NCBI GenBank assembly: GCA_029289095.1
Contig: JARFUG010000020.1
Coordinates: 1 to 41,193, forward strand
Length of the DNA stretch: 41,193 bases
Origin: Desulfuromonadales bacterium
GTDB taxonomy: Bacteria > Desulfobacterota > Desulfuromonadia > Desulfuromonadales > JACZKF01
Reading direction: 5' to 3'
Shown: positions 1 to 41,193 of the stretch, in pieces
Position numbering within the stretch: the stretch's first letter is position 1
Layout of the letters: each line of letters opens with the position of its first letter
Program-made: the position numbers and the translations under genes
Notes under the pieces: generated by a model
The model's database searches: none
What the model saw: the letters and a program-made list of their open reading frames with translations, nothing else
What the model was told of the DNA's origin: nothing

Positions 1-84
1 CCGAAGGAGTAAAAGGGGAAACCGGATTGTTTTTCGCACCAGGGGGGGACGATGAGGTCAGGGCCGGGATCGGACTAACAACCT

Positions 85-132
85 ACGCCGCCGCATCAGC
101 GCTAAGAGCTGGTCGGGCGGCGTTAATTGTTT
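85..132 (+). terminator. Possible terminator of a gene upstream of the window
   Basis: Arms ACGCCGCC (85-92) and GGCGGCGT (116-123) form an 8-bp perfect stem, with an inner CAGC/GCTG pairing, followed by the T-rich stretch TTAATTGTTT. This fits an intrinsic terminator for a plus-strand gene ending near the left edge. One frame reads Pro-Lys-Glu-stop at 1-12, but that is far too little to call a gene. No gene is visible in 1-246. Confidence 0.4.
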
Positions 133-246
133 CGAGGGAGGCGGAATGATTGCGTCAATATCCCAATCGAAATCGGGATCGGGTTCGGGTTCAAGTTTGG
201 GCACATGTCCCGAAAAAGGCCGTTATTTTTCAAGGAGGGAACATCG

Positions 247-1239
247 ATGAAAGAAATGAAGAGACGTTTTGCATTTCTGATGGCTATTCTGGCGGGAGCG
301 GCTCTGTCTGCTTGCGGTGGCGGAGGAGGGGCGTCCGCTCCTGCGGGCGTTCTCTATACTGGAAATATGCACGAAGCGGTGATTACCGCCCAGAACGCTA
401 CCGAGGTCGCCCTTTCGGCTTATTCAGGCGGACAAATGGATCGGTTGGACGGAGTTCTGCCGATGTCCGTCGTTCCTCAGGGAGAAGAGGGCGGGGAGAT
501 ATCTCGCCTGGGCTATCTGCTTGATCTGAAGCGCGACCTGCAGAATCGGATGGCCGCGGGGACGCCCAACGACGGCAGCCTCATCACAAAGCAGAGCAAC
601 ATGGAGTCGGGCTCGGAAAATGGACCGTGCGGGGGGAGTCTCGAGTGGTCGGCTTACAACCCGAATGCAGAGACGGTTCTCGTAACATTCATCTTCAAGG
701 ATTACTGCGAGGATGGCGTCATTGTAAAAGGGACCGTCACAATGGAGTGGTCGGAGACGGCAGGGACCATGACGTTCAATCCCCTGACCGTGATCTCAGG
801 GGCCGAAAGTTTCACTCTGGGAGGAAAGGCGCACTTCACCTGGAGCGAGACTCAATCCGGCTGGGACGACAGCATCACACTCAACCTGGTGCTGATCGAC
901 CATGAGAGCGCCAAGAGCTACAAGTTCGAGAATTATCGTCTGGCGTCGAGCTATACCATAGCCGACCAGTCCGAAAGGTTCACTCTTTCAGGCAGCTACT
1001 ACGATCACGATTTCGGGAGGGTGGAAATCACGACTACGACCCCCATTCTGTTTCACTGGACCGACCCGCAGTGGTGGCCGCAGCACGGGGGGAGCATCCG
1101 GTTCGACGGCTCCAACGCCTCCGTGCGCATGACCTTCCTCATGGACGGCGTGCAAATCGACTGGCGCGCGAGCCTCTCGGGCGACAACTGGCAATTTGTG
1201 GAGATCATCTCCAAAGAAAATTTCGAGATTTGGTTCTGA
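247..1239 (+). CDS. Predicted lipoprotein of unknown function
   Basis: A 330-residue exported protein. The start at 247 is chosen over an in-frame upstream start because AAGGAGGGA lies just before it and the protein then begins with a typical signal: charged MKEMKRR, a hydrophobic stretch, and the lipobox LSAC followed by a Gly-rich tether (C at about residue 22). The mature part is rich in beta-type sequence (alternating Thr/Ser/aromatic residues, many Trp) and has no motif I recognise. Cleavage by signal peptidase II and membrane anchoring follow from the lipobox; function is unknown. It is followed 40 bp later by another exported unknown protein on the same strand, so the two probably form one transcript. 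Confidence 0.75.
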   Translation: MKEMKRRFAFLMAILAGAALSACGGGGGASAPAGVLYTGNMHEAVITAQNATEVALSAYSGGQMDRLDGVLPMSVVPQGEEGGEISRLGYLLDLKRDLQNRMAAGTPNDGSLITKQSNMESGSENGPCGGSLEWSAYNPNAETVLVTFIFKDYCEDGVIVKGTVTMEWSETAGTMTFNPLTVISGAESFTLGGKAHFTWSETQSGWDDSITLNLVLIDHESAKSYKFENYRLASSYTIADQSERFTLSGSYYDHDFGRVEITTTTPILFHWTDPQWWPQHGGSIRFDGSNASVRMTFLMDGVQIDWRASLSGDNWQFVEIISKENFEIWF

Positions 1240-1279
1240 TCCGAGAACAAGGCTGAGACGGAGGGAAAGGAGAATCCTT

Positions 1280-1978
1280 GTGAAGAAACTGCTTGTCGCG
1301 ACGATGATCGTACTTGTGGCCGCAACGAGTTCCCTGGCTGCCGAAAGACGACCCGCGGGTAAAATCGATACGAATGAACTGACAAGCGAAACCCAGGTGA
1401 TGGCCAACTCTTCGGACAACCATCTGGCCATGGCCTGGTGGATTCCGAATGAATTCTGGGAAGCGGTTCTGTCCCGGGACGGTTCGACGAGCGAAGCGGA
1501 CAAGCGCTCCCTTCTCGATGCGATGGCGGGCATTTCGCTGCTTGCCGTCGTCCAGGCCGACATAACCCCCTTTGGGGCGTTCAAGTTCTATTCAATGGAG
1601 GAAGTCGAGAAAAAGATTGCGATCTCCTTTACCGCTGCTGACGGTAAAAGTTACAGCATGGCGCCGATGAAAACGATTCATCCCGACCTGGAGATCGTGC
1701 TCGGGCTTTTCAAGCCCGTTCTCGGTGCGGCGATGGGCAACCTGGGAAACAACATGCATTTCTACGTGCTCGAAGACAGGGCGGGATCGGTGCAGAGGCT
1801 GCTGGATCCTTACAAGGAAGGAAAGCTCAGCCTTCAATTCGCGCAAAGAGACGACACCAGGGTGAGCGCCGCAATGGAATTCCCTTTGAATGCCCTTTTC
1901 TTCCCGCGCAAGTGTCCCAACGGAAAGGACGCCCACATCTCCTGGAAGTATTGCCCCTGGACGGGGCAGCGGCTGTAA
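1280..1978 (+). CDS. Secreted protein of unknown function
   Basis: A 232-residue protein starting with GTG at 1280, preceded by GGGAAAGGAG at good spacing. The longer upstream ORF has no ribosome site and would bury the signal peptide. Residues 1-20 (MKKLLVATMIVLVAATSSLA, ending just before AERR) form a clear Sec signal peptide. The C-terminal region holds a Cys pair in CPNGKDAHISWKYCPW, which could form a disulfide or bind metal. I do not recognise the family. It lies 40 bp downstream of the lipoprotein gene, probably in the same operon, and both products would be in the cell envelope. Confidence 0.7.
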   Translation: MKKLLVATMIVLVAATSSLAAERRPAGKIDTNELTSETQVMANSSDNHLAMAWWIPNEFWEAVLSRDGSTSEADKRSLLDAMAGISLLAVVQADITPFGAFKFYSMEEVEKKIAISFTAADGKSYSMAPMKTIHPDLEIVLGLFKPVLGAAMGNLGNNMHFYVLEDRAGSVQRLLDPYKEGKLSLQFAQRDDTRVSAAMEFPLNALFFPRKCPNGKDAHISWKYCPWTGQRL

Positions 1979-2060
1979 GGGGCACGATTCCGCATCTGAT
2001 CCTGTGACATTTCGTCATTGTTCGATATTATTTAACCCTTCTAACGTTCACCTGCTGCGA

Positions 2061-2094
2061 GCTGAAGGCCTCCCTACGGCGGGGGGCCTTCAGC
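2061..2094 (+). terminator. Strong hairpin after the two exported proteins
   Basis: GCTGAAGGCC (2061-2070) pairs perfectly with GGCCTTCAGC (2085-2094). The stem extends inward through TCCC/GGGG with one G-U pair, leaving the loop TACGGC. No T-run follows, so it may be a weak or Rho-assisted terminator, or a stabilising 3' hairpin. It lies between the secreted protein (stop 1978) and the next gene (start 2125). Confidence 0.45.
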
Positions 2095-2124
2095 TATCGG
2101 GAGAAGAGGGAAGGGGACGGGCTC

Positions 2125-2802
2125 ATGACGAGAGGCGCCTGGGATGGCGATCTGTTTCGCTGCGAACTGACGTCGACGCTGGTCGAGACGCTTGAGGGCG
2201 CTCCGGATGTCGCGGGGCTGGAGCGGGCGGTCGCTGTGAGTTCGCAGGCCGCCGAGGATCTCTGCCGCGACCGGCCGATGGCCTGCGGGAAAGGATGCCC
2301 GCACTGCTGCGTCCTCAATGTTTCGATCCTCCTGCCGGAGGGGATGCTCATCGCCGATTGGCTGCGTTCCCAGCTTGCCGATGAAGAGTATTCCGGCATG
2401 CGTGAACATTTGGCCGCACACCGAAGGCGGGTGCGCTGGATGGACGACGAGGAGCGTATCTTCGCCGGTGTCAAATGCCCGTTTCTTGATGATGTCGGTT
2501 CGTGCAGCATCCACCAGGTGCGGCCTCTGGTCTGCCGGGGGGCGGCTTCCCTCGACAGCAACCGCTGCCGGGAGGCCTTCAAAGCGTTCGATCCCTATGC
2601 CGAGCGCTTCGTCCCCGCCGACCTGCTGCGGCAGGCCGCCTACGATGAGGCCTTCAAGGCGCTTGCCGAGGCGCTACGCCTCCACGATCTGGACGACAGA
2701 AGCATCGAGCTGGGGGGCGGAGTTCTCGCCTTCCTCGATCACCCGGAATCTCTCGATGCGCTTCTAAGCGGAGAGCGCCTTCCTCGCGACCTCTGGGAGT
2801 AA
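2125..2802 (+). CDS. YkgJ-family Cys-cluster (CxxxCxxCC) protein
   Basis: A 225-residue cytosolic protein with the pattern C54-x3-C58-x2-C61-C62 (CGKGCPHCC), followed later by CPFLDD...CSIH...VC. This is the signature of the YkgJ/UPF0153 family, thought to bind zinc or an iron-sulfur cluster through the conserved cysteines. The exact function of the family is not established. The C-terminal third has no recognised domain. Start ATG 2125 follows a purine-rich GAGGGAAGGGG stretch. It stands alone between a hairpin and the amidotransferase gene 100 bp downstream. Confidence 0.8.
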   Translation: MTRGAWDGDLFRCELTSTLVETLEGAPDVAGLERAVAVSSQAAEDLCRDRPMACGKGCPHCCVLNVSILLPEGMLIADWLRSQLADEEYSGMREHLAAHRRRVRWMDDEERIFAGVKCPFLDDVGSCSIHQVRPLVCRGAASLDSNRCREAFKAFDPYAERFVPADLLRQAAYDEAFKALAEALRLHDLDDRSIELGGGVLAFLDHPESLDALLSGERLPRDLWE

Positions 2803-2901
2803 CGCAAGCCTTCCCACCAGTCGGTCATCAGGGTTTTCCAGGTCCTTCCTTGAGCATCTCCTTCCGTTGTCATCAATCAACCCAGCAGAGGCAGGAAAAA
2901 A

Positions 2902-3585
2902 ATGAAAGTTCACGTATTGCAGCACGTCCCCTTCGAAGGGCTCGGGAGCATGGAGACATGGCTTTCCGAGCGGGGTGCGAATGTCCGATACACCCGCTTC
3001 TACCAGTCGGCCGACCTCCCGGACCCCCGGCAGGTCGACCTCGTGATCGCGATGGGCGGTCCCATGAGTGTGAACGATGAGCGGGAGTATCCGTGGCTGC
3101 GCCACGAGAAGGCCTTTCTGGCAGAGGCGATCGGTTTCGGAACTCCGGTTGTCGGCATCTGCCTGGGGGCGCAGTTGATCGCCAGCGCGCTGGGTGCACG
3201 GGTATTCGCCAATGCGCACAAGGAGATCGGGTGGTTTCCCATCGAGGGGATCGGGGCGGGGGCGGACGTTTTCCGATTTCCGCCCACGGCGAGCGTCTTT
3301 CACTGGCACGGCGAGACGTTCGATCTTCCCTCCGGCGCCGTCCATCTCGCCAGGAGCGAGGCCTGCGAGAACCAGGCCTTCCAGTTCGGCAGAAACGTCG
3401 TTGCGCTGCAGTTCCATCTCGAAACGACGCCTGCGACGGCGGACCTGCTCATCGAAAACTGCCGCGCCGAACTCGTTGCAGGCCGCTACATCCAGACCGA
3501 GCAGACCCTGCGCTCTGCCCCGGAATCGTCGTATGCGGCGATCAATGAACTCATGACTTCGGTTCTGGACTATGTGACGCGATAA
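2902..3585 (+). CDS. Class I glutamine amidotransferase (GMP synthase-like)
   Basis: A 227-residue stand-alone class I GATase. The nucleophile elbow is GICLGAQ with Cys87, and the His/Glu partners are in QFHLE (His172, Glu174), completing a Cys-His-Glu triad. The oxyanion-region motif AMGGPMS (50-56) is also present. The family hydrolyses glutamine or a gamma-glutamyl amide and passes on ammonia. Stand-alone members of this type are often annotated as GMP-synthase-like, but no synthetase domain is fused or adjacent, so the substrate is unknown. Start 2902 has a modest purine-rich site (AGGCAGGAAA). It ends about 220 bp before the TPR gene. Confidence 0.85.
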   Translation: MKVHVLQHVPFEGLGSMETWLSERGANVRYTRFYQSADLPDPRQVDLVIAMGGPMSVNDEREYPWLRHEKAFLAEAIGFGTPVVGICLGAQLIASALGARVFANAHKEIGWFPIEGIGAGADVFRFPPTASVFHWHGETFDLPSGAVHLARSEACENQAFQFGRNVVALQFHLETTPATADLLIENCRAELVAGRYIQTEQTLRSAPESSYAAINELMTSVLDYVTR

Positions 3586-3701
3586 CCCCGCCGCGCCCCA
3601 TCTTCCAGGGGCGAACTTTGCTTTTGAAAGCCCGGGAACTCCACCGGAAGCACATCAAAAGTTCTCTGCCTAAACCTCCCAAAGGCCCTCGTGCGCTGAT
3701 T

Positions 3702-3729
3702 TTGACATCGATATCGGCTTGGATAAGCT
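3702..3729 (+). promoter_or_regulatory. Possible promoter of the TPR gene
   Basis: TTGACA (3702-3707, perfect -35) is followed after 16 bp by TAAGCT (3724-3729, a weak -10). It lies in the 223-bp space upstream of the TPR protein start at 3809. Only the -35 is convincing. Confidence 0.3.
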
Positions 3730-3808
3730 GTGAAAAGAGAAGAGTTTTTTCTGCTCCGTCGGCAGGTCGGATCGGATCAGTCGCACGGGCAGAGGGAGGA
3801 GAAAAGAG

Positions 3809-5488
3809 ATGAACTCGAATCGTCACAGCATGAAGAACACGGCAGTTTTCATCACCATCGCCGCCCTGATCAGCCTGATCTTCGCTGTCGGCCTCAGCGC
3901 CGATGAGCCTGCATATAGCCACATGCACGATGATCGCCCCTACGCCGGCGATGAGGCGTTGGGCACGGTCGATTTCCGGGTCTCCTGTGCCGAACAGACG
4001 CAGCCGGCCTTCGACCGGGCATTGGGGTTCCTGCATCACATGATGTATGTGGAGGCGCAGGCGGCCTTCGAACGCATTGCCGAGAACGATCCCCAGTGCG
4101 CCATGGCTTACTGGGGGGTCGCGACGACCCTCTTTCAGCCGCTTTGGGGGACGCGCCCCAGCGCTGAGGAACTGGAGCGCGGCTGGAGCCTCATCGAGGA
4201 GGCAAAAGCCCTCGATCCAGCGACGGAGCGGGAGCGCAACCTCGTGGAGGCGACCGAGGCGTTTTTCCGCGATCCTCACACGGCAGAGTTTCGCACCCGC
4301 ATCGATCGCTGGGCGCAAGGGATGGAGGACGCCTACCGCGCCCATCCCGAAGATCACGATACGGCAGCCCTCTACGCGCTGTCGCAACTGGCGCTGGCGC
4401 AGGTGGCGCCGTCCGAAGAGCGGGATCCGCTTCACGACGAGGCTGAAGCGGTTCTTCGCGAGATCTATGAAAAGGTTCCCACTCACCCCGGCGCCGTCCA
4501 TTACACCATCCACGCCACCGACGCCGACGGACGCGCCGGCAAATCGCTCGACATCGTCGAGAGCTACGGCGAGATCGCACCGGAGGTCCCCCACGCGCTG
4601 CACATGCCGTCGCACATCTACGTGCGCCTCGGAGACTGGCCGCAGGTGATCGACTGGAACCGGCGCTCGGCCGCGGCGGCGCTGAAGTATCCCGTCGGCG
4701 ATGCCGTATCGCACCACTTCCCGCACGCCACCGACTACATCCTTTATGCCTATCTCCAGCAGGGCGAGGACGATCAGGCTCTGGACGTCATCGAGGAGAC
4801 CCTCTCGAAGGACAATTTCCAGCGCTCGTTCATCAGCGCCTTCCACGTCGCAGCCATGCCGGCGCGCTATGCCGTCGAGCGGCGGGAGTGGAGCGAAGCG
4901 GCGACGTTGGAGCCACGCTCGCCGGACTATCTCCCCTGGGATCAGGCCGTGTGGGCCGAGGGGATGACGTGGCTGGCCCGGGGTCTGGGCAGCGTCCATA
5001 CCGGTGATCTCGACGCTGCAAAAGAGGCCGAGGCTCGACTTGCCGAACTGCGCGACAGCGCCGAAGCCGCCGGGGATCGGCACTTTGCCACCTACATCGA
5101 GATCGACCGGCTGATCCTTGCCGGCTGGATGGCGCGGGCTCAGGGTGAGACCGACGAGGCGATCAGGCTGCTCGGGACCGCAGGAGAACTCGAAAGGAGC
5201 GTCGAAAAACATCCGGTCACTCCCGGTGCGCTGCTGCCGCCGCGCGAGGCGTTGGGCGACCTCTACATGGATCTCGATCGACCGGCCGAGGCTCTCGAAG
5301 CGTACCGGGCATCGGAGAGGATCTGGCCGAAACGCTACAACACCATCCTCGGCGCCGCCCGCGCCGCCGAAACCGCCGGCGATGAGGAGGCCGCCCGGGA
5401 GCACTATGAAAAGCTGATCGAGGTGGCCGGAGACTCGGAGCGCCCCGGCGTGGCCGAGGCGAAAAGATATCTGGGCGAACCCGGGTAG
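3809..5488 (+). CDS. Exported tetratricopeptide-repeat protein
   Basis: A 559-residue protein with an N-terminal signal peptide (hydrophobic residues about 11-30, then ADEP). A first helix-turn-helix repeat is at about residues 67-105 (ALGFLHHMMYVEAQAAFERI, then AMAYWG), with further TPR-like helical pairs at about 470-550 (ALGDLYMDLDRPAEALEAY). The middle is alpha-helical, with conserved-looking HAL/HMPSHIY motifs. Proteins of this build are common in proteobacteria, mostly periplasmic and of unknown role; TPRs usually mediate protein contacts. ATG 3809 has GGAGGAG 9 bp upstream. An aldehyde dehydrogenase gene with its own likely promoter follows. Confidence 0.8.
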   Translation: MNSNRHSMKNTAVFITIAALISLIFAVGLSADEPAYSHMHDDRPYAGDEALGTVDFRVSCAEQTQPAFDRALGFLHHMMYVEAQAAFERIAENDPQCAMAYWGVATTLFQPLWGTRPSAEELERGWSLIEEAKALDPATERERNLVEATEAFFRDPHTAEFRTRIDRWAQGMEDAYRAHPEDHDTAALYALSQLALAQVAPSEERDPLHDEAEAVLREIYEKVPTHPGAVHYTIHATDADGRAGKSLDIVESYGEIAPEVPHALHMPSHIYVRLGDWPQVIDWNRRSAAAALKYPVGDAVSHHFPHATDYILYAYLQQGEDDQALDVIEETLSKDNFQRSFISAFHVAAMPARYAVERREWSEAATLEPRSPDYLPWDQAVWAEGMTWLARGLGSVHTGDLDAAKEAEARLAELRDSAEAAGDRHFATYIEIDRLILAGWMARAQGETDEAIRLLGTAGELERSVEKHPVTPGALLPPREALGDLYMDLDRPAEALEAYRASERIWPKRYNTILGAARAAETAGDEEAAREHYEKLIEVAGDSERPGVAEAKRYLGEPG

Positions 5489-5503
5489 AACGAAATTGAT
5501 CGA

Positions 5504-5532
5504 TTGTCTCCCTCCCATCGGCTTGGTATAAA
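5504..5532 (+). promoter_or_regulatory. Likely promoter of the aldehyde dehydrogenase gene
   Basis: TTGTCT (5504-5509) and TATAAA (5527-5532) are spaced exactly 17 bp apart, matching the sigma-70 consensus at 4/6 and 5/6 positions. The predicted start is about 45 bp upstream of the ATG at 5586. Confidence 0.5.
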
Positions 5533-5585
5533 AGAGTCTAACCGAGAGTCGGACTTTTAGTTCACTGCGATCCGAGGGAGGCGCC

Positions 5586-7004
5586 ATGAAACGCTACGAC
5601 AATCTCTTCATCAACGGCAAATGGGTTCCATCGCGCGGCGGCGAGTTCATGGAGGTGATCAATGCCTCGAGCGAGGAGGTGATGGGGCGTATTCCCGCCG
5701 CTTCGGCCGAAGACGTCGATGCGGCGGTTCGCGCGGCCCGCGCCGCCTTCCAGGGGTGGGCGGCCACCTCAGTCGCGACGCGCGCCGAGTTCCTGAGGAA
5801 AATTCTCCAGGGTCTCACCGAGCGCGTCGACGAGATCGGGCAGACCATCACCGGCGAGGTGGGGATGCCGCTCAAGCTCTCCCGGCGCATCCAGGCGGGG
5901 CTTCCGGCCTCGGTCATGGAGAGTTACGCCACCCTGGCGACCGAGTACCCCTTTGAGGAGGAGATCGGCAACTCCCTCGTCATCCGGGAGCCGGTGGGGG
6001 TGGTCGGCTGCATCACCCCCTGGAACTATCCGCTGCACCAGGTCATCGTCAAGATTGCCCCGGCGCTGGCCGCCGGTTGCACCGTCATCCTCAAGCCGAG
6101 CGAGCTCGCCCCGTTGAGCGCCTTCATGCTGGCCGAGATCGTGGAGAAAGCGGGCCTTCCCCCCGGCGTCTTCAACCTGGTGAGCGGGGTCGGAGAGGTC
6201 GTCGGCGAGGCGCTGGCCGCTCACCCCGAGGTCGACAAGATCTCTTTCACCGGATCGACCCGGGCGGGGAAACGCGTGGCTGAGGTGGCGGCGAAGACGG
6301 TCAAAAGGGTCTCTCTGGAACTCGGCGGCAAGTCGGCCTCAATCATCCTCGACGATGCCGATCTTCCTGCCGCCGTGAAGGGCACCGTGAACGCCTGCTT
6401 TCTCAACTCCGGCCAGACCTGCAACGCCCTCACCCGCATGCTGGTGCCGGAGAGTCTATACGCCGAGGCTGCCGCCCTGGCGGTGGAGACCGCGCGGGGT
6501 TTCACCGTCGGAGACCCCTTCGAAGGCCAGGCAAAGCTGGGTCCGCTGATTTCCGAGGCGCAGCGCGAGCGGGTGCGCGGTTACATCCGCAAAGGGATGG
6601 AGGAAGGGGCCGAAGTCCTCATCGGCGGACCCGAATCGCCGGAGGGGCTTGACAGAGGGTATTATGTCAGGCCGACGATTTTCGGCCGGGTCGATCCGAC
6701 CTCGACCATTGCCCGGGAGGAAATCTTCGGACCGGTTCTCTCCATCTTCACCTACAGGGACGAGGAAGACGCCGTTCGCATCGCCAACGACACTCTTTAC
6801 GGACTGGCGGGAGCGGTCTGGGGAGGGGACAGGGAGCGCGCCCGGGGGGTGGCCCGCCGGATCAGGGCGGGGCAGGTCGACGTCAACGGCGGCCGCTTCA
6901 ATCTGCTCGCCCCCTTCGGCGGGTTCAAGCAGTCGGGCTACGGCCGCGAATTCGGCAGGTTCGGGCTGGAAGAGTTTCTGGAAGTCAAATCGCTGCAGAT
7001 GTGA
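5586..7004 (+). CDS. NAD(P)-dependent aldehyde dehydrogenase
   Basis: A 472-residue member of the ALDH superfamily, full length for the family. Visible catalytic elements: Asn147 in TPWNYP, Lys170 in ILKPSE (cofactor ribose), the Rossmann motif FTGSTRAGK (221-229), the general base Glu245 in LELGGK, and the nucleophile Cys279 in SGQTCN. It oxidises an aldehyde to the carboxylic acid in the cytosol; sequence alone does not give the substrate. ATG 5586 follows GAGGGAGGCGCC. It is the first gene after a good promoter and is followed 85 bp later by topoisomerase IB, which is functionally unrelated. Confidence 0.9.
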
Positions 7005-7089
7005 AGCGGCGGGGTCGCAAACCCCTGCCTCTGGCCCCGGATCTTTCCCAAGTGCTAGAATATCTCTGGACACGGGAAGGAGCAGCGCG

Positions 7090-8193
7090 ATGGGACAGGT
7101 GCACGACGACATCCCCGCCGAAGAGGCGTTGCCGCGCGACCCGGAGGGTTCTGCACGGGCGGTCGGCCTCCATTACGTCCACGACGGGGCTCCGGGCATC
7201 GGCCGGCGCCGGTGCGGACGCGGGTTCGTTTATTTTGGACGGAACGGAGAGATCATCCGCGATCCCGTGAAGCTGCAGCGCATCCGTTCCCTGGCCATTC
7301 CCCCCGCCTGGACGAACGTATGGATCTCCCCTTCTCCCCGGGGGCACCTGCAGGCGACCGGCCGCGACTCCAGGGGCCGCAAGCAGTACCTGTATCACCC
7401 CGAGTGGGCCGATTTCCGAAACGAAGTGAAATTCGCCAGAATTCTTCAGTTCGCCGATGCCCTCACGCCCCTTCGACGGCGCATCGAGGCCGACCTCGGC
7501 CGGCGCGGCCTTCCCCGCGAGAAAGTCCTTGCCACCGTGGTGCGCCTTCTGGAGAGGAGTCTGATCAGGGTCGGCAATGAGAATTACCAGCGCGAGAACA
7601 ACTCTTTCGGCCTCACCACCCTTCGCCGTGACCATGTGGAGGTCTCCACCTCCGAAATCCGCCTCTCCTTTCGTGGAAAATCCGGGCAGTGGCATGAAAA
7701 AAGCGTACGGGATCGCCGGGTCGCGCGAATCCTGCGGCAGATCCTCGACCTGCCGGGTCAGGAGCTGTTCCGCTATGTGAACGGCGATGGCGAATTGCGG
7801 ACTGTCGCCTCCGAGGACGTGAATGATTACCTGCGCGAGGCGACCGGAGACGACTTCACCGCCAAGGATATCCGCACCTGGCACGCCACCGTTGCCGCAG
7901 CCGCCGAACTGCGGGAGATCGGTCCCGCCTCAAGCGGCTCCGAGGTGAAGCAGAATATCGCCCGGGCAGTGCGCGGGGTGGCTCGCCTGCTCGGCAACCG
8001 CCCCGCCGCCAGCCGGCAATACTACATCCACCCGGTCGTCCTTGAAGCCTATGGGGAGGGGGATCTCCTTCCGGCAGTGGAGGAGATCACCGCACGAATC
8101 GATGACACTTTCCCGCCTGAACTCGATTCGATGGAGATCGCCGTAAAGATTTTTCTCGAGTGGCGCCGGCTGCAGGGCGCCTCCGTTCAGTAA
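7090..8193 (+). CDS. DNA topoisomerase IB (poxvirus/bacterial type)
   Basis: A 367-residue type IB topoisomerase, which relaxes DNA supercoils through a 3'-phosphotyrosyl intermediate. The N-terminal domain has the typical IPPAWTNVWISP and GRDSRGRKQYLYHPEW blocks (about 70-107). The catalytic set is visible: Arg160 in IRVGN, Lys197 in FRGKSG, Arg262 and His265 in DIRTWHAT, and the nucleophile tyrosine in RQYYIHP (most likely Tyr312). The open frame reaches back into the preceding gene, but ATG 7090 has GGGAAGGAG upstream and matches the family's N-terminus. A bidirectional terminator follows. Confidence 0.9.
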   Translation: MGQVHDDIPAEEALPRDPEGSARAVGLHYVHDGAPGIGRRRCGRGFVYFGRNGEIIRDPVKLQRIRSLAIPPAWTNVWISPSPRGHLQATGRDSRGRKQYLYHPEWADFRNEVKFARILQFADALTPLRRRIEADLGRRGLPREKVLATVVRLLERSLIRVGNENYQRENNSFGLTTLRRDHVEVSTSEIRLSFRGKSGQWHEKSVRDRRVARILRQILDLPGQELFRYVNGDGELRTVASEDVNDYLREATGDDFTAKDIRTWHATVAAAAELREIGPASSGSEVKQNIARAVRGVARLLGNRPAASRQYYIHPVVLEAYGEGDLLPAVEEITARIDDTFPPELDSMEIAVKIFLEWRRLQGASVQ

Positions 8194-8223
8194 GTATCCT
8201 GCGGAACCTTCTACTGAAAGACA

Positions 8224-8253
8224 AAAGCCCCCGGCTCCATGGCCGAAGGCTTT
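8224..8253. terminator. Bidirectional terminator between convergent genes
   Basis: AAAGCC (8224-8229) pairs with GGCTTT (8248-8253), and CGGC (8232-8235) with GCCG (8242-8245). The hairpin has an A-run on one side and TTTCTT on the other, so it can end transcripts both from topoisomerase IB (plus) and from the DUF3108 gene (minus, stop 8319). Confidence 0.5.
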
Positions 8254-8318
8254 CTTCTGGTCGCGTATTTTTTATCTTCCAGCGCCGGCCGTTGCTGCTC
8301 GCCGATAACCCATGTCCC

Positions 8319-9026
8319 TCAGATTGGCTTCAGCCCCGTCAATTCCATGACCGTCTCCACCTTCCCCTTGCGCAACTGCTCGGCTCGGACCGGGATATAT
8401 CCGAGCTCCGGCGAGTGCCAGAAGCGTGCGAGGCGGCTCGATCCCGGACGGGTGCTTTCGTACAGAACGGCTTCGAACTCTCCCGCGCTCGTTCTGATGC
8501 GTTCGGTTCCAACGCGGATGTAGCTGTACTGCTTGATGCGATCGTCGACCATGGAAATCGATTCAGGCTCCTCGCCGCGAAGCAGGGCGGTGATGACGGC
8601 GATCTGCATCGAGAGGCGGTCCTGCAGCATCGGCTCGGTCGACAATTCAACCCTCTTTCCATCCACCGTTCCGCTGACCTTCTCAACGCCCCAGGCGAAT
8701 TCGAGGGTGTCACGCTCCGACCTGCCGTCATCTGAAAACCAGGAGATGGGGCGCACTCCGCTCTCATCGATGCGCATCATGCTGCGCTCCACCGCTTTAC
8801 GGCTGACGAAGAGCCTTGCAAGGGGCCTCGGGTTAGCGCGCGTTTCATAGATGTATTCGCCCGATGCCTCGGGACGCAGCGTCGTGTGCAGTTCCCCGGC
8901 GTTGATTCCTCGGAAACTTACGTTGTAGGTGGCGGAAAAAGGGATGGGGACGACGGAAGCGGCCGCCATGGCAGGCAATACGGCAGCGGCGAAAAGACCG
9001 ATGGTCAGAGTGACAAGTCGTATCAT
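8319..9026 (-). CDS. Exported DUF3108 protein
   Basis: A 235-residue protein with a signal peptide (hydrophobic core about residues 4-22, ending AMAAAS). It has the DUF3108 pattern: an early FSATYNVSFRGINAGE block, then ETRANPRPLARL, and a C-terminal FWHSPELGYIPVRAEQ. Family members are predicted periplasmic beta-rich proteins without a settled function. The start is supported by AGGAGGACGCCA just upstream (minus strand). It lies 116 bp downstream of the DoxX gene on the same strand; co-transcription is possible. Confidence 0.8.
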   Translation of the reverse strand: MIRLVTLTIGLFAAAVLPAMAAASVVPIPFSATYNVSFRGINAGELHTTLRPEASGEYIYETRANPRPLARLFVSRKAVERSMMRIDESGVRPISWFSDDGRSERDTLEFAWGVEKVSGTVDGKRVELSTEPMLQDRLSMQIAVITALLRGEEPESISMVDDRIKQYSYIRVGTERIRTSAGEFEAVLYESTRPGSSRLARFWHSPELGYIPVRAEQLRKGKVETVMELTGLKPI

Positions 9027-9142
9027 TGGCGTCCTCCTCGATGTGAATTCTGAGCGATCTTACATCACCCCTCCCGATAAGCCAATTGCCCCAAAGGTTG
9101 AATCGAAGACTTTCACCTTCTTTCCTTTTTTCGGGGAACCGT

Positions 9143-9577
9143 TCAGCGTCGACCGAAAATTTTCCTGTCGAGAGAAAACCTCCCCGGCCCCACTGCCATC
9201 AGCAAAAGGGCGATGCAGAAAAAAAGCGCCGCCAGCTCGTAGGAAGGGCCTCCCCCCATGGCGACGAACGGGTCGCCGCGCATGAATGCGTGCACGACGA
9301 AGGCGACGGCCATGGTGCAGGCAATCCCCAGAGAGGCAAGGGGAATTAGAAGACCGAGTATCCATGCCAGCCCGCCGCCGAATTCCGAGATTGCAGCAAG
9401 GGCCTGGAAAATCCCCGGTGCAAAGCCGTCGGGCCCCATCCAACTGAAGGGATTCTGGATTTTGCGCCACCCGTGGAACATGAAGGCGAGCCCCGCCACG
9501 CTGCGAAGCAGAAGGAGCGCGGCGTCCGCCGAGGTTGCATGCAGCGCAGGGACCGTGAAGAATCGTTTGATTTCCAT
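9143..9577 (-). CDS. DoxX-family membrane protein
   Basis: A 144-residue protein with four hydrophobic segments typical of DoxX (AALLLLRSVAGLAFMFHGW, ...ISEFGGGLAWILGLL, ...ACTMAVAFVVHAF, ...ALFFCIALLLMAV). An ATG nine codons upstream is in frame but lacks a ribosome site; the start at 9577 has GAGGAT at 9-bp spacing. DoxX proteins are inner-membrane proteins linked in some organisms to quinone/thiosulfate metabolism or redox stress, but most members, including this one, have no proven role. It is divergent from the TRAP operon. Confidence 0.8.
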   Translation of the reverse strand: MEIKRFFTVPALHATSADAALLLLRSVAGLAFMFHGWRKIQNPFSWMGPDGFAPGIFQALAAISEFGGGLAWILGLLIPLASLGIACTMAVAFVVHAFMRGDPFVAMGGGPSYELAALFFCIALLLMAVGPGRFSLDRKIFGRR

Positions 9578-9644
9578 GGCGAAATGATCCTCATCGAAAT
9601 TCATGAATTTTTCGCATCAGAAACAGCATTGGACAAAATTGCAT

Positions 9645-9656
9645 CTATAATTATAG
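9645..9656. promoter_or_regulatory. Palindrome with a -10 box on both strands
   Basis: CTATAATTATAG is a perfect 12-bp palindrome that contains TATAAT on each strand. It sits in the space between the divergent DoxX gene and TRAP operon. It could serve as back-to-back -10 elements, but no good -35 is visible at 17 bp on either side, so this is tentative. Confidence 0.35.
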
Positions 9657-9774
9657 CGCTCTGCAGAATAAGTTTGAGCTGCCGAAGCTACTTTTCGCCC
9701 TGTCACGGGCGCTGCAGGCATTGTACGAGCGGCCTTTCCGGCCGCATTATTAAACCTGGAGAAGGAGGAATGAG

Positions 9775-10743
9775 ATGAAGAGACTGACGGGAGTTCTGTT
9801 GGCGGCCGTCCTGGTTTTCGGCAGCGCTGAGTCGAGTGAGGCTCAGCAGCGCTTCGTCACCATGGGGACCGGCGGCGTGACAGGCGTCTATTACCCGACG
9901 GGTGGGGCGATCAGCCGACTGGTCAACGCAAAGCGCAGCGTCTACAACCTGCGCATGACCGTGGAGTCGACCGGAGGCTCGGTCTTCAACGTCAACGCCC
10001 TGATGAACGGGGACATTGAGCTCGGGATTGTTCAGTCCGACCTGCAGTACCAGGCGTTCAACGGACTCGGCGAATGGGAGGGGCGGCCCCAGCAGAAGCT
10101 GCGCGCGATGTTCTCCATCCACCCAGAAGCCGTCACGATCCTGGCGGCGGCGGACCGCAACATCCGCTCCATCGAGGATCTCAAAGGGAAGACCGTCAAT
10201 ATCGGAGTCCCCGGTTCCGGCCAGCGGGTCAATGCTCTCGATCTCTTCACGGCTGCCGGCATCAGCCCCGACAGAGACCTCAGAGCCGAGGGGATCAGGC
10301 CAGCCGAAGCGGCAGGTATGCTGCAGGACGGCCGCATCGATGCTTATTTCTACACCGTAGGGCATCCCAACGGGTCGATCAAGGAAGCCGTTGCCGGCGC
10401 CCGCAAGGTCACTTTCGTCCCCGTCCCCGAGGAGTTGGTGAAGAAGCTCGCGGCCGAACAGCCCTACTATGCGCCGGCGCTCATTCCGATCTCCCACTAC
10501 CCGGGCGTCGCCAACCAGGGCGATGTTCCGACCTTCGGGGTGAAGGCGACGATCTGCACCTCCGCCGATGTTCACGAGGACGTCATCTACGCCATTACCA
10601 AGGAGGTCTTCCAGAACATCGATGAGCTGCGCAAACTGCACCCGGCCCTGGAAGTGCTGAGCGTCGAGAACATGCTCGAGGGGCTTTCCGCCCCGCTGCA
10701 TCCGGGGGCGCAGAGATACTTCAAGGAAGCCGGACTGCTGTAG
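9775..10743 (+). CDS. TAXI-family TRAP transporter substrate-binding protein
   Basis: A 322-residue periplasmic binding protein. A signal peptide (1-24, ending SSEA-QQ) is followed by the TAXI hallmark GTGGVTGVYYPTGG at about 31-44. Later blocks include GDIELGIVQSD, LKGKTVNIGVPGSGQR and GMLQDGRIDAYFYTVGHP. The family captures a solute outside the membrane and delivers it to a TRAP permease driven by an ion gradient; the substrate here is not known. ATG 9775 has GAAGGAGGA upstream. A hairpin and then the fused permease gene follow, so this is the first gene of a three-gene operon. Confidence 0.92.
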   Translation: MKRLTGVLLAAVLVFGSAESSEAQQRFVTMGTGGVTGVYYPTGGAISRLVNAKRSVYNLRMTVESTGGSVFNVNALMNGDIELGIVQSDLQYQAFNGLGEWEGRPQQKLRAMFSIHPEAVTILAAADRNIRSIEDLKGKTVNIGVPGSGQRVNALDLFTAAGISPDRDLRAEGIRPAEAAGMLQDGRIDAYFYTVGHPNGSIKEAVAGARKVTFVPVPEELVKKLAAEQPYYAPALIPISHYPGVANQGDVPTFGVKATICTSADVHEDVIYAITKEVFQNIDELRKLHPALEVLSVENMLEGLSAPLHPGAQRYFKEAGLL

Positions 10744-10759
10744 GAAAGAATGAGCACAG

Positions 10760-10791
10760 AGGTCGAAGGGCGCTTCGCGCCCCTTCGACCT
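10760..10791 (+). terminator. Hairpin between the TRAP binding protein and permease genes
   Basis: AGGTCGAAGGGCGC pairs with GCGCCCCTTCGACCT with one bulged C, giving a very stable stem followed by a weak T-rich stretch (TTGATTTTG). It sits 16 bp after the binding-protein stop and 22 bp before the permease start. Such hairpins commonly cause partial termination or protect the upstream mRNA, so that binding protein exceeds permease. Confidence 0.55.
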
Positions 10792-10813
10792 CCGTTGATT
10801 TTGTGGTGTTCGC

Positions 10814-12895
10814 ATGACCGAGAGGAAGAATCCGTCGCCCGACGAAGGGGTTCGGGCGGCGCAGAGGATGAGGGAAGAGGAGGAGCTGGGGCTGCGCCGG
10901 GTCGATGGGTGGTTGCGCTATCTCGTCCCGGCGGTGGCCTTGTGCTGGTCTCTTTTTCAGCTTTCGCTCTCGAGCTGGCTGATCCTCGACTCGACGATCA
11001 TCCGCTCGATCCACCTTGCTTTTGCGCTGACCATCGTTTTTCTCTCATATCCGACGCTGCGCCGCGACGTGAAGACGCCGGGGCTGCGGTGGTTGGGGGA
11101 GAAACGCGGGATTCCTGTCCCGGATATCGTCCTTGCGGTGCTTGCCGCTCTGGCGGCGCTCTATATCACCATCGATTACACGGGACTTGCCTCGCGCATC
11201 GGACGCCCCATCACCCGCGATCTGATCGTGGGGGTCTTTCTGGTCGTCGTTCTGCTCGATGCGGCCCGTCGGGTGATCGGGCCGGCCCTGCCGGTGATCG
11301 CCGGACTTTTCACCTTCTACGCCTTTTTCGGGCCGTACATGCCCGACTTTCTCGCCTTCAAAGGGGTGAGCCTGTCGCGTTACGTCGGCCAGATCGCCTT
11401 GACCACCGAGGGGATCTACGGCATACCCCTTGACGTTTCGGCCCGCATCGTCTTTCTCTTCGTCCTGTTCGGCGCGATGCTCGAGCGCGCCGGCGCAGGG
11501 CGTTTCTTCATCGACCTGGCCATGAGTCTGCTCGGGCGTTTCAAGGGAGGACCGGCCAAGGCGGCCGTCCTCTCCAGCGGCATGACCGGCATCGTCTCCG
11601 GTTCATCCATCGCCAATGTCGTGACGACGGGAACTTTCACCATCCCGCTGATGAAAAAGGTCGGCTACCCGGCGAAAAAGGCCGCCGCCATCGAGGTCGC
11701 CGTCTCCACCAACGGCCAGTTGATGCCGCCGATCATGGGGGCCGCCGCCTTCATTATCGCCGAGTACGTCAACATCCCTTACCTTGAAGTCTGCAAGGCG
11801 GCCGCCGTGCCGGCCTTCGCCTCCTACATCGCCCTTTTCTACCTGACCCACATCGAGGCCTCCAAGCTCGGCATGCAGGGGCTTCCCAGGGCCGATCTCC
11901 CCCGCTTTTTTCTGACGCTGCGGCACGGCTGGCACTACCTGCTGCCGATTTTCGTCCTTCTCTACGAGCTGATCATTCCGCGCCATTCCCCCGACCTGGC
12001 GGCGTTTCGGGCGATCCTGACCCTTGCTGTGATCATGCTCCTGCAGCATGTGGTCACCCGTAAGAACAGCGGCATCACCGTCGTTCAGGGGCTCACCCTC
12101 GGCTTTCTCGACCTCGTCTCCGGGCTGATCGCCGGGGCGCGCAACATGGTGAGCGTTGCCGTGGCGACGGCGTCGGCCGGGATTGTCGTGGGGGTGGTGA
12201 CGATGGGGCTGGGAGGACTCGTCACCGAGATCATCGACATTCTGAGCATGGGAAATCTCTTCCTCATGCTCCTCATCACGGCGCTGGCCTGCCTGATCCT
12301 CGGCATGGGGCTCCCCACCACGGCCAACTACATCGTCATGGCGTCGCTGACCGCTCCGGCCCTGGTGACCATCGCAGAGTGGCAGGGGTTCGCCGTGCCG
12401 TTGATCGCAGCGCACCTGTTCGTCTTCTATTTCGGCATACTTGCCGACGACACGCCGCCGGTGGGACTGGCGGCGTACGCCGCCAGCGCCATCGCCAAGA
12501 GCGATCCGATCCCCACCGGGATCCAGGGATTCATGTACGACATCCGTACGGCGGTTCTCCCCTTCATGTTCATCTTCAACACCGACATGCTCCTGATCGG
12601 GATTACCAGTTTCCCCCTTGCGCTCTACATCTTCGTCATGACGTGCGTGGGGACGTGCACCTTCGTCGCCGCCACCCAGGGGTGGTTCCTCATCAAGGCG
12701 CGCTGGTACGAGATCATTCTCCTCCTCGGTGTCGCCCTGATCATGTTCCGGCCCGGCTTCTTCGCCCATTACATCGGCATCGACAACCATTTTCTGAGCT
12801 ATCTCGTCGGCCTTGGGCTCGCAGGGGGGATCTGCCTGCTTCAATGGCTGCGGATGCGCCTTCGCGCCACCACGGAAACCGAATCGGCGAGGTGA
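10814..12895 (+). CDS. TRAP transporter permease, fused 4TM-12TM subunits (TAXI type)
   Basis: A 693-residue polytopic inner-membrane protein. After a charged cytosolic N-terminus (about 1-30) come the small-subunit-like helices, then the large DctM-like part with GIVSGSSIANVVTTGTFTIP, NGQLMPPIMGAAAF and GLPTTANYIV. These are conserved signatures of fused TAXI permeases. The last helices end near RPGFFAHYIG. It carries the bound solute inward using an ion gradient. No strong ribosome site precedes ATG 10814; translation may depend on the upstream hairpin region, or on the in-frame ATG at 10868. The stop is 3 bp before the universal stress protein gene. Confidence 0.92.
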   Translation: MTERKNPSPDEGVRAAQRMREEEELGLRRVDGWLRYLVPAVALCWSLFQLSLSSWLILDSTIIRSIHLAFALTIVFLSYPTLRRDVKTPGLRWLGEKRGIPVPDIVLAVLAALAALYITIDYTGLASRIGRPITRDLIVGVFLVVVLLDAARRVIGPALPVIAGLFTFYAFFGPYMPDFLAFKGVSLSRYVGQIALTTEGIYGIPLDVSARIVFLFVLFGAMLERAGAGRFFIDLAMSLLGRFKGGPAKAAVLSSGMTGIVSGSSIANVVTTGTFTIPLMKKVGYPAKKAAAIEVAVSTNGQLMPPIMGAAAFIIAEYVNIPYLEVCKAAAVPAFASYIALFYLTHIEASKLGMQGLPRADLPRFFLTLRHGWHYLLPIFVLLYELIIPRHSPDLAAFRAILTLAVIMLLQHVVTRKNSGITVVQGLTLGFLDLVSGLIAGARNMVSVAVATASAGIVVGVVTMGLGGLVTEIIDILSMGNLFLMLLITALACLILGMGLPTTANYIVMASLTAPALVTIAEWQGFAVPLIAAHLFVFYFGILADDTPPVGLAAYAASAIAKSDPIPTGIQGFMYDIRTAVLPFMFIFNTDMLLIGITSFPLALYIFVMTCVGTCTFVAATQGWFLIKARWYEIILLLGVALIMFRPGFFAHYIGIDNHFLSYLVGLGLAGGICLLQWLRMRLRATTETESAR

Positions 12896-12898
12896 ACC

Positions 12899-13387
12899 AT
12901 GATCCCGCGTTACCGAACGATCCTTTACGCCACCGATCTGTCGGTCAATGCCGCCCACGCCTTTCGGCATGCCATTGGCTTGGCGCAAAGCAACGATGCC
13001 GCCATCCATATCCTGCACGTCCTTCCGGAGGTCGATTCCGCCACGGTCCACAACGTCTCAACCGTAATGGGGGAGCAGAGGCTTGCGGAGCTGGAACTGG
13101 AACACAAGGAGGAGGTCCTGGAGATGATCCGCGAGAGTCTCCGGCGCATTGCTCGCGACGAGTCGGCCTCTGATCCGCAGCAGATCGAGTACGTCGCCGC
13201 CGTCGAAGTGCGCCACGGGTCGCCGGCGGGACGGATTCTCGAAACGGCCGAACGTATCGACGCCGACCTGATCGTTGTGGGGAGCCACGGCAAAGGGCGG
13301 CTCAAACACGTCCTGCTGGGAAGTGTGGCCGAGAAAGTTCTTCGCAAGAGCCGACGGCCTGTTCTGGTGGCGCCCCTCCCCGATTGA
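12899..13387 (+). CDS. Universal stress protein (UspA family) of the TRAP operon
   Basis: A 162-residue cytosolic USP. The N-terminus YRTILYATDLS is typical, and residues about 126-148 contain the ATP-binding pattern G-x2-G-x9-G-S (GSHGKG...GSVAEKVL). ATG 12899 follows the permease stop by 3 bp with GAGGTGA upstream, so it is co-translated with the transporter. A UspA-type ATP-binding protein, TeaD, is encoded with the TRAP transporter TeaABC of Halomonas and affects its activity. A similar regulatory role here is an inference from gene order. Confidence 0.88.
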   Translation: MIPRYRTILYATDLSVNAAHAFRHAIGLAQSNDAAIHILHVLPEVDSATVHNVSTVMGEQRLAELELEHKEEVLEMIRESLRRIARDESASDPQQIEYVAAVEVRHGSPAGRILETAERIDADLIVVGSHGKGRLKHVLLGSVAEKVLRKSRRPVLVAPLPD

Positions 13388-13415
13388 CGCCGAGCCGGAG
13401 CCGCCTTCCTATCCG

Positions 13416-14579
13416 TCAAGGCGCCTGGCGAACCAGCCCGGAGGGTACGATGGGGGAGCGTTCCAGAGCCTCTTCATCCCTCTTTTCCCCTGCGACATCG
13501 AAGACCGCTTTGCGGGAGATGAAGCCGTGTTCGGCGGCGTGCTGCGCCATGGCGCGGGTATCGGTCGCCAGGAGCAGGGGGGTGCCCGTGGCGGCAATCT
13601 CTGCCGAGAGGGCCTCGATGCTCCGGCGCCGAGAGGCTTTGCTGACGTCCCGAATATAGATCGCCGCGATCCTGCCGGGATGCTCCCGAACGATCTGGGC
13701 GTAGATCTCAGGGTCGCGCTGGCCGCTGTCTCCGATGAGAATGAAAGGGAGTTCGTCGTAGATGGCGAGCATGCGCCGGATGAGAGTGAGCTTGTACTCC
13801 TTGGCACGGCGGGGAAGGGGCCGGCGCCACGACAACCCCCATTCGCGCAGAAAGAGGATCGGCCCTTCCGGGATGTCGTGCAGTTCGAAGAACTCCTCCA
13901 GGATCTCGTAGAGCCCCCAGGGGCTGCGCGAGACGTAGAGCATCGGGTTGAATTCGTCTCCTGCGACCCCCCGGTGCAGTGCCCGGTAGAAGGCGGCGAC
14001 TCCAGGAAAGGCGACGCGCTCGCGGACCCCCTGGAAGAAAAGCCGCCAGACCATTTTCACCTTGTTCGCCACGCCGGTGAAGATCACCGTATCGTCGATG
14101 TCGCTGATGACGACGTAACGCGCCTGCCTTGGAGGAAGAAAGAAAATCCCCATGGAGCGGTGGGGGCCTGAGTCGTTGGCAGGCGCCTCGATCTGGAGGC
14201 GATGCCAGAGGCGCTCCCGGCGAGGGGGCTTGGCGAAGCACATATCGATGTGGAAGTAGCCGTCGCGGTCCGTCGTTACATGTTGGTACGAATTGCCGAA
14301 GCGGGCAGTAAGCGTAATCCCCGGAGCGCCGCGGCGCGAAATCCGCCGGGCGATATCGACCAGGTCGCGTCCGAGCCTACCCTTGCGGATGATGGGACTC
14401 GCCCGCTGCTGTCGAAAGACCCTCCCCATCAGAAAGATCTCGCGTTGCGATGCAAAGCCTCGGTAGGGTTGGATGAGCGTCCCTCCCCGGCCGCGATCGC
14501 CGCGGGCGGGACGCCCCAGCAGATAGAGAGCCCGGCCGAGCCGGGAGCCAAGATCGCTGAAGAGCTTTCGTCTGACCAT
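13416..14579 (-). CDS. App1-like phosphatidate phosphatase (DUF2183, HAD fold)
   Basis: A 387-residue protein. The middle carries the HAD motif DIDDT (Asp160, Asp162, Thr164), then the App1-type blocks NPMLYVSRSPWGLYE and FILIGDSGQRDPE with a second Asp pair. Yeast App1 is a Mg-dependent phosphatidate phosphatase linked to actin; bacterial members conserve the catalytic region but their role is unknown. The N-terminal 150 residues are basic and include a possible beta-sandwich. ATG 14579 has GGGGAGG 5 bp upstream. It converges on the USP gene (28 bp apart) and lies downstream of the DsrE-like gene on the same strand. Confidence 0.85.
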   Translation of the reverse strand: MVRRKLFSDLGSRLGRALYLLGRPARGDRGRGGTLIQPYRGFASQREIFLMGRVFRQQRASPIIRKGRLGRDLVDIARRISRRGAPGITLTARFGNSYQHVTTDRDGYFHIDMCFAKPPRRERLWHRLQIEAPANDSGPHRSMGIFFLPPRQARYVVISDIDDTVIFTGVANKVKMVWRLFFQGVRERVAFPGVAAFYRALHRGVAGDEFNPMLYVSRSPWGLYEILEEFFELHDIPEGPILFLREWGLSWRRPLPRRAKEYKLTLIRRMLAIYDELPFILIGDSGQRDPEIYAQIVREHPGRIAAIYIRDVSKASRRRSIEALSAEIAATGTPLLLATDTRAMAQHAAEHGFISRKAVFDVAGEKRDEEALERSPIVPSGLVRQAP

Positions 14580-14632
14580 GAGCCCTCCCCGGTGCGAAAG
14601 ATTTTGGCGGCCTGTCCCTCGGTGCTGCTCTG

Positions 14633-15139
14633 CTACGGTACCGCTATCACCGCGTACCCCTGGTTCTGATAGCCGGCGACCGAGATGAAGCCGTTGCCGA
14701 CCTGTTCGATTTCGCTCATCAGAGTGCCGGGATTGACGCCGAATACTCTTACGGCGTACATGCAGACCTCCATTCTGACCCCGTCTTCGTGGAATTGGCG
14801 AATCTGCTCGGCGATCTTGTCGAGAGCTTCATGTTGCGCCTCATCGAAGCCCTCCCTGTCAGTGGAGAGGAACTTGACGGCTTCCCCGTGAAAGACGATC
14901 ACAGTGCGCGGAGGGTTCGGAAGGGCGTTCACGCTCGGGTCCAGATAGATCTCCCGAACGGCAGGAAAGACCACAGTCGCCGCTTCGGGGGAGCCGAGGC
15001 CGTAATCGACGACGGTATCGAGCCTCTCAAGGCGCTCAAGAGCCGGGTACCCCGACGCCGCCGCCGGCACGGCGACGAAGATTAGTAGAGCCAGAAGGGG
15101 GATGCTGCGAAGGAAAAAGTGCTTTGAATTCATGCTCAT
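14633..15139 (-). CDS. Exported DsrE/DsrF-like protein
   Basis: A 168-residue protein. Start ATG 15139 has AAGGAG 7 bp upstream; the longer frame has none. A Sec signal peptide covers about residues 1-25 (LLALLIFVAVPAAASG). The mature part resembles the DsrE/DsrF-like sulfur-relay fold: TVIVFHGEAVKFL, a central helix region, then MEVCMYAVRVFGV with the single conserved-type Cys, and a Gly-rich C-terminus. Cytosolic relatives carry persulfides. Export of this one suggests a periplasmic sulfur or redox role, which is inference. It lies 53 bp upstream of the App1-like gene and has its own likely promoter. Confidence 0.75.
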   Translation of the reverse strand: MSMNSKHFFLRSIPLLALLIFVAVPAAASGYPALERLERLDTVVDYGLGSPEAATVVFPAVREIYLDPSVNALPNPPRTVIVFHGEAVKFLSTDREGFDEAQHEALDKIAEQIRQFHEDGVRMEVCMYAVRVFGVNPGTLMSEIEQVGNGFISVAGYQNQGYAVIAVP

Positions 15140-15212
15140 CGTGCGTCTCCTTACAGGAACCCTCCGGTCTGGGGGCCGGCACCTGCGTGCGGAGAGATCC
15201 CGCCGCAACACA

Positions 15213-15240
15213 ACTATATTGCGAATGGAAGCTGCTGCAA
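15213..15240 (-). promoter_or_regulatory. Possible promoter of the DsrE-like gene
   Basis: On the minus strand, TTGCAG (15240-15235) and TATAGT (15218-15213) are spaced by 16 bp. The -10 matches 5/6 of consensus. A start near 15206 would leave a leader of about 67 bases before ATG 15139. Confidence 0.4.
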
Positions 15241-15259
15241 GGGAGGGTGGGAAGGAGGA

Positions 15260-16048
15260 TCAGACCGCGTGGCCGAGCACCCCGTTGGCGAAGCGGATGT
15301 GGCCGATTGTGCGCCAGTCTTTGCCGAGCATGGTTGCGCCGACGGCGTCGACCGCCACCGGATCGAAGCCGGCGACGATGCGCTCGACCGGAGGGTCGCA
15401 GGTGGGGCCGCCGAGGTGGTATTCGGCCATCCCCACCGAAGCGTCGAGAAAGGCGAGGTCGGGTTTGCGGTAACGGTTGAGGTCGAAGATCGCCTCGTGC
15501 ATCCGGGAATGGAAGGCCGACTTGCGCCAGTAGCCCCCCTGCTGGAAGTACGCCGGCGGCGCGCAGCCGATGAGGTTCTTCATCGAGAGGGTGACGTCGG
15601 CCAGGGAGTGGGCCTTGAGGACCGCCGCCGAGACCAGGAAGCTCTCCATCACCACCCGCGGCATCATGGATGAGGGGAAGACGCGGCAATCGGGGTTTTC
15701 GAGGCGGACCAGGGGGGCGTGGTTGAGATCGACCAGTTCGGCGTCGTACCTTCGGGCGAGGCTATCGTAGCCGTGCAGGCGGAAAAGTTCGGACGTCTCG
15801 ATGCCGGGATCCCCGCACCCCTCGGCGATGACGACCCTGGCCCCGCTGCAATCCCGGATGTAGGCCAGCATCGCCTCCGCCGCCGCTGCGGGGAAAGTGA
15901 TCGGGGGCGGTGAGGCGTTCACCAGGTTGGGCTTGAGAACGATCCTCTCCTGAGTCTTCAGGACCGCGGCGGCTCCGATAGCGTCCAGCGCCCTGGGGAT
16001 GCTCTGGGCAAAATCGGTGAACGCTTCGATATGGCAGGGGACAGGCAT
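15260..16048 (-). CDS. DUF362 domain protein
   Basis: A 262-residue protein with the DUF362 layout: IVLKPNLVN near residue 37, then VIAEGCGDPG, LKAHSLADVTLSMKNLIGC (the conserved K..N.G core), and GFDPVAVDAVGATMLG near the C-terminus. The family is uncharacterised; many members carry a 4Fe-4S ferredoxin-like segment, which this one lacks. No good ribosome site is seen before ATG 16048, so the start is less certain. It is transcribed in the same direction as the upstream sensor kinase (48 bp apart), but no functional link is evident. Confidence 0.8.
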   Translation of the reverse strand: MPVPCHIEAFTDFAQSIPRALDAIGAAAVLKTQERIVLKPNLVNASPPPITFPAAAAEAMLAYIRDCSGARVVIAEGCGDPGIETSELFRLHGYDSLARRYDAELVDLNHAPLVRLENPDCRVFPSSMMPRVVMESFLVSAAVLKAHSLADVTLSMKNLIGCAPPAYFQQGGYWRKSAFHSRMHEAIFDLNRYRKPDLAFLDASVGMAEYHLGGPTCDPPVERIVAGFDPVAVDAVGATMLGKDWRTIGHIRFANGVLGHAV

Positions 16049-16096
16049 GGATGCAATTCTGAGACAAAACCGGGGTCAATGCAAGGCGGATTGCGT

Positions 16097-19000
16097 TTAC
16101 CCTTTGAGAGGGAGGGCGAAGACGACCCGGGTTCCTTTCCCCGGGGAGCTTTCGACCCTGATCGTTCCGCCATGCGCTTCGACAATGTTCTTGACGATCG
16201 TCATCCCCAATCCGATTCCGCTGACCGCCGAGTCAGCGCTCCCTCGATAGAATTTATCAAAGACATGTTCCAGGACCTCCGGTCTCATGCCGACCCCCTC
16301 GTCCTCAACAACGATTTCAGCCCGATCGGGATGCATCGCGATCTCAACCTTGATACGGCTCCCCGGTGGGGAGAACTTGACCGCGTTCCCCAGGAGATTT
16401 TCCATGACCTGCCGGATCTTGGCCGCATCGAATGAGATTTCCGGAAGATCGATCGGGAGACGCGATTCGAATCGGTGATGGGGGTTGCGGCGACGAAAAT
16501 CTTCGACCACCTCTTCGATCAGCGGCCCTATGGACGTGGCAGAAAGGGTCAGACGCACGAGCTGGCCGGATTCGATCCTGCTGAGATCAAGAAGGTCGTT
16601 GATCAGTTCGGTGAGGGATTCGGCTTTTTTGTAGATCTCTTCCAGAAACTCCCGCTCCTCTTCGAAGGTGAAGCTGCCGAAGGTCTCCTGATTCAGGAGG
16701 AGCTCCGCGTAGCCGAGCACAGATGCCAGAGGCGTGCGCAATTCATGGGCAGCGGTGGAAATGAACTCGCTCTTGAGCCGGTCGATCTCGCGCTCATTCG
16801 TGACGTCCTGCAATAGGGTGATGGCGCCGCTTCGTTTTCGCCTGTCGCTGCGCACCGCATCGGTACGGGCTCTGATGCTGCACGTCGGCGCGCCTCCCCG
16901 TGACGGCAGCGTCCATTCGACCGCCTCGGGTCTCCGGCCCGCCAGGACCGAGTCGATCTGTCTTCGCAGGGCAGGCTCTATCGGGAACTCGCCTATGAGG
17001 CGACCTCTGGTGTCCGTCGCTTCCAGCCCCAGGATCTTGGCGGCGGGGCGGTTGAGCAGGATGATGCGCCCCTGCCGGTCGACCCCCACAAGGCCGGCCC
17101 TGAGTGAACGCAAGATGGCGGAAATCTGCTCCTGGGCCTGGCGCAGTTCCCTGTCTTTTCTGCGACGCTCCAGGGCGTTGGCGAAGAACTCTCCGACCAG
17201 GCGCAGCAGCAGCACGATATCGTCCTGCCACTTTTTTTTCTGCCGAACGGCGTCGAAACCGATAAAACCGATCACCCTGCCTTCGATCAACATGGGGACG
17301 CACAGGATCGAACGGATCCTCTGCCGTTCGAATTCATCCCTTTCCGCCTTGGCATCCAGGTCGGCCGTATCCGAAACGACGATAGTCTCGCCCCGGAAAA
17401 TCTTCCCGAAAATCCAGGGAAAGCGTGACGTCGGCAAGTTCTGCAGTTCCCCTTTGAAGGAAGTGATCTGAGCAGCACACCACTCATGGGTATTGGAGAA
17501 GCGATCGCCGTCGTCCGAGAACTGGAAGACATAGCAGCGGTCCACCCCCACGAAGGAGCCGATTTCAGACAGAGCGGCTTCGATGGCGGTATCGACCGAC
17601 TCGGGCTCGAGATTGAGCATGCGGGTGGAGAGGGTCGCAACGAGGTGATCGAGCCGCGCGCGGTATTCCAGGGAGTCGGTCGCAAGACGGCGCTCCAGGG
17701 CGCTGCCGACCAGGTCGCCGAAGGTGCGCAGAAGCACGATGTCGCGCTCGTCCCAGGCCTTTTCGGCATGCACCGCGTCAAAACCGACGATCCCCCCGAG
17801 ATCCCCCTTGATGAGGACCGGGACGGAGATCATGCTCTGGATCTGCTGTTCGGCAAAATGCGCCCTTTCCTTCGCCGCCTCCGGGGGGAGTTCCGAGATC
17901 CGGGGAATATGGACGATTTTGCGGGCGCGCAGCTTCCCGATGAGCCAGGGGAAATCGGACACGGGCAGCTCCTGCAGATGCTCGATTTCACAACTCGTTT
18001 CGGGTGAACAGGCTTCGTGGGTGTTGGACATCCGTTCGCCGTCTTCGGAGAGGCGAAAGAGGTAGGCGCGGTCGACCCCTGCGAATTCGACGAGATCATG
18101 CAGGGCCGACTCAATGTTCTTGTCGAGATCAGAAGGCTCCCCCTCCATGAATCGGGTGGAGATGGCGGCGATCAGCGCCTCGAATCGCTCCCGGTAGAGG
18201 AGGTCGCTCTCCCACTTCTTTCTCTCGCTGATGTCGGCGAAAAGGACGGCCATGCGACCGGCGCCGGTGGGGAAGGCGTGGACTTCGAAAATCCCCGAGA
18301 TCTCGTCCTCATACGGAACTTCGAGCGATTGCCAGCGGGTGCCGCGGCACACCTCCCGGTAACGTGCGGGGATTTCCGTCAGGCGCAAGGGGGGGAACGC
18401 CTCTTCGAGGGTGCGTCCGAAAAGAGGCACGTGCGCGATCCCCAGGATGGCGTCTGCGGCCGGGTTGGCTCCGGTGAGGATGAGCTCTTCTCCCACGAGC
18501 TGATAGAGGTGAACGCCGAGGGGGGTAGAGTCGATGACGTTGCGAAAGCGCTCCTCGCTTTCGCGAAGGGCGGCTTCCACCCGCTTGCGCTCCGTGAGGT
18601 CGCGCGCGATGCAGAGTATCGCCGGTCGTTCCTCGATCTCGATCTTGCGGGCACTGATCTCTACCGGGATCTTGCGGCCGTCTCTGCTGGTATGTTCCGT
18701 CTCGAAAACGGCCGTCCCCTCCTTGAGTATGAATTGAACCTGGAGTTCGGCGTCTTTCGCGATCACGTTTGAATCGATGTCTTTCACCTGCCTGCGCAAC
18801 AACTCCCTCCTGGAGTACCCGAGGCGGGCGCAGGCCATTTCGTTGACATCGAGGATGCGGCCGGAGGGACCGATAATGAAGAGGGCATCGTTGGCGTTTT
18901 GAAAAAGGTGACGAAATTTCTCCTCCGACTTGAGCAGCCGCTCCTTCGATGCGAGCAACGACGCTTCCCTCGTCCCCATTTCGTTCACCAGCCGCACCAG

Positions 19001-19483
19001 CACATTGCAGAAGGTCAACACTTCGTTGACCCGAGCGCTGTCGAGGACGGGAACCTTGCGCAGCGCCGCCAGATACTCCTCCTCGTCAAAGCCCAGCTCG
19101 CGCGCCTGTCGGCGGAAGGTCTTTTCGTCGGGGGGCTCATAGAGGAACTGGGAGAGAAAGAGGGTGGCGAGGTGCACCCCCGCGACGATGATGGGGAGCC
19201 CTATGTGGTTCAGACCGTTTCGGCAGCGTGCCTCCAGGAGGGAATGTTCGGCTGCCCTGTCCTTGGCCAGGTCGCCTATCTTCGTATCGCTTTCGAGGCA
19301 GTACTGAGACGTGAGGGGATGGCTGCGATGGAAGCGGAAGCAGAGGTCTTGACGGCCGGAGGAGACGAGCACCCGCCCCTGCGGATCGATGACCTGGGCC
19401 GGCAAGCCGGAGCAGCGCCATATGCTTTTGGTCAACTCCTCCAGAATCGCGGAGTCGACGAAATCGGTGAGAGTCAGCGCCAT
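16097..19483 (-). CDS. Large orphan sensor histidine kinase: PocR-PAS-PAS-GAF-GAF-PAS-HisKA-HATPase
   Basis: An 1128-residue cytosolic kinase (no membrane segments seen). Order: PocR-type sensory domain (about 5-170), PAS with SEEKFRHLFQNANDAL (about 187-300), a second PAS (310-420), two tandem GAF domains (about 432-600 and 608-772) that are clear duplicates of each other (STRF/STRM, GVDRAY/GVDRCY, SNTHE, GFDAV in both), and a third PAS (785-895). Then comes HisKA with phospho-acceptor His913 in AAHELRTP, and an HATPase with N-box Asn1033 and DEGVGM (1061-1066). Start ATG 19483 is preferred: AGGGGA lies upstream, and the longer frame starts at a TTG. No response regulator is adjacent, so the partner is unknown. 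Confidence 0.9.
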   Translation of the reverse strand: MALTLTDFVDSAILEELTKSIWRCSGLPAQVIDPQGRVLVSSGRQDLCFRFHRSHPLTSQYCLESDTKIGDLAKDRAAEHSLLEARCRNGLNHIGLPIIVAGVHLATLFLSQFLYEPPDEKTFRRQARELGFDEEEYLAALRKVPVLDSARVNEVLTFCNVLVRLVNEMGTREASLLASKERLLKSEEKFRHLFQNANDALFIIGPSGRILDVNEMACARLGYSRRELLRRQVKDIDSNVIAKDAELQVQFILKEGTAVFETEHTSRDGRKIPVEISARKIEIEERPAILCIARDLTERKRVEAALRESEERFRNVIDSTPLGVHLYQLVGEELILTGANPAADAILGIAHVPLFGRTLEEAFPPLRLTEIPARYREVCRGTRWQSLEVPYEDEISGIFEVHAFPTGAGRMAVLFADISERKKWESDLLYRERFEALIAAISTRFMEGEPSDLDKNIESALHDLVEFAGVDRAYLFRLSEDGERMSNTHEACSPETSCEIEHLQELPVSDFPWLIGKLRARKIVHIPRISELPPEAAKERAHFAEQQIQSMISVPVLIKGDLGGIVGFDAVHAEKAWDERDIVLLRTFGDLVGSALERRLATDSLEYRARLDHLVATLSTRMLNLEPESVDTAIEAALSEIGSFVGVDRCYVFQFSDDGDRFSNTHEWCAAQITSFKGELQNLPTSRFPWIFGKIFRGETIVVSDTADLDAKAERDEFERQRIRSILCVPMLIEGRVIGFIGFDAVRQKKKWQDDIVLLLRLVGEFFANALERRRKDRELRQAQEQISAILRSLRAGLVGVDRQGRIILLNRPAAKILGLEATDTRGRLIGEFPIEPALRRQIDSVLAGRRPEAVEWTLPSRGGAPTCSIRARTDAVRSDRRKRSGAITLLQDVTNEREIDRLKSEFISTAAHELRTPLASVLGYAELLLNQETFGSFTFEEEREFLEEIYKKAESLTELINDLLDLSRIESGQLVRLTLSATSIGPLIEEVVEDFRRRNPHHRFESRLPIDLPEISFDAAKIRQVMENLLGNAVKFSPPGSRIKVEIAMHPDRAEIVVEDEGVGMRPEVLEHVFDKFYRGSADSAVSGIGLGMTIVKNIVEAHGGTIRVESSPGKGTRVVFALPLKG

Positions 19484-19613
19484 GCAGGTGTTTCCCCTGG
19501 AGCGGATCTCTTTCAGTCGAGCGTGACGTGGTTCCCTCGGAATTGCCGGGAACTTCTTCAATTATGGCATGAAAGAGAATTTTTTCTCCCCGGCAGAGTT
19601 GCCTCTCAGGTGC

Positions 19614-19633
19614 TAGACAGACAAGTCTGTCTA
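19614..19633. promoter_or_regulatory. TetR operator 1, upstream of the HAD gene
   Basis: TAGACAGAC-AA-GTCTGTCTA is a perfect 9-bp inverted repeat around two bases. The same core ACAGAC-NN-GTCTG recurs before the TetR and OsmC genes. It overlaps a likely promoter: TAGACA could act as -35, and TATGAT or TATGGT just downstream as -10. Binding would block transcription of the HAD gene. Confidence 0.65.
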
Positions 19634-19716
19634 TGATATGGTGTAATCAGATCGGAAGATAAACAGGCGGCAGATAACCGAGACCTGAAACAAGCACGGA
19701 GTGAGGGAGAAGAAAA

Positions 19717-20199
19717 ATGGAAGCCGCAAGAGAATTGAAAAGAATGGATCAAACTCGAGCCGCTGAAGTCGGCGCAAAGATCCTCTTCCTTGACTTCGAC
19801 GACGTGCTCAATACGGCGACGACGTTGGAGCGGGGGGAACTCTTTGACCGCCCCAATGTCGAGGTTCTCAACACGGTGGTCGATCGCACCGGCGCCGCTA
19901 TCGTCGTCACGTCCATGTGGCGTATCGGGGCGAGTGTTGAAGAACTGGAGGAGATGCTCGTTACGGCCGGGGTCCACGCGAGGGGCCGCGTTGTCGGAGC
20001 GACGCCCTGTCTTGAGGACGGTCCCCGAGGCGAAGAAATCTCGGCATGGCTGCAGCAGGCCACCTTGCCGGTCGCCCAATTCGTCATTCTTGATGACCGC
20101 AGCGATATGGGAGCATTGGCCGAGCGACTCGTCCGGACCAACCCGCAATACGGTCTGGTCGGCTCGCAGGTGGACGAAATCGTCGCCAGGCTTCAATGA
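19717..20199 (+). CDS. HAD-fold protein of the TetR regulon
   Basis: A 160-residue protein with HAD motif I at residues 22-32 (ILFLDFDDVLN; Asp26, Asp28). Motif II-like VVTSMWR follows, and later FVILDDRSDMG. It resembles small single-domain HAD proteins that keep the D-x-D start and WR motif. The usual Gly after the second Asp (DxDGVLN) is Asp here. Substrate and reaction are unknown; phosphatase is the usual activity of the fold. GAGGGAGAAG precedes ATG 19717. An operator palindrome lies about 85 bp upstream and the tetR gene follows 57 bp downstream, so it belongs to the local TetR-controlled cluster. Confidence 0.75.
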   Translation: MEAARELKRMDQTRAAEVGAKILFLDFDDVLNTATTLERGELFDRPNVEVLNTVVDRTGAAIVVTSMWRIGASVEELEEMLVTAGVHARGRVVGATPCLEDGPRGEEISAWLQQATLPVAQFVILDDRSDMGALAERLVRTNPQYGLVGSQVDEIVARLQ

Positions 20200-20221
20200 T
20201 GGAAAAATAATTTCCCCCAAG

Positions 20222-20241
20222 TAGACAGACATGTCTGACTA
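20222..20241. promoter_or_regulatory. TetR operator 2, upstream of the tetR gene
   Basis: TAGACAGAC-AT-GTCTGACTA is a 9-bp inverted repeat with one mismatch, nearly identical to operator 1. It is followed by TATGATACGGT, as operator 1 is by TATGATATGGT. The site ends 15 bp before the tetR start codon and so should give autorepression. Confidence 0.65.
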
Positions 20242-20256
20242 TGATACGGTTACACC

Positions 20257-20844
20257 ATGAAGACGAAACGAAGCGATATAGCTCCCCGAGAGCGCATACT
20301 GAGCACGGCCGCCGACCTCTTTTTCCAGCAGGGGTACCGTGCGACGGGCATCAACGAGGTCATCGAGAAGTCGGGAGTCGCCAAGGCGACGTTCTACAAC
20401 CACTTTCCGACCAAAGAGGATCTGTGCCTGGCGTACCTGCAGGACAGAAACACATCGGAGTATGAGGCGATCACGGCCTACGTGCGCGACCACGATTCCC
20501 CAAGAGAACGGCTTCTTGCAGTGATCGAGTCGGTGGAGCCGTGGCTGCAGGCGAACAGGCTCCGAGGCTGCGCCTTTCTGAACATGGTTGCCGAAATCCC
20601 CGACCCCCGCAATCTGCTCAGGCGCGAAGGGCACAAGCACTACGAAAACCTGCGTCGCCTGGTGCGCGATCTGGCGAACGAACTGATTCAATCGGACCGG
20701 CAGACCTACGGCAAGTTCGACGCCGAGAGGCTGGCCGACGATTACCTGGTCATTTTGGGAGGAGCCATTGCCATGACGGAGATCTATCATGACATCTGGC
20801 CGGCGAGACAGGGGGTCGAGATGGTGAAACGTCTCCTCGAATGA
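20257..20844 (+). CDS. TetR/AcrR-family transcriptional regulator
   Basis: A 195-residue repressor. The N-terminal HTH spans about residues 8-55 (RERILSTAADLFFQQGY, then the recognition region VAKATFYNHFPTKEDL). The C-terminal ligand domain is of the type seen in regulators of electrophile or redox-stress genes (RGCAFLNMVAEI, with a single Cys in it). No ribosome site precedes ATG 20257, and the likely -10 (TATGAT 20240-20245 or TACGGT 20245-20250) puts the transcript start within about 5 bases of the ATG, suggesting (nearly) leaderless translation. Three similar palindromes before this gene and both neighbours are its likely operators. Confidence 0.88.
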   Translation: MKTKRSDIAPRERILSTAADLFFQQGYRATGINEVIEKSGVAKATFYNHFPTKEDLCLAYLQDRNTSEYEAITAYVRDHDSPRERLLAVIESVEPWLQANRLRGCAFLNMVAEIPDPRNLLRREGHKHYENLRRLVRDLANELIQSDRQTYGKFDAERLADDYLVILGGAIAMTEIYHDIWPARQGVEMVKRLLE

Positions 20845-20869
20845 GGATAGCGTTTTTTCGGTCCGAAAA

Positions 20870-20889
20870 TGAACAGACTGGTCTGTTCA
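20870..20889. promoter_or_regulatory. TetR operator 3, upstream of the OsmC gene
   Basis: TGAACAGAC-TG-GTCTGTTCA is a perfect 9-bp inverted repeat sharing the ACAGAC-NN-GTCTG core with operators 1 and 2. It lies between the tetR stop (20844) and the ribosome site of the OsmC gene (start 20911). An AATAAAC stretch directly follows it where the other two have TATGATA. Confidence 0.65.
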
Positions 20890-20910
20890 ATAAACAAATG
20901 GAGAAGAGAG

Positions 20911-21480
20911 ATGGAAACTGCGAAAGAGATGAAAACCGTCAATCAAATCAATGTGACTCAGCTCTTCGACACCATCGAAGTGATCAAAGACAACCCCGCC
21001 GTGGCCCAATTCAAATTCCGGGCGACGAACCGCTGGGCCGGTGGCGCCCACAACCGGGCCCGCGTCAAGGACTTTTACGGAGCCCTGCAGCAGGACGACT
21101 CCCGCGACGCGATGCACTTCGAGATCGACGAACCCCCCGTCCTTCTCGGAAGCAACAAGGGGCCGAACCCGGTCGAATATCTGCTGGTCGGGCTCTCGGG
21201 GTGCCTCACCACCGCCATGGTCGCCCACGCGGCGGCACGGGGAATCGAGATCCGGTCGATCGAATCGCGCTATGAAGGGGATCTCGACGTGCAGGGTTTT
21301 CTGGGGCTTTCCGAAACCGTCCCCGTCGGCTACCAGGAGATACGGATCTCTTTCAGGATTGAAGCCGACCTGAGCGAGCAGGAGAAGGAGGAGCTTCTGG
21401 CCATGGCCCAGAAATATTCACCGGTTTTCAACTCTCTCGCAAAACCGATCCCCCTCCAGGTCGATCTGGAACGATCCTGA
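20911..21480 (+). CDS. OsmC-family protein, second cysteine replaced
   Basis: A 189-residue OsmC/Ohr-superfamily protein. The core has GPNPVEYLLVGLSGC (Cys98) followed by LTTAMVAHAAARGI, as in peroxide-reducing members. The usual second cysteine, in a CPVxxTL-like motif, is Ser here (KYSPVFNSL, Ser170). A classical two-Cys peroxidase cycle is therefore unlikely; a one-Cys or non-peroxidase role is possible. ATG 20911 has GGAGAAGAG upstream; the longer frame would start inside the operator. It is the third gene with the ACAGAC palindrome, so probably induced together with the HAD and TetR genes. An intrinsic terminator follows. Confidence 0.85.
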   Translation: METAKEMKTVNQINVTQLFDTIEVIKDNPAVAQFKFRATNRWAGGAHNRARVKDFYGALQQDDSRDAMHFEIDEPPVLLGSNKGPNPVEYLLVGLSGCLTTAMVAHAAARGIEIRSIESRYEGDLDVQGFLGLSETVPVGYQEIRISFRIEADLSEQEKEELLAMAQKYSPVFNSLAKPIPLQVDLERS

Positions 21481-21492
21481 GCCGAGGACAGG

Positions 21493-21530
21493 AAAGGCTG
21501 TGGCTGGCGAGAATGCAGACACAGCCTTTT
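21493..21530 (+). terminator. Intrinsic terminator of the HAD-tetR-osmC cluster
   Basis: AAAGGCTGTG (21493-21502) pairs perfectly with CACAGCCTTT (21520-21529), with a 17-nt loop and a TTTT end. It lies 12 bp after the OsmC stop. Confidence 0.7.
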
Positions 21531-21700
21531 CGTCTCTTCCTTCGTCTTGCGCGTCCTGCGGGGGTGGCACTAAAATAAATCTGAATGCGTGAGAAGTTGG
21601 GAGTTGCTCCTTCCTCTTCACGCCTCACTCCTCGCCAAACGACAGATGAAAAACCACAAAACCAGGCATTGAGTAATACTCACGGATTCTGGATAACTTT

Positions 21701-22033
21701 ATGAGCAAGGTGATCGAGTTTCCCACCAGAGAGAAGAAGATGGAGAAGCTCCTGCGAGAGCAGCTCCCCTTTGAGCTTCCTTCCGAGGCGATCGAGGACC
21801 TCGCCGCCGAACTGCGCCGTGCGGCCGAAAAGATCGACGCGCGCCCGAAATCGTTCAACCTGCTCTTCCCTCATACCTGTTCGAGGAACGACATGGAATT
21901 CGTCACCCGCCAGGTGGAGGAAATCGTCGCAGAGCTGATGGATGTGATCAAGGGGGAGGAGGGGGAGATCTTCAACCTCATCATCCGCTACCACCTTCTC
22001 CTGCACGAGGCGCGTCAGAGGCTCGAGAGCTGA
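21701..22033 (+). CDS. Small conserved-looking protein of unknown function
   Basis: A 110-residue soluble, helix-rich protein (long amphipathic segments such as EAIEDLAAELRRAAEKIDA and VTRQVEEIVAELMDVIKG). No family recognised. ATG 21701 lacks a strong ribosome site (only GGATAA nearby). A weak promoter-like pair, TTGAGT (21669) and GATAAC (21692) spaced 17 bp, would start the transcript within a few bases of the ATG, so it too may be leaderless. Third-position G/C bias over the whole length supports a real gene. Its stop lies one base from the stop of the convergent EamA gene. Confidence 0.65.
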   Translation: MSKVIEFPTREKKMEKLLREQLPFELPSEAIEDLAAELRRAAEKIDARPKSFNLLFPHTCSRNDMEFVTRQVEEIVAELMDVIKGEEGEIFNLIIRYHLLLHEARQRLES

Positions 22034-22034
22034 G

Positions 22035-22895
22035 TCAGAGCTGGAGAAAAAAGACCGCCACGAGGGTCAGGCCGATGCCGACCACCTTCGGGCGACTGAC
22101 GCTTTCACGGTAGAGCAGAACCGACAGGACGATGGCGATCATGAAGTGCATGCCGGTGATCAGAGAGATCATCGAGAGGGGGCCCGTGGCCAGGGCGCTC
22201 AGGAAGGCATAGAAACCGAAGAAATTGAGAAGGCCCATCACCACCCCGATCTTCACCGCTTCGCCGGGGCTCGCCCCGGCTTTTTTTCTCCCCCATTTGC
22301 GATTGATCGCCAGAGAGAAAAAGGTCGCCAGCAGGTAGGACAGGGCCATGAATCCGGCCTTGCTGGTGGATATGGCTGCGAGTTTGCTGGAGATCGCCGC
22401 AACGGCGCCGCACAGGACGCACACGGCGATGAAGAGCAGTCCGGACCCGGCGCTCCCCTCAGGCCTCGTCTCGCTCCCCGCCTCCCCGGCAAGGACCGCC
22501 ACGACGGAGAAGCCCATCAGGATGCCGATCCATTGGAACGGGTTCGGCCGCTCGTTGAAAAAGAAGATCGAAAAGAGGATCACCACAAGGATGCTCAGGC
22601 GCGTGAGGGGGAAAGTAATGCCGGCGGGCAGATGCCGCAGGGCTTCCATGTGGGCGACGGTGGCGAAGGCGAAGGCGAGGCTGTTGATCACCGAAAGAAG
22701 AACGAGGGAGGTCATGTCGCCCGTCGGCTCCCCCGAGACGAAAAAGACCGCGGCGCTCATCACGGTGACGGTCCCCATGAAGACGGCGGTGGTCAATGAG
22801 GAGCAGCATTTGCGCTCTGCCGCGACCTTGTAGAGGAAACGCTGGGTCCCCAGAAGCAGAAGGGCCGCTATGCTTAAAAGGTACCACTCGGGCAT
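22035..22895 (-). CDS. EamA/DMT-family transporter
   Basis: A 286-residue inner-membrane protein with about ten hydrophobic segments in two EamA repeats. The first includes RLSILVVILFSIFFFNERP and the second HFMIAIVLSVLLYRESVSRP; the helix-Glu-Arg motif before each repeat's last helix is typical. DMT proteins export or import small metabolites; substrate unknown. The frame extends upstream to an ATG at 22949, but that start has no ribosome site, and MPEWYLL at 22895 (AAGAG 5 bp upstream) puts the first helix at the N-terminus. It is the last gene of a minus-strand run with the hydrolase, DUF4149 and sialidase-like genes. Confidence 0.82.
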   Translation of the reverse strand: MPEWYLLSIAALLLLGTQRFLYKVAAERKCCSSLTTAVFMGTVTVMSAAVFFVSGEPTGDMTSLVLLSVINSLAFAFATVAHMEALRHLPAGITFPLTRLSILVVILFSIFFFNERPNPFQWIGILMGFSVVAVLAGEAGSETRPEGSAGSGLLFIAVCVLCGAVAAISSKLAAISTSKAGFMALSYLLATFFSLAINRKWGRKKAGASPGEAVKIGVVMGLLNFFGFYAFLSALATGPLSMISLITGMHFMIAIVLSVLLYRESVSRPKVVGIGLTLVAVFFLQL

Positions 22896-23097
22896 GAAGG
22901 CTCTTGACTGCAAGTCGTGTGGGGTTCGCTTCACGCTGCCGGAGGCCATTCAACGGAAGCGTACCTTGTTTTTTAACACTAATTTAAAACTTTATCGATA
23001 CTAAAAAATTGCGCCCCGAAATTTCTCCTTGCCACCGGTCTGTCCGGCAGGGGCTGCATCGGGAGAGGATCCTGCGGGAGATGTTTGAAGTGCTGGC

Positions 23098-23853
23098 CTA
23101 TCTTCCCAGGCTGCCGATGAAATTCGCCAGTTCCTGGAAGTACTCCCGGGCGTTGGCGAGCAGGATGGTGTTGTGATCCCCCCGGGCGAAGATCTTCAGC
23201 CTCTTCTCCCCCGCCGCCCAGAGATGGAGTCGCTCGCCGTGGCTGACGTCGACCAGGTCGTCGTTGCGGGCATGCATGACCAGCACCGGCCCCGGGAAGC
23301 GGGAGAGCTTCTGCCGGTGGTCGAGGCGTCGCGCAACGGCGGCGGCCATCTCCTCCGCGCTCACTCCCAGTTCGGCCGGCCGCATGCGCAGCAGCAGACG
23401 CTCGAGAACGTCGGCGACGCCGCTCTCCAGCACCAACCCGGCGGCTTGCGGAAAACGGGCCGCCGCCTCGATGGCGAAGATGGAGCCGACCGAGCGGCCG
23501 AAAAAGATCAGCCGCCGGGGATCTCCTGCCGCCCGCACGATCGCCTCCACATCGCCGAGCATGCGCCCGAGCTGGGGCTCCCCTTCGGAGCGCCCGTAAC
23601 CGCGAAACTCCGCCAGCAGGCAGTTGCACCCCATGCGGCCGACGATCTCGACGAAATCCCCCAGGTAGTCGTCGGCGATCTCGCCGTTGCCGTGGAAATG
23701 AACCAGTGTGCGGGCGTCGGGGTCGACCTGGTGGAGGTGGCAGGCAAGGCGCACGTCACCGGCATCGACCCAGAGCGGATCGGGCAGAGTTCCCCGGCGG
23801 GGGAAGAAGTAGCGCTGCGAAATCAGGGGGTGATCGAGGAGGTCGTCGGTCAT
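23098..23853 (-). CDS. Alpha/beta-fold hydrolase
   Basis: A 251-residue cytosolic serine hydrolase. LVHFHGNGE carries the oxyanion HGNG, the nucleophile elbow is GRSVGS, the acid is in HARNDDLV and the catalytic His in GDHNTI near the C-terminus, so the triad is complete. It resembles BEM46/YqkD-type hydrolases (peptidase S9-like fold), whose substrates are mostly unknown. The start is supported by AGGAG 6 bp upstream. It lies between the DUF4149 gene (78 bp upstream) and EamA, all on the minus strand. Confidence 0.85.
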   Translation of the reverse strand: MTDDLLDHPLISQRYFFPRRGTLPDPLWVDAGDVRLACHLHQVDPDARTLVHFHGNGEIADDYLGDFVEIVGRMGCNCLLAEFRGYGRSEGEPQLGRMLGDVEAIVRAAGDPRRLIFFGRSVGSIFAIEAAARFPQAAGLVLESGVADVLERLLLRMRPAELGVSAEEMAAAVARRLDHRQKLSRFPGPVLVMHARNDDLVDVSHGERLHLWAAGEKRLKIFARGDHNTILLANAREYFQELANFIGSLGR

Positions 23854-23931
23854 CGGCAGCTCCTGTGGGGGAAGATCTCATGTTTCAGGGCGGAGCGATC
23901 CTAACACAGTCGTGCGGTTTGCGCCGTGGAA

Positions 23932-24372
23932 TCAATAAAGGATGATCAGAACCACACCCCCTGCGAAGACGCCAAGATTGCACACTGCAGAGACGGCGTG
24001 CAGTTTTGAGAACTGCCGTCTTGCCGGATGGTCCTTCGAGGTGGTCTCAAAAGAGGGGATCTCCTTCTTCAGGGCGCTCGCTCGCGGCTCGATGAACAAC
24101 CCCTGGAAAGCGGTTGCAATCAGCATCAGGATCAGAATGGACAGTGAAACGGTGAAGTGAGGGCCGCGCTGCAGCAGCAGGAAGACCAGAGCGACGGCGC
24201 CGCAGGCGAAACCCCAGCGGAAATAGCCGGGGAACAGGACGCCGACGATGCGGGCCGCCACGTCCCGAGGCTGTGTTTTGAAGAGGGTGGGGGTAAGGAC
24301 GAAGGTAAAGAGGGCGACTCCTCCGACCCAGAAGGAAATGGCAAGGCGGAAAAGGATAGTGCTGAGGCTCAT
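23932..24372 (-). CDS. DUF4149 membrane protein
   Basis: A 146-residue protein with four hydrophobic segments. The first has the typical FRLAISFWVGGVALFTFVLTP, then VGVLFPGYFRWGFACGAVAL; the last is VCNLGVFAGGVVLIIL, preceded by KLHAVSAV. This is the DUF4149 pattern. Function unknown; inner membrane predicted. AAAGGAG lies 7 bp before the start. It is 51 bp downstream of the sialidase-like gene and probably co-transcribed with it. Confidence 0.8.
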   Translation of the reverse strand: MSLSTILFRLAISFWVGGVALFTFVLTPTLFKTQPRDVAARIVGVLFPGYFRWGFACGAVALVFLLLQRGPHFTVSLSILILMLIATAFQGLFIEPRASALKKEIPSFETTSKDHPARRQFSKLHAVSAVCNLGVFAGGVVLIILY

Positions 24373-24423
24373 CTATCGGCTCCTTTCACTCGGTTTGGAC
24401 CTCTTGTGCCGCAGCGATAAAAC

Positions 24424-25758
24424 TCAGCGCCGGGCGGCCTCCCCGCGGATGAGCCAGATGCTGCTCCTCTCGTTTGTCCTGAAGGTGCTGTGGACGACGG
24501 CGATCGCTCCTTCCTGGTTCGCGGCGATCTTCTTCATCAGCAGCCCCTGCCTGCCGCCCCCCGAACCGTGGGCGGGGTCGATGCTCCCGGGAATTTCCTC
24601 AGGAGGCGCGAACGTGCGCCCGCCGTTCTGCGAGAAGGTGAACCCGAGGCCGACCGGGTAGCTGACCGGTTCGGGAAAGAGCTCCCAGATGACGTAGAGG
24701 CTTCCGCCGGCCGTGCTCAGCCCCGGAAAGTTGACGCTCTGCCATCTGCCCGTCGCTTCGGCGATCGTCCTCGGCTCTTCGAAGTTCTCCTCCCCACTGC
24801 TCAGGCGGGTGTACCGGATGTGATAGCGCTCGAGGGGGCCGGTCGGGCTCTCGGCATAGACGAGGTGGACAGTTCCCTCCTCATCCGCGACGATCTTCGG
24901 CCCCTCGGCGTGGCCGCTTCCCGGGGCGACGGTGCGCGGCTCGCCGAAGGAGAGGCCGTGATCGATCGAGGTCGCGAAGTGGATGTTGCCGCTGCGGTCC
25001 TCCCCGACGGTCCACGCAAGATGGACCGAGCCCTCCGGCCCCACGGCGAGGGAAGGGGCGCGGGCAGGGATGCGCTCGGTCCCGGAAATGAGGAGCGGCT
25101 CCGAGAAGCTCTCCCCTGCATCGACGGAGCGGCTCAGTCGCAGCGCTCCTTCGTATTCGGTCCAGGCGGTGTAGAGATTTCCCTCAGGGCCGAGGGCGAT
25201 GTCGAGGCTCCCGTTGTGCCAGAAGTCCCTGGTGAGCCTTCCCTTGCCGGCGCCGGCGATGGTGTTGGAGAGATTGAGGGGAGGGGTGAAGCTTTTTCCG
25301 CCGTCGGCGGAGTGCGCGAAAAAGATCTCCCCGCCATGCGACCCGCCGGAAAAGACGATCTCCTGCCAGAGGATGAAGATCCTGTCCGGGTCGTCCGGCG
25401 CAATCGCCAATCTGGGCAGCCACGAAAAGATCTGCGGGCTTCGCGAGACGTTGACGGGGTTCTCGAACCTCTCAGCGCCGTCCGGCCCATAAAACTGGAA
25501 GAAGACGTCCTGGCGAGCCTGGTCGACCCAGGCAACACCGACACCGCCGTCCGCGGTGACGGCAACGGTCGGGTCATCCACATACCGGAAGTCCGACTCG
25601 TTCATCCGCCAGGGGCCGCGGAAAGCCTCGCCCGAGGCGACCTCGATCGGCTCCTGCCACTTCACTTCCATCGATTCGCCCTCCGCCGGCGCCGCGATGA
25701 CGGCGATCCCCAGAAGTGCGGCAACCCAGGAGCGTGCGCCGGGAAGAGTTGGTCTCAT
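24424..25758 (-). CDS. Exported sialidase-like BNR/Asp-box repeat protein
   Basis: A 444-residue protein with an N-terminal signal peptide (hydrophobic about 10-24, ending APAEG). At least four Asp-box repeats are visible: SADGGKSF, SVDAGESF, SIDHGLSF and SQNGGRTF, each followed by a beta-strand pattern. These mark a six-bladed propeller of the sialidase/exo-sialidase type. Asp boxes are structural and do not prove glycosidase activity; catalytic Arg and Tyr residues of true sialidases cannot be assigned by eye. Probably periplasmic or surface-exposed. It is the first gene of the minus-strand run toward EamA. Confidence 0.8.
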   Translation of the reverse strand: MRPTLPGARSWVAALLGIAVIAAPAEGESMEVKWQEPIEVASGEAFRGPWRMNESDFRYVDDPTVAVTADGGVGVAWVDQARQDVFFQFYGPDGAERFENPVNVSRSPQIFSWLPRLAIAPDDPDRIFILWQEIVFSGGSHGGEIFFAHSADGGKSFTPPLNLSNTIAGAGKGRLTRDFWHNGSLDIALGPEGNLYTAWTEYEGALRLSRSVDAGESFSEPLLISGTERIPARAPSLAVGPEGSVHLAWTVGEDRSGNIHFATSIDHGLSFGEPRTVAPGSGHAEGPKIVADEEGTVHLVYAESPTGPLERYHIRYTRLSSGEENFEEPRTIAEATGRWQSVNFPGLSTAGGSLYVIWELFPEPVSYPVGLGFTFSQNGGRTFAPPEEIPGSIDPAHGSGGGRQGLLMKKIAANQEGAIAVVHSTFRTNERSSIWLIRGEAARR

Positions 25759-25943
25759 GGCTGCTGTTCACCCCACCCTTTCGGTTGATATGACCAACAA
25801 AATAGCTTCCGGGGCAGGGTTGTCAAGCGGATGCCCGAGCGGCTGCGCGAGAAGGAAGCGGGCGGCGAGATGCAGCGCTTCTGCAGAATGGACCAGACAG
25901 GGTTCCGGATGTTTACGCCGCCATCCGGCAGGCGTCTTTTGCA

Positions 25944-25972
25944 TTGCCCTTTCTTTCATGAGGGGCTATCTT
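25944..25972 (+). promoter_or_regulatory. Possible promoter for the DUF2339 leader RNA
   Basis: TTGCCC (25944-25949) and TATCTT (25967-25972) are spaced 17 bp, each matching 4/6 of consensus. A transcript starting near 25979 would carry a leader of about 120 bases ending in the terminator at 26061-26100. Confidence 0.35.
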
Positions 25973-26060
25973 GATTCGGTTCGCCCCGAGGCATCGAGCT
26001 GCTCAAGGGATTCTAAACCCATCCGGCGGATTGAATTCTGCAGGAAGATACTCCTGATGC

Positions 26061-26100
26061 AAACCGCCTCGGCCGGATATGTCGGACAGGCGGTTTTTTT
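26061..26100 (+). terminator. Intrinsic terminator just before DUF2339: candidate attenuator
   Basis: AAACCGCCT (26061-26069) pairs with AGGCGGTTT (26088-26096), with an inner CCG/CGG pairing, and a run of seven T ends at 26100. It is only 17 bp before the start codon of DUF2339 and no plus-strand gene lies upstream for 3.9 kb. It therefore either attenuates this operon or ends a small RNA. An upstream GGCGG near 26030 could pair with CCGCC of the left arm as an antiterminator. Confidence 0.55.
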
Positions 26101-26117
26101 AATTTTCGGGAGGGTAG

Positions 26118-28781
26118 ATGCTGCTTTTCATTCTAACCTTGATGGGGATCTTTCTGGGGGCTCTCTCATGGCCCCTGCCCCATCATGTCTCAGGCTGGCT
26201 GGTCGGTGGCATCGCCGGTTTTGCCCTGGGGCAGTTGATCCTCCTTCGAAGACGACTTGCCGCCCTTGAGAGACAGCTTGCCGAGCTTCAGGACGCCGCG
26301 CCTCTTCCCGCGGACGGCGCCCGCTCGACAACCGGGGAGGAAACTCCCCCTGCACAACAAGGCGCCCAGCCCAACCCGCTCGTCGATGACTTCATTTTCA
26401 GGCCGGAGACTCCGGCAGCGGCGTTGACCGCTCGCGACGCGGCGCGCTCAGGACTCTCATTCCTCCACTGGCAGCGGCTCCCCGAATGGGTGAGCGGCGG
26501 GAATCTGCTGGTGAAAATCGGCGTGGTGATTCTCTTTTTCGGGGTCGCCTTTCTTCTCAAGCTCGCCTCCGAGTACGGTCTGATGCCGATCGAGCTGCGC
26601 CTGGCGGCGGTGGCTCTCGGCGCAATCGGCCTGCTTTTTGCCGGCTGGCGCCTGCGGGAGCGACGCTTGCGCTATGCGCTGGCGCTCCAGGGGGGCGGGG
26701 TGGGGGTTCTCTACCTCACCATCTTCGCCGCGCTTCGGCTTTATGAACTGCTCCCCGTCACCCTCGCTTTTTCGCTGCTTGTGCTCATCTGCGCCCTTTC
26801 GGCCTATCTTGCCGTTGTTCAGGATTCGCCCTCCCTGGCCATCCTCGGCGTCTCCGGAGGTTTCCTGGCGCCGGTGCTGGCTTCCACGGGAAGCGGCAGC
26901 CATGTCGCCCTGTTCAGCTATTACGCCTTGCTGAACGGGGGAATCATCGGCATCGCCTTGTACCGTTCATGGCGCCTGCTGAACCTGATCGGATTTTTCT
27001 TCACCTTCGGCATCGGCATCCTGTGGGGGGCGCAATACTACCGACCGGCTCATTTCTCCACCGTCGAACCGTTTCTGCTTCTCTTTGTCGTCATGTTCGT
27101 GGCTGCGGCCGTTCTCTTCGCTCATCGCCAGCCGCCGCAGTTGCGCGGGTATGTTGACGGCGCCCTGGTTTTCGGCACGCCGATCATCGCATTCGCCCTG
27201 CAGGCGCAACTGGTGGGATCGTCGCCTCACGGGCTCGCCTGGAGCGCCCTCGGTTTCGGGCTTTTCTATCTCAGTTGCGCCTGGCTCGTTTTCGCCCGGC
27301 TCGGCCGGCCGGCGCGACTGCTGGCGGAGGCCTTTCTCGCTTTCGGCATCATTTTCGGCACTCTGGCCGTCCCCCTGGCCCTTGACGGTCGCTGGACTGC
27401 CGCCGCCTGGGCGGCCGAAGGAGCCGGGCTGGTGTGGATCGGCGTCAGGCAGAAGCGATTGCCGGCGCGGGCCTTCGGCATGCTGCTGCTGTTCGGCGCA
27501 GGCTTGATTTTTCTCAATGACTTTTCCGGGCCGACAGCCGTTATCCCGATTCTGAACGGGTTTTTTCTCGGTTCCTGCATCATCAGCGGCGCTGCCCTGC
27601 TCGCCTCCTTCTATCTGGATCGACACCGACAGGGCATTCAGGCATGGGAGCGGGCGGTGGCCGTGGCCCTGTTCGCCTGGGGGGTGCTCTGGTGGTTCGG
27701 GGCGGGGAGCCTGGAAGTGCAGCGACACGCCCCCCCCGCCTTTCTGCAGGGGGGGCTCCTGGTGTTTCTGGCCGCCTCGTCGGCTCTTTGCAGCTTCCTT
27801 GCGGGACGCCTCTGCTGGCCTTTGCTTCGCTGGCCCGCCTTGATCCTGCTTCCCTTGCTCATCATTGTTTTCGCCGCCGGACTCCCCCACCTGTCGCACC
27901 CCTTCGCCCAGGGAGGGATTTTCGGCTGGCCGCTGGCGTTGCTTCTGCTCTACCGCATTCTCTTGCGGCACGATGATTTTCGGGCCGATCTGCTGCAGCC
28001 CGCCCATGCCGCCGCCCTCTGGCTCATCACCGCCCTTCTGTCACTGGAAAGCGCTCGGCAAATCGACCGACTGGTCGATGGCGCCGGCGTCTGGCCGATG
28101 ATCGCCTGGGGGCTTTTGCCCGCTCTGGTGATACTGCTTCTTTCCAACTGGGGCATGCGGCTCGAATGGCCCATGCAGCGATATCGGCAAACCTATCTGA
28201 CTCTTGGTTTGGGGCCCGTCGCCCTGTTTGCCTGGCTGTGGGCGCTCCGTGCCAATGTGGTCAGCAGCGGCGAGCCGTGGCCATTGCCCTATCTCCCCCT
28301 GCTGAACCCGCTCGATATCGCCATCGGATTTGTCGGCCTGGCCCTGTGGAGCTGGCAGGCGCAGCTCCCCTTTCACAAACGCATCCCGGGGATTGAGCGC
28401 AGGAACGCTCTGACCGTCCTGGCCCTCAGTCTCTTTTTCTGGTTCAACGGCATGCTGGTTCGCACCGTCCATCATTGGGGGAAGATACCCTTCGATTTCA
28501 CCGCCATGTCGCGCTCGATCCTTCTGCAGACCTCCTTTTCCATCGCCTGGAGTCTCATCGCCCTGGGCGTCATGACCTTCGCCACCCAAAGGGGGATTCG
28601 CCATCTTTGGATTACCGGCGTCATTCTGCTGGCCGTTGTGGTGGGCAAACTCTTCCTGATCGATCTTTCCGGGACCGGCACCATCGAGCGGATCGTCTCC
28701 TTCGTCGGCGTCGGCCTGCTCATCCTTCTCATCGGCTGGTTCGCTCCGGCGCCACCGGCGAACAGGAGGAATTCTCCATGA
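26118..28781 (+). CDS. DUF2339 polytopic membrane protein
   Basis: An 887-residue, strongly hydrophobic protein with well over twenty predicted membrane helices. An N-terminal helix pair is followed by a linker (about 45-120) and then VSGGNLLVKIGVVILFFGVAFLLKLA, split in family fashion as GGNLLVKIG and FFGVAFLLK, the hallmark of DUF2339. Function unknown; in many proteobacteria it is encoded next to a DUF3999 gene, as here. ATG 26118 has GGGAGGG upstream. The stop overlaps the next start by four bases (ATGA at 28778-28781), so the two are translationally coupled. Confidence 0.88.
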   Translation: MLLFILTLMGIFLGALSWPLPHHVSGWLVGGIAGFALGQLILLRRRLAALERQLAELQDAAPLPADGARSTTGEETPPAQQGAQPNPLVDDFIFRPETPAAALTARDAARSGLSFLHWQRLPEWVSGGNLLVKIGVVILFFGVAFLLKLASEYGLMPIELRLAAVALGAIGLLFAGWRLRERRLRYALALQGGGVGVLYLTIFAALRLYELLPVTLAFSLLVLICALSAYLAVVQDSPSLAILGVSGGFLAPVLASTGSGSHVALFSYYALLNGGIIGIALYRSWRLLNLIGFFFTFGIGILWGAQYYRPAHFSTVEPFLLLFVVMFVAAAVLFAHRQPPQLRGYVDGALVFGTPIIAFALQAQLVGSSPHGLAWSALGFGLFYLSCAWLVFARLGRPARLLAEAFLAFGIIFGTLAVPLALDGRWTAAAWAAEGAGLVWIGVRQKRLPARAFGMLLLFGAGLIFLNDFSGPTAVIPILNGFFLGSCIISGAALLASFYLDRHRQGIQAWERAVAVALFAWGVLWWFGAGSLEVQRHAPPAFLQGGLLVFLAASSALCSFLAGRLCWPLLRWPALILLPLLIIVFAAGLPHLSHPFAQGGIFGWPLALLLLYRILLRHDDFRADLLQPAHAAALWLITALLSLESARQIDRLVDGAGVWPMIAWGLLPALVILLLSNWGMRLEWPMQRYRQTYLTLGLGPVALFAWLWALRANVVSSGEPWPLPYLPLLNPLDIAIGFVGLALWSWQAQLPFHKRIPGIERRNALTVLALSLFFWFNGMLVRTVHHWGKIPFDFTAMSRSILLQTSFSIAWSLIALGVMTFATQRGIRHLWITGVILLAVVVGKLFLIDLSGTGTIERIVSFVGVGLLILLIGWFAPAPPANRRNSP

Positions 28782-30136
28782 ACCGTTCGCTTCTTCTGAC
28801 GATGCTGGTGTTCGCCTATCTGACTGCGCCCGTTTCTGCAACTCCCAGGCCGGACGATTTCGCCTTCGGCAGGGAATTGATCCTCGCTGAAGGGGAGGCC
28901 ATTTACGAATTTGATCTGCCCGAGGAGGCGTATCGAACAATGGGTGCGCAAGGGGAGAGTCTCGCCGTCTTCAATGCCGACGGAGAGTTGGTGCCCTTCC
29001 GCGTCTTTCCACCGGTTGCCGAAGCCGAAGCGCTCCCGCCAAGGGAGATCCTCCCCTTTTTCCCCATTCCCGCTGCCGAACAGGGGGACGAATCCCTTTC
29101 GGTCGTGGTCCAGCGGGGGGACAACGGTGAGATCCTGTCCCTGCGGCAGAACCTGGCGGTTCAGGCGGCCGCTTCCATTTATCTGCTCGATCTGTCCACT
29201 CTTCGCCGGCCGGTCGCCATGCTGGAACTTGGCTGGGCGGACGAACCTGCCGGTGTTGTGGGGAAGGTCCGAGTGGAAGAAAGTGAGGATCTGAAGCAGT
29301 GGAGGGTGCTGGCAGAGGGTCTGCCCGTTGCGAAGCTGCAATTCGGAACCCACCACCTGGAGCGGCAGAGCGTCGAACTGCGAGGGCAGAGCCGGCCTTA
29401 TCTGCGCCTCACCTTTCAGGGAGTGCCTGCAACGTTTCGCCTCGAGGAAGTCCGCGCCGTCGCGCACCTGTCCCCGATCGATCCGGCCCGTCAGCGACTC
29501 GCGCTCACATGCCGAAAACTCGAACCCAATGAATTTGCGTTCTCCCTGCCGGGAGCTTTTCCGGTTGATCGCATTCGGGTCAAACCGCCGCAACCGAACA
29601 CGGTCGCACTCGTGACGTTTTACTCGCGGGCGGCACAAAGCGATCCCTGGTCCCGACGCGCCACCGCGCTGATCTACGATCTGAGCGTCGGAGGGACCTC
29701 ATTGACCCATCCGGAGGTGCGGATCGGTGCTCTGAATCATCGCTACTGGCTGATGCGGGTCGATGCCGAAGGGGGAGGGATGGGTGAAGGATTGCCGGAC
29801 GTGGAGATCGGATGGATTGCGCACCGCCTGCGCTTTGTGGCCCGCGGTGCGGCTCCTTTCATCCTGGCCTACGGCAGCGCTCGCCCTGAGCTGGCGCGTC
29901 TGCAAGCCGATGGTGCTCTGCTGAGACTGGGGAGCGCAGAAAAAGAGTTGCCGCTGGGTCGTGCCGATCTCGGCCCGGAGATCGTCCTCGGCGGAGCTCA
30001 GGCCATGATCGCGGGGGATTCGCCGCGGGACTGGAAAAGCGCATTCCTATGGTCGGCTCTGGTAACCGGCGTGTCCCTGTTGGGCTGGATGGCGCTCGCC
30101 CTTTACCGCCGTATGGGGCACGATCCCCCCGAATGA
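28778..30136 (+). CDS. DUF3999 protein, partner of DUF2339
   Basis: A 452-residue exported protein anchored at its C-terminus. A signal peptide covers about 1-21 (ending PVSA-TP), then a long beta-rich periplasmic region (VEESEDLKQWRVLAEG, YLRLTFQG, NHRYWLMRVD). A final helix, FLWSALVTGVSLLGWMALAL, is followed by a short basic tail. This architecture is that of DUF3999. The start overlaps the DUF2339 stop (ATGA) with AGGAGGA upstream. The two products probably act together in the cell envelope; their role is not known. Confidence 0.85.
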   Translation: MNRSLLLTMLVFAYLTAPVSATPRPDDFAFGRELILAEGEAIYEFDLPEEAYRTMGAQGESLAVFNADGELVPFRVFPPVAEAEALPPREILPFFPIPAAEQGDESLSVVVQRGDNGEILSLRQNLAVQAAASIYLLDLSTLRRPVAMLELGWADEPAGVVGKVRVEESEDLKQWRVLAEGLPVAKLQFGTHHLERQSVELRGQSRPYLRLTFQGVPATFRLEEVRAVAHLSPIDPARQRLALTCRKLEPNEFAFSLPGAFPVDRIRVKPPQPNTVALVTFYSRAAQSDPWSRRATALIYDLSVGGTSLTHPEVRIGALNHRYWLMRVDAEGGGMGEGLPDVEIGWIAHRLRFVARGAAPFILAYGSARPELARLQADGALLRLGSAEKELPLGRADLGPEIVLGGAQAMIAGDSPRDWKSAFLWSALVTGVSLLGWMALALYRRMGHDPPE

Positions 30137-30200
30137 TGGATGATCGGAGCACTGCAGCGCAGCAGATGTGGGTTCTGATAGACTTGAGACGGACCTTCGC

Positions 30201-30214
30201 GAACCTGCAGGTTC
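30201..30214. promoter_or_regulatory. Perfect palindrome upstream of the CDGSH gene
   Basis: GAACCTGCAGGTTC is a perfect 14-bp palindrome; outer CTTC (30195-30198) and GAAG also match. It lies about 70 bp upstream of the CDGSH start. It could be a regulator site or an mRNA hairpin; no known operator was recognised. Confidence 0.35.
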
Positions 30215-30285
30215 TGTGAAGCGTCCGCAGAAAGATCTGTCTGATGAGCGCAGATGTGGAACCGTACTTTTCAGGAGAGATCACG

Positions 30286-30537
30286 ATGACAAGGAAATAT
30301 GCAGACGCGGGGATGCCGATCGAGATCACCCTCGATCCGGGAACCTATTACCGATGCACCTGCGGAAAGTCGCAGAATCTTCCATTCTGTGACGAGTCGC
30401 ACAGCGGCTTTGAAACATCCCCGATCGCCTTCACCATCGAGAAGCGCCAGAAGGTCTACATCTGTGGGTGCGGACTCACGGGAGATCCGCCGTTTTGCGA
30501 CGGAAGCTGCGGCATCTCCCTGGCCGGGAGGGGGTAG
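30286..30537 (+). CDS. Tandem CDGSH iron-sulfur protein, second site all-Cys
   Basis: An 83-residue protein with two CDGSH-type motifs. The first is C24-x-C26...C35-D-x2-H39 (CTCGKSQNLPFCDESH). The second is C60-x-C62...C71-D-x2-C75 (CGCGLTGDPPFCDGSC), where the invariant cluster-binding His is Cys. CDGSH sites bind a redox-active, acid-labile 2Fe-2S cluster with three Cys and one His; an all-Cys site would be expected to lower the potential and remove the proton coupling. ATG 30286 has AGGAGA 7 bp upstream, which the longer frame lacks. It stands between DUF3999 and the zinc-ribbon gene. Confidence 0.85.
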   Translation: MTRKYADAGMPIEITLDPGTYYRCTCGKSQNLPFCDESHSGFETSPIAFTIEKRQKVYICGCGLTGDPPFCDGSCGISLAGRG

Positions 30538-30632
30538 AACGCGCGGGAGGCTCTGTTGAGGAGGTGGAGTTGGTTTTCTTCTTTAGCGGCAATGGGCTAT
30601 ACTGGTGCGCCAACACTAACGGAGGAATGAAT

Positions 30633-30899
30633 ATGGCCCTGATCAACTGCCCCGAATGCGAGGCTCGTATTTCCGACAAGGCCGCGGCGTGCCCGCACTG
30701 CGGCTATCCGATGGCTGCCGAGCGCAGAAGTGAATCGGTGCGGCAGGAAATTGTCGAGCCGCTGGCGCAATTCGCCGAAAACGTCTCGCGCACTGTGCGC
30801 GACGTGATGGAGCCGATCGTCAAGGAAGCGCGGCGGCAGTGGTGCGCGCCCGAATCGGAGAAGAAAAAGCCGGAAGAACCAGTGAAGGAGAAGGAATGA
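30633..30899 (+). CDS. Small zinc-ribbon protein
   Basis: An 88-residue protein. An N-terminal zinc ribbon, CPECEARISDKAAACPHCG (residues 5-23), is followed by a Glu/Arg-rich helix and a charged tail with KKKPEEPVKEKE. Ribbons of this kind often head small regulatory or scaffold proteins; function unknown. GGAGG lies 7 bp before ATG 30633; an ATG two codons upstream overlaps the ribosome site. The stop overlaps the next start (ATGA, 30896-30899), so the pair is translationally coupled. Confidence 0.75.
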   Translation: MALINCPECEARISDKAAACPHCGYPMAAERRSESVRQEIVEPLAQFAENVSRTVRDVMEPIVKEARRQWCAPESEKKKPEEPVKEKE

Positions 30900-31192
30900 C
30901 CCAGCCGTCAGAAAAGAAAGCAGGCACGACATTGTCCGAAGGTTGGGCGGAGAGGCTGAGGCGTTTGAAAAATGCCGCTCTGTTCTCGGCTGTGCTCGGC
31001 TTTATCCTGCAGATCGTCGGCACTCTCATCGGCCATGCCCAACTGGCGCAGATCGGTATGGGGATGTTCATGTTCGGCGTGCCGGTCGCTTTGATCGGCA
31101 TTTACTTCACCCGGGGCGCGAAGAAGACTCCCCCCGCGCCAGTCGTTCAGAAAGGGCCGGCCAGACGGCCGCCGCGCCGCAAAAAGAAATGA
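30896..31192 (+). CDS. Small two-helix membrane protein coupled to the zinc-ribbon gene
   Basis: A 98-residue protein. A polar N-terminus (1-30) is followed by two hydrophobic helices (about 32-48, ALFSAVLGFILQIVGTLI, and 54-72, GMGMFMFGVPVALIGIYF). A Pro/Lys/Arg-rich tail ends in RRPPRRKKK and is probably cytosolic. No family recognised. It overlaps the zinc-ribbon gene by four bases, with GAAGGAG upstream. The two proteins may form a membrane-bound pair, which is only an inference from coupling. Confidence 0.7.
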   Translation: MTQPSEKKAGTTLSEGWAERLRRLKNAALFSAVLGFILQIVGTLIGHAQLAQIGMGMFMFGVPVALIGIYFTRGAKKTPPAPVVQKGPARRPPRRKKK

Positions 31193-31536
31193 CTTGAACA
31201 GCCTTCCGCGCCCCTGCGCAGACCCATCGTAATTGGACCTTTCACTCCCGATAAAAAAGCAGAATGAGCGCAATCAGCGCCATGGAGGCCGGCCAGAGGG
31301 CTGCGGGAATCCGGTTAGCCGGAGGTGAAAGGGGGTGGTGAGTCGGAATGGCACACTCTGCCCAACGGGAGAGCGGGTCATCTGGGTTGAGAATACACAC
31401 CTGAAAGGTGTCGGAGAAAGGAGATAAAGCCTTTATTCAGGTAGTTCAGTGTGTTTATGCGGCTGGCATTCTATTTGCTTCACCAACGTGTGCAATCTGG
31501 CGAGGTCAGATCGATACATCTCGGGAGCAAACAGGA
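31193..31536. other. 344-bp intergenic region before the NuoC-like gene
   Basis: No gene is supported. It contains an inverted repeat ACACCT-GAA-AGGTGT (31397-31411) and a sigma-54-type promoter at 31464-31479. The repeat lies about 55 bp upstream of the promoter, closer than a typical enhancer, so its role is open. Confidence 0.5.
31464..31479 (+). promoter_or_regulatory. Sigma-54-type promoter of the NuoC-like gene
   Basis: TGGCA-TTCTAT-TTGCT matches the RpoN consensus TGGCAC-N5-TTGCW at nearly all conserved positions, with the obligatory GG (31465-31466) and GC (31477-31478) exactly 10 bp apart. The start would be near 31490, about 47 bp before the start codon at 31537. It would need an enhancer-binding activator. 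Confidence 0.6.
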
Positions 31537-31986
31537 ATGATTTCTCCAGTCATGGTTTACGAAAGAATAATCCGGGACCTGAGCGGGTTGTATGAACGGT
31601 CCCACAACGGTTTCTGCATTCTGGTGCTGGTGCTTCGCGCAGATACGGTTCTGGCTGCGGTGCGCCGGTTGAAGGACGACTACGGCTTCGACCAACTGCT
31701 GGAGGTCACGGCTGATGATTGTCCTGAACGTCGGCCCCGTTTCGAGGTGGGATACCACCTCTACAGCTCACGACACCATAAACGGATCCGCCTGAAAATG
31801 CCGGTCCCGCTGGGGGAAACCAGGGTGCCGACGCTCACCTCCGTTCACTCGTTGGCTCCTTACCTTGAAAAGGAAGTCACGACGAAACATGGCATCGAGT
31901 TCGGGAGACCGGCGCCGGAGCCGCGCATGACGGGTCGGCCGGCATCCCTGATGCGGGCAAGAGGAAACGGGGAGCTGGCAATGTGA
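31537..31986 (+). CDS. Orphan NuoC-like protein (NADH dehydrogenase 30-kDa subunit family), altered C-terminus
   Basis: A 149-residue protein whose middle matches NuoC: FDQLLEVTADDCPERRPRFE is followed by VGYHLYSSRHHKRIRLKM (residues about 51-88), as in the 30-kDa subunit of complex I. The next part, VPTLTSVHSLAPYLEKEV...GIEF, aligns with the usual VPSVTxxWPxAxWxEREVYDxFGI, but the W, ERE and YD residues that contact neighbouring subunits are lost and the tail is unrelated. No other nuo gene is adjacent. The start is set at 31537 (GGGAG 9 bp upstream). It may be a repurposed NuoC or a decaying copy; the intact frame and promoter favour use. Confidence 0.65.
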   Translation: MISPVMVYERIIRDLSGLYERSHNGFCILVLVLRADTVLAAVRRLKDDYGFDQLLEVTADDCPERRPRFEVGYHLYSSRHHKRIRLKMPVPLGETRVPTLTSVHSLAPYLEKEVTTKHGIEFGRPAPEPRMTGRPASLMRARGNGELAM

Positions 31987-32023
31987 AATGTCGCCCGAAG
32001 GACCAGATCAAGTTTTCCGCATG

Positions 32024-32051
32024 TTGAAGGCCGCCTGAGGGCGGCCTTCGA
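32024..32051 (+). terminator. Terminator-type hairpin after the NuoC-like gene
   Basis: GAAGGCCGCC (32026-32035) pairs perfectly with GGCGGCCTTC (32040-32049) around a TGAG loop, with two more pairs outside. The T-run is weak. It lies 40 bp after the NuoC-like stop and 90 bp before the convergent diguanylate cyclase end. Confidence 0.5.
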
Positions 32052-32100
32052 CTTCCCCATTGAACGAAAAACTCCTGACCCGCTTCCGCTCAACTTCGAC

Positions 32101-32112
32101 ATTCTCGAGAAT
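32101..32112. repeat. 12-bp perfect palindrome between convergent genes
   Basis: ATTCTCGAGAAT reads the same on both strands. It lies between the hairpin after the NuoC-like gene and the 3' end of the diguanylate cyclase gene. No function can be assigned. Confidence 0.3.
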
Positions 32113-32140
32113 CATCGTTTTTCGCCTTCAATACAGATGG

Positions 32141-33076
32141 TCAAATTGGTCCGACCCCGTACACGGCATCGACGGGGGGCGGTTCCCTTTCAACCGTAAC
32201 ACGGTTGCGACCCATCCGTTTGCTTTCGTACATGAGGGTGTCGGCTCTACGGATCAGGGAGTTCACCGTATCCCGATCGCGAGCCAGAGCGGCGCCGATG
32301 GAGACGGTCACTCTCAGTGGAGCGTCCGCCTGGACGGTCGAGTTCTCGATCAGTGTCCTGCATCGTTCGGCGAACCCCTGGAGTTGCGAAAGGCTGACAT
32401 TTTTGATGATCCCGACGAACTCTTCTCCCCCCCATCGACCAAACGTATCGAAGGGACGCGCGGAAGCACGCAGCGTTCCAGCAATGGTCTTCAACGTCAT
32501 ATCGCCGACCTGATGGCCGTAGAGATCGTTCACATCCTTGAAATTGTCGATATCCAGAAAAATGATGCCGAAAGAGAGACCGTAGCGCTGTTTTTCCTGA
32601 AGACTCGCTTCGATCTCGGATTCGAGATGGGTCCGGTTGGAGATTCCGGTCAAGGAATCGAGCAGAGCCAGGGCTTCCAACTCGCGAAGACGCTGGGAGA
32701 GATCGTATAAAGTGCTGTTGTCCGTGAAGAACTCAACGGCAGCGACGATCTTCCCGTTCTCGTCGCGGATGGGGGCGATCCTGATCGAGACAGGGACCCG
32801 GTGTCCGTTTTTGTGGTGCAGAAAGACGAGCCCCTCTTTCATGTTCCCGTCTTCTAGGGCGGCGGCAATGGGGCAGAGGTGTGTGCATAGTTCGGCGCCG
32901 CGCTCATCGACGTGCATCAGCAAGTTGTCCGAACACCGTGAGCCGACGACTTCTTGCGCAGAAAAACCGGTGATCTGTTCGGCCGACCGGTTCCAGAACT
33001 GGATGCGGCGATCCTTGTCGACGATGTAGGCGCCTTCGAAAAGAGCCTCCAGAATGAACTCGTAATGTTTTCGCAT
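32141..33076 (-). CDS. PAS-GGDEF diguanylate cyclase
   Basis: A 311-residue cytosolic protein. A PAS domain (about 5-125: YEFILEALFEGAYIVDKD, FFTDNS) is joined by a short coiled-coil linker to a GGDEF domain (about 135-295: LDSLTGISNR, DIDNFKDVND, GRWGGEEF). The GGEEF signature is intact, and RPFD five residues before it forms the inhibitory I-site RxxD, so it should make c-di-GMP with product feedback. The start at 33076 is chosen because AGGAGG lies 8 bp upstream; the longer frame has no such site. A -10-like TATACT lies upstream near 33129. A broken copy of a related GGDEF end is found at 33765-33833. Confidence 0.88.
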   Translation of the reverse strand: MRKHYEFILEALFEGAYIVDKDRRIQFWNRSAEQITGFSAQEVVGSRCSDNLLMHVDERGAELCTHLCPIAAALEDGNMKEGLVFLHHKNGHRVPVSIRIAPIRDENGKIVAAVEFFTDNSTLYDLSQRLRELEALALLDSLTGISNRTHLESEIEASLQEKQRYGLSFGIIFLDIDNFKDVNDLYGHQVGDMTLKTIAGTLRASARPFDTFGRWGGEEFVGIIKNVSLSQLQGFAERCRTLIENSTVQADAPLRVTVSIGAALARDRDTVNSLIRRADTLMYESKRMGRNRVTVEREPPPVDAVYGVGPI

Positions 33077-33245
33077 GCCCCAACCCTCCTCACGAACAAT
33101 GCCCGAAGCCACAAGGCTCATGGATTAAGTATAATGCAAAATTGAGTGCAGGGATCGGGATGGTAATCAAATTTCGGGGTGAAGGCAGAAGGTTCAACCT
33201 GATATCCTCTCAACTTACTCGGAACGCCCGTGCGAAATTAAAAAA

Positions 33246-33260
33246 TTCAAGAACGTCCCC
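33246..33260. repeat. REP-like motif, copy 1
   Basis: TTCAAGAACGTCCCC is repeated exactly and in the same orientation at 33848-33862. GGGGACGTTCTTGAA-type sequences are familiar as ends of REP elements tied to Y1 (RAYT) transposases; no transposase lies in the window. Confidence 0.5.
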
Positions 33261-33281
33261 AGTCGCCGTGCAGTCGCCGTG
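33260..33281. repeat. Tandem 11-bp duplication
   Basis: CAGTCGCCGTG occurs twice in direct tandem directly after REP-like copy 1. It may be a slippage or insertion scar. Confidence 0.5.
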
Positions 33282-33306
33282 GAGGAGGCTGAACGGCCCC
33301 CCCTTC

Positions 33307-33663
33307 CTAGGCCTGTGACGCTTTGAATTCCTCGGCGGTGAGACAAAGGACGCGAGTTCCTCTGCCGTCGGGGTTGATCTGCACTTCGGTGATCGCCATC
33401 ATCGTGTCGGAGAGCCACGCCTTGGTGAAACGTTCCATAGAAACGGCATGGGATTCATACGGTGGGCCAATGGGGCGAGCCTTCCTGAGGAATTCATCAG
33501 CCTTCTCCTTGCTGGACCAGACCGGAAGCGAATATCCGGTTTTGTCGAGCTCCAGGGCGTAGATGTTCTTGTAGACACTTCTCGCCACCCATAGCTCTCC
33601 AGTGCTCTGGACATCATCGAAAAATCTCTTCACTCCGATATATTCAACATTCTCGAGATCCAT
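33307..33663 (-). CDS. DUF2750-like protein
   Basis: A 118-residue soluble protein. It contains GELWVARS...YALELD...SLPVWSSKEKADEFL and, later, MERFTKAWLSDTMMAITEVQINPDGRG. This follows the DUF2750 pattern (a 'V-W' strand, then a 'P-W/F-W-x-xxEyA' block and a final 'L-x-x-W-L' helix and strand). Function unknown. AAGGAG lies 9 bp before ATG 33663, and a perfect -10 box (TATAAT, 33708-33703 on the minus strand) lies about 40 bp upstream, though without a clear -35. It is flanked by two copies of the same REP-like motif. Confidence 0.65.
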   Translation of the reverse strand: MDLENVEYIGVKRFFDDVQSTGELWVARSVYKNIYALELDKTGYSLPVWSSKEKADEFLRKARPIGPPYESHAVSMERFTKAWLSDTMMAITEVQINPDGRGTRVLCLTAEEFKASQA

Positions 33664-33702
33664 GTTTCACGACTCCTTCGAGGGTCATAATGCTTTTCTT
33701 CA

Positions 33703-33708
33703 ATTATA
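33703..33708 (-). promoter_or_regulatory. Possible -10 element of the DUF2750-like gene
   Basis: A perfect TATAAT on the minus strand, 40 bp upstream of the start codon at 33663. No good -35 is seen at 17 bp. Confidence 0.3.
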
Positions 33709-33764
33709 CCTCTCTACGCCAATCAGACTCCCGCGGAGGCGCTGAAAGGTGACGTTTCCTGTGG

Positions 33765-33833
33765 CGCCGCAGAAACCGAAACGCGATTGCGACCAAGTCG
33801 TTAATTTTCGAGCATGAGTGCGTCGGCTCTCCT
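33765..33833 (-). pseudogene. Remnant of a GGDEF (diguanylate cyclase) C-terminus
   Basis: On the minus strand, 33833-33765 reads RRADALMLEN-stop-RLGRNRVSVS. It aligns with RRADTLMYESKRMGRNRVTVE at the end of the GGDEF domain of the diguanylate cyclase at 32141-33076. A TAA at 33803-33801 interrupts it and nothing upstream continues the domain: the sequence runs into REP-like copy 2. This is a dead fragment of a second cyclase gene. Confidence 0.6.
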
Positions 33834-33847
33834 TGTAATGTATAGAT

Positions 33848-33862
33848 TTCAAGAACGTCCCC
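33848..33862. repeat. REP-like motif, copy 2
   Basis: Exact second copy of TTCAAGAACGTCCCC, 602 bp from the first and in the same orientation. It directly abuts the GGDEF remnant, which suggests that the remnant was cut at the repeat. Confidence 0.5.
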
Positions 33863-33884
33863 TCGCCTCGGATTCCCCTCAGAT

Positions 33885-33912
33885 TTGTGGGATAAAAGCT
33901 TGCTGGTAAAAT
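33885..33912 (+). promoter_or_regulatory. Possible promoter of the selenoprotein GST gene
   Basis: TTGTGG (33885-33890) and TAAAAT (33907-33912, 5/6 match) are spaced 16 bp, with a predicted start about 30 bp before the ATG at 33950. Confidence 0.4.
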
Positions 33913-33949
33913 GGGAAGGCAAGGTGAACTCTTGGACAGGAGGCGCTCC

Positions 33950-34612
33950 ATGGTCGAAAAACCTGAATTGGTCAGTTTCAAGCTTTGACCCTACGTGCAG
34001 AGGGCGGTCGTCCTCCTGAACGAAAAAGGGGTCGAATACGGCGTCACCTACATCGACCTGAAAAACAAGCCGGATTGGTTCCTGAAGATCTCGCCGCTCG
34101 GCAAGGTGCCTGTGCTGAAGGTCGGCGAATCGGTTCTCTTCGAGTCGGCGGTCATCTGCGAGTACCTCGACGAGGTCCATCCTCCGTCGCTTCATCCTGC
34201 CGACCCGCTGAAAAAGGCATTCAACCGGGCGTGGGTCGAGTTCTCCTCCGAGCTCTTCGGAGCGCTCCATCGACTCTATCTCTCCGCCGACGCGGCGGAG
34301 CTCGACCAGAGGCGTGCCGATGCCAGGGAGAAACTGCGCAGGCTGGAAGAGACTCTCGGAGACGGACCGTTCTTCAACGGACCTCGTTTCTCCCTTATTG
34401 ACGCCGCCGTCGCTCCGGCCTTCACGCGCATCGCGCTGGTCGAGACGATCCGGCGGATGGGACTGCTCGATGAATTGCCGAAGATGCAGCGTTGGAGCGA
34501 GGCCCTGCTGGCGCGAGACGCGGTACGAAATTCCGTCGTCTCCGAGTTCCCCGATCTCTTCCGGGAATACCTGGCCGCCAACGGTAGCTCCCTGGTGCGG
34601 GACCAGGGCTGA
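33950..34612 (+). CDS. Selenocysteine-containing glutathione S-transferase-like protein
   Basis: A 220-residue GST-fold protein if TGA at 33986-33988 is read as selenocysteine (residue 13). The N-terminus then reads SFKL-U-PYVQRAVVLL, where GSTs of this type have SFKLCPYVQR, so Sec replaces the catalytic Cys. Downstream are the thioredoxin-fold GKVPVL and ESAVICEYLDE glutathione-site motifs and the helical C-domain (FSLIDAAVAP). ATG 33950 has AGGAGG 6-7 bp upstream, while the frame after the TGA has no ribosome site and starts only at a GTG. A SECIS-like hairpin follows the TGA. It probably reduces or conjugates a peroxide, disulfide or electrophile; substrate unknown. It converges on the Sec-FrnE gene. 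Confidence 0.85.
33998..34018 (+). promoter_or_regulatory. SECIS-like hairpin of the GST selenoprotein
   Basis: CAG+AGGGC (33998-34005) pairs with GTCCT+CTG (34010-34014, 34016-34018) with one bulged C, giving an 8-bp stem with loop GGTC (34006-34009). The loop starts 17 nt after the TGA. Bacterial SECIS elements need such a hairpin with a G/U apical loop just after the UGA to bind SelB. The other Sec gene here has the same GGUC loop. Confidence 0.7.
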
Positions 34613-34623
34613 AAATAAGAGTT

Positions 34624-34692
34624 GGTCGGAAAAGGTCTCCCCGGCAAATCGGGAGAGGAGTATTTCTGTCCGGCGGTTCCCCGGGGCATCAT
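34624..34692 (-). pseudogene. Frameshifted 5' remnant of a methyltransferase gene
   Basis: On the minus strand, 34678-34624 matches 55 bases near the start of the methyltransferase gene at 38310-38978 (its 38957-38903) at 43 of 55 positions. One frame reads NRRTEILLSRFAGETFSDQ against NRLTEKLLPRFSGESLFDR. Both begin with ATGATG, but here 7 bases are missing after it, so the frame is broken, and nothing beyond about 24 codons remains. Its ATG overlaps the stop of the Sec-FrnE gene (ATGA), as if it was once a coupled downstream gene. Confidence 0.6.
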
Positions 34693-35276
34693 GCGGTGAC
34701 CAGCCGGCGGAGGTCTTCGTAGGGGTGAAAGCCGACGAGCTTGTGCTCTCCGTAGATATGCGTAGGCACTGCGGTGATGCCGAAGGCGAGGGCGCGCTCC
34801 CAGTCCGCATTGACGGCGGTGGCGAATCGGCCTTCGTCAAGAACCCGCACCGCGTCCTCTCCCGGAAGCCCCGCCGCTTCGGCGATGAGCTTCAACTCCT
34901 CCGGCTTGGAGATATTGCGCCCGTCGACGAAGTAGGCACGAAAGACGGCGTCGCGAAACGCCTCGCCGCGCCCCAGTTCTTCCGCCCATTTCCCCAGCTC
35001 CTGGGCGCGGCGGCTGTTGAAGGTGCGGGTCCGATTGCCGATGGGAAGCCCCACTTCGAAGGCCACCTGTCGCAGCCGGACCAGAGCATCGGAGACGTCC
35101 AGCCGCCCGGCGAAGAGCTCTGAGAGCTCCATCCCTTCTTCCGGAATTTCCGGGTGCAGTGGAAAAACGGACCACCGGGGCTCCAGCGCATGTTCCCGGC
35201 ACAACTGCTCGATACGGACCGTATCGAAATAGCACCAGGGTCAGATGTAGTCGAAGAAAATTTCGAGGGTAGCCAT
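34689..35276 (-). CDS. frnE: Selenocysteine-containing DsbA/FrnE-like oxidoreductase
   Basis: A 195-residue thioredoxin-fold protein if TGA at 35243-35241 is read as selenocysteine (residue 12). The N-terminus then reads LEIFFDYI-U-PWCYFDTVRIEQL. FrnE-type DsbA proteins have CPWC at this place, so the active site is U-P-W-C, with Cys15 as the partner. Further family features are PLHPEIPEEG, the inserted helical domain, and GITAVPTHIYGEHKLVGFHPYEDL with the cis-Pro TVP-like motif (AVPT). Without recoding, the protein would lose its active site. No strong ribosome site precedes ATG 35276. No signal peptide, so cytosolic, as FrnE is. It should exchange disulfides or reduce peroxides; the partner is unknown. 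Confidence 0.85.
35209..35227 (-). promoter_or_regulatory. SECIS-like hairpin of the FrnE selenoprotein
   Basis: On the minus strand, TCGATAC (35227-35221) pairs perfectly with GTATCGA (35215-35209) around the loop GGTCC. The stem starts 13 nt, and the loop 20 nt, after the TGA. Stem length, distance and the GGUC in the loop agree with bacterial SECIS elements and with the hairpin in the GST gene. Confidence 0.75.
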
Positions 35277-35429
35277 GCATTAATCGTAGCAGATACGGTC
35301 TGGAAAGCCATGAACAGGCGGGGAGGGGGCGCAGAAAAGCGGCGATCTCCTGGATGCGCTCAAATCGCCAGTGAGGCGCCTTTTCCCTCCCTTTATTCAA
35401 CACAGAGCAGTGGAATTGCAGCGGTCCGA

Positions 35430-35435
35430 TATAAT
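35430..35435 (+). promoter_or_regulatory. Possible -10 element upstream of the isochorismatase-like gene
   Basis: A perfect TATAAT on the plus strand, about 60 bp upstream of ATG 35497, in the space between the divergent Sec-FrnE and isochorismatase genes. No clear -35 is found. Confidence 0.3.
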
Positions 35436-35496
35436 GGGAATTGCTGAAACAGCGCTCGTCCCCCCCATCCCGGGTCGCCCGAGAAAGGAGTTGCCC

Positions 35497-36117
35497 ATGG
35501 GTGCCGAATACAAAAAATTGTCTAAAGAAGACGCCGCCGTCCTGCTGATCGATCACCAGTCGGGGCTGATCTCCCTGGTGCAGGATTTCTCGCCCGGCGA
35601 GTTCAAGAACAATGTCCTGGCCCTGGCGAACGTGGCCCGCTTCTTCAAGCTGCCGACGATACTGACGACCAGCTTCGAAGCGGGGCCGAACGGGCCCCTC
35701 GTTCCCGAGCTGCTCGAAATGCTCCCCGATGCCCCGGTGATCGGGCGTCCCGGTCAGATCAACGCCTGGGACAACGAGGAGTTCGTTGAGGCGGTGCGAC
35801 AGACCGGCCGCCGACAGTTGATTCTCGCAGGGGTGGTCACGGACGTCTGCGTCACCTTCCCCACCCTGTCGGCGATCGAGGAGGGGTATGACGTCTTCGT
35901 TGTCACCGACGCCTCCGGAACTTTCAACGAGGCGGTGCGCCATGCGGCGTGGGCGAGGATGGCGGCTGCCGGCGTGCAACTGCTGAACTGGTTCAGCGTC
36001 GCCTGCGAACTGCACCGTGACTGGCGAAACGACATCGAGGGGCTGGGAAGCCTGCTCGCCGAGCACATCCCCGCCTATCGCAACCTGATGACCAGCTATA
36101 ACGCGCGGCAGAAGTGA
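35497..36117 (+). CDS. Isochorismatase-family (YcaC-like) hydrolase
   Basis: A 206-residue cysteine hydrolase. AVLLIDHQSGL contains the catalytic Asp19, and GVVTDVCVTFPTLSA the nucleophile Cys118 after the typical cis-peptide VTD. RPGQINAWDN (about 84-93) is a strong YcaC-type block. YcaC-like enzymes are cytosolic, oligomeric and of uncertain substrate; amide or isochorismate-like ether bonds are possible. AAAGGAG lies upstream of ATG 35497; the longer frame has no ribosome site. It is followed by a strong hairpin and then a cupin gene. Confidence 0.87.
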   Translation: MGAEYKKLSKEDAAVLLIDHQSGLISLVQDFSPGEFKNNVLALANVARFFKLPTILTTSFEAGPNGPLVPELLEMLPDAPVIGRPGQINAWDNEEFVEAVRQTGRRQLILAGVVTDVCVTFPTLSAIEEGYDVFVVTDASGTFNEAVRHAAWARMAAAGVQLLNWFSVACELHRDWRNDIEGLGSLLAEHIPAYRNLMTSYNARQK

Positions 36118-36118
36118 G

Positions 36119-36164
36119 AAAAGAGGGACACTCCCCTATTTCATAGGGGGAGCGTCCCTCTTTT
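36119..36164. terminator. Long hairpin terminator with REP-like sequence
   Basis: Arms AAAAGAGGGAC (36119-36129) and GTCCCTCTTTT (36154-36164) are perfect complements. They continue inward through CTCCCCTAT / ATAGGGGGAG with one mismatch and one bulge, making about 20 bp of stem. A- and T-rich ends make it a bidirectional intrinsic terminator after the isochorismatase stop (36117). The GGGACACTCCCC-type sequence also resembles REP elements. Confidence 0.6.
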
Positions 36165-36206
36165 GGACGATATGCAAATCTTTAAGAGGATGGATCGGAG
36201 GCATGT

Positions 36207-36512
36207 ATGCAGCATTGGGAAGTCCGGCAGCCGAAAGAGGAATTCAAGGTTCTGGGCGGCTCGGCTCGCTCTCAGGCGGCGATCATGGTCCTGGCTCCGG
36301 GCGAAGACTCCGGAGAAGGATTCAGCACCCATAAAGGGGACCAATGGCTGTTCGTCCTCGCCGGAAAAGGACGGGCAGTTGTCGGCGAGCGGAAATTGGA
36401 TATCGGCGCCGGTTCGCTGGTGCTGATCGAAGCCGGCGAGCCTCACCGGATCGAGAATGTCGGCGAGCAGCCCCTGGAAACACTGAATTTCTATGCTCCG
36501 CCGGAGTATTGA
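36207..36512 (+). CDS. Small cupin protein
   Basis: A 101-residue single-domain cupin. GFSTHKGDQWLFVLAGKGRAVV matches cupin motif 1 in shape: His near residue 40, with Gln46 where a second His is usual. LIEAGEPHRIENVG matches motif 2, with His78. One of the usual metal ligands thus looks replaced, which is common in small cupins of unknown role. GGAGG lies 5 bp before ATG 36207. It is followed 38 bp later by the FAD oxidoreductase gene, so the two may be co-transcribed. Confidence 0.8.
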   Translation: MQHWEVRQPKEEFKVLGGSARSQAAIMVLAPGEDSGEGFSTHKGDQWLFVLAGKGRAVVGERKLDIGAGSLVLIEAGEPHRIENVGEQPLETLNFYAPPEY

Positions 36513-36550
36513 ACGAAAAAATCCCCCCTGTATAGGAGAGGAGCTCATCC

Positions 36551-38290
36551 ATGTCCCTGACCATGGCCCCCGAAATAGTGCGGACCGAAGTGCTGATCAT
36601 CGGCGCAGGAGCTTCCGGGCTGCGCGCCGCCATCGAGCTGGCAGCCCGAGGCAAGGAGTGCCTCGTCATCGGTAAACGCCAACACGGCGACGCGCATACC
36701 GGTTGGGCCGCAGGGGGGATCAATGCGTCTTTCGGTCACAGGGACCCCGAAGACCGATGGCAGCTCCATGCCGCCGACACCATCCGCGAAGGGCATTTCA
36801 TCTGCCGCCCCGAGGCGGTGGAGTTTCTTGCGCGGGAGGCGCCGGAGCGGGTTCTGGAGTTGCAGGAGTGGGGTTGCGACTTCGCTCTGACCGAAGACGG
36901 TCGCATCGATCAGCGCTATTTCGGTGCTCAGTGCTTCCGGCGCACCTGCTTCGTCGGCGATCGCACCGGCAGAGCCATTCTGCAGACGCTGGTGAGTCGG
37001 GCCGAAACGCTTCAGGTCCCCTGGCGGGAGAATATCTACATCACGGCGCTGCTCACCGATGGGCGCGATGGACGGGTCTGCGGCGCGGCAGGGCTTGACC
37101 TCGAGCGCAGAAGGCCGGTGGTGTTCGCCGCCGGAGCCGTCCTCCTGGCTGCCGGCGGTTACACCAGTATCTTCGGGCGCACCACGTCCCGGCGAAACGA
37201 GAATACCGCAGACGCCGTCGCATTGGCCTGTCGGGCGGGGGCGGTGTTGCGGGACATGGAGATGGTGCAGTTTCATCCGACCGGCATGGTCGCCCCCGAG
37301 GAGATGTCGGGACGCCTGGTCACCGAGGCGGTGCGCGGCGAAGGGGGGCGGCTCTTCAATGCCGATGGTGAACGCTTCATGTCGCGTTTCGCTCCGGAGG
37401 AGATGGAGCTGGCGGCGCGCGACGTCGTCGCCCGCGCCATTTTCGAGGAGATCGAGAGCGGAAGGGGGACCCCATCCGGGGCGGTCTTGCTCGATATCTC
37501 CCATGTGGATTCCGACACGGTCCGCGAGCGCCTGCCGGGGATGGTCGCCCGATTCGCCGAATACGGCATCGACATCACCCGGCAACCGATGGAGGTGGCG
37601 CCTACGGCCCATTACGCCATGGGGGGGATTCGGGTCGATTTCGCCGACGGCGCCACGTCCCTTCCCGGGCTTTTCGCTGCAGGCGAGGCGACCTCCGGAC
37701 TGCACGGCGCCAACCGCCTGGGAGGCAACTCCCTGGCCGAGACGGTCGTTTTCGGACGCCGCGTCGGTATCCATCTGGCCGAATTGGAGACGCGGCTCCC
37801 CTCTGACGGGACCGTCGAGGCGCTCTCTCGCGATCACCTGAAATTTCTGGACGATCTGTCTCGATCCGAAGGGCGACGAAGGCCTGGAGAACTGATCCAG
37901 AAGCTCGGGAGGATTCTGGACGAGCGGTGCGGCATTCTGCGCGACGGCGACGGACTGCGACACGGGGTGGAAGAAGTAGCGGCGCTCAGGGAAGAGTCGG
38001 CCGATCTGCTGGTTTCATGGGAAGATCTCCCCCAGGCGCTCGACCTTCGATGCATGCTCCCTTGCGCCGAGGCGATGCTGCGCAGCGCCCTGGAGCGCAG
38101 GGAGTCGCGAGGCGCTCATTTCCGCCGGGATTTCCCGGAAACAGACAGCCGCCAGGAGAAAAACATCCTCTGTCGGGAAGGGGGCGACGGAGTCCTGGAG
38201 TTCTCCACCGAGCCGGTGCCCGAGATCAGCGAAGAAATCCGGTCGGCTCTCGAGGAAAGAAGAATTCTCGAATATGGACATCTGGAATAA
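36551..38290 (+). CDS. Orphan FAD-dependent oxidoreductase (FrdA/SdhA/NadB family)
   Basis: A 579-residue flavoprotein. The N-terminal Rossmann motif is GAGASG (18-23). Family blocks follow: HTGWAAGGINASFG near 56-70, MEMVQFHPTGM (His-Pro-Thr-Gly), VRGEGGRLFN, HYAMGGIRVD and LPGLFAAGEATSGLHGANRLGGNSL. These define the succinate dehydrogenase/fumarate reductase/L-aspartate oxidase superfamily. The C-terminal helical domain is complete. No iron-sulfur or membrane subunit gene is adjacent, so it is not a normal Sdh/Frd complex. NadB-like or thiol:fumarate-reductase-like (TfrA) use of a soluble partner is possible. GAGAGGAG precedes the start. The cupin gene lies just upstream. Confidence 0.85.
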   Translation: MSLTMAPEIVRTEVLIIGAGASGLRAAIELAARGKECLVIGKRQHGDAHTGWAAGGINASFGHRDPEDRWQLHAADTIREGHFICRPEAVEFLAREAPERVLELQEWGCDFALTEDGRIDQRYFGAQCFRRTCFVGDRTGRAILQTLVSRAETLQVPWRENIYITALLTDGRDGRVCGAAGLDLERRRPVVFAAGAVLLAAGGYTSIFGRTTSRRNENTADAVALACRAGAVLRDMEMVQFHPTGMVAPEEMSGRLVTEAVRGEGGRLFNADGERFMSRFAPEEMELAARDVVARAIFEEIESGRGTPSGAVLLDISHVDSDTVRERLPGMVARFAEYGIDITRQPMEVAPTAHYAMGGIRVDFADGATSLPGLFAAGEATSGLHGANRLGGNSLAETVVFGRRVGIHLAELETRLPSDGTVEALSRDHLKFLDDLSRSEGRRRPGELIQKLGRILDERCGILRDGDGLRHGVEEVAALREESADLLVSWEDLPQALDLRCMLPCAEAMLRSALERRESRGAHFRRDFPETDSRQEKNILCREGGDGVLEFSTEPVPEISEEIRSALEERRILEYGHLE

Positions 38291-38309
38291 GCCGCAGGCG
38301 GTGTTTTTT

Positions 38310-38978
38310 TTATCGATGTACGAGGGGTTCCGCCAGAAGGAGCCGGTTTTTCGGTGTGATTTCGGAAGGAATGCTCTGCGTGTAGATGCGATATCCCCGG
38401 GAGCGCAGGTGCGCGGCCCGGACGACATCGGCCGCAAGGGGCCCGTCGAGCCACCCTTCCAGACCTCCGAGGTCGCCTTTCTGCAGGTCATGACAGCAGG
38501 GGAGGACCGCCACCCGCGCCCCGGCCGAGACCGCCCGTTCAAGGACGAGATCGGTCAGCTCGCCGCATGCATGCACCGAAACCACCAGGTCGCCAGGGCG
38601 AAGCTCCACGCTCTCCAGATCCCCTTGCGCGAACTGCACCCGGCCGCGAAGACGCGGCCAGTCCTCTTCCAGAGAAGCCGCCAGCTTCGCGGCGCTTTCC
38701 GGAATGCGGCGATCGACGGCCAGGGCGGTGGGAGAGGTGTCGTCCAGCAACATCAGAATCTGCGCCGTCAGACCGTGGCCGCAGGCCAGGTCGACCACAC
38801 GTCCTCCCCGGAAACGCCGGCGAACCCGCCGCGCGACCTCCCACGCCTCATAGAGTTCCTTGCGCGGCAGACACCCGGCCCGGCAGACCGCCCGGGCGAT
38901 GCGGTCGAAGAGGCTCTCCCCGGAGAAGCGGGGGAGGAGTTTTTCCGTGAGGCGGTTGCGCGAGGATGGATCCATCAT
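38310..38978 (-). CDS. Class I SAM-dependent methyltransferase
   Basis: A 222-residue protein. The SAM-binding motif I is VVDLACGHGLTAQ (about 60-72), then an acidic motif II-like VDRR and GDLESVEL. Later VVSVHACGELTDLVLERA and VAVLPCCHDLQ resemble the HACG/CCH blocks of the TRM13/METTL25-type methyltransferases, where RNA is the substrate in known members; the substrate here is open. Two ATGs in tandem start the gene and no strong ribosome site is seen. It converges on the FAD oxidoreductase gene (19 bp apart). A frameshifted copy of its first codons lies at 34624-34692. Confidence 0.82.
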   Translation of the reverse strand: MMDPSSRNRLTEKLLPRFSGESLFDRIARAVCRAGCLPRKELYEAWEVARRVRRRFRGGRVVDLACGHGLTAQILMLLDDTSPTALAVDRRIPESAAKLAASLEEDWPRLRGRVQFAQGDLESVELRPGDLVVSVHACGELTDLVLERAVSAGARVAVLPCCHDLQKGDLGGLEGWLDGPLAADVVRAAHLRSRGYRIYTQSIPSEITPKNRLLLAEPLVHR

Positions 38979-39061
38979 CTCATTCGACGGGTAAAATAAT
39001 GCAAGAGGTGCTCGTTACATGATGTTATATCAGTCTGCCAGGAAGCAGAGGAGAAAATGCG

Positions 39062-39466
39062 ATGAAGAAGACCTACACAGGAAGCTGTCACTGCGGCGCT
39101 GTTCGGTATGAGGCGGACATCGATCTGGGCGAAGGCACGTTCAAATGCAACTGCTCGATCTGCAGCAAGACGCGCAATTGGCTGACGACCGTCAAGCCGC
39201 AGGACTTCCGGCTGATCGAGGGCGAGACTGCCTTGCAGGATTATCAGTTCGGCATTAAAAGAATTCACCACCTTTTCTGCAGGCACTGCGGCATACATTC
39301 CTTTGGCTGGGGGGATCTCCCGGAGCTCGGAGGCAAGGTGTACGCCGTCAATGTCAATTGCCTTGACAATGTTGACCCGGCGGAACTCGTCAGTGCGCCC
39401 GTCACATACGTCGACGGGCAAAACGACAACTGGAGCGCGCCGCCGCTGGAGATTCGACACCTGTGA
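39062..39466 (+). CDS. GFA-family (CENP-V/glutathione-dependent formaldehyde-activating fold) protein
   Basis: A 134-residue zinc protein. GSCHCGAVRYE (Cys9, Cys11), CNCSICSKT and FCRHCGIHSFG carry the seven-cysteine pattern of the GFA/Mss4-like fold, which binds two zinc ions. The archetype Gfa was reported to speed the reaction of formaldehyde with glutathione, but most homologues have unknown roles. GAGGAG lies upstream of ATG 39062. It is divergent from the methyltransferase gene and ends 87 bp before the vapC stop. Confidence 0.87.
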   Translation: MKKTYTGSCHCGAVRYEADIDLGEGTFKCNCSICSKTRNWLTTVKPQDFRLIEGETALQDYQFGIKRIHHLFCRHCGIHSFGWGDLPELGGKVYAVNVNCLDNVDPAELVSAPVTYVDGQNDNWSAPPLEIRHL

Positions 39467-39526
39467 AAAGGCGCCCATCTTTCCTCAGTCGATCGACGAC
39501 GCGGTTCCTGTGAGAGGTCTGTGCAG

Positions 39527-39545
39527 AAAGGGGGCGGATTTATTT
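39527..39545. repeat. REP-like motif of the AAAGGGGRCRGATTT type, copy 1
   Basis: AAAGGGGGCGGATTTATTT resembles the paired motifs at 41007-41021 and 41078-41098 (inverted). It lies between the convergent GFA and VapC genes. Confidence 0.45.
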
Positions 39546-39552
39546 CCCCGAA

Positions 39553-39966
39553 CTACTCAGAGCTTCGCGGCTGGTGAAGCCGCACCGGAATGTGCCTTTG
39601 ATACAACTGGAAATCGCGCTCGGTCGTCAGAATGGGGAGGCGGCGCCTTTCGGCGACGGCGCAGATGAGGAAGTCGGTATTCGATCCCTGGATGCCGTTG
39701 GTTCGGCAACGGTTGAAAAACTCGGCAGCCAACTCGTAATCGGCACTTTCGAGGATGAGATCCGGAAACACGCGAAGGTGTTCTCTCAAGATCGAGAAGT
39801 CTTGATCCGAGCGGACTTTCGAGAGAAACTCCTGCCGAACCGGGCCGATCATCTCGACCCGCAACTCCGCAACAAGCTCTCTCAACTCACGAACGAAAGA
39901 ATCTTCAACGCTGCGGTTCCTGCGAAGGGCCAGCGACCAGACACTGGTGTCCACCAGCACCTTCAC
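39553..39966 (-). CDS. vapC: VapC-type PIN-domain toxin
   Basis: A 137-residue PIN-domain ribonuclease. The acidic residues of the Mg-binding site are visible: Asp6 in VLVDTSVW, Glu in PVRQEFLSK (about residue 48), Asp in GSNTDFLICA (about 97) and Asp in TTERDF. It starts with GTG overlapping the stop of the antitoxin gene (GTGA, 39966-39963), the usual coupling in vapBC operons. VapC toxins cleave tRNA or rRNA when freed from VapB. The exact target is unknown. Confidence 0.88.
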   Translation of the reverse strand: MKVLVDTSVWSLALRRNRSVEDSFVRELRELVAELRVEMIGPVRQEFLSKVRSDQDFSILREHLRVFPDLILESADYELAAEFFNRCRTNGIQGSNTDFLICAVAERRRLPILTTERDFQLYQRHIPVRLHQPRSSE

Positions 39967-40163
39967 GTTTTCTTCCGCTGATCTTTGTAATCGTATTCCG
40001 GGTCGAAATCGATGCCGTGGAAGAGATCGAGGATCTGCACCTGCTTATGGCGCCGGATATATTCTTCCAGAGCCTCGGTCACCACGGCCTTCTTCGTCTT
40101 GTGCCTGCTCAGGCGCCGTGCTTCCTCGATCAGGCGGTCGTCAATAGCAAGATTTGTAGGCAT
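39963..40163 (-). CDS. vapB: VapB-type antitoxin
   Basis: A 66-residue protein. The N-terminal part (MPTNLAIDDRLIEEARRLS, then KTKKAVVTEALEEYIRR) has the ribbon-helix-helix pattern of DUF2191-type VapB antitoxins. The C-terminal tail, rich in Asp/Tyr/Lys, would bind and block VapC. The start at 40163 has AAGGAAG 5 bp upstream; the longer frame has none. It is the first gene of the operon and likely represses it together with VapC through the direct repeats upstream. Confidence 0.85.
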   Translation of the reverse strand: MPTNLAIDDRLIEEARRLSRHKTKKAVVTEALEEYIRRHKQVQILDLFHGIDFDPEYDYKDQRKKT

Positions 40164-40488
40164 GGGCTCTTCCTTACACAAAACCTTACACGGAAGGGTG
40201 TGGAGTCAATGGGTGCGGGAGCGCACTTTGCCCCCCTTCATACTGGCTTGCTTGGAGGTTAATCGAATCAAAAGCACATGCCAGATTAGAGCCGCATTCC
40301 CCGGAAGGATGAACCATTTTTATTTCAGGCAAGCGATGATAAAGATGAGGGGGCGCTCAGGGGGACGGTACTGTGTTTAGAGTTTTAGCGACTTGTAAAG
40401 CAATAAGCATACACCCGGAGGCTCTGGATGAGGAAGAAATTCCGATGATTGAATCTATGCTGCAAGGACAATAAAAAAACTATCCAGT
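40164..40488. other. 325-bp region upstream of vapB with no clear gene
   Basis: Apart from the vapBC operator there is only a 33-codon plus-strand frame starting GTG at 40373 (MFRVLATCKAISIHPEALDE...). It lacks a ribosome site and a recognisable family. It could be the last part of a lost gene. A and T content rises here, unlike the coding regions to the left. Confidence 0.4.
40172..40209 (-). promoter_or_regulatory. vapBC promoter/operator with direct repeats
   Basis: On the minus strand, GTGTAAGG occurs twice (40191-40184 and 40179-40172) with a 12-bp period separated by TTTT, and a -35-like TTGACT lies at 40209-40204. Repeats on one helix-turn spacing next to the promoter fit binding by a ribbon-helix-helix VapB. 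Confidence 0.5.
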
Positions 40489-40641
40489 CTACCACCCCAA
40501 GACCAAGGCCAGTAAAAATAAACTAGTAAAGACGCCGCAAAGAACTTTTGAAATCTTGTTCACGGTGGTTGAGATGTCGAGGAACATTAAAATAAGGGGG
40601 ATGCAGGCGATAGTGAAAAAAATGGTGGCCCAATTCATCAT
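40489..40641 (-). CDS. Tiny membrane protein, DUF1328-like
   Basis: A 50-residue protein encoded on the minus strand. ATG 40641 has AAGGAG 8 bp upstream, the best ribosome site in this stretch. The sequence begins MMNWATIFFTIACIPLIL and ends KVLCGVFTSLFLLALVLGW, giving two hydrophobic helices joined by a short polar turn with ISTTVNKISK. This resembles the small two-helix DUF1328 proteins (start W-A-xx-F, then I-x-K-I-L), but the Gly-rich middle of that family is missing, so the match is weak. Function unknown; inner membrane predicted. Confidence 0.5.
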   Translation of the reverse strand: MMNWATIFFTIACIPLILMFLDISTTVNKISKVLCGVFTSLFLLALVLGW

Positions 40642-41125
40642 TGATTTTACTCCTTGAAGGTATATGTGAAAGCTGTCGTGGTCGGACGCTATTAGCTGAT
40701 AGGTCCTGAAAGATCGTAGTCAGACATGTATCTACGTTTTAGTTGAGCAGCCAGGGAATCGCGAGAATAAGATGTCATCGAGGATTGTGAGGATTGACTC
40801 AGTCTTCGTGCTCAAGGTGCTTCTTCATAAGCGTAACTGGCCACTTCAGATTTTATAACAAGCGTTGGGCGGGATTGCAACACAAACCGGCACGTCGGTG
40901 GGCGAAATCGTACCCGCTTTATTTTCTCCAATCGGGTCGACAAGGGTGATCAGGGGGCGGTTGCGCAAGACCCCGGTGACCCTCTTGCAGAAAGGGTGAC
41001 GTGAAGAAAGGGGGCAGATTTCCCTCGTTTTCCCCAAAAGCAAGAAAGGCGGCCTCATCGACCGCCCTGCAATTAATAAATAAATCTGTCCCCTTTTTCC
41101 GAAGAGGGATTCAGCGAGGCGCTGC
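40642..41125. other. 484-bp region with no supported gene
   Basis: Lower G+C than the rest. A minus-strand frame at 40846-41058 lacks a start site and runs through a repeat. The right part is a REP-like palindromic unit (41007-41098). Confidence 0.5.
41007..41098. repeat. REP-like palindromic unit
   Basis: AAAGGGGGCAGATTT (41007-41021) and the inverted AAATAAATCTGTCCCCTTT (41078-41096, T-run to 41098) flank a small hairpin, GGCGG (41048-41052) with CCGCC (41062-41066). Motifs of the AAGGGGACAGATTTATTT type are typical of elements mobilised in trans by Y1 (RAYT) transposases. The unit may also terminate minus-strand transcription. Confidence 0.5.
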
Positions 41126-41193
41126 TTAAGGGGCGGAAGGGGGATCGGCGGACTCCTCCTGCCCCATGGCGGTTCTGAGGATCTCCGCAGCCT
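41126..41193 (-). CDS. C-terminal end of a gene cut by the right edge
   Basis: On the minus strand the frame reads AAEILRTAMGQEESADPPSAP and stops at TAA (41128-41126). The run-on into the edge, G/C-rich third positions and the lack of stops support the last 21 codons of a gene entering from the right. No family can be told. Confidence 0.4.
   Translation of the reverse strand, partial: AAEILRTAMGQEESADPPSAP

Follow-up and report, generated by a model that had tools for sequence, protein, structure and literature searches.

GST-like selenoproteins were described in the Sargasso Sea survey (2005, PMC1088965; 4 sequences, COG0625) and again in the GOS survey (2008, PMC2398784; 12 members). The family is also listed in two reviews (PMC9312934, 2022; PMC13188914, 2026), where MEK9676863.1 and PPR62222.1 are given as representatives, and the functions of such selenoprotein families are described as largely uncharacterised (PMC13188914). 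For Desulfuromonas soudanensis WTL, 13 known selenoprotein genes are given (PMC12013277), and a paper on dual-code deltaproteobacteria (PMC8318568) makes no mention of a GST. The window analysed here, i.e. the whole stretch of 41,193 nucleotides from a Desulfuromonadales bacterium (contig JARFUG010000020.1), carries a gene that resembles the survey proteins in being a GST with an in-frame UGA and many Cys homologues. It was placed with them by COG and Pfam name (COG0625 / PF13409, the latter being its best Pfam match); the survey proteins are metagenome sequences, whereas the window copy comes from a genome of its order. Since GST-like selenoproteins were already reported in 2005 and 2008, the kind is known and the window gene is a further member. 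The novelty implied by the initial annotation was therefore too high for a family that is already listed (PMC1088965, PMC2398784, PMC13188914).

The GST reading frame and its start

The initial annotation had described an AGGAGG followed by ATG 33950 and, after 12 codons, by a TGA, and these elements were found at exactly the positions claimed (Table 1). The TGA lies in the context SFKL-TGA-PYVQR and is the only one in frame before the terminal TGA. The frame beyond it, claimed to be an intact GST, does stay open up to the terminal codon and matches both the GST_N and the GST_C domains of Pfam; when codon 13 was decoded as Sec, the protein matched GST_N_2 (2.9e-21), GST_N_3 and GST_C_2, all above the curated cut-offs. 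As expected of a bacterial selenoprotein, the ORF is intact and conserved apart from this one in-frame UGA, and both the frame and the position of this codon can be read directly from the sequence.

A standard ORF caller placed the start of the GST at GTG 33995, as had been foreseen, and the open frame of 205 aa that follows could in principle be the real product, with the upstream part left untranslated. However, such a protein would be without strand 1 (residues 6-9) and without the catalytic residue 13 before helix 1. No Shine-Dalgarno sequence is visible before 33995, whereas a good one precedes 33950, and the AGGAGG is also present in the two Sec relatives L023 and L024, in which the start and the ISFKL peptide are conserved too. 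Furthermore, the peptide E-L-(V/I)-S-F-K-L is maintained at codons 6-12. We consider it very unlikely that the shorter protein is the real product. Automatic annotation drops the first 15 residues of the GST and, with them, its active site.

Table 1. Positions of the GST gene, its predicted recoding elements and the flanking genes in the window.
Feature	Position	Strand	Remarks
DUF2750 protein	33307-33663	-	divergently upstream of GST
Shine-Dalgarno AGGAGG	33938-33943	+	6 nt 5' of ATG 33950
Predicted selenoprotein ORF, 220-residue omega-like GST	33950-34612	+	Sec = residue 13; stop TGA 34610-34612
Extended putative SECIS fold	33984-34036	+	lower stem takes in UGA; RNA folding, synonymous depletion
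UGA codon predicted to be read as Sec (codon 13)	33986-33988	+	at catalytic-Cys position; alignments
Core of putative bacterial SECIS hairpin	33998-34018	+	apical loop GGUC 34006-34009; RNA folding
DsbA-like selenoprotein with UPWC	34689-35276	-	tail-to-tail with GST; UGA 35243-35241; PF01323, 1.7e-26
Isochorismatase-like gene	35485-36117	+	near selenoprotein pair
Cupin gene	36207-36512	+	near selenoprotein pair
FAD-binding gene (fumarate reductase / aspartate oxidase type)	36551-38290	+	near selenoprotein pair

Sec and Cys forms at the catalytic position

Homologue searches in 136 genomes of the window's order and in a species-level genome collection gave 39 sequences spanning codon 13, the window gene counted. 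Codon 13 was TGA in 7 of them, TGC or TGT in 32, and nothing else, and the earlier claim that the TGA occupies the Cys column of the family thus holds for 39/39 aligned sequences, all with Cys or Sec there. In a 20-sequence alignment, residue 13 was invariantly Cys or Sec and the protein was conserved along its whole length. Three of the TGA forms belong to genomes of the window's order (the window gene, L022; L023, 74% identical; L024, 69% identical), and those outside it come from a Chloroflexi MAG (L037) and from three Rhodospirillales MAGs (L043, L044 and L057, near-copies). A search of 395 genomes drawn across the phylum (E <= 1e-40) matched only the window's own GST, so near homologues are scarce beyond the order. 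In the ORFs listed around L023 and L024 and compared by eye, no gene was found in common with the flanks of the window gene.

One base change is enough to turn TGC or TGT into TGA, and the gene could be a pseudogene with a nonsense mutation, or the product of a sequencing error, at the catalytic codon. However, the same TGA is kept in both order-mates and in other phyla, no other stop lies inside the GST of the three order members, and conservation extends over the whole protein as well as the upstream peptide, the start and the Shine-Dalgarno sequence. Degraded upstream regions in the relatives had been named as a sign against a selenoprotein; instead, the close relatives keep the TGA, the start, the Shine-Dalgarno sequence and the ISFKL peptide. 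A pseudogene or sequencing error is highly improbable on this evidence. Chance does not explain why, in several lineages, the stop is found in the column of the catalytic Cys and nowhere else.

In the gene tree, the TGA forms are found in three separate places, and the maximum-likelihood tree calls for at least three changes between Sec and Cys (gains, losses or transfers), two of which are forced by well-supported branches. The Sec/Cys GST pairs are well supported and would allow a direct test of the benefit of Sec over Cys.

Selenocysteine machinery and the RNA following the UGA

The genome of the window (3.5 Mb, estimated 100% complete) was searched for the sel genes, as had been proposed, and selA (629 bits), selB (390 bits) and selD (358 bits) were all found, consecutively on contig C89; the genome also has a tRNA-Sec with a UCA anticodon. 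Across genomes, selA was present in 7/7 with a TGA-form GST compared to 4/10 tested with the Cys form. If the UGA were instead read as another residue, by general reassignment or by a suppressor, in-frame TGA would not be expected to be missing from selA and selB of this genome, as it is, and the GST ORF itself would not end in TGA; in addition, the column otherwise holds only Cys and the tRNA-Sec is at hand. Decoding as a residue other than Sec is extremely unlikely, and the in-frame UGA is almost certainly a selenocysteine codon. The proposal of a probable GST-like selenoprotein is therefore supported by the Cys/TGA column, the sel genes and the intact upstream region. The selD gene on the same contig has a single in-frame TGA of its own (SSG-U-AAKLAPG), as in many bacterial SelD.

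In bacterial SECIS elements of the E. coli fdhF type, a hairpin with a GGU-type apical loop lies immediately 3' of the UGA, which is close to or within the lower stem. The putative hairpin in the window shares this placement, the type of loop and the UGA near or in the lower stem, and differs in the sequence and length of the stem. It begins 9 nt after the UGA with the GGUC loop that had been noted earlier, the distance from the UGA to the loop is 17 nt, and a G is found in the first two loop bases. The same core hairpin with a GGUC loop was folded by L022, L023 and L024, while the Sec forms from Chloroflexi and Rhodospirillales have a different stem. Its z-score was about -1.2 to -2.2 in several folding windows, and Rfam at a permissive threshold returned only chance matches for the UGA region. 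The loop geometry is found at 430 of the 1152 TGA triplets of the window (37%), geometry plus hairpin energy at 47 (4%) and a GGUC loop at 15 (1.3%). Since this geometry is so common, the hairpin alone proves little, and it was rejected as stand-alone evidence.

Synonymous change was scored at amino-acid-identical codons among L022, L023 and L024. In the 48 nt that follow the UGA (33989-34036, 16 codons), 6/46 comparisons were changed compared to 176/393 further on, which is the lowest value of 177 windows; pairwise Fisher tests gave p = 0.003-0.026 for pairs that are not independent. Among four Cys control groups, two were without a drop and two had a milder one; the counts were 14/41 compared to 221/448 in the Roseobacter Cys group (20 of 194 windows as low) and 30/78 compared to 379/700 in a second group of order-mates with Cys (5 of 181 windows as low). 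The Rhodospirillales Sec trio was too nearly identical to be informative. As judged from these codon comparisons, the constraint after the UGA is stronger evidence than the hairpin, for which a SECIS role is predicted. During translation, a SelB/tRNA-Sec complex would bind the hairpin just 3' of UGA 33986, and Sec would be inserted as residue 13, which belongs to the glutathione site and marks the N-terminal end of helix 1.

Predicted fold, chemistry and the DsbA-like neighbor

The nearest solved relatives by sequence were human GSTO1 entries (E 5e-29), in which Cys32 aligns with Sec13. The AlphaFold model is a complete GST (pLDDT 95.3) in which residue 13 immediately precedes helix 14-25, and Foldseek with this model returned tau and omega GSTs first (E 1e-12 to 1e-14). 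The N- and C-terminal domains and a catalytic Cys/Sec at helix 1, as in Cys-type (omega-like) GSTs, were thus found by Pfam, by the PDB match and in the model. Human GSTO1 (PDB 1eem, 6pnm and 3vln) shares with the window GST the fold, the catalytic position and the glutathione-site motifs VP and ES, which align, but it has Cys in place of Sec and is only ~30% identical; entry 3vln is the crystal structure of its C32S mutant, altered at the residue equivalent to Sec13. The genome also contains a gshA-like gene (PF04107, gamma-glutamylcysteine ligase family; 206.7 bits, over the cut-off) and a gshB-like (glutathione-synthetase-like) gene (282.5 bits, just under the NCBIfam cut-off of 299), which makes glutathione plausible as the thiol.

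It is very probable that the product of the gene is an omega-like (Cys-type) GST containing Sec, which would be inserted via the hairpin and act as a thiol-transfer nucleophile. Glutathione-dependent thiol-transferase chemistry, suggested by knowledge of the family, is less sure than the rest and is perhaps moderately likely. Sec13 would then attack as the nucleophile, form a mixed selenenylsulfide with GSH, and reduce disulfides, glutathionylated proteins or small oxidised substrates. Each of the three Sec-GST order members has a glutathione-synthetase match; one order member with selA and a Cys-form GST (G073) has none, a single case that is possibly due to chance.

The DsbA-like neighbor is a separate gene that is not needed for the GST. 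It is absent, at the threshold used, from the two order-mates with Sec-GST (G001 and G135); the two genes are thus not a conserved pair, and we do not propose that they act together. A broader reading, in which one omega-like GST clade acquired Sec independently at least twice and Sec-GST and Sec-DsbA-like proteins form a selenium-dependent thiol/disulfide module here, seems improbable to us. By name and Pfam, the neighbor corresponds to an already known family of selenoproteins, the DsbA-like UxxC proteins (PMC13188914), and it has the sequence MATLEIFFDYI-U-PWC, in which the UGA takes the place of the first Cys in CPWC. A Cys form of this gene was not seen in any of the 136 genomes of the order. 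Orthologues were found in 33 of these genomes, each best match with exactly one TGA, and the TGA was in the same column in 20/20 loci read, the window's own included.
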